This document shows positions 1-64,000 of a DNA stretch of 64,000 nt, one piece after another. The notes under the pieces were generated by a model. It saw nothing but the letters and a program-made list of their open reading frames with translations, was not told the origin of the DNA and made no database searches. The stretch comes from Halopseudomonas oceani. Lineage in GTDB: Bacteria > Pseudomonadota > Gammaproteobacteria > Pseudomonadales > Pseudomonadaceae. The stretch spans positions 124,001-188,000 of the forward strand of contig NZ_PPSK01000001.1 of the NCBI RefSeq assembly GCF_002903165.1, written 5' to 3'. Made by a program: the position numbers and the translations under genes. Position 1 is the stretch's first letter; every line of letters begins with the position of its first letter.

Positions 1-139
1 GCGACCCCGTCGCCCAGTAGCGAACGCCTGGAATACGTGGTGTGCTCGCGCGACCCAGCAACAGAAGCATGATGCCTATCACGCCGGTCAGCAGGCAGGC
101 CAGCATAAGCAGGGTTTTGGGGTCGTAGGCGGGTGTCAC
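1..139 (-). CDS. N-terminal part of a leftward membrane protein, possibly a GGDEF protein
   Basis: Reading the minus strand from a GTG at 139 gives an open frame that runs off the left edge. It begins VTPAYDPKTLLMLACLL and continues GVIGIMLLLLGRAS, a short polar start followed by one clear membrane segment. An in-frame stop lies 12 codons upstream of the GTG and there is no ATG between, so GTG is the probable start; no good ribosome site is visible. The pattern YDPxTLL, hydrophobic helix, then a short basic stretch resembles the N-terminus of multi-spanning Pseudomonas diguanylate cyclases, but only 46 residues are visible, so that is inference. Confidence 0.5.
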   Translation of the reverse strand, partial: MTPAYDPKTLLMLACLLTGVIGIMLLLLGRASTPRIPGVRYWATGS

Positions 140-359
140 GTCGATCGGTTCTGCGTCGTCAAATGCATCTCTTCATTATGAACGTTATAGGCAGGCTGCT
201 GGCGCCACAAGTTTTGCCAATGATGACCAGATCGCGTGCGCCGCAGATGCTGTCAGTAGATCGGGCAGCACTGGCTACGAGACCTCACGTTCACCGAAGC
301 GAGCGGGCTGGACTACTCTATCCATAAGGTGCGCCCCCCCGAAAAGGATAAGAACACGC

Positions 360-2231
360 TTGGCACGCTCCCCGATACACCGCCTCTCTCGTTACTACCG
401 AACCCTGATGCTGCTGGGGTCGTTCATATTTCTGAGCATCGTTGGCCTGACAGTCTGGGTCGGCTGGAAGCAGGAGGAAGCCGTCGAAATAGCCATCGCC
501 CAACAGCGGGTAGACGAAACGGCCATACGCCTGCAGGCCATGATCAAGGCCGCCAACGACACCGTCTCGCAGGCTGTGAGCTGGGCAAACACGTTCCCCC
601 AGCACGCACCCTATCCGGGCAGTGCCGGATTGCGCCGTTCGGTGGAGCAGGCCATCCGGCAGTCCGAGCAGGGCACGTTCACCCTAGATCAGCGTGGCAA
701 TCTGCCGGCGCAGGAGCGCTTGGGGCAGCTAATTGGCTTGAATTCAGTGCAGCAGGTAGACGCCTCTCACGGTGTGTCGCATCTGGACCTGGCGATATCG
801 TTGCTCGACCGCATGGGCAGTAGCCAGGCCACCTCGCCCTTTCTGCGCTGGACCTATTTCTTTTCCGCCAGTGAGGACTTACTAGCGCTGACTCCGTGGG
901 CATCCAGTGCTGAGATGCTGGGCGAATCGCCCGATATCCCGACCTTTCTGCACAGCTCATGGCAGAATTACGACCTTACCAGAATGGCCCTGCCTGCCAA
1001 CAACCCACAGCGCCAGGCGTTCTGGACTCCCGCCTACCTGGATCAGGTCGGTGCTGGCCTGATGGTCTCCCATGCGCAGCCGGTCTACTGGGGTGATGAT
1101 TTCGTTGGGGTCGTCGCAGTCGATGTACTGCTCAACTTCCTACATGAGGAACTACGCAACTTCCCCGATCAGGATGGCACGCTGCTGGTCGCCAACGCCT
1201 ACGACCAGGTGCTGGCGAGGCGCGACCAAACCATCCAAAGCCATTCCGAGATCACGTCACTGAGCACGCTGCTGCCCATGTTGTCGGACACGCCAGACGG
1301 GGTAAAGCAGCTCGGCGGCTCAGTCCAGCATGACAATCTGATGCTGGTGGACCAGTTGAATAACCCCCACTGGACTGTGCTTTTTCTCCTGCCACGCAAC
1401 GCGATCACCGAAAGGGTAGTCGCGTCGTTCATGCCACAGCTGCTGCTAGCGCTAATCCTGGTGATTGGCGGCGCACTGGCCAACATCGTCCTTTGGCGCA
1501 GGTTTGTAGCGCCAACCATCAGTGTGGCCGAATACGTAGCCAAAACCGCGGATAATACTCCGCCCGATCCTCCCGAGGTGCCGCCGCTCTGGCGCCCGTG
1601 GGTTGCAGGCATGGTGCAAGCCTTTGTCGAACGTCGGCGGCTGTTCAACGACCTGGCGCAGGCCAACGCTGAGCTGGAGCTCAAGGTTGCCCAGCGCACA
1701 CAGGAACTGATGGTCGCCAACAAGCAGCTAACCGCGCAGGCCAGCACCGACCCGCTTACCGGCGCCTATAACCGCCGCTACCTGTTTGAGCTACTGAGCG
1801 CAGAATACGCCAGAGCCCGGCGTAGCGCGGCAGCCATCTCAGTACTGCTGATCGACCTGGACCACTTCAAACGCGTCAACGACAACTACGGCCACGACGC
1901 CGGAGATGCAGTCCTGCGTGAGTTTGTGGAACGGGCGCGAAATAGCGTACGCAGTTCGGACCGTATCTGCCGCTACGGCGGCGAGGAGTTCGTGGTATTG
2001 CTACCAGACTGTGAGGCAGAAGGCGCTATGGTTCTCGCTGAGCGCCTACGCCTCAGCGTAGCTGCCACTCCAATTCAGCACGCAGGCCACACTATCTTGG
2101 TCACCGTCAGCATTGGCGTTGCCATGCTCAGCTCGACTGATACCGAGCAAAGCCTGCTCAAACGCGCGGACCAGGCGCTCTATCGCGCCAAAAATGACGG
2201 CCGTAACCGGTCCGTGCTGGACATGGACTGA
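360..2231 (+). CDS. Membrane diguanylate cyclase with periplasmic CACHE-type sensor
   Basis: Predicted to make cyclic di-GMP from two GTP in response to a periplasmic signal. Residues 16-36 form a membrane segment, followed by a periplasmic region of about 320 residues with a CACHE-like strand pattern (YWGDDFVGVVAVDVLL), a second membrane segment near 358-378, a short coiled-coil linker and a GGDEF domain from about 462. The active-site motif is GGEEF at 540-544, an accepted active variant, and an inhibitory I-site RSSD sits at 531-534, five residues before it, so product feedback is likely. The start is a TTG preceded by AAGGAT; an in-frame ATG at 408 lies inside the first helix. Separate from its neighbours; the ligand is unknown. 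Confidence 0.85.
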   Translation: MARSPIHRLSRYYRTLMLLGSFIFLSIVGLTVWVGWKQEEAVEIAIAQQRVDETAIRLQAMIKAANDTVSQAVSWANTFPQHAPYPGSAGLRRSVEQAIRQSEQGTFTLDQRGNLPAQERLGQLIGLNSVQQVDASHGVSHLDLAISLLDRMGSSQATSPFLRWTYFFSASEDLLALTPWASSAEMLGESPDIPTFLHSSWQNYDLTRMALPANNPQRQAFWTPAYLDQVGAGLMVSHAQPVYWGDDFVGVVAVDVLLNFLHEELRNFPDQDGTLLVANAYDQVLARRDQTIQSHSEITSLSTLLPMLSDTPDGVKQLGGSVQHDNLMLVDQLNNPHWTVLFLLPRNAITERVVASFMPQLLLALILVIGGALANIVLWRRFVAPTISVAEYVAKTADNTPPDPPEVPPLWRPWVAGMVQAFVERRRLFNDLAQANAELELKVAQRTQELMVANKQLTAQASTDPLTGAYNRRYLFELLSAEYARARRSAAAISVLLIDLDHFKRVNDNYGHDAGDAVLREFVERARNSVRSSDRICRYGGEEFVVLLPDCEAEGAMVLAERLRLSVAATPIQHAGHTILVTVSIGVAMLSSTDTEQSLLKRADQALYRAKNDGRNRSVLDMD

Positions 2232-2364
2232 GCAACCAACCCAGCCGTGCGCTGTGACGTATTCGACAGGTCGAGCCGGCAACTGGTTGATCGTAACCTG
2301 AGTGTCATCTGTCTGTCGCACTCTGGCAGCCCTGCACCCCGCTGTCAGATGAATGAGGTCCATC

Positions 2365-3684
2365 ATGCACTCGGTTCGTCGCCGTCTTCACCACCTGTGG
2401 CTCTCGCTTGCCCTGCTGCCCGGTCTGGTCAGCGCCCACGCACTGGAGATTCACGGCTCCAATACCATCGGCGCGGCTCTGGCGCCGATGCTGATGACCG
2501 GTTTTCTGCAGCAGTTGACCGGCAATACCGTCAGCGCCCAGCCGACCGGGGTAGCCAACGAGACGATTCTGTCCACCACCCATGACGGCAAGCCACTGAC
2601 GGTGCTGGTCGCAGCGCACGGCTCCAGCACCGGGTTTACCGCACTGGCAGCCAACCAGGCGGACATCTGGGCCGCTTCACGACGGGTCAAGGACAGCGAA
2701 AGCGCCGCCATGTCGGCGCGCGCCGACATGACTAGCCCCGCCAGTGAACACGTGATTGCGATTGACGGACTGGCGATTCTGGTACACCCGTCCAACCCGG
2801 TTGAGCGGCTGGACATCGATACCCTAGCGCGCATTTTTGCTGGCGAAATTAGCAACTGGGCAGCCGTTGGTGGCCCGGATCGACCGATTCATATCTATGC
2901 CCGCGACGAACAGTCGGGCACCTGGGATACCTTCAAGGAGCTGGTACTGGCCGGCCGCTACAGCCTGACCTCGAGCGCACGCCGTTACGAGTCAAACGAT
3001 GCCTTGTCGAGCGATGTGAGCAGCGATCCCTCCGGCATCGGCTTTGCCGGTTTTGCCTCGGCCGGTAACAGCAAGCTGGTGGCGATTGCCGACGGCACTG
3101 CACCGGCGCTCAAGCCAAGCAAGCTGTCGGTCGCCACCGAAGACTATCCGCTGGCCCGTCGGCTATACCTGTATACCGCCGCAGACACCGGCAAGCCGCT
3201 GGCCCAGCAGTTCATCGAATATGTTCAGAGCCAGGCCGGGCAGGCGATTGTGGCCGAGTCCGGATTCTTCTCGCAGACGCCCTTTGCAGTCGATCTGCCG
3301 CCGGATGCCAGTGTGCCCGATACCTTCAAGCGGCTGACCCAGCACTACCAGCGCCTGTCGGTGAACCTGCGCTTTGCCGAGGGACACACCCAGCTGGATA
3401 ACAAGGCCCTGCGCGACCTGCAGCGCGTCCAGCAATACCTCGCCGACACCGGCAGAACCGGCCGAGACCTGATGCTGATCGGTTTTGCTGACCAGCAGAA
3501 CCACGAGCTGCGCGCGCAAATGATCTCTGAGTTGCGAGCCCTGTCTGCGGCCAAGGCCCTGCGGGAAATGGATGTGCAAGTGCAAGGCTATGTGGGGTAT
3601 GGGCACTACATGCCGGTGGGCTCGGCAGGCGGGGAAAGTGGTGCGCGACGCAATGGGCGGGTTGAGCTGTGGGTGCGGCGGTAA
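2365..3684 (+). CDS. PstS-like periplasmic binding protein fused to OmpA-like domain
   Basis: 439 residues with a signal peptide (residues 1-25, ending near VSAHA). Residues 27 to about 310 match the phosphate-binding PstS/PBP-like fold: HGSNTIG at the start, DGLAILVHPSNP in the middle, and DEQSGTWDTF, the anion-binding loop of that family. From about 320 the protein becomes an OmpA/MotB-type peptidoglycan-associated domain (FAEGHTQLDNKALRDL near its start, ARRNGRVELWV at its end). No pst permease genes are nearby, so it probably does not feed a standard ABC importer; tethering to the wall while sensing or storing an anion is inference. I chose ATG 2365 over 2353 because GAGG lies six bases before it. 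Confidence 0.8.
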   Translation: MHSVRRRLHHLWLSLALLPGLVSAHALEIHGSNTIGAALAPMLMTGFLQQLTGNTVSAQPTGVANETILSTTHDGKPLTVLVAAHGSSTGFTALAANQADIWAASRRVKDSESAAMSARADMTSPASEHVIAIDGLAILVHPSNPVERLDIDTLARIFAGEISNWAAVGGPDRPIHIYARDEQSGTWDTFKELVLAGRYSLTSSARRYESNDALSSDVSSDPSGIGFAGFASAGNSKLVAIADGTAPALKPSKLSVATEDYPLARRLYLYTAADTGKPLAQQFIEYVQSQAGQAIVAESGFFSQTPFAVDLPPDASVPDTFKRLTQHYQRLSVNLRFAEGHTQLDNKALRDLQRVQQYLADTGRTGRDLMLIGFADQQNHELRAQMISELRALSAAKALREMDVQVQGYVGYGHYMPVGSAGGESGARRNGRVELWVRR

Positions 3685-3709
3685 GACGCTGCCCCCTGCC
3701 CGGTGCAGC

Positions 3710-3736
3710 TGGATTCCCGCCGGCGCGGGAATGACG
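3710..3736. repeat. GC-rich palindromic repeat, copy A of an inverted pair
   Basis: A 27-bp imperfect palindrome containing TTCCCGCCGGCGCGGGAA and ending ATGACG, 25 bp after the stop of the PstS/OmpA gene. It is the reverse complement, with few differences, of the element at 3886-3913. The form matches the common dispersed CGTCATTCCCGCG-type repeat seen between genes in many proteobacteria. It may also fold as a transcript-end hairpin. Confidence 0.6.
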
Positions 3737-3885
3737 GCTGGGGCGCCTGACATAGGTGCCACGAAACCGCTTGATGCGGAAGCGTCGCCAAACGTGCGTA
3801 TACATCGCCTCCACCGGGAAGGTCGAGCGGGCCATCCCGGGCAACGCATAAGGCTGCCGTTATAGCACCAGGCCTGCCCACTCCT

Positions 3886-3913
3886 CGTCATCCCCGCGCA
3901 GGCGGGGACCCAG
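3886..3913. repeat. GC-rich palindromic repeat, copy B of an inverted pair
   Basis: CGTCATCCCCGCGCAGGCGG and following bases form the partner of the 3710-3736 element in opposite orientation, with about 150 bp between them. The core stem is CCCCGC/GCGGGG. It sits 29 bp beyond the trmB stop, between two convergent genes, so both genes could use the pair as a 3' end structure. Apart from this pair the 3685-3942 gap holds nothing I can support. Confidence 0.6.
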
Positions 3914-3942
3914 TCAGGCGAAGGTCGCGGGCAACCGTGGGC

Positions 3943-4674
3943 TCAGTCGACCCGCTCGAACTTGAGATCCCAGACGCCGTGGCCCAGACGCTCTCCGCGC
4001 CGCTCGAACTTGGTCACCGGGCGCTCTTCCGGGCGCGGTACGTAACCGGCATCACCGGCCTGGTTACGATAACCGGGGGCGGCACTCATCACTTCAAGCA
4101 TGTGCTCGGCGTAGTGCTCCCAGTCGGTGGCCATGTGGAACACGCCCCCAACTTTCAGCTTGCGACGCACCTGCTCGGCAAAGGCCGGCTGCACAATGCG
4201 GCGCTTGTTGTGCTTCTTCTTGTGCCAGGGGTCCGGGAAGAACAGCAACAGACGATCCAGGCTGCCGTCCGGAATGCAGCGGTTGAGCACTTCGATCGCA
4301 TCGCAATCAAATACCCGCACGTTGCTCAGGCCGCTGGTCAGCAGACCGTTGAGCAGCGCTCCGACGCCAGGGCGGTGCACCTCAATACCAATAAAATCCT
4401 GCTCGGGCGCGGCCGCTGCCATTTCCAGCAGCGAGTGGCCCATGCCAAAGCCGATCTCCAGCGTGCGCGGCGCACTGCGACCAAACAGGGCATCCAGATC
4501 GAGCATGCCCTGGTCCAGTGTCAGGCCGAAACGCGGCCAGCCCTGATCAATCCCCTTCTGCTGACCTTCGGTCATGCGGCCGGCACGCATGACGAAACTG
4601 CGAATGGCACGACGCGGAGGGCTATCGGGGTTCGGGGTGTCTGCGCTTTCGGGCAGTTCAGGAGTATCAGACAT
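3943..4674 (-). CDS. trmB: tRNA (guanine-46-N7)-methyltransferase TrmB
   Basis: SAM-dependent enzyme that makes m7G46 in the tRNA variable loop. The 243-residue length is typical. [15 protein letters not shown] is the SAM-binding motif, [15 protein letters not shown] is the family signature, and [10 protein letters not shown] and a C-terminal [10 protein letters not shown] follow as expected. The first 25 residues are an acidic, proline-rich extension common in pseudomonads. It is the third gene of a leftward thiS-thiG-trmB order, 66 bp after thiG. Confidence 0.96.
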
Positions 4675-4740
4675 GGGCAGCTCGGTAATGATTCGAATGA
4701 GACGGCGCCCCGCGGGGCGCCTGACAGAAGGATAGCCTGC

Positions 4741-5532
4741 TCAGCGCAGGGTGCCGTCCAGCGGCGATGAGGCCGAGGCGTACAGCTTGCGCGGCATGCG
4801 ACCAGCCAGATAGGCAGCGCGACCGGCCACCACAGCGTGGTGCATGGCCTGAGCCATCAGCACCGGCTGATCGGCGTGGGCAATCGCACTGTTCATCAGC
4901 ACACCGGCGCAGCCCAGCTCCATCGCGATGGTCGCGTCGGAGGCGGTACCAACCCCAGCATCCACCAGCACCGGCACGGTGGCTTCTTCCAGAATGATGC
5001 GCAGGTTCCAGGGGTTGCAGATGCCCATGCCGGAGCCGATCAGGCCGGCCAGCGGCATGACCGCAACGCAGCCCATGGCCGCCAGCTCGCGGGCGATGAT
5101 CGGGTCATCGCTGGTGTAGACCATGACGTCGAAGCCGTCCTTGATCAGCACCTCGGCCGCCTTGAGGGTTTCCACCACGTTCGGGAACAGGGTCTTCTGG
5201 TCGGCCAGCACTTCCAACTTGACCAGCTTGTGGCCATCAAGCAGCTCACGGGCCAGCCGGCAGGTGCGCACCGCCTCTTCAGCGGTATAGCAACCAGCGG
5301 TGTTCGGCAGGATGGTGTAGCGATCCGGCGGTACAACATCCAGCAGGTTGGGCTCGTCCGGATTCTGGCCGATGTTGGTGCGGCGAATGGCAACGGTCAC
5401 GATCTCGGCGCCCGAGGCTTCGATCGCGCGGCCGGTCTCGTCCAGGTCCTTGTACTTGCCAGTGCCGACCAGCAGACGTGAACGGTAGCGAACGCCAGCG
5501 ATTTCCAGCGCATCCTGGGTCATATCAGTCAT
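4741..5532 (-). CDS. thiG: Thiazole synthase ThiG
   Basis: Condenses deoxyxylulose 5-phosphate, dehydroglycine and the sulfur carried on ThiS thiocarboxylate into the thiazole phosphate of thiamin. The 263 residues form a TIM barrel with GTGKYKD near the N-terminus, KLEVLAD (containing the Schiff-base lysine of the family), [19 protein letters not shown] and the C-terminal phosphate-binding [10 protein letters not shown]. It lies 24 bp downstream of thiS and is almost certainly co-transcribed with it; the protein partner is therefore encoded next door. Confidence 0.97.
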
Positions 5533-5556
5533 CAGGTTCTCCAGCGAAGGGTTGGG

Positions 5557-5757
5557 TTAGCCGCCACCGATGGCATGCACGATCTCCACCCGATCCCCTT
5601 CGGCCAGACGGGTTTCGGCGTGCTGACTACGCGGCACGATATCGAGGTTCAGCTCAACCGCCAGACGCTTGCCGGTCAGCCCCAGACGGGCGATCAGCTC
5701 AGTCAGGGTAAGCGGCTGGTCGAGGTGATAGGGCTCACCGTTCAAATGAATATGCAT
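5557..5757 (-). CDS. thiS: Sulfur-carrier protein ThiS
   Basis: 66-residue ubiquitin-like protein that carries sulfur as a C-terminal thiocarboxylate for thiazole formation by ThiG. The required diglycine end is present (VEIVHAIGGG), and the LNGEPYHLDQPLTLTELI start fits the beta-grasp fold. It is first in the leftward thiS-thiG-trmB unit. No TPP riboswitch is evident in the 112 bp between it and the DUF423 gene, unlike thiC-type loci. Confidence 0.95.
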   Translation of the reverse strand: MHIHLNGEPYHLDQPLTLTELIARLGLTGKRLAVELNLDIVPRSQHAETRLAEGDRVEIVHAIGGG

Positions 5758-5822
5758 GGGCGGCTCGGCAACGACGGATGGAGATAATAGGGCAGCTCAG
5801 CGCGGTCAATGTTGACCGGCGA

Positions 5823-5846
5823 CAAGGGCGCTATGATAACGCCCTT
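5823..5846. terminator. Possible weak hairpin between DUF423 gene and thiS
   Basis: AAGGGCG and CGCCCTT pair across a 9-base loop (CTATGATAA). There is no long T-run on either side, so termination of the leftward DUF423 transcript before thiS is only a possibility. Confidence 0.3.
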
Positions 5847-5869
5847 TGCCACCCGCTGACCACGGCGGA

Positions 5870-6244
5870 TCAGAGCGTGCGCCAGACCGCTAGCCCCAGA
5901 CACAGCCAGGCCACCAGCCAGAGCACGCCGCCGAGCGGAGTAATCATGCCCAGCTTGCCGATGCCGCTGAGCGTCAGCAGATAGAGACTGCCGGAAAACA
6001 GCACGATACCCAGCGCAAAGAGCACACCAGTGGCTTTGAGCAAAGTGCTGTCCGGGCTGCGAAGCAGCAGCAGCGCCACCCCAATCAGCGCCATGGTGTG
6101 CCACAGCTGATAGCTCACGCCGGTCTGAAATACATTCAGCATGTTCTCGGACAGTTTGCCGCGCAGCCCGTGGGCAGCAAACGCGCCCAGTGCTACGCCG
6201 GTGAAACCACTCAGTGATGCCAGTAACAGCAGCCATTTGGCCAT
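5870..6244 (-). CDS. DUF423 family small inner-membrane protein
   Basis: 124 residues in four hydrophobic segments, with the family features FxGVALGAFAAHGL near residue 15-30, ENMLNVFQTGVSYQLWHTMALI, a middle FSGSLYLL and a C-terminal TPLGGVLWLVAWL. This is the YgdD/YwdK-type DUF423 family, whose biochemical role is unknown. It is read away from mtgA; the 50-bp gap between the two start codons must hold both promoters. Confidence 0.9.
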   Translation of the reverse strand: MAKWLLLLASLSGFTGVALGAFAAHGLRGKLSENMLNVFQTGVSYQLWHTMALIGVALLLLRSPDSTLLKATGVLFALGIVLFSGSLYLLTLSGIGKLGMITPLGGVLWLVAWLCLGLAVWRTL

Positions 6245-6294
6245 GCTTTGCCCCCTCGGTTTATACTCCGGACCAAATCACTGGCCGGACTCCC

Positions 6295-7047
6295 ATGTTC
6301 AAACTCATATTGCGCAAGACCGCCAAGTGGCTCCTGATTGTCGCCCTGCTCAGCCTGCTGCCCGTGCTGGTGTTACGCTGGGTGCCTGCGCCAGGCTCGA
6401 TGCTGATGGTCGAACGCTGGATCAGCCAGCGTGACGACGCCGACTACCGCCGCCAGTATCAATGGCGACCGTACGAGCAGATCCCCGACAGCATGAAAAT
6501 GGCGGTGATCGCCGCAGAAGACCAGCGCTTTGCCGACCACTACGGCTTTGACCTCAAGGCCATTCGCGCCGCCGTCGAACATAACATGCAGGGCGGCAAT
6601 CTGCGCGGCGCCAGCACCATCAGCCAGCAGGTAGCGAAGAACCTGTTCCTCTGGTCAGGCCGCAGCTATCTGCGCAAGGGGCTGGAGGTCTGGTTTACCG
6701 CCGGCATTGAACTGCTCTGGCCCAAACAGCGGATTCTGGAGATGTACCTGAATATCGCCGAGTGGGACAAGGGCGTCTACGGCGTAGAAGCCGCGTCACG
6801 CCACCACTTTGGAATCGGCGCCAGCTATCTGTCCAGCCAGCAGGCCGCGCAACTGGCTGCGGTGCTGCCCAGCCCGCTCAACTGGGACGCGGCCAGCCCG
6901 CCGCCCCACGCCCTGCGCCGCGCCAACTGGATTCAGCGCCAGAGCAGACAGTTGGGCGGGCGCCACTATCTGGATCGGCTGGAAGCAGGCAAGCCGTTGC
7001 CGAACTGGCTGACCGTGCGCTACTGGCGCAATCGACTGGATATTTGA
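6295..7047 (+). CDS. mtgA: Monofunctional peptidoglycan glycosyltransferase MtgA
   Basis: Polymerises lipid II into glycan strands at the periplasmic face. 250 residues with one N-terminal membrane helix (about 12-28) and a GT51 domain: AAEDQRFADHYGFD contains the catalytic glutamate, GASTISQQVAKNLFL and KQRILEMYLNIAEW are the other hallmark motifs, and GVYGVEAASRHHFG closes the domain. There is no transpeptidase domain, which separates it from PBP1-type enzymes. The start at 6295 gives the usual length; an upstream in-frame start would lie inside the promoter region. A TATACT box at 6262-6267 could be its -10. Confidence 0.95.
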   Translation: MFKLILRKTAKWLLIVALLSLLPVLVLRWVPAPGSMLMVERWISQRDDADYRRQYQWRPYEQIPDSMKMAVIAAEDQRFADHYGFDLKAIRAAVEHNMQGGNLRGASTISQQVAKNLFLWSGRSYLRKGLEVWFTAGIELLWPKQRILEMYLNIAEWDKGVYGVEAASRHHFGIGASYLSSQQAAQLAAVLPSPLNWDAASPPPHALRRANWIQRQSRQLGGRHYLDRLEAGKPLPNWLTVRYWRNRLDI

Positions 7048-7148
7048 GACGACTCGTTGAGACCGCTCGCCGAGCCTGCCTCACACCTTCCGCGAACGAT
7101 CTGGCAAGCAGAAGCGCAACGCCGCAGATGGACGCTTAAGCACCCACA

Positions 7149-7754
7149 CTACTGCTCAAGGTCGTCGCGCAGACCAAACATGATCGAATGCGCCTGCTCT
7201 TCACCAACAGCAACCACCGCGCCCACCTTCGGATAAACCCAGGCTTCCCCTTCGCTGACTGGCAAACGCAGATCCGGGTTGCCGAAGGTGCCCTGCACCT
7301 GCGCCAGCGACATCGGCTCGTTGGGGATCAGGCTCAGGCGCACGATCTTGCGGTCTTTCAGGGCATCACCGACTGCCGAGTTGATCGGCTGATCCGGCAG
7401 CTCCGGTTGCCAGGCCTGGGCCTGGACCAGACTCTCGGTCTGCTCGGGTGTCAGGCTGATCACCGCCTGCACGCGCCAGCTCAAGTCATCGCTTTCCATC
7501 GTATAGCGGCTGACCAGCAACGGCTCACCTTCAGAGCTGATCATCCAGAGGGTGCCATGCCCCAGCACCGCTCCCGCATCACCAAGGGTCAGCTGCTGCT
7601 CGTGCAGCGGCGTCAGCAGATTGGCCTGATAACGCTCCTGCCATTGCATCGGTTCGGGAGCCTCGGGCCGAGACTGCCAATAGCCAAATGCATAGAAGGC
7701 GAGAATCACCACGGTGAACAGTGTGGCCAATCGCACACCCTGACGGCGCGTCAT
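7149..7754 (-). CDS. Conserved hypothetical membrane-anchored protein
   Basis: 201 residues. An N-terminal helix (LATLFTVVILAFYAFGYW) is followed by a soluble region with no domain I recognise. The helix is preceded by MTRRQGVR and lacks a clear cleavage site, so the bulk is probably anchored in the inner membrane and periplasmic. It occupies the place between mtgA and rpoH that is held by a conserved hypothetical in P. aeruginosa. A strong terminator of rpoH lies just upstream, so it probably has its own promoter within that 80-bp gap. Confidence 0.75.
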   Translation of the reverse strand: MTRRQGVRLATLFTVVILAFYAFGYWQSRPEAPEPMQWQERYQANLLTPLHEQQLTLGDAGAVLGHGTLWMISSEGEPLLVSRYTMESDDLSWRVQAVISLTPEQTESLVQAQAWQPELPDQPINSAVGDALKDRKIVRLSLIPNEPMSLAQVQGTFGNPDLRLPVSEGEAWVYPKVGAVVAVGEEQAHSIMFGLRDDLEQ

Positions 7755-7786
7755 GCGTTACTCCTTGGTTTTATGTTTATTCCGGA

Positions 7787-7818
7787 CAAACAAAAAGGGC
7801 ATCCTGCGGATGCCCCTT
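7787..7818 (-). terminator. Rho-independent terminator of rpoH
   Basis: On the minus strand AAGGGGCATCC, loop GCA, GGATGCCCTT is followed at once by a T-rich run (TTTTTGTTTG). It starts 18 bp after the rpoH stop. Confidence 0.88.
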
Positions 7819-7835
7819 GTTCAATGCAGCAAGCG

Positions 7836-8699
7836 TCAGACTTCAACCTCGGTTTCAAGGTTCTTCTTCAGCTTGTTCATGGCGTTCTTTTCCAGCTGAC
7901 GGATACGCTCGGCCGACACCTGATACTTCGCTGCCAGCTCGTGCAGCGTGGCCTTCTCTTCGGCCAACCAGCGCTGGTAAAGAATATCGCGGCTGCGCTC
8001 GTCCAGCGCCTCCAGACCGGTCAGCAAACTGGTGCTGGCACTATCAGACCAGTCAGCCGACTCCAGCTGGGTAGCCGGGTCGTAGCGCTTGTCTTCCAGA
8101 TAATGCACCGGGGCGTAGGCCGCATCGTCGTCATCGTCCTGCGCGCCATCAAAGCCCAGATCCTGGCCGTACAGACGGCTCTCCATCTCACGGACTTCGC
8201 GCTCGGCAACGCCCAGATCAGCCGCTACTGCCTCCACTTCATCCTGTGACAGCCAAGACAGCTTCTTCTTGGCGCTGCGCAGGTTGAAGAACAACTTGCG
8301 CTGGGCCTTGGTGGTCGCCACCTTGACGATACGCCAGTTGCGCAGGATGAACTCGTGGATCTCGGCGCGAATCCAGTGCACGGCAAAGGAGACCAGGCGC
8401 ACGCCCATCTCCGGATTGAAACGTTTGACCGCCTTCATCAACCCAACGTTGCCTTCCTGCACCAGATCAGACTGAGCCAGACCGTAACCGGAGTAGCTGC
8501 GAGCGATGTGCACGACAAAACGCAGGTGAGACATGACCAGCTGACGTGCAGCTTCCAGATCTTCGTGATAGTACAGGCGATCGGTCAGCACCCGCTCCTC
8601 ATCTACACTGAGAATCGGAATGGCGCTGACGCTTTGAATGTAGGCTTCGAGATTGGCTCCCGGAGCCAAGGTATGAACAGGCTGCAATGCAGTGCTCAT
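7836..8699 (-). CDS. rpoH: Heat-shock sigma factor RpoH (sigma-32)
   Basis: Directs RNA polymerase to heat-shock promoters. 287 residues. Region 2 is intact ([57 protein letters not shown]), the RpoH box QRKLFFNL marks it as sigma-32 rather than another group, and region 4 is [13 protein letters not shown] through [17 protein letters not shown]. An acidic run DDDDDA sits in the linker. The ATG at 8699 has GGGGAG seven bases before it; an upstream in-frame TTG lacks this. Its position beside ftsX is conserved. Confidence 0.97.
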
Positions 8700-8728
8700 G
8701 TTCGAACTCCCCAAATAAGAACGGCTGA

Positions 8729-8756
8729 GTGTATCACCGCAAAATAAGACTGTGAA
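8729..8756 (-). promoter_or_regulatory. Candidate rpoH promoter
   Basis: Minus-strand TTCACA (8751-8756) and ATACAC (8729-8734) are separated by 16 bp, about 30 bp ahead of the rpoH start. It matches sigma-70 boxes only moderately. Confidence 0.35.
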
Positions 8757-8891
8757 CGTAACCTAAAGTTCAGCGTGGCGGCAAGCGTAACCAGGATGCT
8801 TCCGGCGGGCGGCCTGTAAACGGGTTATCCCGGCGTTTACTGCCACACCGCGCTCGACGGACAAACTCGCCATTAAACGCCTCGCGGTTTT

Positions 8892-8912
8892 CGCTTGAGG
8901 CTTGCGGCTTGT
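8892..8912. repeat. Short period-7 repeat (GCTTGNG units)
   Basis: Three units of a 7-base repeat (cgcttga, ggcttgc, ggcttgt), eight bases from the ftsX stop. The same units occur in longer arrays at 36.3, 41.7-41.8 and 48.4 kb. Confidence 0.5.
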
Positions 8913-8919
8913 CGCCGCC

Positions 8920-9918
8920 TTATTGCGGCTCAATAGCCCTTACATGCTGCCCAACCGCCAGCCAGGCGCCGGCCAGCCCCAGCACCATAGAGCCGAACAC
9001 CAGCGCCAGGCCGTCACTCCAGGGCATGCCGAACAGGGCGAAATCGCTCTGATAAAGCGATGCCACGCGTTCGACGGTAACATTCAGCCAGGCTAGGCCA
9101 AGCGCCAGCAGCACCCAGGCCAGCACTCCGGCGAGTAGGCCATAAAGCACGCCAATATAGAGGAACGGGCGACGCACGAAGGCATCGGTGCCGCCCACCA
9201 GCTTGATCACCAGAATCTCTTCACGGCGGCTTTCGATAGCCAGCCGGATGGTGTTGGCCATAACCAGCAGCAGGGCGATGATCAGCAAGACGCCAAGGCC
9301 ACCGGCAAAACGCTCAAACATCGCCAGAATCGCGGCCAGCCGCTCAACCCAGAGCAGATCAATCTGCACCTGTTCAACGCCGTCAATGGCGGCAAGGCGG
9401 TCACGCAGTGGCTCCAGCGCCGCGGCGCCGCCGTCAATACTCAACGGAGTGACCACAATCACGCTGGGCAACGGGTTGTAGTCAAGCTGCAGCAGCGCAT
9501 CGCCCATGCCCGCGTGCTGCTGGAATTCGGCCAGCGCCAGATCCTTGTCGAGCAGTTGCGCCTGCGCCACACCCGCCAACTGACCGATCTGCTCGGTCAG
9601 GCTCTGCTGTTTCTCGGCGCTGACGTCATCCGCCAGATACACGGAGATCTGCGCTGCTTCCTGCCAGTTCACCCCCAGCTGCTTAACCTGACCAATCAGC
9701 ACCGAAAGGCCCATCGGCAACGCCAGGGCGATGGTCATTACCAGCACCGTCATGGCGCTGCTGAACGGATAGTGACGCACCCGCACCAGCGCCTGACGGG
9801 CGCTGTCACGGTGGCTGCCGAACCAGCTGCGCAGCGGGTGACGCCAGTCGCGCTGGGAGCGCGCCGCCCCACTGGGTGTCTTGCGGCGGCCGGGCTGGGG
9901 TTGCTTGGCGCTGCTCAT
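8920..9918 (-). CDS. ftsX: Cell-division protein FtsX
   Basis: Membrane partner of the FtsE ATPase; the FtsEX complex sits at the division ring and controls periplasmic murein hydrolases through activators such as EnvC. 332 residues: a basic cytoplasmic tail (about 1-45), a first membrane helix (SSAMTVLVMTIALALPMGLS), a periplasmic loop of about 130 residues, then three more helices and a short C-terminus. Its ATG overlaps the ftsE stop by one base (TGATG), which implies translational coupling. Last gene of the leftward ftsY-ftsE-ftsX operon. Confidence 0.96.
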   Translation of the reverse strand: MSSAKQPQPGRRKTPSGAARSQRDWRHPLRSWFGSHRDSARQALVRVRHYPFSSAMTVLVMTIALALPMGLSVLIGQVKQLGVNWQEAAQISVYLADDVSAEKQQSLTEQIGQLAGVAQAQLLDKDLALAEFQQHAGMGDALLQLDYNPLPSVIVVTPLSIDGGAAALEPLRDRLAAIDGVEQVQIDLLWVERLAAILAMFERFAGGLGVLLIIALLLVMANTIRLAIESRREEILVIKLVGGTDAFVRRPFLYIGVLYGLLAGVLAWVLLALGLAWLNVTVERVASLYQSDFALFGMPWSDGLALVFGSMVLGLAGAWLAVGQHVRAIEPQ

Positions 9919-10583
9919 CAGGACTCTCCATCGGCCAGCAGATGGCCTTGATCCAGCGTCAGGGTGCGGTGATGCAGGCGGGCAATCAGCGGCAGGTCAT
10001 GGCTGGCGATGATCACGGTCACGCCGACCCGATTGAAGTCTTCAAACAGCGCCATGATTTCCGCCGACAGTTCCGGGTCAAGGTTACCGGTCGGCTCGTC
10101 CGCCAGCAGCAGCGCCGGCTTGTGCACCACCGCACGGGCGATACCGACCCGCTGCTGCTCACCGCCGGACAGCGCGATCGGGTAGCTGTTTTCCTTGCTC
10201 AGCAGGCCAACCTTGTCGAGCGCGGCGCGCACCCGGCGCCCTACTTCGTCGGCCGGGGTGCCGTTGATGATCAACGGCAGAGCGACGTTGTCGAATACCG
10301 TACGGTCGAACAGCAACTGGTGGTTCTGAAACACCACGCCGATCTGGCGGCGCAGGTAGGGAATGTCGTCACTGCCCAGATCACGCAGGTTCTGACCACC
10401 GACGTGCACGGCGCCGCTGCTGGGGCGCTCCATGCACATGATCAGCTTGAGCAGGGTGCTCTTGCCGGCGCCAGAGTGGCCGGTAATAAACACCATCTCG
10501 CCGGTCCGGATGTGGAAGCTGAGCTTGTCCAGCCCCTGATGTCCGTTAGGGTAGCGTTTGCTGACCTGCTCGAAGCGAATCAT
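9918..10583 (-). CDS. ftsE: Cell-division ATP-binding protein FtsE
   Basis: ABC-type ATPase of the FtsEX complex. 221 residues with Walker A GHSGAGKST, Q-loop region VFQNHQLL, signature LSGGEQQRVGIARA, Walker B LLLADEPTGNLD and the switch histidine in IIASHD. Its start codon directly abuts the ftsY stop, and its own stop overlaps ftsX, so the three proteins are made from one transcript. Confidence 0.97.
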   Translation of the reverse strand: MIRFEQVSKRYPNGHQGLDKLSFHIRTGEMVFITGHSGAGKSTLLKLIMCMERPSSGAVHVGGQNLRDLGSDDIPYLRRQIGVVFQNHQLLFDRTVFDNVALPLIINGTPADEVGRRVRAALDKVGLLSKENSYPIALSGGEQQRVGIARAVVHKPALLLADEPTGNLDPELSAEIMALFEDFNRVGVTVIIASHDLPLIARLHHRTLTLDQGHLLADGES

Positions 10584-11777
10584 TTATGGCTTCTGTCCAA
10601 ACAACGCGGCAACGAAGTCGGGTGCGGTGAAGGGGCGCAAGTCGTCGATCTGCTCGCCCACACCGATGAAGCGAATCGGCAGACCAAACTGCTTGGCCAG
10701 GGCAAAGATCACCCCGCCCTTGGCGGTGCCGTCCAGCTTGGTCAGGGTCAGACCGGTCAGGCCAACCGCCTGATCGAACAGCTTGGTCTGGGAAATGGCG
10801 TTCTGGCCGGTGCCGGCGTCGAGCACCAGCATCACTTCATGGGGCGCATCGGCATCCAGCTTGGCCATGACGCGCTTGACCTTGGCCAGCTCGTCCATCA
10901 GGTGGTCCTTGTTGTGCAGACGGCCGGCGGTGTCGGCGATCAGCACGTCGGCGCCACGGGCCTTGGCGGCCTGCAGGCCGTCAAAGATCACCGAGGCGGA
11001 GTCAGCACCGGTGTGCTGGGCAATCACGCCGATCTGGTTGCGCTCGCCCCAAACCTGCAGTTGCTCAACCGCGGCAGCGCGGAAGGTATCGCCGGCGGCC
11101 AGCATCACCTGCTTGCCTTCGCTCTGCAGCCGCTTGGCCAGCTTGCCGATGGTGGTGGTCTTGCCGACGCCATTTACGCCGACCACCAGAATCACATAGG
11201 GCTTCTTGCTGCTGTCGATTTCCAGCGGCTTGGCCACATGCGCCAGCAGCGCTTCCAGCTCATCCTGCAGGGCACGGTAAAGCGCCTTGCGGCTGGACAC
11301 CTGACGGCGGGTGACCCGTTGCTGCAGGGTTTCCATGATCATGGTGGTGGCTTCAATGCCGACGTCGGCCATCAGCAGCCGGGTTTCCATGTCTTCGAGC
11401 AGTTCGTCGTCGATTTCCTTTTCGCCGAGGAACAGGTTGGCCATACCCTCGCCGAGGTTGACGCTGGTCTTGGACAGGCCCTGGCGCATGCGCGCGAAGA
11501 AGCCCTTGGCCTCCGGCTCGGCGACCGGTTCCGGGGTTTCCTCGACCGGCGCCTTCTGGCCCAGTTCGGAAAACAGCGAGGCAGCCGCCTCACGGGCCGC
11601 TGCTTCACGGCCCTCGACGGTATTCAGGTCACCACTGAGCGGGGCTGGAGCATCGGCCTGCGGCTCACTCGGTGCCGGCTCTTCCCGGCGCCGTGCCCAA
11701 CCGAACAAGCCTTTCTTTTCCGGCTTGGTAGTATTCTGGGCATCGGGGTTTTGCGGTTTGTCTTTGGAACCAAACAT
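10584..11777 (-). CDS. ftsY: Signal recognition particle receptor FtsY
   Basis: Membrane-associated GTPase that receives SRP-ribosome complexes for co-translational insertion. 397 residues: an acidic, charged A-domain (about 1-110), then the N and G domains. G motifs are GVNGVGKTTTIGKLA (P-loop), DTAGRLHNKDHLMDEL and TKLDGTAKGG. First gene of the ftsY-ftsE-ftsX operon, as in Pseudomonas and E. coli. The 160-bp gap to the divergent M16 gene holds the promoters and a short hairpin (ACGGCGAA/TTCGCCGT near 11802-11820). Confidence 0.97.
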   Translation of the reverse strand: MFGSKDKPQNPDAQNTTKPEKKGLFGWARRREEPAPSEPQADAPAPLSGDLNTVEGREAAAREAAASLFSELGQKAPVEETPEPVAEPEAKGFFARMRQGLSKTSVNLGEGMANLFLGEKEIDDELLEDMETRLLMADVGIEATTMIMETLQQRVTRRQVSSRKALYRALQDELEALLAHVAKPLEIDSSKKPYVILVVGVNGVGKTTTIGKLAKRLQSEGKQVMLAAGDTFRAAAVEQLQVWGERNQIGVIAQHTGADSASVIFDGLQAAKARGADVLIADTAGRLHNKDHLMDELAKVKRVMAKLDADAPHEVMLVLDAGTGQNAISQTKLFDQAVGLTGLTLTKLDGTAKGGVIFALAKQFGLPIRFIGVGEQIDDLRPFTAPDFVAALFGQKP

Positions 11778-11937
11778 GAAGAGTCACTATCTGAGTTCGA
11801 CGGCGAATGCTTCGCCGTATTGAAGGTTGGGTTATCCTACCCCACTTCCGCCAACGGCGGTATGACTCAGCGGCAGGCAGTACACCAGTCTGCATGCAGG
11901 GTCACACGATTACCGCGCTGTATAACAGGACACCTGC

Positions 11938-13287
11938 ATGTTGCGCTTGCGTACTCTCCTGCTGTTGCTTCCACTGCTCGCGCCGACGGCCATGGCCGAA
12001 AGTCGGCAACCTACCCACAGTTACACCCTCGACAATGGGCTGAACGTCATTATCCGCGAGGATCACCGCGCGCCGGTGGTGGTCTCGCAGGTCTGGTACA
12101 AGGTCGGCGGAGTCGACGAGCCACCGGGGCAGACCGGCCTGTCGCATGCACTGGAACACATGATGTTCAAGGGCAGCGAACACCTTGAACCCGGCCAGGC
12201 CTCGCGTCTGCTGAGCAGTCTTGGCGCCAGCGAAAACGCCATGACCAACCGCGACTACACCGCCTATTACCAGATGCTCAGCCGCGATCAGCTACCGGTA
12301 GCGCTGGAGATGGAAGCCGAGCGCATGCACCTGCTGACCCTGCCCAAGGACGAATTCCTGAAGGAAATCGAGGTCATCAAGGAAGAGCGCCGCATGCGGG
12401 TAGACGACAACCCGAACGGGCTTGCCTACGAACGCTTTCTGGCCCAGGCCTACACCGCCAGCCCCTCCGCCCAGCCAGTGATCGGCTGGATGCACGACCT
12501 CAACCGCATGCAGATCGAAGACCTGCGCGCCTGGTACAAGGCCCACTACGTGCCGGGCAACGCCACCCTGGTGATTGTTGGCGACGTCTACCCGGAAACA
12601 GTCAAGCCACTGGTCGAGCGCTACTTCGGCGCCGTCCCGGCCGGCACCCTGCCGGTGGTACGCAAGCCGCTGGAGCTGGCGGCACCCGGGGAGCGCAGCC
12701 TGACCCAGCATCTGGACCTGCAGCTGCCGAGCCTGCTGCTCGGCTTCAACGTACCGTCACTCAATACCGTCAGCGAGCCGTGGGAAGCCCACGCCCTGCG
12801 CCTGCTCGATGCCGTGCTGGACGGCGGCTACAGCGCCCGCCTGCCAAGCCACCTGGAGCGCGGCGACGCCATCGCCACCTCGGTCGGCACCAGTTACGAC
12901 GCCTTTACCCGCGGCGACAGCCTGTTCGTCTTCAGCGGCATCCCCAATGAGGCACGCAATACCGACCTGCCGAAACTGGAAGCCGCCATCTGGAAAGAGA
13001 TTGACGCGATCAAACAGACGCCGCCAAGCGCAGAAGAGCTGGCCCGCGTGCAGGCACAGGTGGTGGCCGGGCTGGTCTATGCCCAGGACAACATCATGCA
13101 GCAGGCCAACCGCATCGGCGAACTGGTGACCGTCGGCCTGCCCTGGGAGCTGGTCGACAACGATATCGATGCGCTGCAAGCGGTTACCCCGGAACAGATC
13201 AGCGAGGTTGCCCGTCGCTATCTGGTACGCGAGCGCATGACCCGTAGCTACAACCTGCCCAATGCCCGCGAGGAGCAGCAGCCATGA
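11938..13287 (+). CDS. M16 zinc peptidase (pitrilysin family), catalytic member
   Basis: 449 residues with a signal peptide (about 1-20, ending APTAMA), so it acts in the periplasm. The inverted zinc motif HALEH is at 70-74 and the distal glutamate lies in IEVIKEERR at about 150, as required for activity. Two tandem M16 halves follow. The next gene encodes a related protein without the zinc motif and overlaps it by four bases, as in active/inactive M16 pairs that form heterodimers. Substrate unknown. AGGA lies seven bases before the ATG. Confidence 0.93.
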   Translation: MLRLRTLLLLLPLLAPTAMAESRQPTHSYTLDNGLNVIIREDHRAPVVVSQVWYKVGGVDEPPGQTGLSHALEHMMFKGSEHLEPGQASRLLSSLGASENAMTNRDYTAYYQMLSRDQLPVALEMEAERMHLLTLPKDEFLKEIEVIKEERRMRVDDNPNGLAYERFLAQAYTASPSAQPVIGWMHDLNRMQIEDLRAWYKAHYVPGNATLVIVGDVYPETVKPLVERYFGAVPAGTLPVVRKPLELAAPGERSLTQHLDLQLPSLLLGFNVPSLNTVSEPWEAHALRLLDAVLDGGYSARLPSHLERGDAIATSVGTSYDAFTRGDSLFVFSGIPNEARNTDLPKLEAAIWKEIDAIKQTPPSAEELARVQAQVVAGLVYAQDNIMQQANRIGELVTVGLPWELVDNDIDALQAVTPEQISEVARRYLVRERMTRSYNLPNAREEQQP

Positions 13288-14828
13288 GCCAGAGCAAACC
13301 CTTTTCCGTCCTGCGCTGGCTGATCGCACTGGCTGCCCTCGGCGTGATGCTGTTCCTGCTAGTGGAGCGCACCCCTGACAACCCGCAAGCCGTTGACGCG
13401 CCTGCCGTTGCCCAAGCGACGACTGCAACAGCGGCTGACACCGCCAGTGAGGTCTTCGGCTCACCTTTGCCGGCACTCAGCTCACTGGAGGAACTGGATC
13501 TGGATACACCGCCGGCGCGCCGCGGGCTGGATCTGCAGCACTGGCAGACCCGACAAGGCACACCGGTGTACTTCATGCACGCCGGCGAGCTGCCGATGCT
13601 CGACATTCAACTGCTCTACGCCGCTGGCGCCAGCCGCGACGGTGAGCTGCCCGGGCTGGCCATGTTCACCAACGCCATGCTCAACGAAGGCACCGGCAGC
13701 CTGGATGCCGGAGACATCGCCTCGGGCTTCGAGCGTCTCGGTGCCCAATTCAGCAACAGCTCGCACCGTGATATGGGCCTGATCAGCCTGCGCACCCTGA
13801 CCGCTGCCGACAAGCTGGAGCCGGCACTGTCGCTGTTTGCGCAGATTCTGGCCAAGCCGAGCTTCCCGGCCAACTCATTGGAGCGCATCCGCGAGCAACT
13901 GCTCGCTGGCCTGCGCTACGCCCGTCAGCGTCCCGGTGCGCAGGCCAGCGAGGCGCTGTGGAGTACACTCTATCCCGACCACCCCTACGGCATCCCGCCG
14001 GATGGTACCGAAGACAGCCTCAAGGCCATCAGCCGTGACGATCTGCAGCGCTTCCAGCAGACCTACTACAGCGCCGGCAACGCAGTGATCGCATTGGTCG
14101 GCGACATCGACCGTGCCCGCGCCGAGCAGTTGGCCCAGCATCTGGCCGATGCAATGCCGCAAGGACCTGCTGCCGAGCCAACGCCGCCAGCGGAAAAAAT
14201 CACCGCTAGCAGCCAGCATATCGACTTTGCCAGCAGCCAGACCCACGTACTGGTCGCCCAGCAGGGCATGAGCAAGGATGACCCGGACTACGCCGCGCTC
14301 TACCTCGGCAACCAGATCCTCGGTGGCAGTGGCTTTGGCTCACGCCTGGTTGAAGAGGTGCGCGAGAAGCGCGGCCTGTCCTACAGCGTCAGCAGCCACT
14401 TCAGCGCGATGCAGGCGCCCGGCCCGTTCGTGATCTCACTGCAGACCCGCAGCGATCAGGCCGAGCAGGCACTGATGGTGGTCAACCAGACCCTCGACCG
14501 CTTCATCAGCGAGGGCCCGACCGAGGCCGAACTGAGCCGTGCCAAGCAGCAGTTGCTCGGCGAGTTCCCACTCAGCACCGCAAGCAATTCGGCCATCGTT
14601 GCGCAACTGGCAGCGATTGGCTTCTATCATCTGCCGCTTAATTACATGCAGCTGTTCCTCGACCGCGTGCAGGCATTGACGGTGGATGACATCCGCGACG
14701 CCTTTGCCCGCCACCTGCCCGACAGCGAGCGCGTGGTGATCACCGTAGGGCCACCGCAACCACCCGCAGAATCAGACGACGATGCCGACCAGCCGAGCGC
14801 GGCGGCAGAGCAGGAGCCCAGCGCATGA
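13284..14828 (+). CDS. M16 family protein lacking the zinc motif (partner subunit)
   Basis: 514 residues: an N-terminal membrane anchor or uncleaved signal (LRWLIALAALGVMLFLLVE), a low-complexity Ala/Thr linker, then two M16 domains. Where the catalytic member has HALEH this protein has FTNAMLNEG, so it should be inactive; the substrate-binding glycine-rich and R/Y segment (EEVREKRGLSYSVSS) is kept. This is the usual pattern of the non-catalytic half of an M16 heterodimer. It starts in ATGA overlap with the preceding peptidase and ends in ATGA overlap with rsmD. Confidence 0.9.
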   Translation: MSQSKPFSVLRWLIALAALGVMLFLLVERTPDNPQAVDAPAVAQATTATAADTASEVFGSPLPALSSLEELDLDTPPARRGLDLQHWQTRQGTPVYFMHAGELPMLDIQLLYAAGASRDGELPGLAMFTNAMLNEGTGSLDAGDIASGFERLGAQFSNSSHRDMGLISLRTLTAADKLEPALSLFAQILAKPSFPANSLERIREQLLAGLRYARQRPGAQASEALWSTLYPDHPYGIPPDGTEDSLKAISRDDLQRFQQTYYSAGNAVIALVGDIDRARAEQLAQHLADAMPQGPAAEPTPPAEKITASSQHIDFASSQTHVLVAQQGMSKDDPDYAALYLGNQILGGSGFGSRLVEEVREKRGLSYSVSSHFSAMQAPGPFVISLQTRSDQAEQALMVVNQTLDRFISEGPTEAELSRAKQQLLGEFPLSTASNSAIVAQLAAIGFYHLPLNYMQLFLDRVQALTVDDIRDAFARHLPDSERVVITVGPPQPPAESDDDADQPSAAAEQEPSA

Positions 14829-15406
14829 AGTCCAACCAGGCCAAGGCCAGAGTCAGCCAGCTGCGTATCATCGCTGGCGAGTGGCGCAGCCGCCGCTTCA
14901 CCTTTACCGAACAGCCGGGCCTGCGTCCGACCCCGGACCGAGTGCGCGAAACCCTGTTCAACTGGCTGAGCAGCGACGTGCCCGGCGCGCATTGCCTGGA
15001 CCCCTTCACCGGCAGCGGCGCGCTGACCCTGGAAGCGCTGTCGCGCGGGGCCGCCAGTGCACTGGCCGGCGACCTCAGTCGTGACGTCGTGCATACCCTG
15101 CGCGGCCATCTGCAAACGCTGAACTGCGACCGTGCCGAGGTAGTCCAGCAGGACGGCCTGTCACTGCTGGCCAGCACGCCGCCACGGCGCTTTGATCTGG
15201 TGTTTCTCGACCCGCCGTTCCATCAGGGCTTGCTGGAACCGGCCTGCGCGGCACTGGAAGCCAACCAGTGGCTGGCCGACGAAGCGCAGATCTACATCGA
15301 AAGCGAACAACCGCCAAGTCAGCTGGCACTGCCCGACAACTGGCAGCTGCACCGCGAGAAGCGCGCCGGTCAGGTCTGGTACAGCCTGTGGCATCGGCAG
15401 GATTGA
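14825..15406 (+). CDS. rsmD: 16S rRNA (guanine-966-N2)-methyltransferase RsmD
   Basis: Methylates G966 of 16S rRNA in the assembled 30S subunit using SAM. 193 residues. RIIAGEWRSRRF and RPTPDRVRETLFNWL are the family N-terminal signatures, LDPFTGSGALTLEALSRGA binds SAM, and DLVFLDPPF is the catalytic (D/N)PPF motif. Overlaps the preceding M16 gene by four bases and the following hydrolase by a few, so the group is one operon. Confidence 0.95.
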   Translation: MKSNQAKARVSQLRIIAGEWRSRRFTFTEQPGLRPTPDRVRETLFNWLSSDVPGAHCLDPFTGSGALTLEALSRGAASALAGDLSRDVVHTLRGHLQTLNCDRAEVVQQDGLSLLASTPPRRFDLVFLDPPFHQGLLEPACAALEANQWLADEAQIYIESEQPPSQLALPDNWQLHREKRAGQVWYSLWHRQD

Positions 15407-16404
15407 GCAGCTTCCGGCCCTCGCGCTGGCTGCCCGGCGGTCATCTGCAGACCCTGTTCAGCCCGCTGCTGCGGCGCCCACCGCAGCTCGAGCGTGAGCG
15501 CGAACGGCTGACGCTGGCCGACGGCGACTTTCTCGATCTCGACTGGTTTGGCCCGGACCATTACGAGCAACCCTGCGTGATTCTGCTGCACGGGCTGACC
15601 GGCAGCTCCAGCTCGCTGTACATCCTCGGCCAGCAACAACAGCTGGCCAAACTCGGCTGGCGTAGCGTCGCGGTCAACTGGCGCGGCTGCTCGGGTGAGC
15701 CCAACCACAGCGCCCGTGCCTACCATTCAGGCGCCAGCGACGACCTGGCCGAGGTGGTCAATCATGTGTTGTTGCGCTACCCCGGCCGCACGCTCGCTGC
15801 CGCCGGCTTCTCCCTCGGTGGCAACGTGCTGCTGAAGTATTTGGGCGAGTGCGCGGACGCCTGCCCGCTGCAGGCTGCGGTCGCGGTGTCGGTGCCGTTT
15901 CGGCTGGATGAATGCGCCGACCGCATCAGCGTCGGCTTTTCCCGCGTCTACCAGAGCCGCTTCATGCGCGACATGCTGGCCTACGTCAGCAACAAGAAGC
16001 GGCTGTTCAGCCATCAGGGCTGGCACAGCGAACACGCCCGACTGGATGCGCTGGGCTCACTGGACGGGATGGATACCTTCTGGGACTTCGACGGCCGGGT
16101 CACCGCACCGCTGCATGGCTTTGCCAGCGCCGACGACTACTACCGGCGTTGCAGCAGTCGCTACTTCCTCGGTGCCATTCAGGTGCCTTGCCTGCTGATT
16201 CAGGCGGCCAACGACCCCTTCGTCTATCCGCGCAGCTTGCCGCAGCTGAGCGAGCTGGGGTCGCGCACCGAATTTGAACTGCATCAGGGCGGTGGTCACG
16301 TCGGCTTTATCGAAGGCTCGCCGTGGCTACCGCGCTACTACCTCGAGCGGCGCATTCCCGACTGGCTGCAGCAACAGCTTCAGGCGTCCGGCAACTCGGT
16401 GTAG
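15403..16404 (+). CDS. YheT-type alpha/beta hydrolase
   Basis: 333 residues. The N-terminal FRPSRWLPGGHLQTLFSPL and the oxyanion segment ILLHGLTGSSSS mark the YheT/EMB8 hydrolase family; the nucleophile elbow is GFSLGGNVLLKYLG, and a late HQGGGHVGF supplies the histidine. No ATG is available near the conserved start: I placed it at the TTG at 15403, which overlaps the rsmD stop; a GTG at 15388 is the alternative. AGGA just before the TTG is closer than usual. Physiological substrate unknown. Last gene of the M16-rsmD operon. Confidence 0.85.
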   Translation: MSSFRPSRWLPGGHLQTLFSPLLRRPPQLERERERLTLADGDFLDLDWFGPDHYEQPCVILLHGLTGSSSSLYILGQQQQLAKLGWRSVAVNWRGCSGEPNHSARAYHSGASDDLAEVVNHVLLRYPGRTLAAAGFSLGGNVLLKYLGECADACPLQAAVAVSVPFRLDECADRISVGFSRVYQSRFMRDMLAYVSNKKRLFSHQGWHSEHARLDALGSLDGMDTFWDFDGRVTAPLHGFASADDYYRRCSSRYFLGAIQVPCLLIQAANDPFVYPRSLPQLSELGSRTEFELHQGGGHVGFIEGSPWLPRYYLERRIPDWLQQQLQASGNSV

Positions 16405-17030
16405 TAGTCCCGCAGCATCGCCTCAACCCGCGGGCGGGCCGCATCGCTCAACAGACCCAGTTCCTGCGCCAGCACCTGATAGACCGCCCGACGCTGCATC
16501 TGCGGAGTCAGCTGAACTTGCGGATCGGTCAACACCGTGGTGCAGAGGAAATTGGTCCAGCTGTTCATCAGCAGCCAGCTATTCAGCGCCAGCACCTCGG
16601 CGTTGGCGTAGCGGGCGTCGAGAATGCCGGCGTCGATGGTGCCCTGAAATATCCCCTCAACCGCCTGCAGTGCCCGCCGCGAGAACAGGCGGTAACGCTC
16701 GGCCACCTGCGCGTCGCTGGCCAGCAGATGCTCAAGGTCGCGCTGCAGGAAGCGGTAACGCCACAGCGACTCACTCAGACTCTCGACGTAGCGCGCCTTG
16801 TCATCCAGATCGAGCCCGCGGTCGGCCGGCAGCGCCAGACTGTCTTCCAGCTCGCGCTCGTAGTGATCAAACAGCTCGGCAATGATCTGCTGCTTGTTGC
16901 GGAAGTGGTAATAGAGGTTGCCCGGCGACATCCCCAGATGAGCGGCGATGTGATTGGTAGTAACAGCGCGCTCGCCCTGCTCGTTAAACAGCTGCAGGCT
17001 GGCTTCAAGAATACGGTCGCGGGTTTTCAT
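16380..17030 (-). CDS. laoR: TetR-family repressor LaoR
   Basis: 216 residues. The N-terminal helix-turn-helix is DRILEASLQLFNEQGERA then TTNHIAAHLGMSPGNLYYHF, the classical TetR form; the C-terminal ligand domain is helical. Read divergently from a laoC-laoB-laoA set in the order of P. aeruginosa PA0367-PA0364, where LaoR controls long-chain alcohol oxidation. Its 3' end overlaps the convergent hydrolase gene by 25 bp. A palindrome at 17068-17087 is its probable operator. The ATG at 17030 starts the normal TetR N-terminus; there is no obvious ribosome site. Confidence 0.88.
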   Translation of the reverse strand: MKTRDRILEASLQLFNEQGERAVTTNHIAAHLGMSPGNLYYHFRNKQQIIAELFDHYERELEDSLALPADRGLDLDDKARYVESLSESLWRYRFLQRDLEHLLASDAQVAERYRLFSRRALQAVEGIFQGTIDAGILDARYANAEVLALNSWLLMNSWTNFLCTTVLTDPQVQLTPQMQRRAVYQVLAQELGLLSDAARPRVEAMLRDYYTELPDA

Positions 17031-17060
17031 GGCAATAGATCGGCTTCGTTTGCTGAATAT

Positions 17061-17089
17061 TTGACACTTTAGAGCAATTACTCTAAAAA
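17061..17089 (+). promoter_or_regulatory. Candidate laoC promoter
   Basis: A perfect -35 TTGACA (17061-17066), a 17-bp spacer and TAAAAA (17084-17089) precede laoC by about 100 bp. The spacer and -10 are covered by the palindrome at 17068-17087, an arrangement suited to direct repression. Confidence 0.6.
17068..17087. promoter_or_regulatory. Candidate LaoR operator (20-bp palindrome)
   Basis: TTTAGAGCAATTACTCTAAA: 7-bp arms TTTAGAG and CTCTAAA around CAATTA. It lies between the divergent regulator and the lao genes and overlaps the spacer and -10 of the rightward promoter, typical of a TetR site. Binding by LaoR is inference. Confidence 0.65.
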
Positions 17090-17187
17090 TTACATCCCAG
17101 ACCACTTGCTGGCGGGAGTCACCACTCCACCGGCAGTCAGAAAACAACAACAGTGGTGAAAACCACCGGTCAGTCCACGGAGGCCCC

Positions 17188-18630
17188 ATGGTAGCCGATA
17201 TTGCTTATCTGCAAGAGCAACAGCAGTCCATCAGCAGCATGCAGAAGCTGTTCGAGGCGCAACGCGCCGCTTTTCGCAAGGCGCCCATACCCTCGGCTGA
17301 CGACCGCATTGAGCACCTGAAAGCGCTCAAGCAGGCCATCCTGAAACATCAGGAGGCCCTCATCACCGCCATCAACGAGGACTTCGGCCGCCGCTCTGCA
17401 GACGAAACCCGCCTGGCGGAAATCATGCCCTCACTGGAAGGCATTCACTACGCCAGCAAGCGCGTACGCCGCTGGATGAAACCATCAAAGCGCAAGGTTG
17501 GCCTGGCCTTCCAGCCAGCCAAGGCCCAAGTGGTCTATCAGCCGCTCGGCGTCATCGGCATCATAGTGCCCTGGAACTACCCACTGTTTCTCGCCATTGG
17601 CCCGCTGGTCACAGCGCTGTCTGCCGGTAACCGGGCGATGATCAAGATGAGCGAATCCACACCGCGCACGGCCGAGGTGCTGGAGCAAATGCTGAGCGAG
17701 ATCTTCCCCGAAGAGCAGGTCGCCGTCGTCACGGGCGAAGCCGATGTTGGGGTCGCCTTCTCGAAACTGCCATTCGATCATCTGCTGTTCACTGGTGCCA
17801 CCAGCATCGGGCGCCACGTGATGCGTGCAGCCGCCGACAACCTGACCCCGATCACCCTGGAGCTGGGTGGCAAATCACCGGCGATCATCTCAGCGGATGT
17901 ACCGCTCGCCGACGCCGCCGAACGCATTGCCTTCGGCAAGGCGATGAATGCTGGCCAGACCTGCGTCGCCCCCGACTACATTCTCTGTCCACGCGACCGG
18001 GTCGAGGCCTTGGCCGAGGCACTGCATCATCAGTTCACCGCGATGTATCCGAGCCTGCTCAACAATGCCGACTACACCCAGGTGGTCAATCCGCGTCAGT
18101 ACCAGCGCCTGCAGAGCTACCTCAGCGACGCGCAGGAAAAAGGCGCCCGCGTTCTGCCGGTCAACCCGGCCAACGAGGATCTGACCGGCACCCGCATCAT
18201 TGCGCCCACGGTACTGCTCGATGTCAGTGACGAGATGAAGGTGATGCAGGAGGAGATCTTCGGGCCGCTGCTGCCGATTCTGCCCTACGACCAACTGGAC
18301 GCCGCGCTCGACTACATCGCCGACCGCCCGCGCCCGCTCGCCCTGTACTATTTCGGTTATGACAAAGCCGAGCAGCAGCGCCTGATGGAGCAGACCCACG
18401 CTGGCGGCATGTGCGTCAACGATGCCGTGTTCCACGTTGCCCAGGATGACCTGCCGTTTGGCGGTGTCGGAGATTCCGGCATGGGCCACTACCACGGCCA
18501 CGAAGGTTTTCTCACCATGAGCAAAGCCAAGGGCGTGTACATCAAGCAGCGTTACAACGGCGCCAAGCCGATCTACCCGCCCTACGGCGGCAAGCTGCTG
18601 AAGCTGGTGTACAAGCTGTTCCTGCGCTAA
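17188..18630 (+). CDS. laoC: Coniferyl-aldehyde-type aldehyde dehydrogenase LaoC
   Basis: NAD(P)-dependent enzyme expected to turn fatty aldehydes, made by LaoA, into fatty acids. 480 residues: GVIGIIVPWNYPLFL and the nucleotide-binding GATSIGRHVMRAA, catalytic glutamate in LELGGKSPAII, catalytic cysteine in NAGQTCVAPDY, and EEIFGPLLPIL. A C-terminal hydrophobic/basic tail (GKLLKLVYKLFLR) could hold it at the membrane, as in other fatty aldehyde dehydrogenases. GGAGG precedes the ATG. First gene of the operon behind the candidate LaoR operator. Confidence 0.9.
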   Translation: MVADIAYLQEQQQSISSMQKLFEAQRAAFRKAPIPSADDRIEHLKALKQAILKHQEALITAINEDFGRRSADETRLAEIMPSLEGIHYASKRVRRWMKPSKRKVGLAFQPAKAQVVYQPLGVIGIIVPWNYPLFLAIGPLVTALSAGNRAMIKMSESTPRTAEVLEQMLSEIFPEEQVAVVTGEADVGVAFSKLPFDHLLFTGATSIGRHVMRAAADNLTPITLELGGKSPAIISADVPLADAAERIAFGKAMNAGQTCVAPDYILCPRDRVEALAEALHHQFTAMYPSLLNNADYTQVVNPRQYQRLQSYLSDAQEKGARVLPVNPANEDLTGTRIIAPTVLLDVSDEMKVMQEEIFGPLLPILPYDQLDAALDYIADRPRPLALYYFGYDKAEQQRLMEQTHAGGMCVNDAVFHVAQDDLPFGGVGDSGMGHYHGHEGFLTMSKAKGVYIKQRYNGAKPIYPPYGGKLLKLVYKLFLR

Positions 18631-18688
18631 ACGTGCGCCGATGCCACCCGGCAGGCCCACCCTGCCGGCAACAGGAAGAAGACTGATC

Positions 18689-19228
18689 ATGTCAGACAAC
18701 AATTCACCCGACCTCGACCGGCGCAGCCTGCTCAAGCTCGGCCTCGGTGCCAGTGTGATGCTCAGCACCGCTGGCCTGACCGCCACCCTGAGCGGCTGCA
18801 GCTCTGCCGGACCGGCCAGCAACCTGGCCGTACTGCGCGAATCCGACTTGCCCCTGCTCGCGGCGTTGTTTCCAGCCGCAGTCGGCCCGCACCCGGCCTT
18901 TAGCGAAAACAGCAACGCCATCGAACTGGCCATCGCCCAGCTTGACCATTCCCTGCATTACAGCTCGCCCTTCGTTCAGAGCGAGGTCTTGAACCTGTTG
19001 GGCATGCTCTCGATGCCACTGACTCGCGGCCCGCTGACCGGCATTTGGGGCGATCTGGCCAAGGCCAGTCCGGCCCAGCTTGAGGCCTTCCTGCTGCGCT
19101 GGCGCGACAGCCGCTTCGATATGCTGCGCAAAGGCCACAAGAGCCTGCTGCAACTGCTGCACATGGCCTGGTACGCCACGCCTCAGTCCTGGGCCGCCGT
19201 TGGCTACCCCGGTCCGCCCATCATCTGA
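18689..19228 (+). CDS. laoB: LaoB, small Tat-type accessory protein
   Basis: 179 residues with no catalytic motif I recognise. The N-terminus has a twin-arginine motif (DRRSLLKLGLG), a hydrophobic stretch and then LSGC, which could be a lipobox, so export by Tat and lipid attachment is plausible. It lies between laoC and laoA as in P. aeruginosa. Small Tat-type proteins beside membrane-linked GMC dehydrogenases often act as partners of the flavoprotein; that role here is inference. I used the ATG at 18689 (GGAAGAAG upstream) rather than 18641. Confidence 0.78.
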   Translation: MSDNNSPDLDRRSLLKLGLGASVMLSTAGLTATLSGCSSAGPASNLAVLRESDLPLLAALFPAAVGPHPAFSENSNAIELAIAQLDHSLHYSSPFVQSEVLNLLGMLSMPLTRGPLTGIWGDLAKASPAQLEAFLLRWRDSRFDMLRKGHKSLLQLLHMAWYATPQSWAAVGYPGPPII

Positions 19229-19249
19229 TTTCGATTGCAGGGAATTACC

Positions 19250-20839
19250 ATGCCCGTACCCGATCTATTTTTGCAGGGAATTGAGCGCGGCTGGCAGGTC
19301 ATAGACGCCAGCGCCCTCGACCAGGAAACGACCCTTGAAGCCGACGTCGTGATCATCGGCACCGGCGCCGGTGGCGGCACCAGCGCGGAAATTCTGGCCA
19401 ACGCCGGCCTGCGTGTGCTGCTGGTGGAAGAAGGCTCGCTGAAAACCTCCAGCGACTTCAAAAATGACGAAGGCAAGGCCTACGCCGAGCTGTATCAGGA
19501 AGGTGCCGCCCGAGCGACCGCCGATGCCGGTATTGGCATCCTGCAGGGCCGCACCGTCGGTGGCACCACCACCGTCAACTGGACCAGCAGCTTCCGCACC
19601 CCGGACCAGACCCTGGCCCACTGGGCCGAGGCGCACGACGTCAAGGGGCTGGACAGCGCCAGCATGGCGCCCTGGTTTGCCCGCATGGAAGAACGCCTCG
19701 GCGTTGCACCCTGGGCAGTCCCGCCGAATGCAAACAACGACGTGATCCGCCTGGGTTGCGAAAAGCTCGGCTACCACTGGAAAGTGATTCCGCGCAACGT
19801 TCGTGGCTGCTGGAACCTCGGCTACTGCGGCACCGGCTGTCCGACCAACGCCAAGCAGTCGATGCTGGTCACCACCCTGCCCGCGGCCCTGGAGAAAGGT
19901 GCGGTGCTGGTACACAGCGCTCGCGCCGAGCGCCTGGTGTTTGATGGCGACCGCATCAGCGAGGTGGAATGCCGGGCAATGGACGCCACCCTGAGCAAGC
20001 CCGCAGGTCAGCGTCTGCGCCTGCGCGGCCGCCACATCGTGCTGTCCGGTGGCGGCATTAACAATCCAGCGCTGCTGCTGCGCTCGAAGGCGCCGGATCC
20101 GCACGACCGGGTCGGCAAACGCACCTTCCTGCATCCGGTCAACCTGACCCTGGCCCAGTACGACCGCGACATCCACGGCTACTATGGTGCGCCACAGTCA
20201 ATTTACTCAGACCACTTTCAGTGGGATCAAGGCACCACCGGCCCGGTCGGCTACAAGCTGGAAGTGCCGCCGATGCAGCCGAGCCTGACCTCCACCCTGA
20301 TGGGCGGCTTTGGCATGCAGCATTTGCACCGCATGGCGTCGCTGCCACAGAGCAACATCCTGCTGGCGCTGCTGCGCGACGGTTTCCACGAACAGAGCCA
20401 GGGCGGCACCGTGGCACTGCGCGACAACGGCGACCCGGTGCTCGACTATCCGATCACAGACTATCTCTGGGACGGTCTGCGCCGCGCCTTCCTCAGCATG
20501 GGTGAAATCCAGTTCGCCGCCGGTGCCAGAGCGGTGATGCCGAGCCACGCCCACGGCCATCTGAGTACCAGCTGGGCCGACTATCAGGAACAGGTCGCCA
20601 GCCTGAGCTACCGTCTGCACGACGTCCGGCTGGCGAGCGCCCACGTCATGGGCGGCTGTGCCATGGGCGAGGACCCTACTCGGGCGGTGGTGGACAGCGC
20701 CGGGCGCCATCACCAACTGGAAAACCTGTCGATCATCGACGGTTCGCTGTTCCCGACCAGTATCGGCGCCAACCCGCAGCTGTCGATCTACGGCCTTGCC
20801 GCGCGGCTGGCCAGTCAGCTGGCCAGCGACCTCAGCTGA
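19250..20839 (+). CDS. laoA: GMC-type long-chain alcohol dehydrogenase LaoA
   Basis: 529-residue flavoprotein expected to oxidise long-chain aliphatic alcohols to aldehydes for LaoC. FAD-binding DVVIIGTGAGGGTSAEIL with the ribose acidic residue in LLVEEG, GMC motif GRTVGGTTTVNWTSSFRTP, a Cys-rich segment (GCWNLGYCGTGCPTNAKQS), and the C-terminal GMC domain with the catalytic-site histidine region SAHVMGGCAMG and GANPQLSIYGLAARLA. CAGGGA lies eight bases before the chosen ATG. Last gene of the lao operon, ended by a strong hairpin. Confidence 0.9.
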   Translation: MPVPDLFLQGIERGWQVIDASALDQETTLEADVVIIGTGAGGGTSAEILANAGLRVLLVEEGSLKTSSDFKNDEGKAYAELYQEGAARATADAGIGILQGRTVGGTTTVNWTSSFRTPDQTLAHWAEAHDVKGLDSASMAPWFARMEERLGVAPWAVPPNANNDVIRLGCEKLGYHWKVIPRNVRGCWNLGYCGTGCPTNAKQSMLVTTLPAALEKGAVLVHSARAERLVFDGDRISEVECRAMDATLSKPAGQRLRLRGRHIVLSGGGINNPALLLRSKAPDPHDRVGKRTFLHPVNLTLAQYDRDIHGYYGAPQSIYSDHFQWDQGTTGPVGYKLEVPPMQPSLTSTLMGGFGMQHLHRMASLPQSNILLALLRDGFHEQSQGGTVALRDNGDPVLDYPITDYLWDGLRRAFLSMGEIQFAAGARAVMPSHAHGHLSTSWADYQEQVASLSYRLHDVRLASAHVMGGCAMGEDPTRAVVDSAGRHHQLENLSIIDGSLFPTSIGANPQLSIYGLAARLASQLASDLS

Positions 20840-20842
20840 CTA

Positions 20843-21700
<858 letters not shown>

Positions 21701-21702
21701 CC

Positions 21703-23424
21703 ATGATCAGTCTCAGCGTGCGCACGCTCACCCGCCTGCTCGGCCTCACCGCCCTGCTGGCGCTCGCCGCGCCGCTGCAGGCAGCCGACGGCCCCGGCCG
21801 CAACGCCGTAGCCAGCGCCCACCCGGTAGCGACCAAAGCGGGTCTGCAAATCATGGCCGACGGCGGCAACGCCTTTGATGCGGCTGTCGCCGTCGCCGCC
21901 ACGCTGGCGGTCGTCGAGCCATACAGTTCCGGCATTGGCGGCGGCGGCTTCTTCCTGCTGCGCCAGCCCGCCAACAGCGAACAACCTTACCGGTTCATCG
22001 ATGCCCGCGAGACCGCGCCGGGCCGAGCAGGCCGCGACCTTTACCGCGACGCCAGCGGCAAGGTGCAGCGCGATCCGGCGATCAATGGTCCGCTTGCCGC
22101 TGGCATCCCCGGCATACCTGCCGCACTGGTCCACCTCGCCACCCATTATGGCCGCCTGCCGCTGGCTCAGTCCCTGGCGCCAGCCATCGATGCCGCCGAA
22201 AACGGCTTCACCAGCAGTGAGCACTATCGCACCCTGGTCGGCTACCGACTGGAAGCCATGCAGCGTGACGCCGAGACCACTCGGCTGTTTCTGCGCAATA
22301 ACCAGGCACCCGAGGTCGGCACGCTGATCACCCAGCCGGAGCTGGCTGAGACCCTGCGCGCCATTGCCAGCGAAGGACGCGACGGCTTCTATCGTGGCCC
22401 CGTTGCTGAACGGCTGCTGAGCGGCGTTCAGGCCGCCGGCGGCGTCTGGCAGCAGCAGGATCTGGATAACTATCGGGTCATTGAGCGCAGTCCGATCCGC
22501 TTTGTCAGTGGTGGCTATCAGGTCATCAGCGCGCCACTGCCGTCCGCTGGCGGCATCGCCCTGGCCGGTATTCTGCAGGCGCTGCCCGCACTACCTGCCA
22601 GCCCCAATCGCTCGATTGCGCAGACTCACCAACTGGTCGAGCTGATGCGCCGTGTCTACCGCGACCGTGCCATGCTGCTAGGCGACAACGACTTTGTGCC
22701 CGTGCCGGTGGCCGAGCTGACCTCCAAGGCCTACGCCGTGGCAATGGCCCGGGATATCGACCCCGAGCGCGCCACCCGCAGCAGTGAACTCGGCCCACTG
22801 CGCGACTTCCATGAAGGCACCAACACCACCCACTTCTCGCTGATCGATGCCGATGGCAATGCCGTCGCCGCCACCCTGAGCATCAACCTGCCGTTCGGCG
22901 CGGCCTTCACCCCGCCCGGCACCGGCGTACTACTCAACAACGAGATGGACGATTTCGCTGCCGACCCGAGCGGCAGCAACGCGTATGGTCTGGCCGGCAG
23001 TGAGGCCAACGCGATTGCACCCGGCAAGCGTCCGTTGTCGAGCATGACCCCGACCATGCTGGAAAACGACCGCCAACTCGCGCTGCTCGGCACCCCTGGC
23101 GGCAGCCGCATCATCACCATGGTGCTGTTGGGCGCACTGGAAGCCATGCACGGTGAGCCGGTCGAGCGCTGGGTCAGCCGCCCGCGCTTTCACCATCAGT
23201 ACCTGCCGGACTACATTCAGGTCGAAGACGCCGCCTTCACCGAGCAGCAGCGTCAGGCGCTGGAAGCAATGGGGCATCGGATCGAACCAGTGGGCCGTGA
23301 CTACGGCAACATGCACGCGGTGTCCTGGGACAAGGCAACCAACCGCGTCTCCGCAGCCAGTGATCCTCGCGGTATCGGCGCCGCCAGCGTGCAGGCGCAG
23401 GCGGCACCGGTACCAAGCGAATAA
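21703..23424 (+). CDS. ggt: Gamma-glutamyltranspeptidase
   Basis: Periplasmic Ntn-hydrolase that cleaves or transfers the gamma-glutamyl group of glutathione. 573 residues with a signal peptide (ends near PLQAA). Self-cleavage should occur before Thr375 in NTTHFSLID, giving a large and a small subunit; Thr375 becomes the nucleophile. Other family signatures are SSGIGGGGFFLL, NEMDDFAADPSGSN and PLSSMTPTMLE, and TPGGSRI near the end. Begins two bases after the ferredoxin stop. Confidence 0.96.
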   Translation: MISLSVRTLTRLLGLTALLALAAPLQAADGPGRNAVASAHPVATKAGLQIMADGGNAFDAAVAVAATLAVVEPYSSGIGGGGFFLLRQPANSEQPYRFIDARETAPGRAGRDLYRDASGKVQRDPAINGPLAAGIPGIPAALVHLATHYGRLPLAQSLAPAIDAAENGFTSSEHYRTLVGYRLEAMQRDAETTRLFLRNNQAPEVGTLITQPELAETLRAIASEGRDGFYRGPVAERLLSGVQAAGGVWQQQDLDNYRVIERSPIRFVSGGYQVISAPLPSAGGIALAGILQALPALPASPNRSIAQTHQLVELMRRVYRDRAMLLGDNDFVPVPVAELTSKAYAVAMARDIDPERATRSSELGPLRDFHEGTNTTHFSLIDADGNAVAATLSINLPFGAAFTPPGTGVLLNNEMDDFAADPSGSNAYGLAGSEANAIAPGKRPLSSMTPTMLENDRQLALLGTPGGSRIITMVLLGALEAMHGEPVERWVSRPRFHHQYLPDYIQVEDAAFTEQQRQALEAMGHRIEPVGRDYGNMHAVSWDKATNRVSAASDPRGIGAASVQAQAAPVPSE

Positions 23425-23466
23425 CCCGGCAACAAACCAACCGCATCACGACGCAAAGGTATTCGT

Positions 23467-24264
23467 ATAAAAACCTTTATCTACGAGTTCTGGCGTTTCG
23501 GTCTCAAACAGGCCTATGCCTGCCTGTTCGGCGGTTTTTTGTTGCTGGTGATGGTGGTGACCCGCTACTGGTACCCGATTGAAGGGCTGCACCGTTACGA
23601 CTTCATCTTCCTCGCCGCGATCGGCTTTCAGCTATTTATGCTGGCCGCGCGTTTGGAAACCCTGCGCGAGTCCATGGTGATTGTGGTGTTTCATGTCACC
23701 GCCACGATCATGGAGCTGTTCAAGACCTCGGATGCCATCGGCTCCTGGCAGTACCCGGAGGCGTACCTGTTTGGTATCGGTAACGTGCCTTTGTTTACCG
23801 GTTTCATGTACAGCGCGGTGGGTAGCTATATCGCCCGCGTCTGGCGCCTTTTTGACTTTCAATACACCCACTACCCGGTGCACTGGCAGACCGTGGTACT
23901 GGTCATCCTGATCTACCTCAACTTCTTTACCCATCACTTTGTCTGGGATTTGCGCTGGGTATTACTGGCGACCACGGCCTACCTCTTCTGGCGGACGCAA
24001 ATTCATTTCAAGATCAGCAAGACCCATCGCTGGATGCCCTTGCTGCTAGGCTGGTTTCTGGTGGCGCTGTTCATCTGGATTGCCGAAAACATCGCCACCT
24101 ACGCCAACATCTGGGTCTACCCCAACCAGAAAGAACAGTGGCACATGGTCTCTCTGGCCAAACTGAGCTCTTGGTATCTATTGATGCTGCTGAGCTTTGT
24201 CCTGGTGTCGCTGATCAACAACCCGGTCACGCGCGTGCCAAGCAACCCAGTCCAAGGGCGATAG
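23467..24264 (+). CDS. DUF817 family integral membrane protein, no canonical start codon
   Basis: About 265 residues with seven or eight membrane helices; function unknown. The conserved start of the family ([20 protein letters not shown]) is encoded at 23476-23535, but no ATG, GTG or TTG lies between the ggt stop (same frame, 23422-23424) and that segment. The best ribosome site, AAAGGT at 23455-23460, is six bases before an ATA at 23467 followed by AAA ACC, exactly where ATG would be expected. Candidates are a rare ATA or ATT (23461) start, a base error, or a start mutation. The first standard codon is a TTG at 23539, inside helix 1. Confidence 0.75.
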
Positions 24265-24337
24265 AACTCGAGTTCACCACCCTATATCGGCCAATCGCCC
24301 AAGCGAGCGCAGCACGGCTGCTGTTGTCACCAGGCAG

Positions 24338-24374
24338 AAAAAAGCCGGACCACGATATCGCTGGTCCGGCTTTT
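24338..24374. terminator. Bidirectional rho-independent terminator
   Basis: AAAAGCCGGACCA and TGGTCCGGCTTTT form a 13-bp stem around a 9-base loop, with A- and T-runs on the two sides. It separates the convergent DUF817 and transporter genes. Confidence 0.85.
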
Positions 24375-24400
24375 CATACGCATCTGAACGCGAAGGAGAC

Positions 24401-25846
24401 TCAGCCCGTCCAGCCTACCACTTGGGCATAGATAACAAAGCACAGGGAAATGCCGATCCAGATGCCGAACAGCGGCAGGAAAAAACGTACCCAGCGATCC
24501 CAGGTGACACCGCCCAGCGCCAGTGTGGCCATAAAGTAGCCCGAGGTCGGATACAGGATGTTCGACAGACCGTCACCCAACTGATACGCCAACACCGCCG
24601 TTTGCCGAGTTACACCAATCAGATCAGACAACGGCGCCATGATCGGCATGGTCACCAGTGCCTGTCCGCTTCCGGACGGAATGACAAAGTTGAAAGCCAC
24701 TTGGGAGATAAACATGCCCACTGCGGCCAGCGTCTCGGGGAAAGAACCAACCAGATTGCCCAGGCCAAATACCAAGGTATCCATTACCTGCCCCTGCTCG
24801 AGCATCACCGCAACGGCACGGGCGAGGCCACAAATCATGGCGCCAACCAAGACCTCGCGAAATCCACGGTTGAACGCTTCGCAGATATTGCCCAACGACA
24901 GGCCAGCGATCATACCCACAGCCACACCCATGATGACGAACAGACCCGCCATCTCCATCATGAACCAGCCACGCGTCAGCACGCCCCAGACCATCACCGC
25001 GAAGAAACCCAGCGCCGCCATGCCTGCCCAGAACTGACGGGGACTGAAGTGCATCGGCTCACCGATTTCCTCGTTCTGATAATGGCGACGCTTCTCGGCT
25101 TCCTTGCTGTCACCGGCCATCAGGCTCAATTCGGGGTTGGCGCGCACCTTCAAGGCATAGCGAGTGATATAGAGTACACCTGACCCGACCAGCAGCAGGA
25201 ACAGCAGCGAGCGCAAACCGGCACCAGAGTAGATCGGCACCTCGGCGATCATCTGACCCAGGCCGGTGTTGATCGGGTTGAGCACCCCAGCGGAGAACCC
25301 GGCGGTCGTCGCCAGCAGCGCGACGCCCACTGCAGTAATACTGTCAAAACGCAGTGCGATCATCAGCGGCAGGATAACCGGCACATAGACCAACGCCAGT
25401 TCCTGGGTGCCAATCAGTGTTGCCACCACCGAAAAGGTCAGCATCAGCACCGGCAGAATAAGCACGGAGCGGTTGGCAAAGCGGCGGGTCAGCTTATCCA
25501 CGGCGATGTCGATCACGCCAGTGGTGCGGATGACCATGAACATGCCGCCGATAATGAAGGTGAAAAATACCACCATGGAAGCATCGACCAGGCCCTGCGG
25601 AATCGCCAGCATGAACTGTTCGAGGCTGACCGGGGTTGCCTCGACCTGGCGGTAACTCTCGGGGTTGATTGCGACCCGGCCATTCTCCAAGGTCACGCGA
25701 TCGTAAAGCCCCGCAGGGATAAAGTGCGTCAGCACCGCTGCGATAGCGGTAAATACAAAAAGAATGACGTAGATGTGCGGCATCTGAAAACCGACACGCT
25801 CTTCTACGACCGCCTCGTCGCTCATATTGCTGTTGTTATCGGCCAC
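24401..25846 (-). CDS. YfcC-family (DcuC-like) membrane transporter
   Basis: 481 residues with about twelve membrane segments. It resembles the YfcC/C4-dicarboxylate anaerobic carrier-like family: IIGGMFMVIRTTGVIDIAV, a first half ending GTQELALVYVPVILPL, a re-entrant-like NPINTGLGQMIAEVP, and SQVAFNFVIPSGSGQALVTM in the second half. The substrate cannot be read from sequence; amino acids, peptides or dicarboxylates are all possible for the family. Start is a GTG preceded at eight bases by GGAG. Single-gene unit. The 281 bp upstream, to fusA2, hold no other gene. Confidence 0.85.
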   Translation of the reverse strand: MADNNSNMSDEAVVEERVGFQMPHIYVILFVFTAIAAVLTHFIPAGLYDRVTLENGRVAINPESYRQVEATPVSLEQFMLAIPQGLVDASMVVFFTFIIGGMFMVIRTTGVIDIAVDKLTRRFANRSVLILPVLMLTFSVVATLIGTQELALVYVPVILPLMIALRFDSITAVGVALLATTAGFSAGVLNPINTGLGQMIAEVPIYSGAGLRSLLFLLLVGSGVLYITRYALKVRANPELSLMAGDSKEAEKRRHYQNEEIGEPMHFSPRQFWAGMAALGFFAVMVWGVLTRGWFMMEMAGLFVIMGVAVGMIAGLSLGNICEAFNRGFREVLVGAMICGLARAVAVMLEQGQVMDTLVFGLGNLVGSFPETLAAVGMFISQVAFNFVIPSGSGQALVTMPIMAPLSDLIGVTRQTAVLAYQLGDGLSNILYPTSGYFMATLALGGVTWDRWVRFFLPLFGIWIGISLCFVIYAQVVGWTG

Positions 25847-26084
25847 GGCTGTTCTCCGCTGGGTAGTTTGATGTCAAGGTGATTTACAACACTGCAGTTG
25901 CAGGAAAAAAGGCGACACCTTAACAGCCGTGCCGCGCGCACGCGCTCAGATAAACCGAGCTGATGCCGCTTGATTGCGCACAGCTATAAACAATCAACGC
26001 CCGCATAGTGCCATCGCCAGACAGACGGCAGGGGCCTTAACACTATTTCATCGTAAAAGCCGAGAGTTTCTTTTTCGATTCCTG

Positions 26085-26090
26085 TATATT
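26085..26090 (+). promoter_or_regulatory. Possible -10 box of fusA2
   Basis: TATATT preceded by an AT-rich tract (TTTCTTTTTCGATT), 37 bp ahead of the fusA2 ATG. No convincing -35 at standard spacing. Confidence 0.3.
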
Positions 26091-26127
26091 GACCGCCTGT
26101 TTTTTCACCCGGCTATCAGAGAGTGCC

Positions 26128-28212
26128 ATGACTGATCTATCCCTCTACCGTAATATTGGTATCTTCGCCCACGTTGATGCCGGTAAGACAACTACTACCG
26201 AACGTATCCTCAAACTCACCGGCAAGATCCACAAGCTGGGTGAAGTACACGAGGGTGAGTCCACCACAGACTTCATGGAACAGGAAGCCGAGCGCGGTAT
26301 TACCATTCAGTCCGCTGCTGTCAGCTGCTTCTGGAAAGGCCACCGTTTCAACGTCATCGACACCCCCGGCCACGTTGACTTCACCGTAGAAGTGTATCGT
26401 TCGCTGAAAGTACTCGACGGCGGTATCGGCGTATTCTGTGGTTCCGGCGGCGTTGAGCCCCAGTCCGAAACCAACTGGCGCTACGCGAACGACTCCAAAG
26501 TTTCCCGTCTGATCTTCGTCAACAAGCTGGACCGTATCGGCGCAGACTTCATCCGCGTGACCGAGCAGGTCAAGAACGTGCTGGGCGCCAAGCCGCTGAT
26601 CATGACCCTGCCGATTGGCCGCGAAGACACCTTCTCCGGTGTGGTTGACCTGCTGACCCGCAAAGCCTACATCTGGGACGAAACCGGACAACCGGAAAAC
26701 TACAAGGTTGAAGACGTACCGGCCGACATGGCCGACGACGTCGAAATGTACCGCGAACAGCTGATCGAAATGGCTGTCGAAATGGACGACGACCTGATGA
26801 TGGCGTACATGGACGGCGAAGAGCCGGCCATCGACGACATCAAGCGCTGCATCCGCAAGGGCACTCTGGAACTGGCATTCTTCCCGACCTACTGCGGTTC
26901 TGCGTTCAAGAACAAGGGCATGCAACTGCTGCTCGACGCCGTTGTTGACTACCTGCCGTCCCCGACTGAGGTTAACCCGCAGCCGCTGACCGACGAAGAA
27001 GGCAACCCGACCGGCAAGTTCGCCATCGTGTCTGCCGACGAACCCTTCCGCGCCCTGGCATTCAAGATCATGGACGACCGTTTCGGCGCCCTGACCTTCT
27101 GCCGCATCTACTCCGGCAAGCTGGCCAAGGGTGACACCATCCTGAACTCCTTCACCGGCAAGACCGAGCGCGTCGGCCGTATGGTGGAGATGCAGGCAGA
27201 CGAGCGGAATGAACTGACCAGCGCCCAGGCCGGTGACATCATCGCCATCGTTGGCATGAAAAACGTTCAGACCGGTCACACCCTGTGTGATCCGAAGGAC
27301 CCCTGCACCCTGGAAGCGATGGTCTTCCCCGAGCCGGTAATCTCCATCTCCGTTGAGCCGAAGGACAAAGGCTCCACCGAGAAAATGGGTATCGCGATCG
27401 GCAAGATGGTTGCAGAAGATCCGACCTTCCGCGTTGAGACTGATCCGGATTCCGGCGAAACCATCCTCAAGGGCATGGGCGAGCTGCACCTGGACATCAA
27501 GGTCGACATCCTCAAGCGTACCTATGGCGTTGAACTGGTTGTTGGTCAGCCGCAGGTGGCCTACCGCGAGACCATTACTCGCGAGATCGCCGACAGCTAC
27601 ACCCACAAGAAGCAGTCTGGTGGTTCCGGCCAGTACGGTAAGATCGACTACGTCATCCGTCCCGGCGAGCCGAACTCCGGCTTCACCTTCAAGTCCAGCG
27701 TTGTTGGCGGTAACGTTCCGAAGGAATACTTCCCGGCCATCGAGAAGGGCTTCGCCTCTTTGATGGACACTGGCCCGCTGGCTGGCTTCCCGGTTCTGGA
27801 TGTTTCCTTCGAACTGACTGACGGTGGCTACCACGCCGTTGACTCCTCGGCCATCGCGTTCGAAATCGCGGCCAAGGGTGCGTTCCGTCAGTCCATGCCG
27901 AAGGCCGGCCCGCAGATGCTGGAGCCGATCATGAAGGTTGACGTGTTCACTCCTGAAGACCACGTTGGTGACGTTATCGGTGACCTGAACCGTCGTCGCG
28001 GCATGATCGCAGGCCAGGAAGCCGGTGTAACTGGCGTCCGCATCAAGGCCGATGTACCGCTGGCAGAAATGTTCGGCTACATCAGCACCCTGCGTACCAT
28101 GACTTCCGGTCGCGGTCAGTTCTCCATGGAGTTCTCGCACTACTCCGCGTGCCCGGCCAACGTTGCCGAAGCCGTGATCGCGAAGGAAAAAGAGAAGCGC
28201 GCAGCCAAATAA
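26128..28212 (+). CDS. fusA2: Second elongation factor G (EF-G2/FusA2 type)
   Basis: 694-residue translational GTPase. G motifs are [15 protein letters not shown] (P-loop), RGITIQSAA (switch I), DTPGHVDF and [10 protein letters not shown]; domains II-V follow in order, with [10 protein letters not shown] in domain IV and RRGMIAGQE in domain V. It stands alone rather than in the rpsL-rpsG-fusA-tuf operon, so it should be the extra paralogue that Pseudomonas carries beside fusA1. Codon use is strongly biased (many GTT, GGT, CGT, AAG), consistent with high expression. The split of translocation and recycling between the paralogues cannot be read here. Confidence 0.92.
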
Positions 28213-28234
28213 GGCTCGCGTTACTCGGCAGTAA

Positions 28235-28271
28235 CAAAAAACGCCTGATGCGCTGCATCAGGCGTTTTTTT
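28235..28271. terminator. Strong bidirectional terminator after fusA2
   Basis: A long stem built on ACGCCTGATGC and GCATCAGGCGT, with six A before and seven T after, directly follows fusA2 and faces the convergent Na/Pi gene. Confidence 0.92.
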
Positions 28272-28314
28272 ATGTCTGTGATTTACCGCGAACAATGCGC
28301 CACACCGCAGCTGT

Positions 28315-30144
28315 TCAGGCTGCCTCCGTCAGCGCCGCACGGGTATAGATCATGTCATGCGCGGCGCGCAGGTTGCTGCTGATCTCCAGCAGGTAATGCA
28401 GATCGTTGATCAGACTGGTTGCCTGCCAGCCGTCCAGCTCGCCAGCGCGCAGCTGCTGTTGCAGACGCTGCTCGAACTGACTACGAAACAGCTGCTCCTG
28501 ATCCAGATAGTCAGCCGACTGCTGCCGATCGGCGGCGCCGGACAATGACTCGGCCTCCCGCCGGGCCTGATCACTCAACAGCAGCATGCCCTGCTCGCGC
28601 AGCTGGCGATAACCGTCACGCATGGCCTGACGCGGGCTCTCAAGATGCTTGCGCAGGTTGGTTTGCAGGTGCTTGGCTGCCTTCACCGACTCCACAAGGT
28701 CCCGTGCGGCCAGGTTTACATCCATCAGCGCCTGCTGCTGTTCCGGCAGCAGTTCGCAGTCAAGATGCCCGATAAAGTCGACGATGTCGGCGTAAATACC
28801 CTTGATGTGCTGATGATAGAGCGCATCCGCGTCCTCCCGTTCGGCCAGCGGCGGCACCGCCAATGCCTCACCCGGATCCCGTTCTCGAGTCATGTCCTGA
28901 CGGAAACTGCTCGGCAGATACAACGCCGACGCAATAACCTGTCGACTGGTTGCGGCGAGATGAGCTAGCTCCTGCTGCAACACCCTGACCGCCGACCCTG
29001 CGTGCAGTTGTGCGGCACCGTCGAGGTAGAGCGCATGGGAACGCGGACGATCCGCCAGCTCCTCGTTAACCGGCTCACTCGGAGGTGGCAGCAGCCGGGT
29101 CAGCAGGCGCACCAGCACCGGTATCAACGGCAGCATCAGCGCCAGCCCGAGGAGATTGAACAGCGTATGGAACAAAGCCAGCTTGAGGGTGTAGGACTCG
29201 GCCGCAATACCAAGCCAGCCGGCCAGGGTATCGACCACCTGTGCCAACACCGGCAGCACCGACAGCGCAACAACGCCGGTCACCAGGTTGAACAAAATAT
29301 GCGCGACGGCCAACTGGCGACCGGCATTATTGGCACCCAGAGCAGCAAGCACAGCAGTCACCGTGGTTCCCAGGTTGGCACCCACCGCCATCGCCAGTGC
29401 ATTGGTATATTCAAGCTGGCCGCTGGCAAGCGCCGCCAAGGTGATCATCAGGGTGGCATGGCTGGACTGCATCAGTACCGTCGCCAGAATACCGAGCAGC
29501 GCGTAGAGCAGCATGCCCTGCCAGCCGCCGACGCTGTAGGCGGACAGGTCGAAGATTTGCTGCATACCATCGAAGCCAAGCTTCATCAGGTCGATACCAA
29601 GAAACAGCAAACCAATACCCAGCAGCACCTGACCTGTACCTCGCCAGCGCGCCGCGCTGTTACGCTCGAACAACACACCGAGCACCAGCAAGGGCATACC
29701 CACCTGCGCTAGATCAACCTTGAGGCCAATCAGCGCAATCAGCCAGGCGCCGGTAGTGGTGCCCAGATTGGCACCAAAGACAATACCGATCCCCGCCGTC
29801 AGACTGATCAGGCCGGCGCTGAGAAAAGCGATACTAAGAAGGGTGACAAGCGAGCTGGATTGCACCAGCGCGGTACTGACCGTACCAAAGGTAAGACTCT
29901 TCCAGAGCCGGTCGGTGCTGATCGCCAACCAACGCTCCAGTGCACCGCCGGAGAAGGCACGGAAGCCGTCCTCCAAATAGCGCATGCCAAGCAGAAACAG
30001 AGCAACACCGGCAAACAGCTGGGCCAGCGACTGGTGCTTGAGGAACAACAACAGCACCAGAGCCAGCCCGAAGGCCATGCCGATCGGGCGTAGCTTCGCC
30101 AGTCGCGAACGAATCAGGCGACTGGTGTTCAATGCATCAGCCAC
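28315..30144 (-). CDS. Na+/phosphate cotransporter family protein with PhoU-like tail
   Basis: 609 residues. Two inverted Na/Pi-cotransporter repeats carry the motifs STALVQSSSLVTLLS and ATVLMQSSHATLMI, with GANLGTT in each half as expected for the NptA/YjbB family. After the last helix (about 350) comes a helical cytoplasmic region of 250 residues with PhoU-like spacing, which in relatives regulates uptake. Expected to move phosphate across the inner membrane with sodium; direction is not certain, since YjbB exports. GTG start with GGAG at eight bases. Confidence 0.88.
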   Translation of the reverse strand: MADALNTSRLIRSRLAKLRPIGMAFGLALVLLLFLKHQSLAQLFAGVALFLLGMRYLEDGFRAFSGGALERWLAISTDRLWKSLTFGTVSTALVQSSSLVTLLSIAFLSAGLISLTAGIGIVFGANLGTTTGAWLIALIGLKVDLAQVGMPLLVLGVLFERNSAARWRGTGQVLLGIGLLFLGIDLMKLGFDGMQQIFDLSAYSVGGWQGMLLYALLGILATVLMQSSHATLMITLAALASGQLEYTNALAMAVGANLGTTVTAVLAALGANNAGRQLAVAHILFNLVTGVVALSVLPVLAQVVDTLAGWLGIAAESYTLKLALFHTLFNLLGLALMLPLIPVLVRLLTRLLPPPSEPVNEELADRPRSHALYLDGAAQLHAGSAVRVLQQELAHLAATSRQVIASALYLPSSFRQDMTRERDPGEALAVPPLAEREDADALYHQHIKGIYADIVDFIGHLDCELLPEQQQALMDVNLAARDLVESVKAAKHLQTNLRKHLESPRQAMRDGYRQLREQGMLLLSDQARREAESLSGAADRQQSADYLDQEQLFRSQFEQRLQQQLRAGELDGWQATSLINDLHYLLEISSNLRAAHDMIYTRAALTEAA

Positions 30145-30206
30145 CCCTCACTCTCCAGGGTGGCAACATCAGCGCCGACGCCAACAACAACCCTGCTGCG
30201 TCAATC

Positions 30207-30539
30207 TCAGCGAAGCTCGTCCTGCTGCTGACGACCATAGCCCGCGCGGGTACAGCCCAGGCAGCGCACGAAGGTTTCCTCGGCAGGACGAATGACCAGC
30301 TCGCGCCCGGCCTCGGGCACGTTTCCGCCCAACGCACTGAACGGCAGGCTGACCAGAAAGGCGCCGGTACCCAGCACGGTGGCACCCAGCAGCAACGGAC
30401 GCGCGATAACCAGATCACCGATCATGGCAAAGTAGCCCGGCTCGTCTTGCTGGTAGTTGTTGTAGGAATCGGCAGCCATGACGCTGGCGCTCATCAGCAG
30501 GCCGGCGACAAGTGCGGTGGAATGACGTAACAGGCGCAT
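30207..30539 (-). CDS. Small membrane protein of unknown function
   Basis: 110 residues: a cleavable signal (ends SASVMAA), a short polar stretch (SYNNYQQDEPGYF), one hydrophobic span (IARPLLLGATVLGTGAFLVSLPFSAL) and a C-terminal tail with two cysteines (RCLGC). Relatives in Pseudomonas are annotated only as hypothetical or, without basis I can see, multidrug transporter. AGGGAT lies six bases before the ATG. Sits between the Na/Pi gene and mutM. Confidence 0.72.
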   Translation of the reverse strand: MRLLRHSTALVAGLLMSASVMAADSYNNYQQDEPGYFAMIGDLVIARPLLLGATVLGTGAFLVSLPFSALGGNVPEAGRELVIRPAEETFVRCLGCTRAGYGRQQQDELR

Positions 30540-30726
30540 AGTTAATCCCTGGTTGTGGCCCGAAAGGCAATGATCTGGTTGCGTGTCCCAAACTCCTGTG
30601 GGCCCACGGCATCGCCTTCATTGTAGGCACAAACCCGGCGTTACGGAACGCACCTGATGAAAATTGCGACACAGCGCAGCTTGAGCGGGCGTCAGCATGC
30701 GCAGGGCAAGTCGGTAATTCATCCGT

Positions 30727-31539
30727 CTAGCGTTGACACTGTCGGCAGAACACGGTGCTACGCTGGCCCAGCCGGCACTCTGAAAGCGTGGTACCGCACT
30801 GCTTGCACAGCTCCCCGCCGCGTCCGTAAACAAACAGCTCCTGCTTGAAGTAACCAGGTTGACCATCGCCGCCAACGAAGTCACGCAGCGTGGTCCCGCC
30901 TTGCTCGATTGCCCTGGCCAGGATGCGCTTGATCTCTTCGGCCAGCCGTTGATAGCGCTGACGGCTGACCCGCCCCGCCTCCCGGCGCGGATCAATGCCC
31001 GCGGCAAACAGGGCTTCAGTCGCATAAATGTTACCGACCCCGACCACCACGGCGTTATCCATGATGAAGGGTTTAATCGCGGTGCTCTTACTGCGCGACA
31101 ACTGGTAGAGTCGCTCGCCATCGAAAGCATCGGACAGCGGTTCCGGCCCAAGCTTGCCGAGCAGTGCATGCGGCTCGTCCGCCCGCGCCCAAAGCAGCGC
31201 GCCGAAGCGCCTGGGATCGGTGTAGCGCAGCGCCATGCCCGAATCCAATTCGATATCGACGTGATCGTGCTTGGCCGCCGGCGAGCCTGCCGGCACCAGC
31301 CGCAAACTGCCCGACATTCCCAGGTGACCAATCAACGTGCCGCCGCCGATCCGCATCAGCAGGTACTTGGCACGGCGGTCAATACGCTCGAACAGCTGCC
31401 CTTCGATCTGGATCGCCAGATCCTCCGGAATCGGCCAGCGCAGGCGACGATCGCGGACGATCAGGCGGGTAACCCGGCGCCCCTCAAGGTGCGGCGCAAT
31501 CCCGCGGCGGGTTGTTTCGACTTCAGGCAATTCAGGCAT
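30727..31539 (-). CDS. mutM: Formamidopyrimidine-DNA glycosylase MutM (Fpg)
   Basis: Removes 8-oxoguanine and formamidopyrimidines and nicks the resulting site. 270 residues. The catalytic N-terminus PELPEVE is intact (Pro2 after Met removal, Glu3), with the conserved lysine in [15 protein letters not shown], the helix-two-turn-helix [12 protein letters not shown] and a C-terminal zinc finger using four cysteines (CKQC ... CRQC). Its ATG is one base after the stop of the upstream membrane gene, so the three genes thioesterase-membrane protein-mutM share a transcript. Confidence 0.97.
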
Positions 31540-31540
31540 G

Positions 31541-32884
31541 TCAGCTCTGCAACCAGTAGGTAATGAAGATCAGCAACAACAGCAACGGCATGACGCTGGC
31601 AACAAAGCGCCCGTTCCAGCCAAAGGCCACCTGATACGGTGACTCGCCGCTGTAGCGCGACAGGATAAGCGTCGAAGGACCGAAGGGCGAGAAGATCATC
31701 GCCAGCGAAAACCCGCACATCAGCCCTACCGCCGGCGTCATGATCGGCACCCCGAGCAGTGACAGCTGGGCCAGCAGTCCCGCGGTCAGTGATAGCGACA
31801 CAATCGGTGCCAGCCCCAGCACTGCCAAGGTAATGGTGCTAAACAGGCTGCCAATCGCCAGCAGCACATTGTACTTGGGCTCCTGCGCCAGCCAGGCAGC
31901 GATCTGCTCCAGCGGCGCCACCGCGCCCAACACACCACCCAGCAACGCGGCGCAGCCAAAGATAAACATTTCGTTGTGCATGCTGACCATATTGTCGGTC
32001 ACTTCCTGCAGCACCTGCGCAGGTTTGCGTTCGCGCCACAGCAGGTAGCTGATAACCCCGGCAGGCACCAACACCATCGCCGCCTGCGACGCGCTCAATG
32101 TTGTCAGGGACGCCAGCAGGCCGATGGCACCAAGGCCCAGCAGACTACCAATCAACAGCTGCGGCATGCCATCGGCCTTGCTGCTGTCACCAATATTGTC
32201 GCGCAGCGCCAGCAGCCCGCGGGTTTCCCGGCGCCAGCCGACCACAATCATCATCACCGCAGCAACCGCGCCGTAGGGCACCATGGTGCTCCAGGACTGC
32301 TCGGGCATTTCCCGCGATATGATGGCAATGGTCACGCTGGTTGGCGCCAGCAGCGGCACCAGAGCAAACCCCCGCAGCGTCGTCACCATGACGCTGCGCA
32401 GACCGGCCCGGCGCTGCTCATCGGTCAGCGAATAGCGCTTGAGATGCTCGCTCAGGGTCCCACAGAGCAGGTTCATCATGCCGAAGTTGAGAATCGAGCC
32501 GATACTGCCGGCGGCCAGCACATAACGCGGATACAGCACGACCTTGGACCCGGATAGCAGCGCCTTGTGCAGCTCGCGCAGCTGCGGCAAGCGCTGCGCC
32601 AGTAACTGCATCAACCCCAGCGCACCCAGAAAGCTGGTGTAGTAGGCCACCGAACTGGCCAACTTTGGCCAAAGCTCGGCACCTGGACGCGCTATCACGA
32701 TGGCCGCCGCCAGCACTGCCAGCGTGCAGATTCCGAGCCAACGTGGATAGGGGTTCAGGCGGGTGAAGAAGCGCAGGAAATAAACTGCAAAGGCGCCAGC
32801 CGCGAGCCAGCTCAACCAGTGCTGGTGACTGAGCAGCCCTGCCAGCTCTAGCGCAACACCGAGCGGCAGCAGCGCAGCACTCAC
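31541..32884 (-). CDS. Polytopic membrane protein of unknown function
   Basis: 447 residues with about eleven or twelve membrane spans and a short cytoplasmic region near the middle. I do not recognise a named transporter family with confidence; repeated glycine-rich half-helices ([32 protein letters not shown]) and two similar halves suggest an ion or organic-acid transporter of the IT superfamily type. GTG start overlaps the thioesterase stop (GTGA), and the stop is one base from mutM, so translation of all three is probably coupled. Confidence 0.75.
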
Positions 32885-33309
32885 GGCAGGTCCTTGCGAT
32901 AGGCGCCCTTCTTGAATACACCCTCACCAAAACCGATCAGCTTGTCGTTCTGATCAAGCAGGTCACAACTGGCCATGAATACCTTGTGACCGGCGTTGCG
33001 GCAGGTAGCGACCGCACGCACGTGCGTACCAACCGGCGCGGTCGCGGTGAAGTTGGTGTTGAGTGACAGGGTAATGGCAACCCGGCGATCTTCTGCCGAT
33101 GCCGCCCAGGTACCACAGAGCCCCATAGCAATGTCTAGCAGACTGGCGGTGACCCCACCATGCAATGAGCTGGCGTTGTTCATGTGCTTTTCGGTCAGAG
33201 TCAGGCCGACAACAGCTCGCCCCTCCGAGTACTCTTCCAACTGGGCACCAAGCTCCTGAAAGAAGCCGGTAACGGTACGGGCAATGGCCTGACGTTCATC
33301 TTGATTCAC
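32881..33309 (-). CDS. PaaI-type hotdog thioesterase
   Basis: 142-residue single hotdog domain. The active-site segment NNASSLHGGVTASLLDIAMG contains HGG and the downstream acidic residue of PaaI-like acyl-CoA thioesterases, and SLNTNFTATAPVG is the central strand. Probably hydrolyses aryl- or acyl-CoA thioesters in the cytoplasm. First gene of the leftward unit ending in mutM. It is divergent from the acyl-CoA cluster that begins at 33547. Confidence 0.88.
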   Translation of the reverse strand: MNQDERQAIARTVTGFFQELGAQLEEYSEGRAVVGLTLTEKHMNNASSLHGGVTASLLDIAMGLCGTWAASAEDRRVAITLSLNTNFTATAPVGTHVRAVATCRNAGHKVFMASCDLLDQNDKLIGFGEGVFKKGAYRKDLP

Positions 33310-33494
33310 GGGTGCGACACCTTTTATTCACTACACTCGATCTGGCTGGCCACACGACAGTCACGGCGGGCAGGCCTGCCCGGCACGCAGTAACGGCCAG
33401 TTTGAAGGGGGCGAGTATGCCACGCACAAGCATGCGCAGACTGTCGCCAAACTTGCACTCCTACAACGCAGGATTTAATCTCGCACCACTTAAA

Positions 33495-33509
33495 CGAAAT
33501 ACCGTTTCG
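33495..33509. promoter_or_regulatory. Inverted repeat, candidate IclR-type operator upstream of the HCDH gene
   Basis: CGAAA-TACCG-TTTCG, a 15-bp inverted repeat 38 bp ahead of the 33547 start. It shares the GTTTCGC half-site with sites before the ligase gene (40656-40671) and the fused hydratase gene (41932-41966). Confidence 0.45.
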
Positions 33510-33546
33510 CCATGCGGAACAACGAGCGTACTCCAGGAGGCAAAGC

Positions 33547-35061
33547 ATGTTCAAGCGGATTGGCGTCATCGGCGCCGGAGCCATGGGGCGCGGTATCGCC
33601 CAGCTGTTCGCCAGCAGTGGTCAGCAGGTTCTGCTGTTCGATACCCGTGCAGAGGCCATCGACGATGCACTGGCCTTCAACCGTAACCTGCTGCAGCGGG
33701 CACAGGCCAAGGGCAAGATGACCGAAGCGGAGCTGGAGGCAACCGTCGCGCGCATGCAACCAGCCGCCAACCTGACCGACCTGGCCGACTGCGACCTGGT
33801 GATCGAGGCCATCGTCGAGCTGCTGGAGGTCAAACAGAAGCTGTTTGCCGATCTGGAAGCCATCGTCAGCGCAGACTGCGTACTGGCTACCAACACCTCA
33901 TCGCTGTCGGTCACCCGCATCGCCAGCACCGCCAAACACCCCGAGCGCGTTGCCGGTTTCCACTTCTTCAACCCGGTGCCGCTGATGAAAATCGTCGAGG
34001 TCGTCCGCGGTGAACGCACCGACGAGCGCCACATTCAGGCACTGGTCGCCCTGGCCGATCAGGCCGGTCACTTCCCGGCAATCACCCCGGACACCCCCGG
34101 CTTCCTGGTCAACCACGCCGGTCGCGCCTTCGGCACCGAAGCGCTGCGCATGCTCAGCGAAGGGGTCGCGACGCCTTCGCAGATCGACCGCATTCTGCGT
34201 GATGGCCCCGGCTTTCGCATGGGGCCCTTTGAGCTGTTTGATCTGACCGGGCTGGACGTGTCCCACGCGGTGATGGAGTCGGTCTACGAGCAGTTCTACC
34301 ACGACCCGCGCTACACCCCGTCGTTCATCGCCGCCCAGCGCGTCGCCGCCGGCCTGCTGGGCCGCAAGACCGGCCAAGGCTTCTACCGCTACGAAGACGG
34401 CCAGAAGATCGAGCCGGCTGAGCAGCAGCCCGAGACCGTGCTGATCACTCGCCCGTTCTGGCTGGAAACTGACGACGACGCACTGCGTAACCAGGTCAGC
34501 GAGGTATTGAACAAGGCTGGCGCCACACTGGAAACTGGCACCAAGCCATCGGACGATGCCATCTGCCTGATCACCCCGCTGGGCGATGACTGCAGCACCG
34601 CGCTGACCCAACTGGGCCTGCCTGCTGAGCGCACCCTGGCACTCGACAGCTTCGCCAGCTGGGACAAGCGCCGCACGTTGATGCGTCAGCCCGCCGCCAA
34701 AGCCGAGATCGTTGCCCAGGCCCGTCAGGCCCTCGGCGCCGATGGCGTCCCCGTCGAGGTGATCAACGATTCGGCTGGCTTTGTCATCCAGCGCCTGATC
34801 GCCAGCGTGGTCAATCTGGGCTGCGAAATTGTGCAGAAAGGCATCACCGCGCCACAAACGCTGGACCGCGCCATTCAACTGGCGCTGGGCTACCCCAAAG
34901 GCCCGCTGGCCTTCGGTGAGCATTATGGCGAAGCCAACATTCTTGCCGTCCTCAACAACATTCAGGCCGTTTACGGCGAGCCACGCTACCGTCCCAGCCC
35001 CTGGCTGCGTCGTCGCGTACAGCTGGAACTGCCTTTGACCACACCCGATTTCCAGGAGTAA
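33547..35061 (+). CDS. 3-hydroxyacyl-CoA dehydrogenase (PaaH-like)
   Basis: NAD-dependent oxidation of 3-hydroxyacyl-CoA to 3-oxoacyl-CoA. 504 residues: Rossmann GVIGAGAMGRGIAQ, catalytic serine region NTSSLSVTRIA, catalytic histidine GFHFFNPVPLMKIVEV, then two C-terminal dimerisation domains (PGFLVNHAGRAF and SAGFVIQRLIAS). The double C-terminal domain and length match PaaH/DcaH enzymes of phenylacetate and adipate pathways rather than the 280-residue short form. AGGAGG precedes the start. Followed after four bases by a thiolase, so the two final steps of a beta-oxidation round are coupled. Confidence 0.92.
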   Translation: MFKRIGVIGAGAMGRGIAQLFASSGQQVLLFDTRAEAIDDALAFNRNLLQRAQAKGKMTEAELEATVARMQPAANLTDLADCDLVIEAIVELLEVKQKLFADLEAIVSADCVLATNTSSLSVTRIASTAKHPERVAGFHFFNPVPLMKIVEVVRGERTDERHIQALVALADQAGHFPAITPDTPGFLVNHAGRAFGTEALRMLSEGVATPSQIDRILRDGPGFRMGPFELFDLTGLDVSHAVMESVYEQFYHDPRYTPSFIAAQRVAAGLLGRKTGQGFYRYEDGQKIEPAEQQPETVLITRPFWLETDDDALRNQVSEVLNKAGATLETGTKPSDDAICLITPLGDDCSTALTQLGLPAERTLALDSFASWDKRRTLMRQPAAKAEIVAQARQALGADGVPVEVINDSAGFVIQRLIASVVNLGCEIVQKGITAPQTLDRAIQLALGYPKGPLAFGEHYGEANILAVLNNIQAVYGEPRYRPSPWLRRRVQLELPLTTPDFQE

Positions 35062-35065
35062 GAGC

Positions 35066-36265
35066 ATGACTGCCTATATCTATGATGGTTTGCGTACCCC
35101 GTTCGGCCGCCACGCCGGCGCCCTGGCCAGCGTGCGTCCCGATGACCTGCTAGCGGAAGTGATTCGTGCCGTGGTCACCCGCAACCCGTTCGAAGGTCAG
35201 GACTACGAAGACGTGGTCATGGGCAATACCAACCAGGCGGGCGAAGATGCGCGCAACGTCGCCCGTCACGCCGGGCTGCTGGCGGGTCTACCGCAGGAAG
35301 TGGCCGGTGTCACCATCAACCGCCTGTGCGGCTCTGGTCTGGCAGCCATTCTCGACGCCGCCCGAGCGGTAAAAACCGGTGAAGGCGAACTGTTCGTCGC
35401 TGGTGGTGTGGAAAGCATGAGCCGCGCGCCCTTTGTTATCGCTAAGAGCGAGAGCGCCTACAGCCGTGATTTCCGCGCCTTCGACAGCACCATCGGCGCG
35501 CGCTTCCCGAATCCCAAGGTCGAGAAGCAGTACGGTGACGACACCATGCCGCAGACCGCCGACAACGTCGCTGCCGATCTGGGCATCAGCCGTGAAGAAG
35601 CCGACACTTATGCCGCCCGCAGTCAGGCGCTGTATGAGAAGGCCCGCGCTGAAGGCTTCTTCGCTGAAGAAATCCACCCCATCGAGGTCTCTCAGGGTCG
35701 CAAGAAGCCGGCCAAGATCGTCGATCAGGATGAACATCCGCGTCCGAGCAGTGACATGGCCGCCCTGTCCGGTCTGCGGGCACTGTTTGAAGGCGGCGTC
35801 GTCACCGCCGGCAACGCCTCCGGGGTCAACGACGGCGCCGCTGCGCTGATCATCGGCAGCGAGGCCGTCGGCCAGAAATACGGCGTCAAACCCCGCGCCC
35901 GCATCCTCGCCGGCGCGGTTTCCGGTGTCGCTCCCCGCGTAATGGGTCTGGGCCCGGTCGAAGCCTGCAAAAAGGCACTGAGCCGCGCTGGCCTGACGCT
36001 GGACCAGATGGATGTTATCGAGATCAACGAAGCCTTCGCCTCCCAGGTCCTCGGTTGCGCCAAGCAGTTGGGTATCGCCTTTGACGACCCGCGCCTGAAC
36101 CCGAACGGCGGCGCCATCGCTGTCGGTCACCCGCTGGGTGCCTCCGGCGCTCGCCTGACCCTGACCGCCCTGCGCCAACTGGAACGCACCGGCAAGCGTT
36201 ATGCGCTGGTCAGCCTGTGCATCGGCCTGGGCCAGGGTGTAGCGGCGGTGATCGAGCGCGTTTAA
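35066..36265 (+). CDS. Acetyl-CoA acyltransferase / 3-oxoadipyl-CoA-type thiolase
   Basis: 399-residue degradative thiolase that splits 3-oxoacyl-CoA with CoA. Nucleophile Cys88 in NRLCGSGLAA, histidine in GHPLGASGARL, second cysteine in SLCIGLGQG, and NEAFASQ. The N-terminus (IYDGLRTPFGRHAGALASVRPDDLLA) is close to the PcaF/PaaJ group that cleaves 3-oxoadipyl-CoA to succinyl-CoA and acetyl-CoA, which would suit dicarboxylate breakdown; sequence alone does not fix chain length. A hairpin covers its stop codon. Confidence 0.92.
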   Translation: MTAYIYDGLRTPFGRHAGALASVRPDDLLAEVIRAVVTRNPFEGQDYEDVVMGNTNQAGEDARNVARHAGLLAGLPQEVAGVTINRLCGSGLAAILDAARAVKTGEGELFVAGGVESMSRAPFVIAKSESAYSRDFRAFDSTIGARFPNPKVEKQYGDDTMPQTADNVAADLGISREEADTYAARSQALYEKARAEGFFAEEIHPIEVSQGRKKPAKIVDQDEHPRPSSDMAALSGLRALFEGGVVTAGNASGVNDGAAALIIGSEAVGQKYGVKPRARILAGAVSGVAPRVMGLGPVEACKKALSRAGLTLDQMDVIEINEAFASQVLGCAKQLGIAFDDPRLNPNGGAIAVGHPLGASGARLTLTALRQLERTGKRYALVSLCIGLGQGVAAVIERV

Positions 36266-36273
36266 CGCGCTCG
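36253..36273 (+). terminator. Hairpin spanning the thiolase stop codon
   Basis: CGAGCGCGTT and AACGCGCTCG form a perfect 10-bp stem around a single T; the TAA stop (36263-36265) is inside it. No T-run follows. Confidence 0.4.
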
Positions 36274-36276
36274 CGG

Positions 36277-36308
36277 AGCTACAAGCTACAAGCTACAAGC
36301 TACAAGCT
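36277..36308. repeat. Period-7 tandem repeat (AGCTACA), left arm
   Basis: Four and a half copies of AGCTACA (32 bp). With the inverted array at 36341-36372 (32 bp) and a 32-bp spacer it forms a 96-bp imperfect hairpin; the arms differ at six positions. Confidence 0.75.
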
Positions 36309-36340
36309 GAGAACCCCTGCCTCGCCCTGGTTTGGGTTTT

Positions 36341-36372
36341 AGCTTGCGGCTTGAAGCTTGCGGCTTGAAGCT
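36341..36372. repeat. Period-7 tandem repeat (GCTTGCG/GCTTGAA), right arm
   Basis: Alternating GCTTGCG and GCTTGAA units, inverted relative to the 36277-36308 array. Lies between the thiolase stop and the small membrane gene at 36414. Confidence 0.75.
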
Positions 36373-36413
36373 GATAGCTTCTATCCCCTCATTCCCTGTC
36401 AGCGACCCCTTGC

Positions 36414-36713
36414 ATGCAGCTCAACTCCAGCAGCCCCTTTGAATGGCTCGGTTCCGCCATCGGTAGCGTCGTCCGCGTTGTCATCGACAGCCTGATTTGG
36501 CTGTTCACCATGCTGAGCAATGCCAGCTCGGACTTTATCAACGGCTTTGCCAGTGCCCTCGGCGTCAACAGCAACCTGCTGAGCATCGCTGCAGTCATTC
36601 TTGGGCTGTTTCTGATCTACACCGGCGTGCGGGCCTTTATTCGCCGCAAGATCGTGCTAGGCATCATCTGGGTGCTGCTCGGGCTCTGGCTGCTGAGCGC
36701 CCTGATCAGGTGA
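36414..36713 (+). CDS. Small two-helix membrane protein, unknown
   Basis: 99 residues. A hydrophobic, amphipathic first half (SVVRVVIDSLIWLFTMLS) and a C-terminal hairpin of two helices (LLSIAAVILGLFLIYTGV and GIIWVLLGLWLLSAL) separated by the basic turn RRK. No family recognised. Codon use matches neighbours and the frame is uninterrupted, so it is likely a real gene; no strong ribosome site is visible. Confidence 0.6.
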   Translation: MQLNSSSPFEWLGSAIGSVVRVVIDSLIWLFTMLSNASSDFINGFASALGVNSNLLSIAAVILGLFLIYTGVRAFIRRKIVLGIIWVLLGLWLLSALIR

Positions 36714-36785
36714 AACGCGCTTGTGTCATCACAGACGCATACTAGTATTTCGGTAGTTTTCGGCTAAAAATTTAAGGAGAACACC

Positions 36786-37268
36786 ATGGGATTCGCATTT
36801 TCCAACGAACTGGAACTGACCAGCAGCGCCTTTGCCAACAACGGCGCCATCGCTGCCAAACACACCGGCGACGACGCTGACGTCTCTCCTGCCCTGAGCT
36901 GGAAGAACGCACCGGCGGACACCCAGTCCTACGCCGTCATCTGCCACGACCCAGACGCTCCGCTGATTTCCGCCAACGGCACCTATGGCTTCGTGCATTG
37001 GGTGCTGTACAACATTCCGGCCAACGTCAGCGAGTTGCCGGAAGCCTGCGGCGACTACACTCAAGGCGTAAACAACTTCGGCAACAGCGGCTACAACGGT
37101 CCGCTGCCTCCGGAAGGCCACGGTCAGCACAAATACTATTTCTGGGTCATCGCGCTGGACACCGAGCTCAATCTGCCAGCCGGTCTGACGCTGTGGCAAT
37201 TGCTGGAGAAGATCGAACCGCACGCCAAAGCAATGAACCGGCTGATTGGTACCTATCAGCGCGGTTGA
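36786..37268 (+). CDS. YbhB/YbcL-type PEBP protein
   Basis: 160 residues of the phosphatidylethanolamine-binding/Raf-kinase-inhibitor superfamily, bacterial YbhB/YbcL branch. The ligand pocket motifs are present: PALSWKNAPADTQSYAVI with DPDAP, GFVHWVLYNIP, and GYNGPLPPEGHGQHKYYF. Cytoplasmic (no signal peptide). AAGGAGAACACC gives an excellent ribosome site. The role of bacterial members is not settled. Followed by a GC-rich hairpin without a T-run (37281-37299). Confidence 0.92.
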   Translation: MGFAFSNELELTSSAFANNGAIAAKHTGDDADVSPALSWKNAPADTQSYAVICHDPDAPLISANGTYGFVHWVLYNIPANVSELPEACGDYTQGVNNFGNSGYNGPLPPEGHGQHKYYFWVIALDTELNLPAGLTLWQLLEKIEPHAKAMNRLIGTYQRG

Positions 37269-37280
37269 GCGTCCTTGCGC

Positions 37281-37299
37281 GGCACCCGCAACGGGTGCC
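37281..37299 (+). terminator. GC hairpin after the PEBP gene
   Basis: GGCACCCG-CAA-CGGGTGCC, an 8-bp stem 12 bp after the stop. No T-run, so terminator function is uncertain. Confidence 0.4.
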
Positions 37300-37460
37300 C
37301 GCGCCCTCTCGGAAGCCCAACCTGAAAACCACCGCAACGCCCACTTCTCCCCGGTCGATAGCAGCGGATTCACAGCGTCAAGCTTGATGGCCAAACCACT
37401 CAGGCGCTGCCTATTATGACCATCATATTGACTCATTCCCGCCGTAACGGAATCCCGCAG

Positions 37461-38288
37461 ATGACCGCATCTACTCCCGCCAGCCACGCCTTTGACCGTG
37501 CCATCGCATTAACCGCGGCAGGTGCCAACCTGTTCAAGGGCAACGTCGACGACAGTTTTCAGAACATGGTCGGGCCATTTGGCGGCGTAACCGCTGCAAC
37601 CCTGCTCAACGGTGCCCTGCAGCACCCGGAGCGGATTGGCGAACCGATCTCGCTGACCATCAACTTCGCCGGCCCGGTACAGCTCGGTGCCTTCGAGCTG
37701 GAAGCCATCCCGCTGCGCACCAACCGCTCAACCCAACACTGGCTGCTGCTGCAGCGCCAGGACGGCGAGGTGGTTACCAGCGGTACCGCGTTCTTCGCCA
37801 CCCGCCGCGAGACCTGGTCCGAGCAGCAACACGACATGCCGACAGCGCCGCCGGCCGACAGCCTGCCGCGACTGGTACGCGGCGAGCGCAATTGGTTCCG
37901 CAACTACGATTTCCGTTACGTTTCGGGCTTGTTTGACCCCAGCCGTGGCGACGGCAACCCCGAGGATGCCCATAGCGAAACCCTGCTGTGGACCCGCGAC
38001 AATCCACCCAGGCCGCTGGACTTCGCGTCACTGACCGCGTTGGGCGACGTGTTTGCACCACGCATCTTCCACCGCCGCCAGCGCTTTACTCCCGCCGGCA
38101 CGGTGTCGCTGACCCACTATTTTCACGCCGACACCGAACAACTGGCACGCGCCGGCGACCGTCATCTGCTCGGTCAGGCCCACGCCACGCGCATGCACAA
38201 CAATTATTCGGATCAGGTCGCCCATCTGTGGAGCGATGACGGTCAGCTGCTGCTGACCACCACTCAGGTCGCGTATTTCAAGGAGTAA
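37461..38288 (+). CDS. TesB-like acyl-CoA thioesterase family protein
   Basis: 275 residues forming a double hotdog. The N-terminal FQNMVGPFGGVTAATLLNGAL corresponds to the HGG-type helix of TesB-like proteins, RTNRSTQHWLLLQRQDGEVVTSGTA to the central strands, and the second half ends LLGQAHATRMHNNYSDQVAHLWSDDGQLL. Probably hydrolyses an acyl-CoA thioester. I used ATG 37461 (GGAA upstream); a start at 37416 is possible. Convergent with the crotonase gene; a perfect 36-bp palindrome lies between them. Confidence 0.8.
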   Translation: MTASTPASHAFDRAIALTAAGANLFKGNVDDSFQNMVGPFGGVTAATLLNGALQHPERIGEPISLTINFAGPVQLGAFELEAIPLRTNRSTQHWLLLQRQDGEVVTSGTAFFATRRETWSEQQHDMPTAPPADSLPRLVRGERNWFRNYDFRYVSGLFDPSRGDGNPEDAHSETLLWTRDNPPRPLDFASLTALGDVFAPRIFHRRQRFTPAGTVSLTHYFHADTEQLARAGDRHLLGQAHATRMHNNYSDQVAHLWSDDGQLLLTTTQVAYFKE

Positions 38289-38296
38289 GACCGGAA

Positions 38297-38332
38297 GATC
38301 GCCGGGGCACAGCATGCTGTGCCCCGGCGATC
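38297..38332. repeat. Perfect 36-bp palindrome between convergent genes
   Basis: Two perfect 18-bp arms with no loop, GATCGCCGGGGCACAGCA and its complement. It starts nine bases after the thioesterase stop and overlaps the crotonase stop codon by two bases. The centre GGGGCACAGCATGCTGTGCC is closely similar to the elements at 48459-48485 and 48540-48566, so it looks like a dispersed repeat that may double as a terminator. Confidence 0.85.
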
Positions 38333-38999
38333 AGCCCTGCAGAGCAACAAACGCCTCACGCAACGGCGCATTCAACAGCGCCCGGGTCTCACGGTAGGCG
38401 CGACGGTCCAGCCCGGCCAGCTGTCGGATTTTGGCACGGGCACGCTCAAGCAGTTGCTCGGCCGGCTGCAACTCATCAAAGAAACCGGCTTCCAACGCGC
38501 CAGCCGAGGCAAACACCTCGGCCTGCAACACACAGCGGCTGAGCCACTGCGGCGACAGCCGCGCCCGGGCCTGGAGCATGGCGCCCTCTGGCATGGTCAT
38601 GCCGATAGCGACTTCATTCAGCGACACCCGATAATCACCCTCGGTGCCCAGCCGGTAGTCGGCCAGCAGTAGCATGAACGCCGCCTTGGCCATCGCGTGC
38701 CCGTTAGCGGCAACCACCAGCGGTGCCGGATAGTCCAGCAACGCCAGCGTCAACCGGTCACCGGCCGCGCGCATCGCGTCACAGGCCGGCCCGCCGGCAT
38801 CAATCAGCTTGCGGTCATAACCACCACTGAAAATACCAGGGCGGCCGCTGATCAGCAGCGCTGCGTCCGCCTCTGCCGCCGTAGCGATAGCGGCCAGCAA
38901 CTGCTCCAGCATGCTCTCCGACAGCGCGTTAACCTTGCCATCGTCCAGCCGTATTTCAGCGATGCCATCCTGCAGACTGAACTGCAGAGAGGCGTTCAC
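38331..38999 (-). CDS. Crotonase-fold protein (atypical enoyl-CoA hydratase/isomerase)
   Basis: 222 residues, short for an enoyl-CoA hydratase (about 257). It has the fold markers LDDGKVNALSESML, ISGRPGIFSGGYD and ADYRLGTEGDYRVSLNEVAIGM. The usual glycine-rich oxyanion helix (GGGxE) reads NGHAMAKAAFMLLL, so ordinary hydratase chemistry is doubtful. GTG start overlapping the ligase stop (GTGA) makes it the translationally coupled second gene after the acyl-CoA ligase. Confidence 0.82.
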   Translation of the reverse strand: MNASLQFSLQDGIAEIRLDDGKVNALSESMLEQLLAAIATAAEADAALLISGRPGIFSGGYDRKLIDAGGPACDAMRAAGDRLTLALLDYPAPLVVAANGHAMAKAAFMLLLADYRLGTEGDYRVSLNEVAIGMTMPEGAMLQARARLSPQWLSRCVLQAEVFASAGALEAGFFDELQPAEQLLERARAKIRQLAGLDRRAYRETRALLNAPLREAFVALQG

Positions 39000-40621
39000 G
39001 CCTTCGCCTCGCCGTTCGCTTCATCACGCAGCACCCGGCGCAGCAGCTTGCCAACGGTGGATTTGGGCAGTTCGTCGCGAATCTCGACGTGCTTGGGAAT
39101 CTTATAACCGGTCAGGTTTTCGCGGCAGTGGGCAATGATGGCCGCGTCGTCCAGACCTGCGTCGTTGAGGCTGACGAAAATCTTGATCGCCTCGCCAGTA
39201 CGCTCATCCGGCACACCCACTGCGACGCACTCGCGCACGCCGGCATGACGCATGACCGCGTCTTCAACATCGTTCGGATAGACGTTGAAACCAGACACCA
39301 GAATCATGTCCTTCTTGCGGTCGACCAGTTTGAGGAAGCCCTCTTCGTCCAGCAGACCAACGTCACCGGTCTTCAGCCAGCCATCGTCGGTAAAGGTAGC
39401 TGCGGTCTCATCCGGGCGATGCCAGTAGCCCTGCATTACCTGCGGCCCCTTGATCAGCACTTCGCCCGGCTCACCGCGCGGGGTCTCGTTGCCTTCGTCA
39501 TCCACGGTCTTGACCCAGGTGTCGATCACCGGCTGACCGATGAAACCTTCCTTGTAGGGGGTCTTCGAGGTCGAGGCCACCACCACCGGTGAGGTTTCGG
39601 TCAGGCCGTAGCCTTCGCGAACCACACTGCCGGTACGCTCCTGCCAGCGGCGGGCGATCTCGGTGTTCAGCGGCGCACCGCCAGAGTTCACCCATTTCAG
39701 GCGGCTGAAATCGACGCTGTCGAACTCCGGGTGGTTCATCAGCGATACAAACAATGAGTTGATCCCGGTCAGCAGGGTTATGGGGTGACGCTTGAGGTCG
39801 GCGATCAAGCCATCAAGATCCCGTGGATTGGTGATCAGGATGGTATGGAAACCGGTAAACACCGAGGCAATGCAGTTCGCGGTGAAGGCGAAGATATGGT
39901 ACAGCGGCAGCGGCGAGACCCGCACTTCACCGCCGTAGGTCACGTCCCCTTCCTTGAAGACGCTCACCGCCTGCAGCACGTTGCAGAGGATATTGCGGTG
40001 GGTCAGCATCGCGCCCTTCGACACGCCAGTGGTACCGCCGGTGTATTGCAGCAACGCCAGGTCGTCCAGCCCGCGCTCAATGGCAACCGGGGGCAATTCA
40101 TCACCCAGCCGCAACGCCTGCATAAAGCGCACCTCGTCCGACTCGCTGCTATCGAATTGCGGGTTGCTGTAATCGTCCATGCTGGTGACGATCAGTGTTT
40201 CGATCTCGGTCTCGTCCTGAATCTTGCGCACCAGCGGAACCAGCTTGTCGAGTACGACGACGGCGCGGGCACCGGAGTCGGCAAACTGGTGGCGGGTTTC
40301 ATAGGGGGTGTATTGGGGGTTGGTGTTGACGATCACCAGACCGGCACGCAGCGCGCCAAAAATGGCGACGGTGTATTGCAGCAGGTTCGGCAGCTGGATC
40401 GCCAGCCGGTCACCCGGCTGCAGCCCGGCGTGCTGACGCAGATAGCGGGCAAAGGCGTCGGCACGCCCGCGCAGCTGGTTAAAGGACAGAGTGTCGGCAC
40501 CGCAGGAGAACGCCGGCTGGTCGCCATAGCGACTGCAGGACTGGTCCAGGATATCGAAAAGCGTGGTGTGACCCAGCTCGGCCAGCTGTGCGCTGACGGC
40601 GTAGTGCTCAGGAGTAGACAT
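38996..40621 (-). CDS. Long/medium-chain acyl-CoA ligase (FadD-like)
   Basis: 541-residue AMP-forming ligase that activates a carboxylic acid to its CoA thioester. Motifs: LLQYTGGTTGVSKGAML (ATP loop), GYGLTETSPVV, DDGWLKTGDVGLLDEEGFL and the C-terminal PKSTVGKLLRR with the adenylation lysine. The N-terminus lacks a membrane helix. Start ATG 40621 has AGAGGA just before it. In the district it would supply CoA esters to the dehydrogenases; its acid could be a fatty or dicarboxylic acid. Transcribed away from the IclR regulator with 259 bp between. Confidence 0.92.
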   Translation of the reverse strand: MSTPEHYAVSAQLAELGHTTLFDILDQSCSRYGDQPAFSCGADTLSFNQLRGRADAFARYLRQHAGLQPGDRLAIQLPNLLQYTVAIFGALRAGLVIVNTNPQYTPYETRHQFADSGARAVVVLDKLVPLVRKIQDETEIETLIVTSMDDYSNPQFDSSESDEVRFMQALRLGDELPPVAIERGLDDLALLQYTGGTTGVSKGAMLTHRNILCNVLQAVSVFKEGDVTYGGEVRVSPLPLYHIFAFTANCIASVFTGFHTILITNPRDLDGLIADLKRHPITLLTGINSLFVSLMNHPEFDSVDFSRLKWVNSGGAPLNTEIARRWQERTGSVVREGYGLTETSPVVVASTSKTPYKEGFIGQPVIDTWVKTVDDEGNETPRGEPGEVLIKGPQVMQGYWHRPDETAATFTDDGWLKTGDVGLLDEEGFLKLVDRKKDMILVSGFNVYPNDVEDAVMRHAGVRECVAVGVPDERTGEAIKIFVSLNDAGLDDAAIIAHCRENLTGYKIPKHVEIRDELPKSTVGKLLRRVLRDEANGEAKA

Positions 40622-40655
40622 CTCATCCTCTTGTTTTTGAACTATTGTTTTGCAC

Positions 40656-40671
40656 TGCGAAACAGAATACC
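40656..40671. promoter_or_regulatory. Candidate IclR-type half-site in the ligase promoter
   Basis: On the minus strand GGTATTCTGTTTCGCA: a -10-like TATTCT runs directly into GTTTCGC, the half-site also found at 33504-33510 and, in related form, at 41932-41966. It is 35 bp ahead of the ligase start. Confidence 0.4.
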
Positions 40672-40880
40672 AAAAAGATGCTATTCTATTCGAGGTTAGC
40701 TGTGCAATGATCGAGACAGTTAGCGTGCGCCCCGGTAACAAAACAGCAACAGAGTGTCTGCGTGTCACTGTGCAGAACTCCTGATCGTGCTATCGTTCCG
40801 CGCTCTGACCATAACAATAAAAGACAGCATCAAATCACGTTCGGCCGCACCCACCGATGGGCCACAAGGTATACAACCCA

Positions 40881-41675
40881 ATGAAAGATGAGTTGGAAGC
40901 AGCAGTAAAGGAATCCCCTGCCAAGGACCGCAAGTTCGTCGAAGCACTCTCTCGTGGGTTGGACGTTTTACGCGCATTCAGTCAGGGTTCTGTGGTCATG
41001 GGTAACCAGGATATCGCCCGCATTACCGGCCTGCCCAAGCCCACTGTCTCGCGCATGACCTACACACTGACCAAGCTAGGTTATCTGAGCTATTCCACCC
41101 AACTGGAAAAGTATCAGCTCGACTCCGGTGTGCTGGCCCTCGGTTACGCCTATGTATCCAACCTGCGCGTACGCCAGCTGGCCAAGCCCTACCTCGACGA
41201 GTTCGCACGCAACACCAATACCTCGGTTGGCCTGACCTGTCGCGACCGTCTGTCGATGATCTACGTCGAAAACTGCCGCCCGTCTGAATCCACCTCACTG
41301 CGCATGGATGTGGGTGAGCGTTTGCCGCTGGCCACCACCGCCGCCGGCCGTGCCTACCTCGCTGCCATGAAGGAAGACGAGCGCAGCCATCTGCTCGACG
41401 CCATCAAGGCGCGCAACCCGGATACCTGGCCCGAACTGCAAGCCTCCCTGCAACGCAGCTTCGATGAGTATCAGCAACACGGCTTTTGCCTGTCGCTCGG
41501 CGACTGGGACCGCAACGTCAACGCCGCCGGCGTGCCACTGCATCTGCAGGACGGCAGCCTGATGGTCCTGACCTGTGGTGCACCGTCGTACCTGGTATCC
41601 GAAGAGCGGGTCAAAAACCAGCTCGCCCACCAGCTCGCCATGCTGGCGCGGGATATCGAGCGGCTCGGGGTGTAG
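40881..41675 (+). CDS. IclR-family transcriptional regulator
   Basis: 264 residues. Winged helix-turn-helix at about 17-80 (FVEALSRGLDVLRAF, NQDIARITGLPKPTVSRMTYTL, GYLSYS), then the GAF-like effector domain (LAKPYLDEFARNTNTSVGLTC, GERLPLATTAAGRAYLAAM, AAGVPLHLQDG). Members such as PcaR, PcaU and DcaS control aromatic and dicarboxylate catabolism. It sits between a ligase operon and the fused hydratase/dehydrogenase operon, and GTTTC-type inverted repeats lie in the promoters of both; it is the obvious candidate regulator. ATG 40881 has AAGGT 12 bases upstream; 40857 is the alternative. Confidence 0.88.
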   Translation: MKDELEAAVKESPAKDRKFVEALSRGLDVLRAFSQGSVVMGNQDIARITGLPKPTVSRMTYTLTKLGYLSYSTQLEKYQLDSGVLALGYAYVSNLRVRQLAKPYLDEFARNTNTSVGLTCRDRLSMIYVENCRPSESTSLRMDVGERLPLATTAAGRAYLAAMKEDERSHLLDAIKARNPDTWPELQASLQRSFDEYQQHGFCLSLGDWDRNVNAAGVPLHLQDGSLMVLTCGAPSYLVSEERVKNQLAHQLAMLARDIERLGV

Positions 41676-41682
41676 ACCCAGC

Positions 41683-41702
41683 GGCAAGCTGCAAGCTGCA
41701 AG
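41683..41702. repeat. Period-7 repeat (GCAAGCT) beside terminator
   Basis: Just under three units of GCAAGCT, eight bases after the IclR stop, in the orientation opposite to the array at 41761-41818. Confidence 0.65.
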
Positions 41703-41703
41703 A

Positions 41704-41734
41704 AAAACCCGGCCCTGTGTTAGCCGGGTTTTTT
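41704..41734 (+). terminator. Rho-independent terminator of the iclR gene
   Basis: AAAACCCGGC and GCCGGGTTTT pair across a 9-base loop and are followed by T. Confidence 0.88.
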
Positions 41735-41760
41735 GTGCCCACCTGAAACAGCCTCTCCTT

Positions 41761-41818
41761 CGGTTCGGGGTTCGGGGTTCGCTTGAAGCTTGAAGCTTGA
41801 AGCTTGCGGCTTGCAGCT
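41761..41818. repeat. Period-7 tandem array, eight units
   Basis: Consecutive 7-mers CGGTTCG, GGGTTCG, GGGTTCG, CTTGAAG, CTTGAAG, CTTGAAG, CTTGCGG, CTTGCAG, then CT. The unit sequence drifts but the 7-base period is exact. It abuts the 42-bp palindrome. With the following elements it fills most of the 320-bp gap between iclR and the fused hydratase gene. Confidence 0.75.
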
Positions 41819-41860
41819 GTGATGAATCCAGCGGTCGCTAGCGACCGCTGGATTCATCAC
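41819..41860. repeat. Perfect 42-bp palindrome
   Basis: Two perfect 21-bp arms without any loop; the left arm is GTGATGAATCCAGCGGTCGC plus T, centred on GCTAGC. Flanks do not extend the pairing. There is no T-run, and it starts immediately after the period-7 array. See findings. Confidence 0.9.
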
Positions 41861-41931
41861 CTTAACTAATAAACCGCCATTTCCCCCACTCGGGGCATCG
41901 ACAAGCGGTTTTATTTTTTGTATTTTGCCTA

Positions 41932-41966
41932 GCGAAACGCGGTTTCACTATTTCGCATAGTGAAAC
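41932..41966. promoter_or_regulatory. Compound inverted repeats, candidate IclR operator
   Basis: Two overlapping symmetric elements: GAAAC-GCG-GTTTC (41934-41946) and GTTTCACTAT-TTCGC-ATAGTGAAAC (41942-41966, perfect 10-bp arms with a 5-bp spacer). They lie 30 bp ahead of the fused hydratase start and downstream of an AT-rich TATTTT box, a place where a bound regulator would control the operon. Confidence 0.6.
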
Positions 41967-41995
41967 GCCATCCCCAATCCTGACGGAGGTCAAGC

Positions 41996-44089
<2,094 letters not shown>

Positions 44090-44152
44090 TGAATCAAAGC
44101 GGCCGGCACTAGCGCCGGCCGCCAGATACCCGTATTACAACGAGGACATACA

Positions 44153-45349
44153 ATGGAAATCCATTACTCCCCCGAGCAGCTCGCCTTCCGCGACGAAGTG
44201 CGTGAATTCCTCAAGCAGGAACTGCCTGCCGACATCGCTGCCAAGGTCAAACTGGGCAAGCACCTGCACAAGGCCGACCACGAGCGTTGGCAGAAAATCC
44301 TGTCCAAGCGCGGCTGGTACGCGCCGGGCTGGCCGGTAGAGCATGGCGGCACCACCTGGGGCCCGATCGAAAAGCACATCTTTGACGAAGAGTCCGCCGC
44401 CTTCGGCGCACCGCGTCTGGTGCCGTTCGGCGTCAACATGGTTGCCCCGGTGATCATCAAGTTCGGTACTGAAGAACAGAAAGCCACCTACCTGCCGCGC
44501 ATCCTCGACGGCACCGACTGGTGGTGTCAGGGCTACTCCGAGCCGGGCGCCGGTTCCGACCTGGCCTCGCTGAAGACCCGTGCCGTACGCGACGGTGACT
44601 ACTACATCGTCAACGGTCAGAAGACCTGGACCACCCTCGGCCAACACGCCAACTGGATCTTCTGTCTGGTGCGTACCGATCCGGAAGCCCAGCAACAACG
44701 CGGTATCTCCTTCCTGCTGATCGACATGGCCACCCCCGGCATCACCGTGCGCCCGATCATCACCCTGGACGGCGACCACGAAGTCAACGAAGTCTTCTTC
44801 GACGACGTCAAGGTGCCGGTTGGCAACCTGGTCGGTGAAGAGAACAAGGGCTGGACCTGCGCCAAGTACCTGCTGACCCACGAGCGTACCGGCCTGGCTG
44901 GTATCGGTGCGTCCAAGGCCGCGCTGACCAACCTCAAGCGTATTGCTTCCAAGCAGCAGAAGAACGGCAAGCCGCTGATCGAAGATGCACTGTTCCGCAG
45001 CCAGATCGCCGAAGTTGAAATGTCGCTGATGGCGGCTGAAATGAGCACCCTGCGCATCGTCGCAGCCGCCTCCGAAGGTGGCGTACCGGGCTCGGAAAGC
45101 TCCATCCTGAAAGTACAGGGCACCGAAATCCGCCAGGCCATCACCCACCTGATGCGCAAGGCACTGGGCCCGTACGCGCTGCCCTTCCTGCCGGAAGAGC
45201 TGGAGCTGGACTTCGACGGCGAAATGCTGGTCGACGACTACGCTGCCTCCCCGGCATCGCAGTACTTCAACATGCGCAAACTGTCGATCTTCGGCGGATC
45301 CAACGAGATCCAGAAGAACATCGTCTCGAAAATGATTCTTGAACTCTGA
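44153..45349 (+). CDS. Acyl-CoA dehydrogenase, large subunit type (PimC-like)
   Basis: 398 residues; alpha,beta-dehydrogenation of an acyl-CoA with electrons passed to ETF. FAD/substrate motif CQGYSEPGAGSDLASLKT, KTWTTLGQHANWIFCLVRTD, and the C-terminal MRKLSIFGGSNEIQKNIVSKMIL. The W-rich middle and the ending differ from short/medium-chain ACADs and match the larger partner of paired dehydrogenases such as PimC. Only 11 bp separate it from a second, shorter ACAD, which suggests a heteromeric enzyme. Confidence 0.9.
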   Translation: MEIHYSPEQLAFRDEVREFLKQELPADIAAKVKLGKHLHKADHERWQKILSKRGWYAPGWPVEHGGTTWGPIEKHIFDEESAAFGAPRLVPFGVNMVAPVIIKFGTEEQKATYLPRILDGTDWWCQGYSEPGAGSDLASLKTRAVRDGDYYIVNGQKTWTTLGQHANWIFCLVRTDPEAQQQRGISFLLIDMATPGITVRPIITLDGDHEVNEVFFDDVKVPVGNLVGEENKGWTCAKYLLTHERTGLAGIGASKAALTNLKRIASKQQKNGKPLIEDALFRSQIAEVEMSLMAAEMSTLRIVAAASEGGVPGSESSILKVQGTEIRQAITHLMRKALGPYALPFLPEELELDFDGEMLVDDYAASPASQYFNMRKLSIFGGSNEIQKNIVSKMILEL

Positions 45350-45360
45350 GGAGGCTGACC

Positions 45361-46494
45361 GTGGATTTCAAACTGACTGAAGAGCAGCAAATGCTCAAAG
45401 AAACCGCTGAACGCCTGGTTCGCGACGTTTACGATTTCGAAAGCCGCAACAAATTCAGCGCCAGCGAAGCCGGTTTCAGCACCGACTTCTGGGCACAGCT
45501 GGGTGAGCTGGGTCTGACCGCCATCCCCTTCTCTGAAGAGCTGGGTGGCTTCGGTGGCACCGGCGTTGAGACCATGCTGATCATGGAACAACTGGGCAAG
45601 GGCATCTGCCTGGAACCCTACATGGAGTCAGTTGTTCTCGCTGGCGGCCTGATCGGCCAGCTGGGCAACGATACCCAGAAGGAAGAACTGCTGGGTGGTA
45701 TCGCTACCGGTGAACTGCAAGCTGCCGTTGCCCTGGACGAGCTGAACAGCCACTACGACCTGGCCAACGTCACCACCACTGCCACCGAGCAGGGCGGCGA
45801 GTGGGTTCTGAATGGTCGCAAGGGCGTCGTCATCGGTGGTCAGACTGCCGGCAAGATTCTGGTCTCTGCCCGCACCGCTGGTGACAGCCGTGACGAGCAA
45901 GGCATCAGCCTGTTCCTGATTGATCCGGCTGCCGCCGGTGTCAGCCGCCGGGTCTACGCCACCGTTGACGGTCGCAAGGCCTGTGAACTGTTCCTCGACA
46001 ACGCCAAGGGCGAGCTGCTGGGCGAAGCCGGTAAGGCCTATGACGCCATCCGCTACCAGAGCGGTCGCGCCATCGCCGCCCTGTGTGCCGAAGCTGTCGG
46101 TGCCATGCGCACCGCCTGCGACCTGACCCTGGAATACCTGAAGACCCGCAAGCAGTTCGGCGTGCCGATCGGTAAGTTCCAGGTTCTGCAGCACCGCATG
46201 GTCGACATGATCAGCGAACTGGAGCGCGCCACCTCCATGGCGATCCTGGCAGCCTGCCTGGCTGATGACGAAGACAGCGCCGAGCGCAGCGCCAAGCTGG
46301 CCGCCGCCAAGTTTGTCATCAACCGCGCTGGCCGCTACGTGGCCGAGCAGTGCATCCAGCTGCATGGCGGTATCGCCATGACCTGGGAGTACAACGGTGC
46401 CCACTACGCCAAGCGCTTGGTCATGATCAGCCACCAGTTCGGTGATGACGACCACCACCTGGAAGCCTACGCCGCTCAACTGAGCGCAGCGTAA
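45361..46494 (+). CDS. Acyl-CoA dehydrogenase, small subunit type (PimD-like)
   Basis: 377 residues, GTG start with GAGGAGG upstream. It keeps the ACAD fold ([72 protein letters not shown]) but its FAD/substrate loop is weak: where the partner has YSEPGAGSD this one reads [14 protein letters not shown]. That asymmetry is typical of the second subunit of heterodimeric ACADs (PimC/PimD, actinobacterial steroid enzymes). Terminated by a strong hairpin before etfB. Confidence 0.9.
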   Translation: [377 protein letters not shown]

Positions 46495-46508
46495 GTTCCT
46501 TCCGGACA

Positions 46509-46547
46509 GCCGGGTCGGCGACAATCGGTCGCCAACCCGGCATTTTT
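46509..46547 (+). terminator. Rho-independent terminator after the acyl-CoA dehydrogenase operon
   Basis: GCCGGGTCGGCGAC, loop AATCG, GTCGCCAACCCGGC (13 of 14 pairs) then ATTTTTG. Confidence 0.9.
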
Positions 46548-46662
46548 GTCCAACAAAGCGACAATTTGTACTTTCGGGCGCTCACTCTGCCCGGTATCCT
46601 ATGCAGCCCTTTTAATGTCATGCGCCCGCGGGCGTCTCAAGACTTGTGGAGGACTAACGTCC

Positions 46663-47412
46663 ATGAAAATCCTCGTTGCCGTTAAGCGCGTGGTCGATTA
46701 CAACGTCAAGGTTCGCGTCAAGGCCGATAACTCCGGTGTTGACCTGGCCAACGTCAAGATGTCGATGAACCCCTTCTGCGAAATCGCCGTGGAAGAAGCA
46801 GTACGTCTGAAAGAAAAAGGCGTTGCTACCGAGATCGTCGCTGTCACTGTCGGCCCAACCGCCGCCCAGGAACAACTGCGTACCGCCTTGGCACTGGGTG
46901 CTGACCGCGCTGTTCTGGTCGAGTCCGCCGACGAGCTGAACTCGCTGGCCATCGCCAAGGCGCTGAAAGCCGTTGTCGATAAAGAGCAGCCGCAGCTGGT
47001 CATCCTCGGCAAGCAGGCCATCGACTCCGACAACAACCAGACTGGCCAGATGCTGGCTGCACTGTCTGGCTACGCTCAGGGTACTTTCGCCTCTGAAGTG
47101 GCTGTTGACGGCGACAGCGTCAAGGTCACCCGCGAAATCGACGGCGGTCTGCAGACCGTTGCGCTGAAGCTGCCGGCCATCGTTACCACTGACCTGCGTC
47201 TGAACGAGCCGCGCTACGCGTCGCTGCCGAACATCATGAAGGCCAAGAAGAAGCCGCTGGAAGTCGTCAAGCCGGAAGATCTGGGCGTTAGCACCGCATC
47301 GACCGTGACCACCCTGAAGGTTGAAGCCCCGGCTGCCCGCAGCGCTGGCATCAAGGTCAAGAGCGTTGACGAGTTGGTCGACAAACTGAAGAACGAAGCC
47401 AAGGTGATCTGA
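46663..47412 (+). CDS. etfB: Electron transfer flavoprotein beta subunit
   Basis: 249 residues; with EtfA carries electrons from acyl-CoA dehydrogenases to ETF-quinone oxidoreductase. [20 protein letters not shown] start, AMP-binding [20 protein letters not shown], the [19 protein letters not shown] signature and the recognition-loop region near [19 protein letters not shown]. The ATG at 46663 has GGAGGA nine bases before it. Codon use is strongly biased, pointing to high expression. Two bases separate it from etfA. Confidence 0.96.
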
Positions 47413-47414
47413 AT

Positions 47415-48344
47415 ATGAGCATTCTGGTTATTGCTGAACACAACAACGCTGAGCTGAACGCAGCTACCCTGAACACCGTTGCAGCCGCTCAGGCCATCGG
47501 TGGCGACATCGACGTTCTGGTTGCCGGCGCAGGCTGTGCTGCTGTTGCCGACGCTGCTGCCAAAGTCGCTGGCGTCAACAAGGTCCTGCTGGCTGACAAC
47601 GCTGCCTACGCCAACTTGCTGCCGGAAAACGTTTCCCTGCTGATCGCTGAGCTGGGCAAGGGTTACAGCCACATTCTGGCTCCGGCCAGCACCAACGGTA
47701 AAAACTACCTGCCGCGTGTTGCTGCGCTGCTGGACGTTGATCAGATCTCCGAGATCATTGCCGTTGAGAGCGCTGACACCTTCAAGCGTCCGATCTACGC
47801 GGGTAACGCGATTGCCACCGTACAATCCAGCGCTGCGATCAAGGTCATCACCGTTCGTGCCACCGGTTTCGACGCCGTTGCAGCCGAAGGCGGCAGCGCT
47901 GCGGTTGAAGCGGTTGCTTCTGCCCACGACGCTGGTATCTCCAGCTTTGTCGGCGAAGAACTGGCCAAGTCCGACCGTCCGGAGCTGGCAGGCGCCAAGA
48001 TCGTCATTTCCGGTGGTCGCGGCATGCAGAACGGCGACAACTTCGAAATGCTGTACAAGGTTGCCGACAAGCTGGGCGCCGCCGTGGGTGCCTCGCGCGC
48101 CGCGGTTGACGCTGGCTTCGTACCGAACGACATGCAGGTTGGTCAGACCGGCAAGATCGTTGCACCGCAGCTGTACGTTGCGGTCGGTATCTCCGGCGCG
48201 ATCCAGCACCTGGCTGGTATGAAAGACTCCAAGGTGATCGTTGCGATCAACAAGGACGAAGAAGCGCCGATCTTCCAGGTGGCCGACTACGGCCTGGTTG
48301 CCGACCTGTTCGAGGCGGTACCAGAGCTGGAAGGTAAGCTCTAA
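47415..48344 (+). CDS. etfA: Electron transfer flavoprotein alpha subunit
   Basis: 309 residues. The C-terminal FAD domain is complete: [59 protein letters not shown] and [21 protein letters not shown]. Forms a heterodimer with EtfB. It lies directly downstream of two acyl-CoA dehydrogenases but behind a terminator, so it can be expressed as a general ETF as well as for this pathway. Confidence 0.97.
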
Positions 48345-48364
48345 GCCGACGGCTTAGAGGCAGC

Positions 48365-48391
48365 GGCAAGCTTCAAGCCGCAAGCTGCAAG
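48365..48391. repeat. Period-7 repeat (GCAAGCT/TCAAGCC units)
   Basis: Nearly four 7-base units of the family seen at 8.9, 36.3 and 41.7 kb, directly before the etfA terminator. Confidence 0.65.
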
Positions 48392-48426
48392 AAAACCCCG
48401 GACTCGCGAGAGCCGGGGTTTTTTAT
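48392..48426 (+). terminator. Rho-independent terminator of etfBA
   Basis: AAAACCCCGG and CCGGGGTTTT form a 10-bp stem around 11 bases, followed by a T-run. Confidence 0.92.
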
Positions 48427-48458
48427 TGTCTGCTCGTTGTGTGTGGGGCATTTTGGCG

Positions 48459-48485
48459 TAGGGGTACAGCACGCTGTGCCCGGGA
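48459..48485. repeat. Palindromic repeat, left copy of inverted pair
   Basis: TAGGGGTACAGCACGCTGTG followed by CCCGGG. It is the reverse complement, with three differences in 26 positions, of 48540-48566; the pair spans about 108 bp. Related to the 36-bp palindrome at 38297. Confidence 0.7.
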
Positions 48486-48539
48486 TGGCCCGAGGGGTAT
48501 TTCGTGGGGGTATCGGTATCTCGTTCCGCGCAATCTGGA

Positions 48540-48566
48540 CCCCGGGCACGGCGTGCCGTGCCCCTA
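48540..48566. repeat. Palindromic repeat, right copy of inverted pair
   Basis: CCCCGGGCACGGCGTGCCGT followed by GCCCCTA. It contains 9-bp arms GGGCACGGC/GCCGTGCCC around GT, and its last three bases fall on the chemoreceptor stop codon (CTA, 48564-48566). Confidence 0.7.
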
Positions 48567-50708
48567 GCGGTCGGCACTGACCTGAAAGGTATCCGACAGC
48601 TGGTGCAGCCGCGACGCGGTTTCCTTGACCTGCCCCGAGCTGGCCCGCAGCGCGGTGATCACCTGGCTCATCGAGTGGGTTGCCTCGGCTACATGGCCAG
48701 CCTGCCGGCCGTGCTCCTTGCTGTTGGTGTCCATCACCGAGATCACCTCGAACAACTCTTCGACGGTCTGGTACAGCAAGTCGTTGTCATCCGACGCGCT
48801 GGCCGCCTGCTGCAGCTGCAGGTCCACATCAGCGACACCGCGTTCCATCACTACCACGGTTTCCCGGGTCGCATCACGGATGCTGGTAATCCCCTGGCTG
48901 ATCTCGTCAGCAGCCTTGGCGGTTCGGGCAGCTAGCGCCCTGACCTCGTCGGCGACCACCGCAAAGCCGCGACCATGTTCACCCGCACGAGCGGCCTCGA
49001 TGGCGGCGTTGAGCGCGAGCAGATTGGTCTGGCTGGTAATGTCGGTGATCAGCGAGACCATGCCGACGATATCGCCGGTGCGGTTGTCCAGCACCTGCAC
49101 GCTGGCGGCCGAGCTCTCGACGATATCGCGAATCTTGCGGGTGCCGCTGGTCACCGTGTCGAGCCGGGCTCGCGCCGCTTCGACCACGGAAGCCATGTTG
49201 GCCTTCATCTGCGCGGCGGTTTCCGATGCCGCGTTGACTGTCTGCAATTGCGCCTCGATCATGCCAAGCATCTGCTGAATATTGCTGGTGACTTCCTCCG
49301 CGGTGTCGCTGGCCTGCTGATTGCGCCCCAGCATCTGCTCGCTGTTCTGCAGCGCGTGCCGGCTGGCCTGCTTGACCCGGCCGACAATGGTGTCGAGGTT
49401 GTCGATAAAGCTGTTGATCCAGCGACCCAGCTCGCCCGTCTCATCCGGCACCAGGCGGCTGGTATCCATCCGCTGACTGAGATTGCCCTCACCCTCGGCA
49501 ATATTGCGGATAATTTCGGTCATGCGACCCAGCCGACGCGCCAACTTGCGCGTCGCACTCTGCCAGAACCACAGCCCCGCCAAACCGAGCACGCCGACAT
49601 GGGCAACATGCTCCAGCCAACCGGTCAGCCCCAGTTGATCAAAGCCCAGCTGAGCAACAAAAACCAATGCGGCCAGCACCCAGAAGTCCTTCATCAGGCT
49701 GTAGCTGAGCGAACGATAGCGGTAGACCTCTTCCAGGTCCGCCTCGCACATCATGCCCCAGCGGTCGGGCGAGCCCGGCAGGCTGAAGGTCACACCCTTG
49801 CCGATCACCGGAATATGGCGGTAGTCGGAATAACCGGGGTATTTGACGTAGGTGTTCTCGCCCTTGCGCATGGTCTCGCGCACCCCCGGATGCAGCTCGC
49901 CGGTGGCCGGATCGGTAAAGCGCACCTCAAACTCGGTGTGTTCGCGCACACTGACCGTACCCCAGGCGGTCTTGATCCCGCTTTTGAGGTTATCGCCGTG
50001 GCTGAAGGTGCTGTCTTCAAAGCGTGAGCGCGACAGCGCGCGACCCGGCTCGATGGACGGATTGAAGCGCGATTCAACCATAAAGATGTAGTTGTCACCG
50101 GACTCCTGATAGATGTGTCCGGCCTCACGCTGAATCAGGTCACCAACGACGTCATTCGGCACCCGCGCACAGACGCAGCCAAGCGCTTCGCCGTTCGGGC
50201 CGTGCAATGGCTGGTAGAACATCAGGGTAACGGCATCATGGAAGCTAGAGGTCGACGGTCCCAGCTCACGAGTACGCTGATCGACATAGGGACCGTGCAG
50301 AAAGCGATGCTGCAGACCAGCCCGAACCGCCTGGGCATCCAGTTGCAACCCGCTGAGCTGGCCCGCGCTGCTCGCCAGTACCGTCCCGTCGGCACCGAGC
50401 AGAAACAACTCGGAGGCATCCGGCAGTTTGCTGCGCAACTTGGCCAGCAGCGCCTCGCCGGCTTCTGCGGTGCCATCACTCAACTGCTGACCAATGCCCT
50501 GCAGGCCCGCCCACTGGTTTTCACACCACTGCTGCAACAACCGCACCCGCGTTGCCGCCAAGCTATCGAAGATGGACTCAAGCTGCCCGTAACGGTTGCG
50601 ATTGACCCGGCAGGCCCAGCCCATAGCGAGCTTGCCGGTCGGTCCGAACCACGGCAGCCAGCGGCGCTCGGACTGGGTCAGATTCATTTGATCGCTATTC
50701 AGGCTCAC
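48564..50708 (-). CDS. Methyl-accepting chemotaxis protein with cytoplasmic-type sensor region
   Basis: 714 residues. There is no membrane helix in the first 345 residues, which include a CACHE-like segment ([20 protein letters not shown] ... [21 protein letters not shown]). Two close helices follow ([15 protein letters not shown] and [15 protein letters not shown]), then HAMP-like [18 protein letters not shown], methylation helices and the signalling tip ([38 protein letters not shown]). The sensor is thus probably cytoplasmic, with only a short periplasmic turn. GTG 50708 has GAGG eight bases upstream; ATG 50687 is possible. It is the only chemotaxis gene in the window; ligand unknown. Confidence 0.88.
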
Positions 50709-50826
50709 GGTGACAACCTCGCTATTTGGAACGAGTTGAGACCAAAGCAATATTCGCACCACAAGAGATAGCGCAGCGCCATCATGGAACGATCAGAAAA
50801 TCCGCAGTCCTGAGCGGCAGCCGCAT

Positions 50827-50843
50827 AGCACCATATAGGTGCT
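50827..50843. promoter_or_regulatory. Inverted repeat upstream of the chemoreceptor gene
   Basis: AGCACC-ATATA-GGTGCT, 119 bp ahead of the GTG start. It could be a regulator site; nothing else is evident in the 238-bp gap to 50946. Confidence 0.3.
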
Positions 50844-50946
50844 TAAAACGCACAAAATCAGAGCGATAGCACCAAAAAGCAGCGCACCCTGTCCGTCCGG
50901 TCAGGTTTTAGGTCGCAATTCCAAATATTGATGTCGCCCACCAGCA

Positions 50947-51966
50947 CTAGACCAGTGCAACCGGCGACACCGGCGAACCGACTGCGCCCGGCAACCGCAG
51001 CGGCGGCGCGGTCAGCAGAAAGCGATTCCGACCGCAGGTGCGCAGATGCTGCGCCAGCTCGGTCAGGTACCAGAGTTCGCCCAGATGGACACCCAGCTTG
51101 AACAGACAATGCTCATGCAGCGGCAAGGCAGCACAACAGCCCTGCCCCTCCCGCGCCGGGTAGGCTTCGACCGCGTAATTGTCAGCAATCAGCACGCTCA
51201 GACCACTGTCGGTAATCCACCGCAGCAGCGCCGGATCACGGCCGTCCAGCACCGCGCAGCTGGATTCCAATCGCGCCGCATCAGGTTCACGCCCCATCTC
51301 CAGAATCACGTCGGCGAAACCGGTATAGAGACAGACCATGTCGCCCGGCTCGATGACCACACCGTCTGCCTGCATGATCTGCTGCAACCGCGCGTAGTCG
51401 ACCAGCACCCGCTCACGTCCGCAATGGCGCTCCAGGTCGACCAGTACCGAACGGCCGCTGACAGCCGTCTCGGCCATCTTTTCAATGCCTAGGCGCGTCG
51501 CGTTGACCCCTTCCAGCGCGTCCTCGTGCCCCTCTGGGCCGCGAATATCCTCACCGGCCTTCCAGCCGTTGTAATACAGCGGCTCGGCTACTCCGTCACC
51601 GTCGGCGTCAAACAGTCCGCCAACGTGCGAGAGCGCATCCCATTGGGTCGAGTACTGGGTAAACAGCAGCACCGCGTCGTCACTGACCACGTCGGTAAAG
51701 CTCGGATTCAGGCGGTGCAGCTCAAAGTTGTAGTTGAGCTTGTCGGCGCGCCCGGCGGTAAAGCGCCGGGGCGGATGACGCAGGCGGTTGAGCGCATTGC
51801 CTCCAGGATAGTCCAGCGGCAGGCTGAGGCAGAAGCTGCGGCCCTCGCGCACTTCTGCGACACCTTGCAGCACCTTTTCGCCGGTCAGCAGATTAAGCCG
51901 CCCCAGTTCGTCATCAACACCAAAGTCACCCCAGTTCGAGCCCTCAGGCCGGTGTGTCCAGCGCAT
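50947..51966 (-). CDS. Cyclase-family (kynurenine formamidase-like) metal hydrolase
   Basis: 339 residues of the cyclase/KynB superfamily. The metal and active-site signature appears as FTQYSTQWDALSHVGGLF, which aligns with the family HxGTHxDxPxH region in its longer fungal/bacterial branch, and LADNYAVE plus LHEHCLFKLGVHLGELW hold the C-terminal histidines and glutamate. The length exceeds the 210-residue KynB type. It has no tryptophan-pathway neighbours, so the substrate is unknown. AGGAGA is six bases before the ATG. Divergent from uppP across 246 bp that hold no other gene. Confidence 0.82.
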   Translation of the reverse strand: MRWTHRPEGSNWGDFGVDDELGRLNLLTGEKVLQGVAEVREGRSFCLSLPLDYPGGNALNRLRHPPRRFTAGRADKLNYNFELHRLNPSFTDVVSDDAVLLFTQYSTQWDALSHVGGLFDADGDGVAEPLYYNGWKAGEDIRGPEGHEDALEGVNATRLGIEKMAETAVSGRSVLVDLERHCGRERVLVDYARLQQIMQADGVVIEPGDMVCLYTGFADVILEMGREPDAARLESSCAVLDGRDPALLRWITDSGLSVLIADNYAVEAYPAREGQGCCAALPLHEHCLFKLGVHLGELWYLTELAQHLRTCGRNRFLLTAPPLRLPGAVGSPVSPVALV

Positions 51967-52212
51967 GCGTCTCTCCTGTTTCTTGTCTGTTGTTCTAATT
52001 GTTCGACAATGCCACGCAATGGGAACATGGAACCATCGCGTTGGCGGTCGATCAATGAGCGTGTTATGTACGCATAATCAGCAAGAGAGACAGCGAACGC
52101 TATTCCATAGGGGTCGCGTCCGGACCTAACGCGTGCTTTACTTGCGCGTCTTTTTTCCAGCCGTGGCTCCAGCGCGCCCGGCCACCTTCAACTCACGGAG
52201 CACAGCGTCAAC

Positions 52213-53010
52213 ATGGATTGGCTGCAGGTTTTCATTCTCGCGATTGTTCAAGGCATTACCGAGTTTCTGCCGGTATCCAGCTCGGCCCACCTGATTCTGG
52301 TACCGGTGCTGACCGACTGGCCCGATCAAGGGCTGGCCTTCGACGTTGCCCTGCATCTGGGCAGCCTGTCTGCCGTGCTGATCTACTTCCGTCGTGACAT
52401 TCTCGGCATGACCGTCAGTTGGGGCCGTTCACTGGCCACCCGCCAGCTGGATGACGACGCCCGCCTGGCCTGGGCGGTCATCCTCGGCACCATTCCCGTG
52501 GGGCTGGCCGGCCTGCTGCTGAAAGACACTGTCGAGACCGTGCTGCGCTCACCTGTCTATTTATCAATCGGGCTAATCGCCTTCGGCCTAGTACTGGGCT
52601 GGGCTGATTGGCGCCACCGCGGCAGCCGCAGCGAGCACCAGATGACCTGGAAAGATGTGTTGCTTATCGGCTGTGCGCAAGCGTTGGCACTGTTTCCCGG
52701 CACCTCGCGCTCCGGCATCACCATGACCGCCGCGCTGATGCTGGGCCTCAGCCGCGAGGCCTCAGCACGCTTTTCGTTCCTGCTGTCGATTCCGGTCATC
52801 GTACTGGCCTGCGGGCTGGAAACCATCGAACTGATCGAAAGCAAGGTGGCCGTCGACTGGCTGCACATGGCGGCCGGTGTAGTGCTGTCTGGTGTTAGCG
52901 CCTACTTGTGCATTCACTACTTCCTGGCGTTCATCAAGCGGATCGGCATGCAGCCCTTTGTGATCTACCGCATTTTGCTCGGCGTACTACTGCTCTGGGT
53001 CTTCCTGTAA
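52213..53010 (+). CDS. uppP: Undecaprenyl-diphosphatase UppP (BacA)
   Basis: Integral membrane enzyme that recycles undecaprenyl pyrophosphate to the monophosphate for peptidoglycan and other envelope polymers; overproduction gives bacitracin resistance. 265 residues, about eight helices. The active-site motifs are EFLPVSSSAHLIL (residues 17-29) and FPGTSRSGITMTAAL. Its last 24 bases overlap the end of the convergent cupin gene. Confidence 0.97.
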   Translation: MDWLQVFILAIVQGITEFLPVSSSAHLILVPVLTDWPDQGLAFDVALHLGSLSAVLIYFRRDILGMTVSWGRSLATRQLDDDARLAWAVILGTIPVGLAGLLLKDTVETVLRSPVYLSIGLIAFGLVLGWADWRHRGSRSEHQMTWKDVLLIGCAQALALFPGTSRSGITMTAALMLGLSREASARFSFLLSIPVIVLACGLETIELIESKVAVDWLHMAAGVVLSGVSAYLCIHYFLAFIKRIGMQPFVIYRILLGVLLLWVFL

Positions 53011-53670
53011 CCCACGAAGCGCGCCGAACTTGAGCAACAGTCGGCTTGGTTCGGCGGCGCGCAGCCCCAGCTCACCCAGCCGGGTATCGCGCAGCCAGCT
53101 GTGCGCACAGTGAGTCTGCCCCGCCTCGGTGAGACGGCCGCTGAGCAACAGCAGCTCACCAGCGGAGGCCCCCTGCCAGCGCAGCTCGGCTCCGGTCTCG
53201 CAATCCAGCAACCAGGTCTGCTCGCAGCCGTGCCGATGCAGCAACGTGCCGCTGACACCGGTACAAAACGTCACCGAGTTCGCGCTGCCAGCGGCTAGCC
53301 GTACGGTTGCCTGATCGTCCCCGGCAAACTGGTTGAGCTTGACGAAAATCAGGCAACCCGGCTCGGAAAACGGAGCGTGCTCTGAACCCGCCGGGCTGCG
53401 CAGATAGCTGCCGGCGGCATAGTTACCAGAGTCATCGCTGAAAACGCCTTCCAGCACCAGAATCTCTTCTCCGGCAGGATGCCGATGGACCGGGAAGCGT
53501 GCCCCAGGCAGGTATTCCACCAGGCTGGTCACCTGTCCACTCTCCGGCGCCTCGCGCTCAAGTTGCCAGCGCCTGATCGGTGCTTGTGGTGCAGCCTGCC
53601 AGTGCTGGTCCTGCGGCCCCACGCGACAGGGCTGGCATCGATCCATGCGCAGCGGCTGGAACTCAGTCAT
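52987..53670 (-). CDS. Double-cupin (ChrR-like) protein
   Basis: 227 residues in two cupin halves. The first has the metal-type motif PVHRHPAGEEILVLEGVFSD and PAGSEHAPFSEPGC; the second (LLHRHGCEQTWLLDCETGAEL ... GQTHCAHSWLRD) is partly degenerate. It resembles the cupin half of ChrR anti-sigma factors but lacks the N-terminal zinc anti-sigma domain and no ECF sigma gene is adjacent. Its start overlaps the stop of the GGDEF/EAL gene by four bases, so it is made with that protein. Small-molecule sensing or a dioxygenase-like role is possible; not established. Confidence 0.82.
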   Translation of the reverse strand: MTEFQPLRMDRCQPCRVGPQDQHWQAAPQAPIRRWQLEREAPESGQVTSLVEYLPGARFPVHRHPAGEEILVLEGVFSDDSGNYAAGSYLRSPAGSEHAPFSEPGCLIFVKLNQFAGDDQATVRLAAGSANSVTFCTGVSGTLLHRHGCEQTWLLDCETGAELRWQGASAGELLLLSGRLTEAGQTHCAHSWLRDTRLGELGLRAAEPSRLLLKFGALRGLQEDPEQ

Positions 53671-55949
53671 GGGGCAGGCTCGCCGAGCAACTTCTCGATC
53701 TCACTGGCCGGCAGCGGGCGATTGTAGAGATAGCCCTGCCCCAGGTCGCAACCGAACTGATGCAGCACCCGTTGCTGCTCCTCGCTCTCGATACCTTCAG
53801 CAATGACCTTCAGCTGCAAGCTCTTGCCCAGCGCAATAATCGCCCGCGCCATGGCACTGTCACTGTCGCTGCCGGGCAGGTCAGTGACAAAGCCTCGGTC
53901 AATTTTCAACTTGTTGACCGGCATACGCTTGAGCCGCAACAGCGACGAATACCCGGTACCGAAATCATCAATCGCCAGACCCACGCCAAGGATTGCCAGC
54001 CGGTCCAGCAGCAACACTCCGTCATCGTTGAAGTGCATGACTTCGTCTTCGGTCACTTCCAGCTCAAGACAACCGGGATCCAGTCCGTAACGGCGCAGCG
54101 CGGCCGCAACGTTCCCAAACACGTCGCCGCGCTCCATCCAGTAACCGGACATGTTCACCGCCATCGACTGCAGTGGATAACCCGCATCCAGCCAGTGCCT
54201 CAGTTGGAGGCAGGCCTCATCCAGCACGAACTCATCGATATCACTCATCATGCCGGCGTTGCGTGCCACCGGCAGGAACTCGTCAGGTGCAATAATCCCC
54301 TGAGTCGGATGCTGCCAGCGCACCAGCGCCTCCAGACCAACCGGTCGACCGGTGCCCAGATCCATCTGCAGTTGGTAATAGACGCGCAGCTGATTGAGCG
54401 CGATGGCTTCGTGCAGGTCGGTTTCCAGATTCAATCGCCGCCGCGCCTGCTCGGTCAGCTCCTGGGTATAGAAGGCATAACCGTTACGCCCACGCTGCTT
54501 GGCCAGCGACATCGCCGAATCCGCGTTTTTCAGCAACTCGGCGCCATCTACGCCATCATCCGGAAACAGGGCCAGACCGATGCTCGCGCTCATGTGCAGC
54601 AACTGCCCGGACAGTTCGAACGGCGCCTGTAGCAGGTGCAAAATACGCTCGGCGAGCTTGCCCATGTCTGCAACCGCTGCACGCCGCTCGACCAGCAATG
54701 CAAACTCGTCGCTGCTCAGGCGCGCGAGGGTGTCACCGTCCTCACACAGCTGCTGCACCCGCTGGGTCACCAGTTGCAGCAGGTGATCTCCGGCACTGTG
54801 CCCAAGGCTGTCGTTGACCCCCTTGAAACGGTCCAGATCAATGAACAGCAGACCCAATCCACTCTGCTGGCGGCGAGCGCGAGCAATGGCCGTACTCAGG
54901 CGTTCATTAAGCAGCAGCCGGTTGGGCAGCTTGGTTAGTGGGTCATGGTGCGCAAGGTAGTCAATCTCCTGCTGGTTGCGCTTGATCACACTCATATCGG
55001 CAAACACGGCAACGTAATGACTCAGCTCTCCACGGTGATCCTTAACGCTGATGATGTTCTGCCACTGGGGGTACACTTCGCCGTTCTTGCGTCGATTCCA
55101 GACTTCGCCGGACCAGCGCCCGGTGGCGTGCAGCTGCTGCCAGAGCTGGCGATAAAACGTGCGATCGTGACGGCCTGACGCCAGTATGCGCGGCTGCCGG
55201 CCGATCACCTCACCGGGCTCATAGCCGGTAATCTTGCAGAAGGCGTTGTTGACGTCGAGGATGGTCTGGTCCACATCACAGATCAGCATCCCTTCGCTGG
55301 TGCAATCAAACATCACCCCGGCCTGGCGCAAACGTTGCTCACGCTCAATCTGCTCGCTGACGTCGCGCAGCATGCCAACCATCCGCGTGGCACGCCCGTC
55401 ATTGTTGCGAACCGCCCGGCCAGCCGCCTCAATCCAGGCCGTGCGGCCATCCGGCTGACGTACCCGATAGCTGAGGTCCAGTCGCTCGGTGTCACCACGT
55501 AAGTGCCGCACCAACGCAAGTCTGGCTGGCTCGCGATCTTCCGGGTGCAACAATGCCAGCCAGTCGTTGGGCAGCGGCCCCTGCTGATTCAGCCCGAGGA
55601 TTTGCCGACCGCGCAGCGACAGATACATTTCACCACTGCTGACATCCCAGTCCCAGAGTCCGTCGTTACCACCAATCAGCGCCAGATTGAAACGCTCCTG
55701 ACTGCGCTTGAGTGCCTCTTCCTGCTGTCGGCGTCGGCGCAGGTGGTAACGGACCGAGAAGAACAGTAGCCCGCCGGTGGCCAGGACAAAGGCAACGCCC
55801 TTGATACTCTGCAGGCGCTGCTGCGACTCGGCGTCAGCCATCATAAGCAGCGAGTCGCTGAACAGGACCCAGCCGATGGCGACGACCACGTAAGATAACG
55901 TGACCATCCAGGCGCTGGAGTTCGAATTCATACCGGGGCACCGGTGCAT
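53667..55949 (-). CDS. PAS-PAS-GGDEF-EAL cyclic di-GMP phosphodiesterase (PipA-like)
   Basis: 760 residues: two membrane helices (about 14-36 and 50-66), PAS domains at about 85-205 and 210-330, GGDEF at 335-500, EAL at 505-755. The GGDEF signature reads SSDEF, so cyclase activity is unlikely, while the EAL domain is complete (LEALVRW, NMSG, VTEDEVM, DDFGTGYSSL, LKIDRGFV, AEGIES, GQGYLY). Net role: cyclic di-GMP hydrolysis, perhaps with GTP as an allosteric signal. The neighbour desA and the architecture match P. aeruginosa PA0285 (PipA). ATG 55949 used; 55931 is also possible. Confidence 0.9.
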   Translation of the reverse strand: MHRCPGMNSNSSAWMVTLSYVVVAIGWVLFSDSLLMMADAESQQRLQSIKGVAFVLATGGLLFFSVRYHLRRRRQQEEALKRSQERFNLALIGGNDGLWDWDVSSGEMYLSLRGRQILGLNQQGPLPNDWLALLHPEDREPARLALVRHLRGDTERLDLSYRVRQPDGRTAWIEAAGRAVRNNDGRATRMVGMLRDVSEQIEREQRLRQAGVMFDCTSEGMLICDVDQTILDVNNAFCKITGYEPGEVIGRQPRILASGRHDRTFYRQLWQQLHATGRWSGEVWNRRKNGEVYPQWQNIISVKDHRGELSHYVAVFADMSVIKRNQQEIDYLAHHDPLTKLPNRLLLNERLSTAIARARRQQSGLGLLFIDLDRFKGVNDSLGHSAGDHLLQLVTQRVQQLCEDGDTLARLSSDEFALLVERRAAVADMGKLAERILHLLQAPFELSGQLLHMSASIGLALFPDDGVDGAELLKNADSAMSLAKQRGRNGYAFYTQELTEQARRRLNLETDLHEAIALNQLRVYYQLQMDLGTGRPVGLEALVRWQHPTQGIIAPDEFLPVARNAGMMSDIDEFVLDEACLQLRHWLDAGYPLQSMAVNMSGYWMERGDVFGNVAAALRRYGLDPGCLELEVTEDEVMHFNDDGVLLLDRLAILGVGLAIDDFGTGYSSLLRLKRMPVNKLKIDRGFVTDLPGSDSDSAMARAIIALGKSLQLKVIAEGIESEEQQRVLHQFGCDLGQGYLYNRPLPASEIEKLLGEPAP

Positions 55950-56015
55950 TTCATCAACATTTGGAAACTATAGCAGCCATGGCTCGGCGACCTGTGGTCA
56001 TGTTCATCACTCATC

Positions 56016-56034
56016 GGTTGATCCATAATCAACC
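56016..56034. promoter_or_regulatory. Inverted repeat upstream of desA
   Basis: GGTTGAT-CCATA-ATCAACC, perfect 7-bp arms, 48 bp ahead of the desA start in the divergent region. The form suits a dimeric repressor; no regulator gene is adjacent. Confidence 0.45.
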
Positions 56035-56081
56035 TGATACGGGCTTTTTGCCCGCGTATTCTAACGAGGTAAAGCAGATTT

Positions 56082-57266
56082 ATGTGGTACAACGGCATAC
56101 TCAATTGGTCTGGTTGGCAGCTGCTGGCGGTAACGCTGGTTCTGACCCATATCACCATCGTCAGCGTCACCGTCTACCTGCACCGCTATTCCGCGCACCG
56201 CTCCCTAGAGCTGCACCCGGCGCTCAAACACTTCTTCCGCTTCTGGTTGTGGCTCACAACCAGCATGAACACCCGTGAATGGACCGCCATTCATCGCAAG
56301 CACCACGCCAAATGCGAAACACCGGACGACCCGCACAGCCCGGTTCACAAAGGCTTGATGACGGTACTGCGCAAAGGCGCCGAACTATACATGGAAGAGG
56401 CAAAAAACGAAGAGACCCTGCGTATCTACGGCAAAAACTGCCCGGATGACTGGATCGAACGCAACCTCTACCAGCGCTTCCCGCTGGCCGGCGTTACCCT
56501 GATGGCACTGATCGATCTTGCCCTGTTCGGCGTGCTCGGCTTGACCGTCTGGGCGGTGCAAATGCTGTGGATCCCAGTGCTGGCAGCTGGCGTCATCAAC
56601 GGTCTTGGTCACGCGCTTGGCTATCGCAACTTTGAGTGTCGCGATGCGGCTACCAACCTGGTTCCGTGGGGCATTCTGATCGGTGGTGAAGAGCTGCACA
56701 ACAACCATCACACCTATCCCAACTCGGCCAAGCTGTCAGTCAAGAAGTGGGAATTTGATCTGGGCTGGATGTGGATTCGGCTGTTCAGCCTGTTCGGCCT
56801 GGCCGATGTGCGCCGCACTGCGCCAATTGCCCACAAGATCGCCGGCAAGCAGACACTGGACATGGATACCGCCATGGCGATCCTCAACAATCGCTTTCAG
56901 ATCATGGCGCAGTACCGCAAGCACGTAATCAAACCGCTGGTGCGCAGCGAGCTCGCGCGCCTCGACGCCTCAATGCACCACCTGTTCCGCCGTGCCAAGC
57001 GCCTGCTTAGCCGGGAAACCAGCCTGCTGGACGACCAGCATCAGGCACGCATCCAGACCATGCTGGACCACAGCCAGGCGCTCAAGGTGATCTACGAGAA
57101 GCGCCTGGCGCTGCAGCAGATCTGGGGGCGCACCAGCGCCAACAGCCACGAAATGCTGCAGGCCCTGAAGGACTGGTGCCATCAGGCCGAGGAAAGCGGT
57201 ATCAAGGCACTGCAGGATTTCGCCAGCCACCTGCGCAGCTACTCGCTACGGCCGAACATGGCCTGA
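56082..57266 (+). CDS. desA: Delta-9 phospholipid fatty-acid desaturase DesA
   Basis: Introduces a cis double bond into acyl chains using oxygen and reduced electron carrier, adjusting membrane fluidity. 394 residues. All three histidine boxes are present: HRYSAH (about 35-40), HRKHH (about 70-74) and HNNHH (about 206-210), with four membrane helices. A long helical C-terminal extension (about 270-394) after the last box is as in Pseudomonas DesA, not acyl-CoA desaturase DesB. Neighbouring PipA-like gene matches P. aeruginosa order PA0285-PA0286. Confidence 0.92.
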   Translation: MWYNGILNWSGWQLLAVTLVLTHITIVSVTVYLHRYSAHRSLELHPALKHFFRFWLWLTTSMNTREWTAIHRKHHAKCETPDDPHSPVHKGLMTVLRKGAELYMEEAKNEETLRIYGKNCPDDWIERNLYQRFPLAGVTLMALIDLALFGVLGLTVWAVQMLWIPVLAAGVINGLGHALGYRNFECRDAATNLVPWGILIGGEELHNNHHTYPNSAKLSVKKWEFDLGWMWIRLFSLFGLADVRRTAPIAHKIAGKQTLDMDTAMAILNNRFQIMAQYRKHVIKPLVRSELARLDASMHHLFRRAKRLLSRETSLLDDQHQARIQTMLDHSQALKVIYEKRLALQQIWGRTSANSHEMLQALKDWCHQAEESGIKALQDFASHLRSYSLRPNMA

Positions 57267-57354
57267 GTCACAACGCTCTCGGTGCGGGTCGCAACGGCCC
57301 GCATTCAGCGCTAGACTCGGCTTCTGCCAGCACGAATAACACAGGTAGCAGCGG

Positions 57355-58245
57355 ATGCGCGCCTTACTGTCATTGCCCCTGCTGCTGGCCAGCCCTCTGT
57401 TGCTGGCCGGCAACATCTACAAGTACACCGATGAAAACGGTGTGACCACCTATACCGACAGGCGAGTCGAGGGTGCCCAGGTCATCGTCTTCCGTGACGC
57501 CATGGTCGAGAACGTCGACCGTGAGGTATACGTCACCAAGCAACGCCACGCGGGTGGCGAAACCCTGATCGTTCACAACGACCTGTATGCGCCAGTCGAA
57601 ATTCGCCTGAGCATCAACAACGCGCGCAACATCAGCGGCGCGCCGGCCAGCCCGATCAACTGGGTGTTGCCACCGCGCCAACAAATCCGACTGGTCACGC
57701 TACAGCCTACCGGCAACGGCGAACCGCACTACGACTATCGACTTGAGCACGCACTTGGCGACCCGCGGGCTCAGCAAACCCTGACCCACTATCCACTGCC
57801 TTGGCGGGGCGGCCCGTTCCGCATGACCCAGGGCCCGGGCGGACGCTACAGCCACTCCAGCCCCAAGGGCCGGTACGCCTTCGACATTGCCATGCCGGTC
57901 GGCACACCCATCGTCGCCGCCCGCGCCGGCCTGGTCGTGAAGATCGAGAACAACCAGACTGGCCGTGGCAGCAACCCGTCCGGCAACTTCGTTCGGCTGC
58001 TGCATGACGACGGCACCATGGGCGTCTACCTGCACCTCAAGCGCGGCTCGGTCCAGGTCAGTGAAGGCCAGCGGGTCAATCCAGGTCAACTGCTCGCTCT
58101 GTCAGGCAATACCGGCAACAGCACCGGCCCGCACCTGCACTTTGTGGTGCAGAAAAATGTTGGCCTGCAGACCGTCTCCATCCCCTTCGAGTTCGCCCAA
58201 CCGGTCGACAGCCTGCCGAATTTCGCTATCGGCGGCGAACCCTGA
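57355..58245 (+). CDS. DUF4124 / M23 (LytM) peptidase-type protein
   Basis: 296 residues with a signal peptide (ends LLLAG). Residues 19-45 form a DUF4124 domain (NIYKYTDENGVTTYTDRR), and the C-terminal half is an M23 domain with the zinc ligands in HSSPKGRYAFDIAMPVGTPI and GPHLHFVV, including the second catalytic histidine in GVYLHLKRGS. Should be an active periplasmic peptidoglycan endopeptidase or its activator. Ends just before a terminator shared with rpmG. Confidence 0.9.
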   Translation: MRALLSLPLLLASPLLLAGNIYKYTDENGVTTYTDRRVEGAQVIVFRDAMVENVDREVYVTKQRHAGGETLIVHNDLYAPVEIRLSINNARNISGAPASPINWVLPPRQQIRLVTLQPTGNGEPHYDYRLEHALGDPRAQQTLTHYPLPWRGGPFRMTQGPGGRYSHSSPKGRYAFDIAMPVGTPIVAARAGLVVKIENNQTGRGSNPSGNFVRLLHDDGTMGVYLHLKRGSVQVSEGQRVNPGQLLALSGNTGNSTGPHLHFVVQKNVGLQTVSIPFEFAQPVDSLPNFAIGGEP

Positions 58246-58278
58246 GCTTAGGGTCTGTTGACCCTATATCACAGACAA

Positions 58279-58306
58279 CAAAAAACCCGCTCGAGAGCGG
58301 GTTTTT
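58279..58306. terminator. Bidirectional terminator between M23 gene and rpmG
   Basis: AAAAAACCCGCTC-GA-GAGCGGGTTTTTT: a 13-bp perfect stem flanked by A and T runs, 18 bp beyond the rpmG stop and 33 bp after the M23 gene. Confidence 0.93.
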
Positions 58307-58324
58307 TGTCAGCAAGCAAAGACC

Positions 58325-58480
58325 TTATTTGATCTTGGCTTCCTTGTAAGTCACGTGCTTACGTACGACCGGATCGAATTTCTTGATTTCGATCTTGTCG
58401 GGAGTGGTGCGCTTGTTCTTGTCGGTAGTGTAGAAGTGACCAGTACCGGCAGAGGACACCAAACGAATCAATTCACGCAT
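58325..58480 (-). CDS. rpmG: 50S ribosomal protein L33
   Basis: 51 residues, [20 protein letters not shown] then [20 protein letters not shown] and [10 protein letters not shown]. This is the cysteine-free (C-minus, zinc-independent) form of L33. Start codon is ten bases after the rpmB stop with a clear AAGGAG site (from 58487-58492), so it is the second gene of rpmB-rpmG. Confidence 0.96.
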
Positions 58481-58491
58481 GATGATACTCC

Positions 58492-58728
58492 TTAGACTTT
58501 TTCGCCGCGGGCGCGGATTTCAGCCAGAACCGCATCGATACCGCGCTTGTCGATGATGCGCATGCCCTTGGCAGTAGTGCGCAGACGGACGAAACGCTTT
58601 TCCGACTCAACCCAGAAACGATGGTACTGCAGGTTAGGCAGAAAACGACGCTTGGTTTTGTTGTTAGCGTGGGAAACGTTGTTCCCAGTAACCGGACCCT
58701 TGCCGGTCACTTGACATACTCGAGACAT
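58492..58728 (-). CDS. rpmB: 50S ribosomal protein L28
   Basis: 78 residues beginning [20 protein letters not shown], with [15 protein letters not shown] and the [16 protein letters not shown] signature. GAGAGGG precedes the ATG. First gene of a leftward rpmB-rpmG unit driven by the promoter at 58864-58892. Confidence 0.97.
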
Positions 58729-58863
58729 GGTTAACCCTCTCCAACCACTTGCCCAACCCGAACTGGTTGGAAGCCATAAAAGAATCTGTTGTCCAGCCGG
58801 GGCGAGTGGATTTAACCCGCCTGAAATACACATTTGCAGGCGCAGCCCCGAGAAGAGCGGAGC

Positions 58864-58892
58864 TTTATACCAAAAAGCCCAACACCAAGCAA
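58864..58892 (-). promoter_or_regulatory. Sigma-70 promoter of rpmB-rpmG
   Basis: Minus-strand TTGCTT (58887-58892), 17-bp spacer and TATAAA (58864-58869), about 135 bp ahead of rpmB in the gap to radC. Boxes and spacing are near consensus, as expected for a ribosomal protein operon. Confidence 0.7.
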
Positions 58893-58927
58893 CGCTTTTT
58901 CTACATCAGGCATTCCAGGCAAGGCAC

Positions 58928-59602
58928 TTACAACAAGCCCCTTTCCGCCATCGAGACGGGATCTCCATCCCCTATGACAAGGTGGTCCAGCACCCGTATA
59001 TCGAGCATTGCAAGACTATCGCGCAAGCGGCGTGTGAGCTGAAGGTCCGCCTGACTCGGCTCAGCAATACCCGACGGATGGTTGTGGGTCAGGATCAACG
59101 CTGCCGCATTGAGCGCCAACGCACGCTTGAGCACTTCACGGGGATAGACACTGGCGCTGTCGATGGTGCCGCGAAACAGTTCCTCGAAGGCGATCACCCG
59201 ATGCTGGTTGTCCAGAAACAGGCAGGCAAATACCTCGTGCGGCAGTGCGGCCAGGCGACTGCGCAAGAACTGCCGCACCGCGCCGGGCGAGGTTAGCGCG
59301 TCACCACGCTTCAGGTCCTCAAACAGATGCCGGCGCCCCATTTCCAGCACCGCCTGCAGCTGAGCAAATTTGGCAGGCCCGAGCCCGGCGTGGGCCGAGA
59401 ACTCGGTCAGATCGGCCTGCAACAGGGCACGCAAGCTGCCGAACGCCACCAACAGCCGCCGCGCCAGATCCACCGCACTGCAGCCGGGCAGCCCGGTGCG
59501 CAAAAAAATCGCCAGCAGCTCAGCGTCAGACAGCGCCTCAGCCCCCTGCGCCAATAATTTTTCCCGCGGCCGTTCCGCCGCTGGCCAGTCGGTAATTGCC
59601 AT
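58928..59602 (-). CDS. radC: JAB/MPN-domain protein RadC
   Basis: 224 residues. N-terminal helix-hairpin-helix region ([26 protein letters not shown]) and a C-terminal JAB domain with the metal motif [17 protein letters not shown] and VREL-like [23 protein letters not shown]. Widely named DNA repair protein RadC, although the repair role is doubtful; JAB chemistry on an isopeptide or DNA substrate is unproven. ATG 59602 has AGGGAG six bases upstream. Divergent from coaBC. Confidence 0.95.
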
Positions 59603-59746
59603 GCACGCTCCCTGTGCTGTCGGATCACTCACAAACACCCGCCGGCCGCCCCGCCCACAGGCGCGCGGCGGCCAGTGCTGTGCTATCGTAGCGGGCATTT
59701 CGCAGGCTCTCCAAAGGCCCGCTCGCAGCATGAGGGGAAGTTCACA

Positions 59747-60967
59747 ATGCAGTCGTTATCCAACAAGCAGGTGGTACTCGGCGTCAGTGGCGGCATTGCT
59801 GCCTACAAGAGCGCCGAACTGATCCGCCGCCTGCGCGACGCCGGTGCTGAAGTACGCGTGGTAATGACCCATGCCGCCCGCGAGTTTATTACCCCGCTGA
59901 CCCTGCAAGCGTTGTCCGGCCACCCGGTACACGGTGACCTGCTTGACCCGGCCGCAGAAGCCGCCATGGGTCATATCGAGCTGGCGCGCTGGGCCGATCT
60001 GGTACTGATCGCGCCGGCCACGGCTGATCTGATGGCCCGACTGGCACAGGGCCGTGGCGACGACCTGCTGACCACCCTGGTGTTGGCCACAGACGCGCCC
60101 ATAGCCATTGCCCCGGCGATGAACCAGGCGATGTGGCGCGACGCGGCCACCCAGCACAACCTGAGCATGCTGCTCGAGCGCGGCGTGCACGTTTTTGGCC
60201 CCGGTGACGGCGGCCAGGCCTGTGGCGACGTTGGCCCCGGCCGCATGCTCGAGCCGACCGACATTGCCGCCCGCGCTGCCGACTGCTTCCAGCGCGGCCT
60301 GCTCAGCGGCCGTCACGTACTGATCAACGCCGGGCCAACCCGCGAAGCAATCGACCCAGTGCGCTATATCTCCAACCACAGCTCCGGCAAGATGGGCTTT
60401 GCCCTGGCCGAGGCAGCCGCTGAAGCCGGCGCACGGGTCACTCTGATTGCCGGCCCGGTCAACCTGCCGACCCCGACGCGGGTGCAGCGGGTGGACGTGG
60501 TCAGCGCCCAGGACATGCTCGAAGCCTGTCAGGCGGCGCTGCCCGCTGATCTTTTTATTGCCTCGGCAGCGGTTGCCGATTACCGGCCCGATACCTGCGC
60601 TGAACAGAAGCTGAAAAAAACCCCGGGCAGCGACGACGGCATGACCCTGAGGCTGATCCGCAACCCCGACATTCTGGCGACCCTAGCGACCGGCGCGCAG
60701 CGTCCGCGCTGCTGCGTCGGCTTTGCCGCCGAAACCCAGGACGTACTGGGCTACGCCCGCGACAAGCTGCAACGCAAGAACCTCGACCTGATCATCGCCA
60801 ATGATGTCAGCCAGAGTGGGATCGGGTTTAATAGTGACGACAACGCGGTCACCCTGATCGATCAACAACTGACCACGACTACCCTGCCGCAGGCCAGCAA
60901 GCAGAAGCTGGCCCGCGACATCATCAGCCGTCTGGCCGCCCTGCTGGACCAGCAGGACAGTAACTGA
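59747..60967 (+). CDS. coaBC: Phosphopantothenoylcysteine decarboxylase/synthetase CoaBC
   Basis: Bifunctional enzyme for two consecutive CoA steps. 406 residues. N-terminal CoaC flavoprotein ([20 protein letters not shown], catalytic His in [16 protein letters not shown] motif), then CoaB from about 195 ([48 protein letters not shown]). GAGGGGAAG precedes the ATG at 59747. With coaD at 20950 the window holds two CoA-synthesis loci. Followed after nine bases by dut. Confidence 0.96.
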
Positions 60968-60976
60968 GGAGCCCCG

Positions 60977-61432
60977 ATGCACGCGCTGCAAGCCAAAGTA
61001 ATGGACCCCCGCCTCGGCACCGAGTGGCCGCTGCCAGCCTATGCCACCGGTGGCTCGGCCGGTCTCGACCTGCGAGCCATGCTGGATGCCCCGTTAGTCC
61101 TGGAGCCGGGACAGACCGAGCTGCTGCCCACCGGACTGGCCATTCACATCGCCGACCCGGGGCTAGCGGCGATGATCCTGCCGCGCTCAGGCATGGGCCA
61201 CAAACACGGTATCGTGCTCGGTAATCTGGTCGGCCTGATCGACTCAGATTATCAGGGCCAGCTGATGGTCTCGTGCTGGAACCGCGGCAACAGCGCCTTT
61301 ACCATCAACCCGGGGGAGCGTATCGCACAGCTGGTGCTGGTCCCGGTCTTGCAGGCAGAACTGCAGATCGTTGACAGTTTTGACGACAGCCAGCGCGGTG
61401 CTGGCGGATTCGGTCACACAGGAACCCACTGA
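60977..61432 (+). CDS. dut: dUTP pyrophosphatase
   Basis: Hydrolyses dUTP to dUMP, keeping uracil out of DNA. 151 residues, trimeric family motifs in order: [47 protein letters not shown] and the C-terminal [18 protein letters not shown] is upstream. Co-oriented with coaBC and algC. Confidence 0.97.
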
Positions 61433-61475
61433 CCGCACGAGCGCGGCGTCAGTGCAGGGAGGCTCAAGAATAACG

Positions 61476-63965
61476 ATGAAACTGACCCGAAAAACCAGCG
61501 GTACAACGGGCTTGCCTGCAACGGCTCTGCCAATAGCGCTGTCCGTGGTAGGCATAGCGGCCGCAGCGGCCGTGCTCTGGATTGCCCTTGGCAGCTACGC
61601 GACCAAGCGCACCAGCGAACTGGAAGCCAGCTACGCTCACCAGCAGGTCAGCGCACTCAACCAAGCCCTGGCCCAGCTGGACCGCGACCTCACTCGCATC
61701 GCCGCCAACCCGCAACTGCAGGTGACGCTAGATCAACAGCAAAGCACCCCGCTGGAGCGATTGCTGCGCTATCACGGTGCCGACACACTGGCGGTCTACA
61801 CGCACGCTAGGGGCGGTGCCGAACGGATCGAAGATGACCAGGCGCCGCTGAATTTCGCCGCGCTGGACATGATTCGCCGGGCAGAACACGACCTCCCGGT
61901 GCCGATTGAAGCCCACAAGATTGGCAATCGCTGGCTGATTTATGGCGTCAAGCCACTGCGCGCCTCGGAAAACGCACCAATCGGCGGCACCCTGACCGCC
62001 GTGATGCAGATGGCGCGCATCACCGCGACCTTACCTGACCTGCCCGCGCAGGTTGGTCAGATAAAGCTGATCCAGCAGTTTCCCAACGCGCCCGAGCAGG
62101 TACTGTTCGAGCGCGGCGAAGGAAACGGCGCGACAGTATCGCTGCAGACCAGTAATCCGGCCTGGCGTATTGAGTTCCAGCGTGGCCCTGCGATCTCCAG
62201 CGTCAAGCCCAGCATCCTGCTGCTGACCATCGCCGGCCTGATGGCCCTGATTGGCACCCTGCTCGGCATGCTGCTCCTGCAACGCAGTTGGAGTCGCGCT
62301 TTGCGCGCCGACGCCAACACCCTGACCCAACTGACCCTTGGCCACAAAGCGCAAGGCATCAAACTGGGGCCACTTGAGCCACTGGCGCAGAACATCCAGC
62401 AACTGCTCAAGCGAGCGCCCGAAGCCGACAGCGCACCAGCCAACAGCAGCCCGAGTACCGAGCCCAAGCCCAAGCCCCCTGTCAGTCCGTACCAGCACGA
62501 CAACGACATACTTGATATCGACATCCTCGACGACGACCCATTCAACATGCAGACACCCGACACCGACAGCAGTAGCCAACACGCTGACATTCCAGAGCTG
62601 CCCGCCGAAATCTTCCGCGCCTACGATATCCGCGGCGTGGTAGGCAAAAGTCTGACCGAAGAAGGCGTTTACTGGCTCGGCCGCGCCATTGGCAGCGCCT
62701 CGCTCGACGCCGGTGAGCCCAAGGTTGTGGTCGGTCGCGACGGCCGCCTGTCCGGCCCGGCACTGAGCGAGCAACTGATCCAGGGCCTGGTCGACAGCGG
62801 CTGTCAGGTCGCCGACCTGGGCATGGTGCCAACGCCGGTGGTGTACTTTGCCACCAACACCACTGACGCCAGCTCCGGCGTGATGATTACCGGTAGCCAC
62901 AACCCGCCGGCCTACAACGGCCTGAAAATTGTCATCGCCGGGCAAACCCTGTCCGGTGAGCAGATCACCGCCCTGCACCAGCGCCTGCAACAGAACCAGC
63001 TGCGTACTGGCAACGGTGCCAGTGATCGACTCGAGATTCTCGACAGCTATCTGAACCACATCGTTGAAGACGTCCTCATCGCACGTCCACTGAAGGTCGT
63101 GGTCGACTGCGGTAACGGGGTTGGCGGCGTGATTGCCGAACGCCTGCTTGAGGGCATCGGCTGCGAGGTGATTCCGCTGTTCTGCGATGTGGACGGCCTG
63201 TTCCCCAACCATCACCCGGATCCGGGCAAGCCGGAGAACCTGATCACGCTGATCGAGACCGTACAGCGCGAAGGTGCCGATCTCGGCGTTGCCTTTGACG
63301 GCGATGCCGACCGCCTCGGCTTTGTCACCAACAGCGGCGAGATGATCTATCCGGACCGGCTGATGATGCTGTTTGCCGAGGACATCGTCACCCGCAACCC
63401 CGGCGCCGACATCGTCTTTGACGTCAAATGCTCACGCCAGCTGCCCCAGGTCATCAGCCGAGCTGGCGGCCGGCCGATCATGTGGAAGTCCGGCCACTCG
63501 CTGGTCAAGGCCAAGATGAAGGAAACCGGCGCCCTGCTCGGTGGCGAGATGAGCGGGCACCTGTTCTTCAAGGAGCGCTGGTTCGGCTTCGACGACGGCC
63601 TCTACAGCGCCTGCCGCCTGCTCGAGCTGCTGTCGCTGCAGCCCGACAGCGCCGATCAGGTGATGGCCCGCTATCCGGCCAGTATCAGCACCCCGGAAAT
63701 CAACCTCACGGTCGGCGAGGAGCGCAAGTTCCAGATCATCGAGGCGCTGACAGCAGAGGGTAACTGGGGCGACGGCGAGGTCACCAGCATCGACGGCATC
63801 CGTGTAGACTTTGCCAACAGCTGGGGCCTGATCCGCGCCTCCAACACCACGCCGGTGCTGGTACTGCGCTTCGAGGCTGACAGCGACGCGGAGCTGACCC
63901 GCGTGCAGGACCTGTTCCGTCAGCAGCTGCAGGCCATCGCACCCGACCTGCAACCCACATTCTGA
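61476..63965 (+). CDS. algC: Membrane-anchored phosphomannomutase/phosphoglucomutase AlgC
   Basis: 829 residues. The last 450 are the alpha-phosphohexomutase that interconverts 6- and 1-phosphates of mannose and glucose for LPS, alginate and rhamnolipid precursors: AYDIRG near 380, phosphoserine Ser474 in TGSHNPPAYNG, metal loop DGDADRLG, sugar loop GEMSGHLFF and phosphate loop RASNTTPVL. The first 375 residues are an extra region: membrane helix at about 18-40, a CACHE-like periplasmic segment, a second helix at about 246-268, and a Pro/Ser linker. This long form is known in pseudomonads. ATG 61476 lies 14 bases after GGGAGG, a long spacing. Confidence 0.93.
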   Translation: MKLTRKTSGTTGLPATALPIALSVVGIAAAAAVLWIALGSYATKRTSELEASYAHQQVSALNQALAQLDRDLTRIAANPQLQVTLDQQQSTPLERLLRYHGADTLAVYTHARGGAERIEDDQAPLNFAALDMIRRAEHDLPVPIEAHKIGNRWLIYGVKPLRASENAPIGGTLTAVMQMARITATLPDLPAQVGQIKLIQQFPNAPEQVLFERGEGNGATVSLQTSNPAWRIEFQRGPAISSVKPSILLLTIAGLMALIGTLLGMLLLQRSWSRALRADANTLTQLTLGHKAQGIKLGPLEPLAQNIQQLLKRAPEADSAPANSSPSTEPKPKPPVSPYQHDNDILDIDILDDDPFNMQTPDTDSSSQHADIPELPAEIFRAYDIRGVVGKSLTEEGVYWLGRAIGSASLDAGEPKVVVGRDGRLSGPALSEQLIQGLVDSGCQVADLGMVPTPVVYFATNTTDASSGVMITGSHNPPAYNGLKIVIAGQTLSGEQITALHQRLQQNQLRTGNGASDRLEILDSYLNHIVEDVLIARPLKVVVDCGNGVGGVIAERLLEGIGCEVIPLFCDVDGLFPNHHPDPGKPENLITLIETVQREGADLGVAFDGDADRLGFVTNSGEMIYPDRLMMLFAEDIVTRNPGADIVFDVKCSRQLPQVISRAGGRPIMWKSGHSLVKAKMKETGALLGGEMSGHLFFKERWFGFDDGLYSACRLLELLSLQPDSADQVMARYPASISTPEINLTVGEERKFQIIEALTAEGNWGDGEVTSIDGIRVDFANSWGLIRASNTTPVLVLRFEADSDAELTRVQDLFRQQLQAIAPDLQPTF

Positions 63966-63991
63966 ATCACCACAGGAGACACCAGACCACC

Positions 63992-64000
63992 ATGTTGAGT
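63992..64000 (+). CDS. First codons of the next gene, argB by synteny
   Basis: ATG TTG AGT at the right edge, preceded by AGGAGA with a spacing of about 12. In Pseudomonas the gene after algC is argB (N-acetylglutamate kinase). Only three codons are visible, so this rests on order alone. Confidence 0.4.

Follow-up and report, generated by a model that had tools for sequence, protein, structure and literature searches.

The perfect 42-bp palindrome at positions 41819-41860 of the window, the whole 64,000-nucleotide stretch of the Halopseudomonas oceani genome that was analysed, is a real and inherited local feature. We tentatively read it as a clade-specific cis-regulatory site, with a putative binder, at the upstream edge of the promoter of a catabolic operon. 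This reading was rated first since a dyad protein site combined with a homogenised middle explains the frozen ends and the complementary middles of the palindrome together; it was held somewhat short of an even call because, among other points, one species of the clade has lost the outer arms. The palindrome would thus mark a probable regulatory site in an operon of a fatty- or dicarboxylic-acid pathway. Its copies also form a natural series, in which one locus in eight species has remained mostly paired while its middle was rewritten. Such a series would allow the shares of template switching and of structural selection in bacterial covariation to be weighed, a caveat for RNA-structure inference.

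The palindrome is intergenic, has no strand assigned to it, and consists of two arms of 21 nt (41819-41839 and 41840-41860) that are 100% complementary with 0 nt between them; the T before it and the C after it do not pair, and both its exactness and its unextended flanks were as the preliminary description had given them. By arithmetic, about 1e-6 palindromes of this kind are expected in a random sequence of 4.16 Mb. A census of perfect inverted repeats (arms no shorter than 12, loop no longer than 10) in the window and 40 further stretches, i.e., 862,000 bases or about 21% of the genome, returned 30 repeats, the longest of which is the palindrome. Next in length came a repeat with arms of 20 and a loop of 2, followed by two with arms of 18, one without a loop (window 38297-38332) and one with a loop of 3. 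Three of the 30 repeats were spacerless, with arms of 13, 18 and, in the palindrome, 21. The neighbours of 16 of the 30 repeats were called by a crude ORF script, and at least four of these 16 (window 38297, 28236 and 58278; L176 13019) are flanked by convergent genes, a setting typical of bidirectional terminators. Unlike them, the palindrome lies between two same-strand genes, just upstream of a predicted promoter. The second spacerless perfect palindrome of the window (38297-38332, 36 bp, arms of 18) lies between a crotonase gene and a thioesterase-like gene convergent with it, and it takes in the final bases of the crotonase frame. The usual instability of long palindromes, which had been raised beforehand, was a weak point of that description: in E. 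coli, strong instability affects palindromes much longer than 100 bp, and G002 (presumably H. aestusnigri), which is another species, keeps an identical copy. On account of this copy an assembly artefact was rejected and the suspicion of a collapsed or chimeric assembly is answered; the window copy is located inside a 449-kb contig.

Upstream of the palindrome lies a gene for an IclR-family regulator (40857..41675, + strand; PcaR/PcaU/PobR is its best NCBIfam model and scores 136 bits where the cut-off is 285). Behind this gene there is an intrinsic terminator (41703..41738, + strand; stem 41703-41713/41723-41733, then a T-run), which is real, as had been claimed, with 85 bases from its stem to the palindrome, and which the stem search listed only in L009-L013 of the nine clade loci. 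The operon downstream begins with a fused enoyl-CoA hydratase / 3-hydroxyacyl-CoA dehydrogenase that is FadJ/FadB-like (41996..44089, + strand; below the curated cut-off), followed by a PimC-like acyl-CoA dehydrogenase (44153-45349; best model pimeloyl-CoA dehydrogenase large subunit) and a PimD-like one (45361-46494; best model pimeloyl-CoA dehydrogenase small subunit), both below the cut-off. Judged by these genes, the operon may serve fatty- or dicarboxylic-acid breakdown. In front of it a sigma-70 promoter, TCGACA-N17-TATTTT, was predicted from its consensus match (41898..41926, + strand). The operator-like repeats TTTTGCCTAGCGAAA and TTTCGCATAGTGAAA (41923..41965, + strand), sites of a kind that IclR-family proteins bind, overlap this promoter and then extend beyond it. 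These repeats and the period-7 array on the other side of the palindrome were present as first described. The predicted promoter and the repeats are kept in 30 aligned genus loci; among 148 family genomes the promoter region matched in 19, all of them Halopseudomonas, and in none outside the genus.

Between the palindrome and the promoter, conservation pointed to a further box, ATCACCTTAACTAAT (ATCA-N7-TRAT; 41856..41870, + strand), which has 5 bp in common with the right end of the palindrome. It was found in 21 of the 30 genus loci at a near-fixed distance before the predicted promoter, in nine clade loci (G008 included) together with the palindrome and in 12 loci without it; in the other nine (L020, L025-L027, L031-L035) it was missing or unrecognisable. 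LysR-type activators use dyad sites upstream of sigma-70 promoters, near -65, with T-N11-A and ATC-N9-GAT boxes. In the form ATCA-N7-TGAT the box fits the T-N11-A pattern, and the start implied by the predicted promoter lies about 70 bp downstream of its centre; in H. oceani and its nearest relatives, however, the second half of the box has weakened to TAAT. The neighbouring box may resemble a LysR-type site; the palindrome, at 42 bp, greatly exceeds sites of this kind in length. As an element of a wider regulon the box was rejected, its 21-nt pattern with up to three mismatches giving only this copy in the genome.

In H. oceani the palindrome is single-copy. The 21-nt arm, with up to three mismatches allowed, was not found elsewhere in the window, and a search of the genome with the half pattern at the same tolerance gave no extra palindromes, the approximately chance-level three-mismatch matches forming none. 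A 421-bp query matched in some part in all 37 genus genomes and had no match in plasmids. The palindrome pattern was present in eight of the 37 Halopseudomonas genomes, once each and always at the iclR-hydratase locus; conservation at this locus only had been set beforehand as the sign of a regulatory site, and this is how the comparison came out. The absence of the palindrome from relatives, which had been held against such a site, applies in part, as 29 of the 37 genomes are without the exact pattern, including G008 with its shortened form. In 398 genomes of the family, a pattern with the outer 9 nt exact and 16-30 nt between them matched in nine (0 or 1 match per genome), namely the eight genus carriers and G168. 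In the latter, the outer 9 nt are present, the inner stem is partial and differs in sequence, and the 3-kb locus has no hydratase neighbour; the match reads as chance or convergence. A Saprospirales MAG (L100, 5834-5875) also has a perfect palindrome of 42 bp that shares the outer 9 nt and differs in its inner sequence, which is probably chance or convergence as well.

Thirty of the 37 genus loci (L009-L038) were read base by base, and the gene order iclR-intergenic region-hydratase was kept in all 30; the other seven genomes were covered by the exact pattern only, which is blind to copies with changed outer arms. The perfect-stem search omitted the palindrome in L011, L015 and L016, where it was recovered by eye and by later pairing counts. 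In a tree of 30 rows that was based on iclR and part of the hydratase gene, G008 groups with the eight carriers in one nine-species clade (support 100/99). G008 is a close sister of the carrier G023 (806/819 identical bases in iclR, 739/753 in the first 753 bases of the hydratase gene and 138/138 downstream of the palindrome); it is without the outer arms and keeps a perfect palindrome of the inner arms, 10 nt each. The simplest reading of this distribution would be one origin, vertical inheritance and one erosion, that in G008. The interval between iclR and the palindrome is almost wholly different in these two sisters, with GGCTGGA-type heptads in G008 (L014) and CAAGC-type heptads in G023 (L011).

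The rate of change differed sharply along the palindrome. Fitch counts on the tree of iclR and partial hydratase, in which a polytomy was handled by an ad hoc rule, gave for the eight carriers one change in the 10 columns of the outer left segment GTGATGAATC (41819..41828, + strand; 0.10 per column), none in the 10 columns of the outer right segment GATTCATCAC (41851..41860, + strand; 0.00) and one in the eight columns of the centre CGCTAGCG (41836..41843, no strand assigned; 0.12). Both middle segments (41829..41835 and 41844..41850, + strand) are hypervariable, with 17 changes in seven columns each (2.43 and 2.43 per column), and their pairing was mostly kept. The middles thus change about 20 times faster than the outer arms and the centre, and also faster than any bin downstream (at most 20 columns wide; 0.20-1.2 changes per column, from four changes in the -10 bin to 24), the spacer bin that starts 20 columns downstream having 1.1 changes per column. 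The ends of the palindrome are as slow in the eight carriers as the promoter core, and the outer arms and centre, with G008 left out, change more slowly than the neighbouring non-coding DNA, as is expected of a conserved site. When G008 was included, the counts rose to 10 in the outer left segment (1.0 per column), two in the outer right (0.2) and 18 and 19 in the middles, which weighs against a constraint on the outer arms.

Under the regulatory reading, the palindrome would have arisen once, in the ancestor of the nine-species clade, when the CATCAC of a pre-existing promoter box was mirrored leftwards. A dyad-reading protein would hold the outer arms and the centre and could extend or double the adjacent activator-like box, while the symmetry of the middle would not be selected as sequence and may be restored by intrastrand template switching in replication. 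Measured from the start that the predicted -10 implies, the palindrome is centred about 93 bp upstream, and its spacing to the box and to the predicted promoter is near-constant. Of the options that had been offered at first, a protein-binding site is favoured, though not proven, by the 0-1 changes per segment in the outer arms and centre and by the 5 bp common with the conserved box. Against it stands G008, which has no outer arms despite its 138/138 identity to G023 downstream, so at least one species can do without these arms. Moreover, the outer arms could be the base of a hairpin that is obliged to pair with the constrained CATCAC, and the box is itself drawn from conservation, with its gaps in 9/30 loci and no second copy in the genome at up to three mismatches.

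The strongest competitor, which we consider rather unlikely, is an RNA hairpin behind iclR that ends or protects transcripts or insulates them from the downstream operon, terminator-like but without a U-tract. The bases 41819-41860 fold into a 19-bp stem with a CTAG loop, and the predicted stem is strong on both strands (-36.6 kcal/mol, z -7.35, for 41810-41880 on +; -38.5 kcal/mol, z -7.98, for 41805-41870 on -). Its pairing survives changes on both sides, and the stem search listed no upstream terminator in G017, G018 and G010; in three palindrome-less loci, L028, L029 and L038, the interval from iclR to the box contains other hairpins (z -2.5, -9.7 and -3.3). Like intrinsic terminators, the palindrome is a strong stem-loop behind a gene; unlike them, it has no T-run, CTTAACTA after the stem having three T in eight bases as had rightly been observed, and it is preceded by a proper terminator, already present in five of the eight carriers, and followed by a promoter. 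A scanner called no intrinsic terminator at the palindrome, and it also missed the upstream one, which has a 9-nt loop where the scanner allows at most 8. An Rfam search gave no family above threshold, the two microRNA-precursor models with E values of 0.27 and 0.93 being far below their gathering scores. The G-U wobbles in the carriers are balanced, three on + (two in G017, one in G010) and three on - (G023, G001 and G011), and hence favour no transcript strand. Between iclR and the box, z was above -2 in 12 of the 25 scored loci, even with shuffles scanned at a coarser step, a bias in favour of structure, so a hairpin is not generally required there; L031-L035 were too short upstream to be scored, and the best hairpin scored for L017 was a stretch other than the palindrome. 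Finally, a stem alone does not need a frozen outer sequence.

The pairing itself is mostly kept. The eight carriers retain 18-21 of 21 Watson-Crick pairs, G017 with a 1-nt insertion, and across the nine sequences that include G008, eight of them distinct, 87.5% of the cells pair. With G008 included, seven of 19 pairs changed on both sides, compared with 3.4 on average in shuffles, of which 2/500 were as high; one of the seven (columns 10/34) depends on G008. The covariation score was 0.271 against 0.085 (sd 0.024) in shuffles, a control inflated by related rows, with 0/500 as high, and slid controls reached at most 0.065. Three pairs (13/32, 16/29 and 17/28) changed on both sides on the single branch of G000 and G002, whose gene branch length is 0.039. 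Changes that keep complementarity on both arms and cluster on single branches are those of a template-switch quasipalindrome, and the concerted change of the middle would fit template switching; a stretch imported from another strain would look alike. According to the accessible parts of PMC7202029 and PMC8794818, template switching makes quasipalindromes more perfect, one arm being copied into the other. Within the same parts, the quasipalindrome hotspots of E. coli thyA and lacZ (PMC7202029) and the hairpins made by template switching (PMC8794818) likewise show multi-base changes that preserve pairs and need no G-U intermediate. The palindrome differs from these systems, so far as those texts go, in that the variation is between species at one promoter, with the ends and centre frozen and the middle rewritten, and that the mechanism is drawn from the pattern.

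Template switching could also account for the palindrome on its own, as a neutral relic: an inverted copy made by one switch and kept near-perfect by later ones, with no function. We hold this to be unlikely. The fast, concerted and mostly pair-preserving change of the middle is the footprint expected from the accessible text of PMC8794818 and PMC7202029, and in G008 the outer arms were lost while 138 downstream bases stayed unchanged. Nevertheless, the outer left arm and the GATTC of the right arm, both outside the box, show one and no change, respectively, in eight species. Neutral switching leaves these frozen ends unexplained, as it equalises arms and does not freeze them, and it is here that the reading as a protein site accounts for more.

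It is improbable, in our judgement, that symmetry itself is the selected property, with fixed outer half-sites and centre being read as a cruciform or hairpin and the middle freely rewritten; if this were true, the site would be conserved in form and not in sequence. The cruciform or RNA structure that had been offered as an option gains from the pairing that is kept as the middle turns over, and loses from the fact that template switching can give the same without structural selection. More specifically, supercoiling could drive a cruciform whose extrusion would melt the box in its ATCA half and thereby couple the expression of the operon to supercoiling. The spacerless symmetry, the single-strand DNA fold of -23.4 kcal/mol and the 5 bp that the right arm has in common with the box are in line with this, but imperfect copies (18-20 of 21 Watson-Crick pairs) are tolerated in six of the eight carriers, as is the insertion in G017, and we regard it as very improbable. 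A mobile palindromic element (REP, REPIN or MITE-like), another of the original options, is hardly credible for a palindrome that is single-copy, never matches more than once per genome in the 398 genomes of the family and is confined to one clade, even though it adjoins a dispersed heptad-array element on its left. REP sequences, as presented in the accessible part of PMC12306157, are likewise short extragenic palindromes, which the 42-bp intergenic palindrome is too; the classes REP, REPIN and MITE were rejected for it since they are multi-copy.

The period-7 array to the left of the palindrome is half of an inverted pair, with nnCAAGC units on the left (41676..41703, - strand) and GCTTGnn units on the right (41781..41818, + strand), the latter abutting the palindrome. 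Paired arrays were also seen at window 36280-36369. In 862 kb of the H. oceani genome there are 28 heptad arrays, compared with one in the reversed sequence, and all nine close pairs have the orientation (nnCAAGC)n - core - (GCTTGnn)n, with cores of 18-105 nt that differ between the copies. A strict pair pattern matched in 26 of 119 family genomes and in seven of 19 genera, with 0 matches in the backward control; G075 and G076 had the most, up to 72 and 61, overlapping registers being counted more than once. These paired arrays are a dispersed, mostly intergenic element family. Perfect stems of at least 8 were found in 5/56 array flanks compared with 11/1000 random windows; that arrays adjoin hairpins is suggestive only, because most arrays lie between genes, and hairpins are commoner there in any case. 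In the open-licence PMC literature, in which sequences can be found only where they are printed as such, nothing was found on this palindrome or on GCTTGnn arrays, and for Pseudomonadaceae no description of the GCTTGnn unit was found, the accessible parts of PMC3116915 and PMC2718517 mentioning no heptamers. Paired inverted heptad arrays are already known as a kind from Xanthomonas, where, according to the accessible part of PMC4692102, GGGAATC-type heptamer arrays form 70 and 75 convergent inverted pairs in two genomes; the paired arrangement is alike and the unit is another one. At the place of the palindrome, the intergenic region of L029 has a 27-pair stem with a 7-nt loop that contains GGGGTCAGAGTCAATTG. 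We take this motif to be that of dispersed repeats. In L018 and L019, the loci of two sister species, several CATTGCGAGCC / GGCAATCCA-type repeats, presumably REP-like, lie between iclR and the box.
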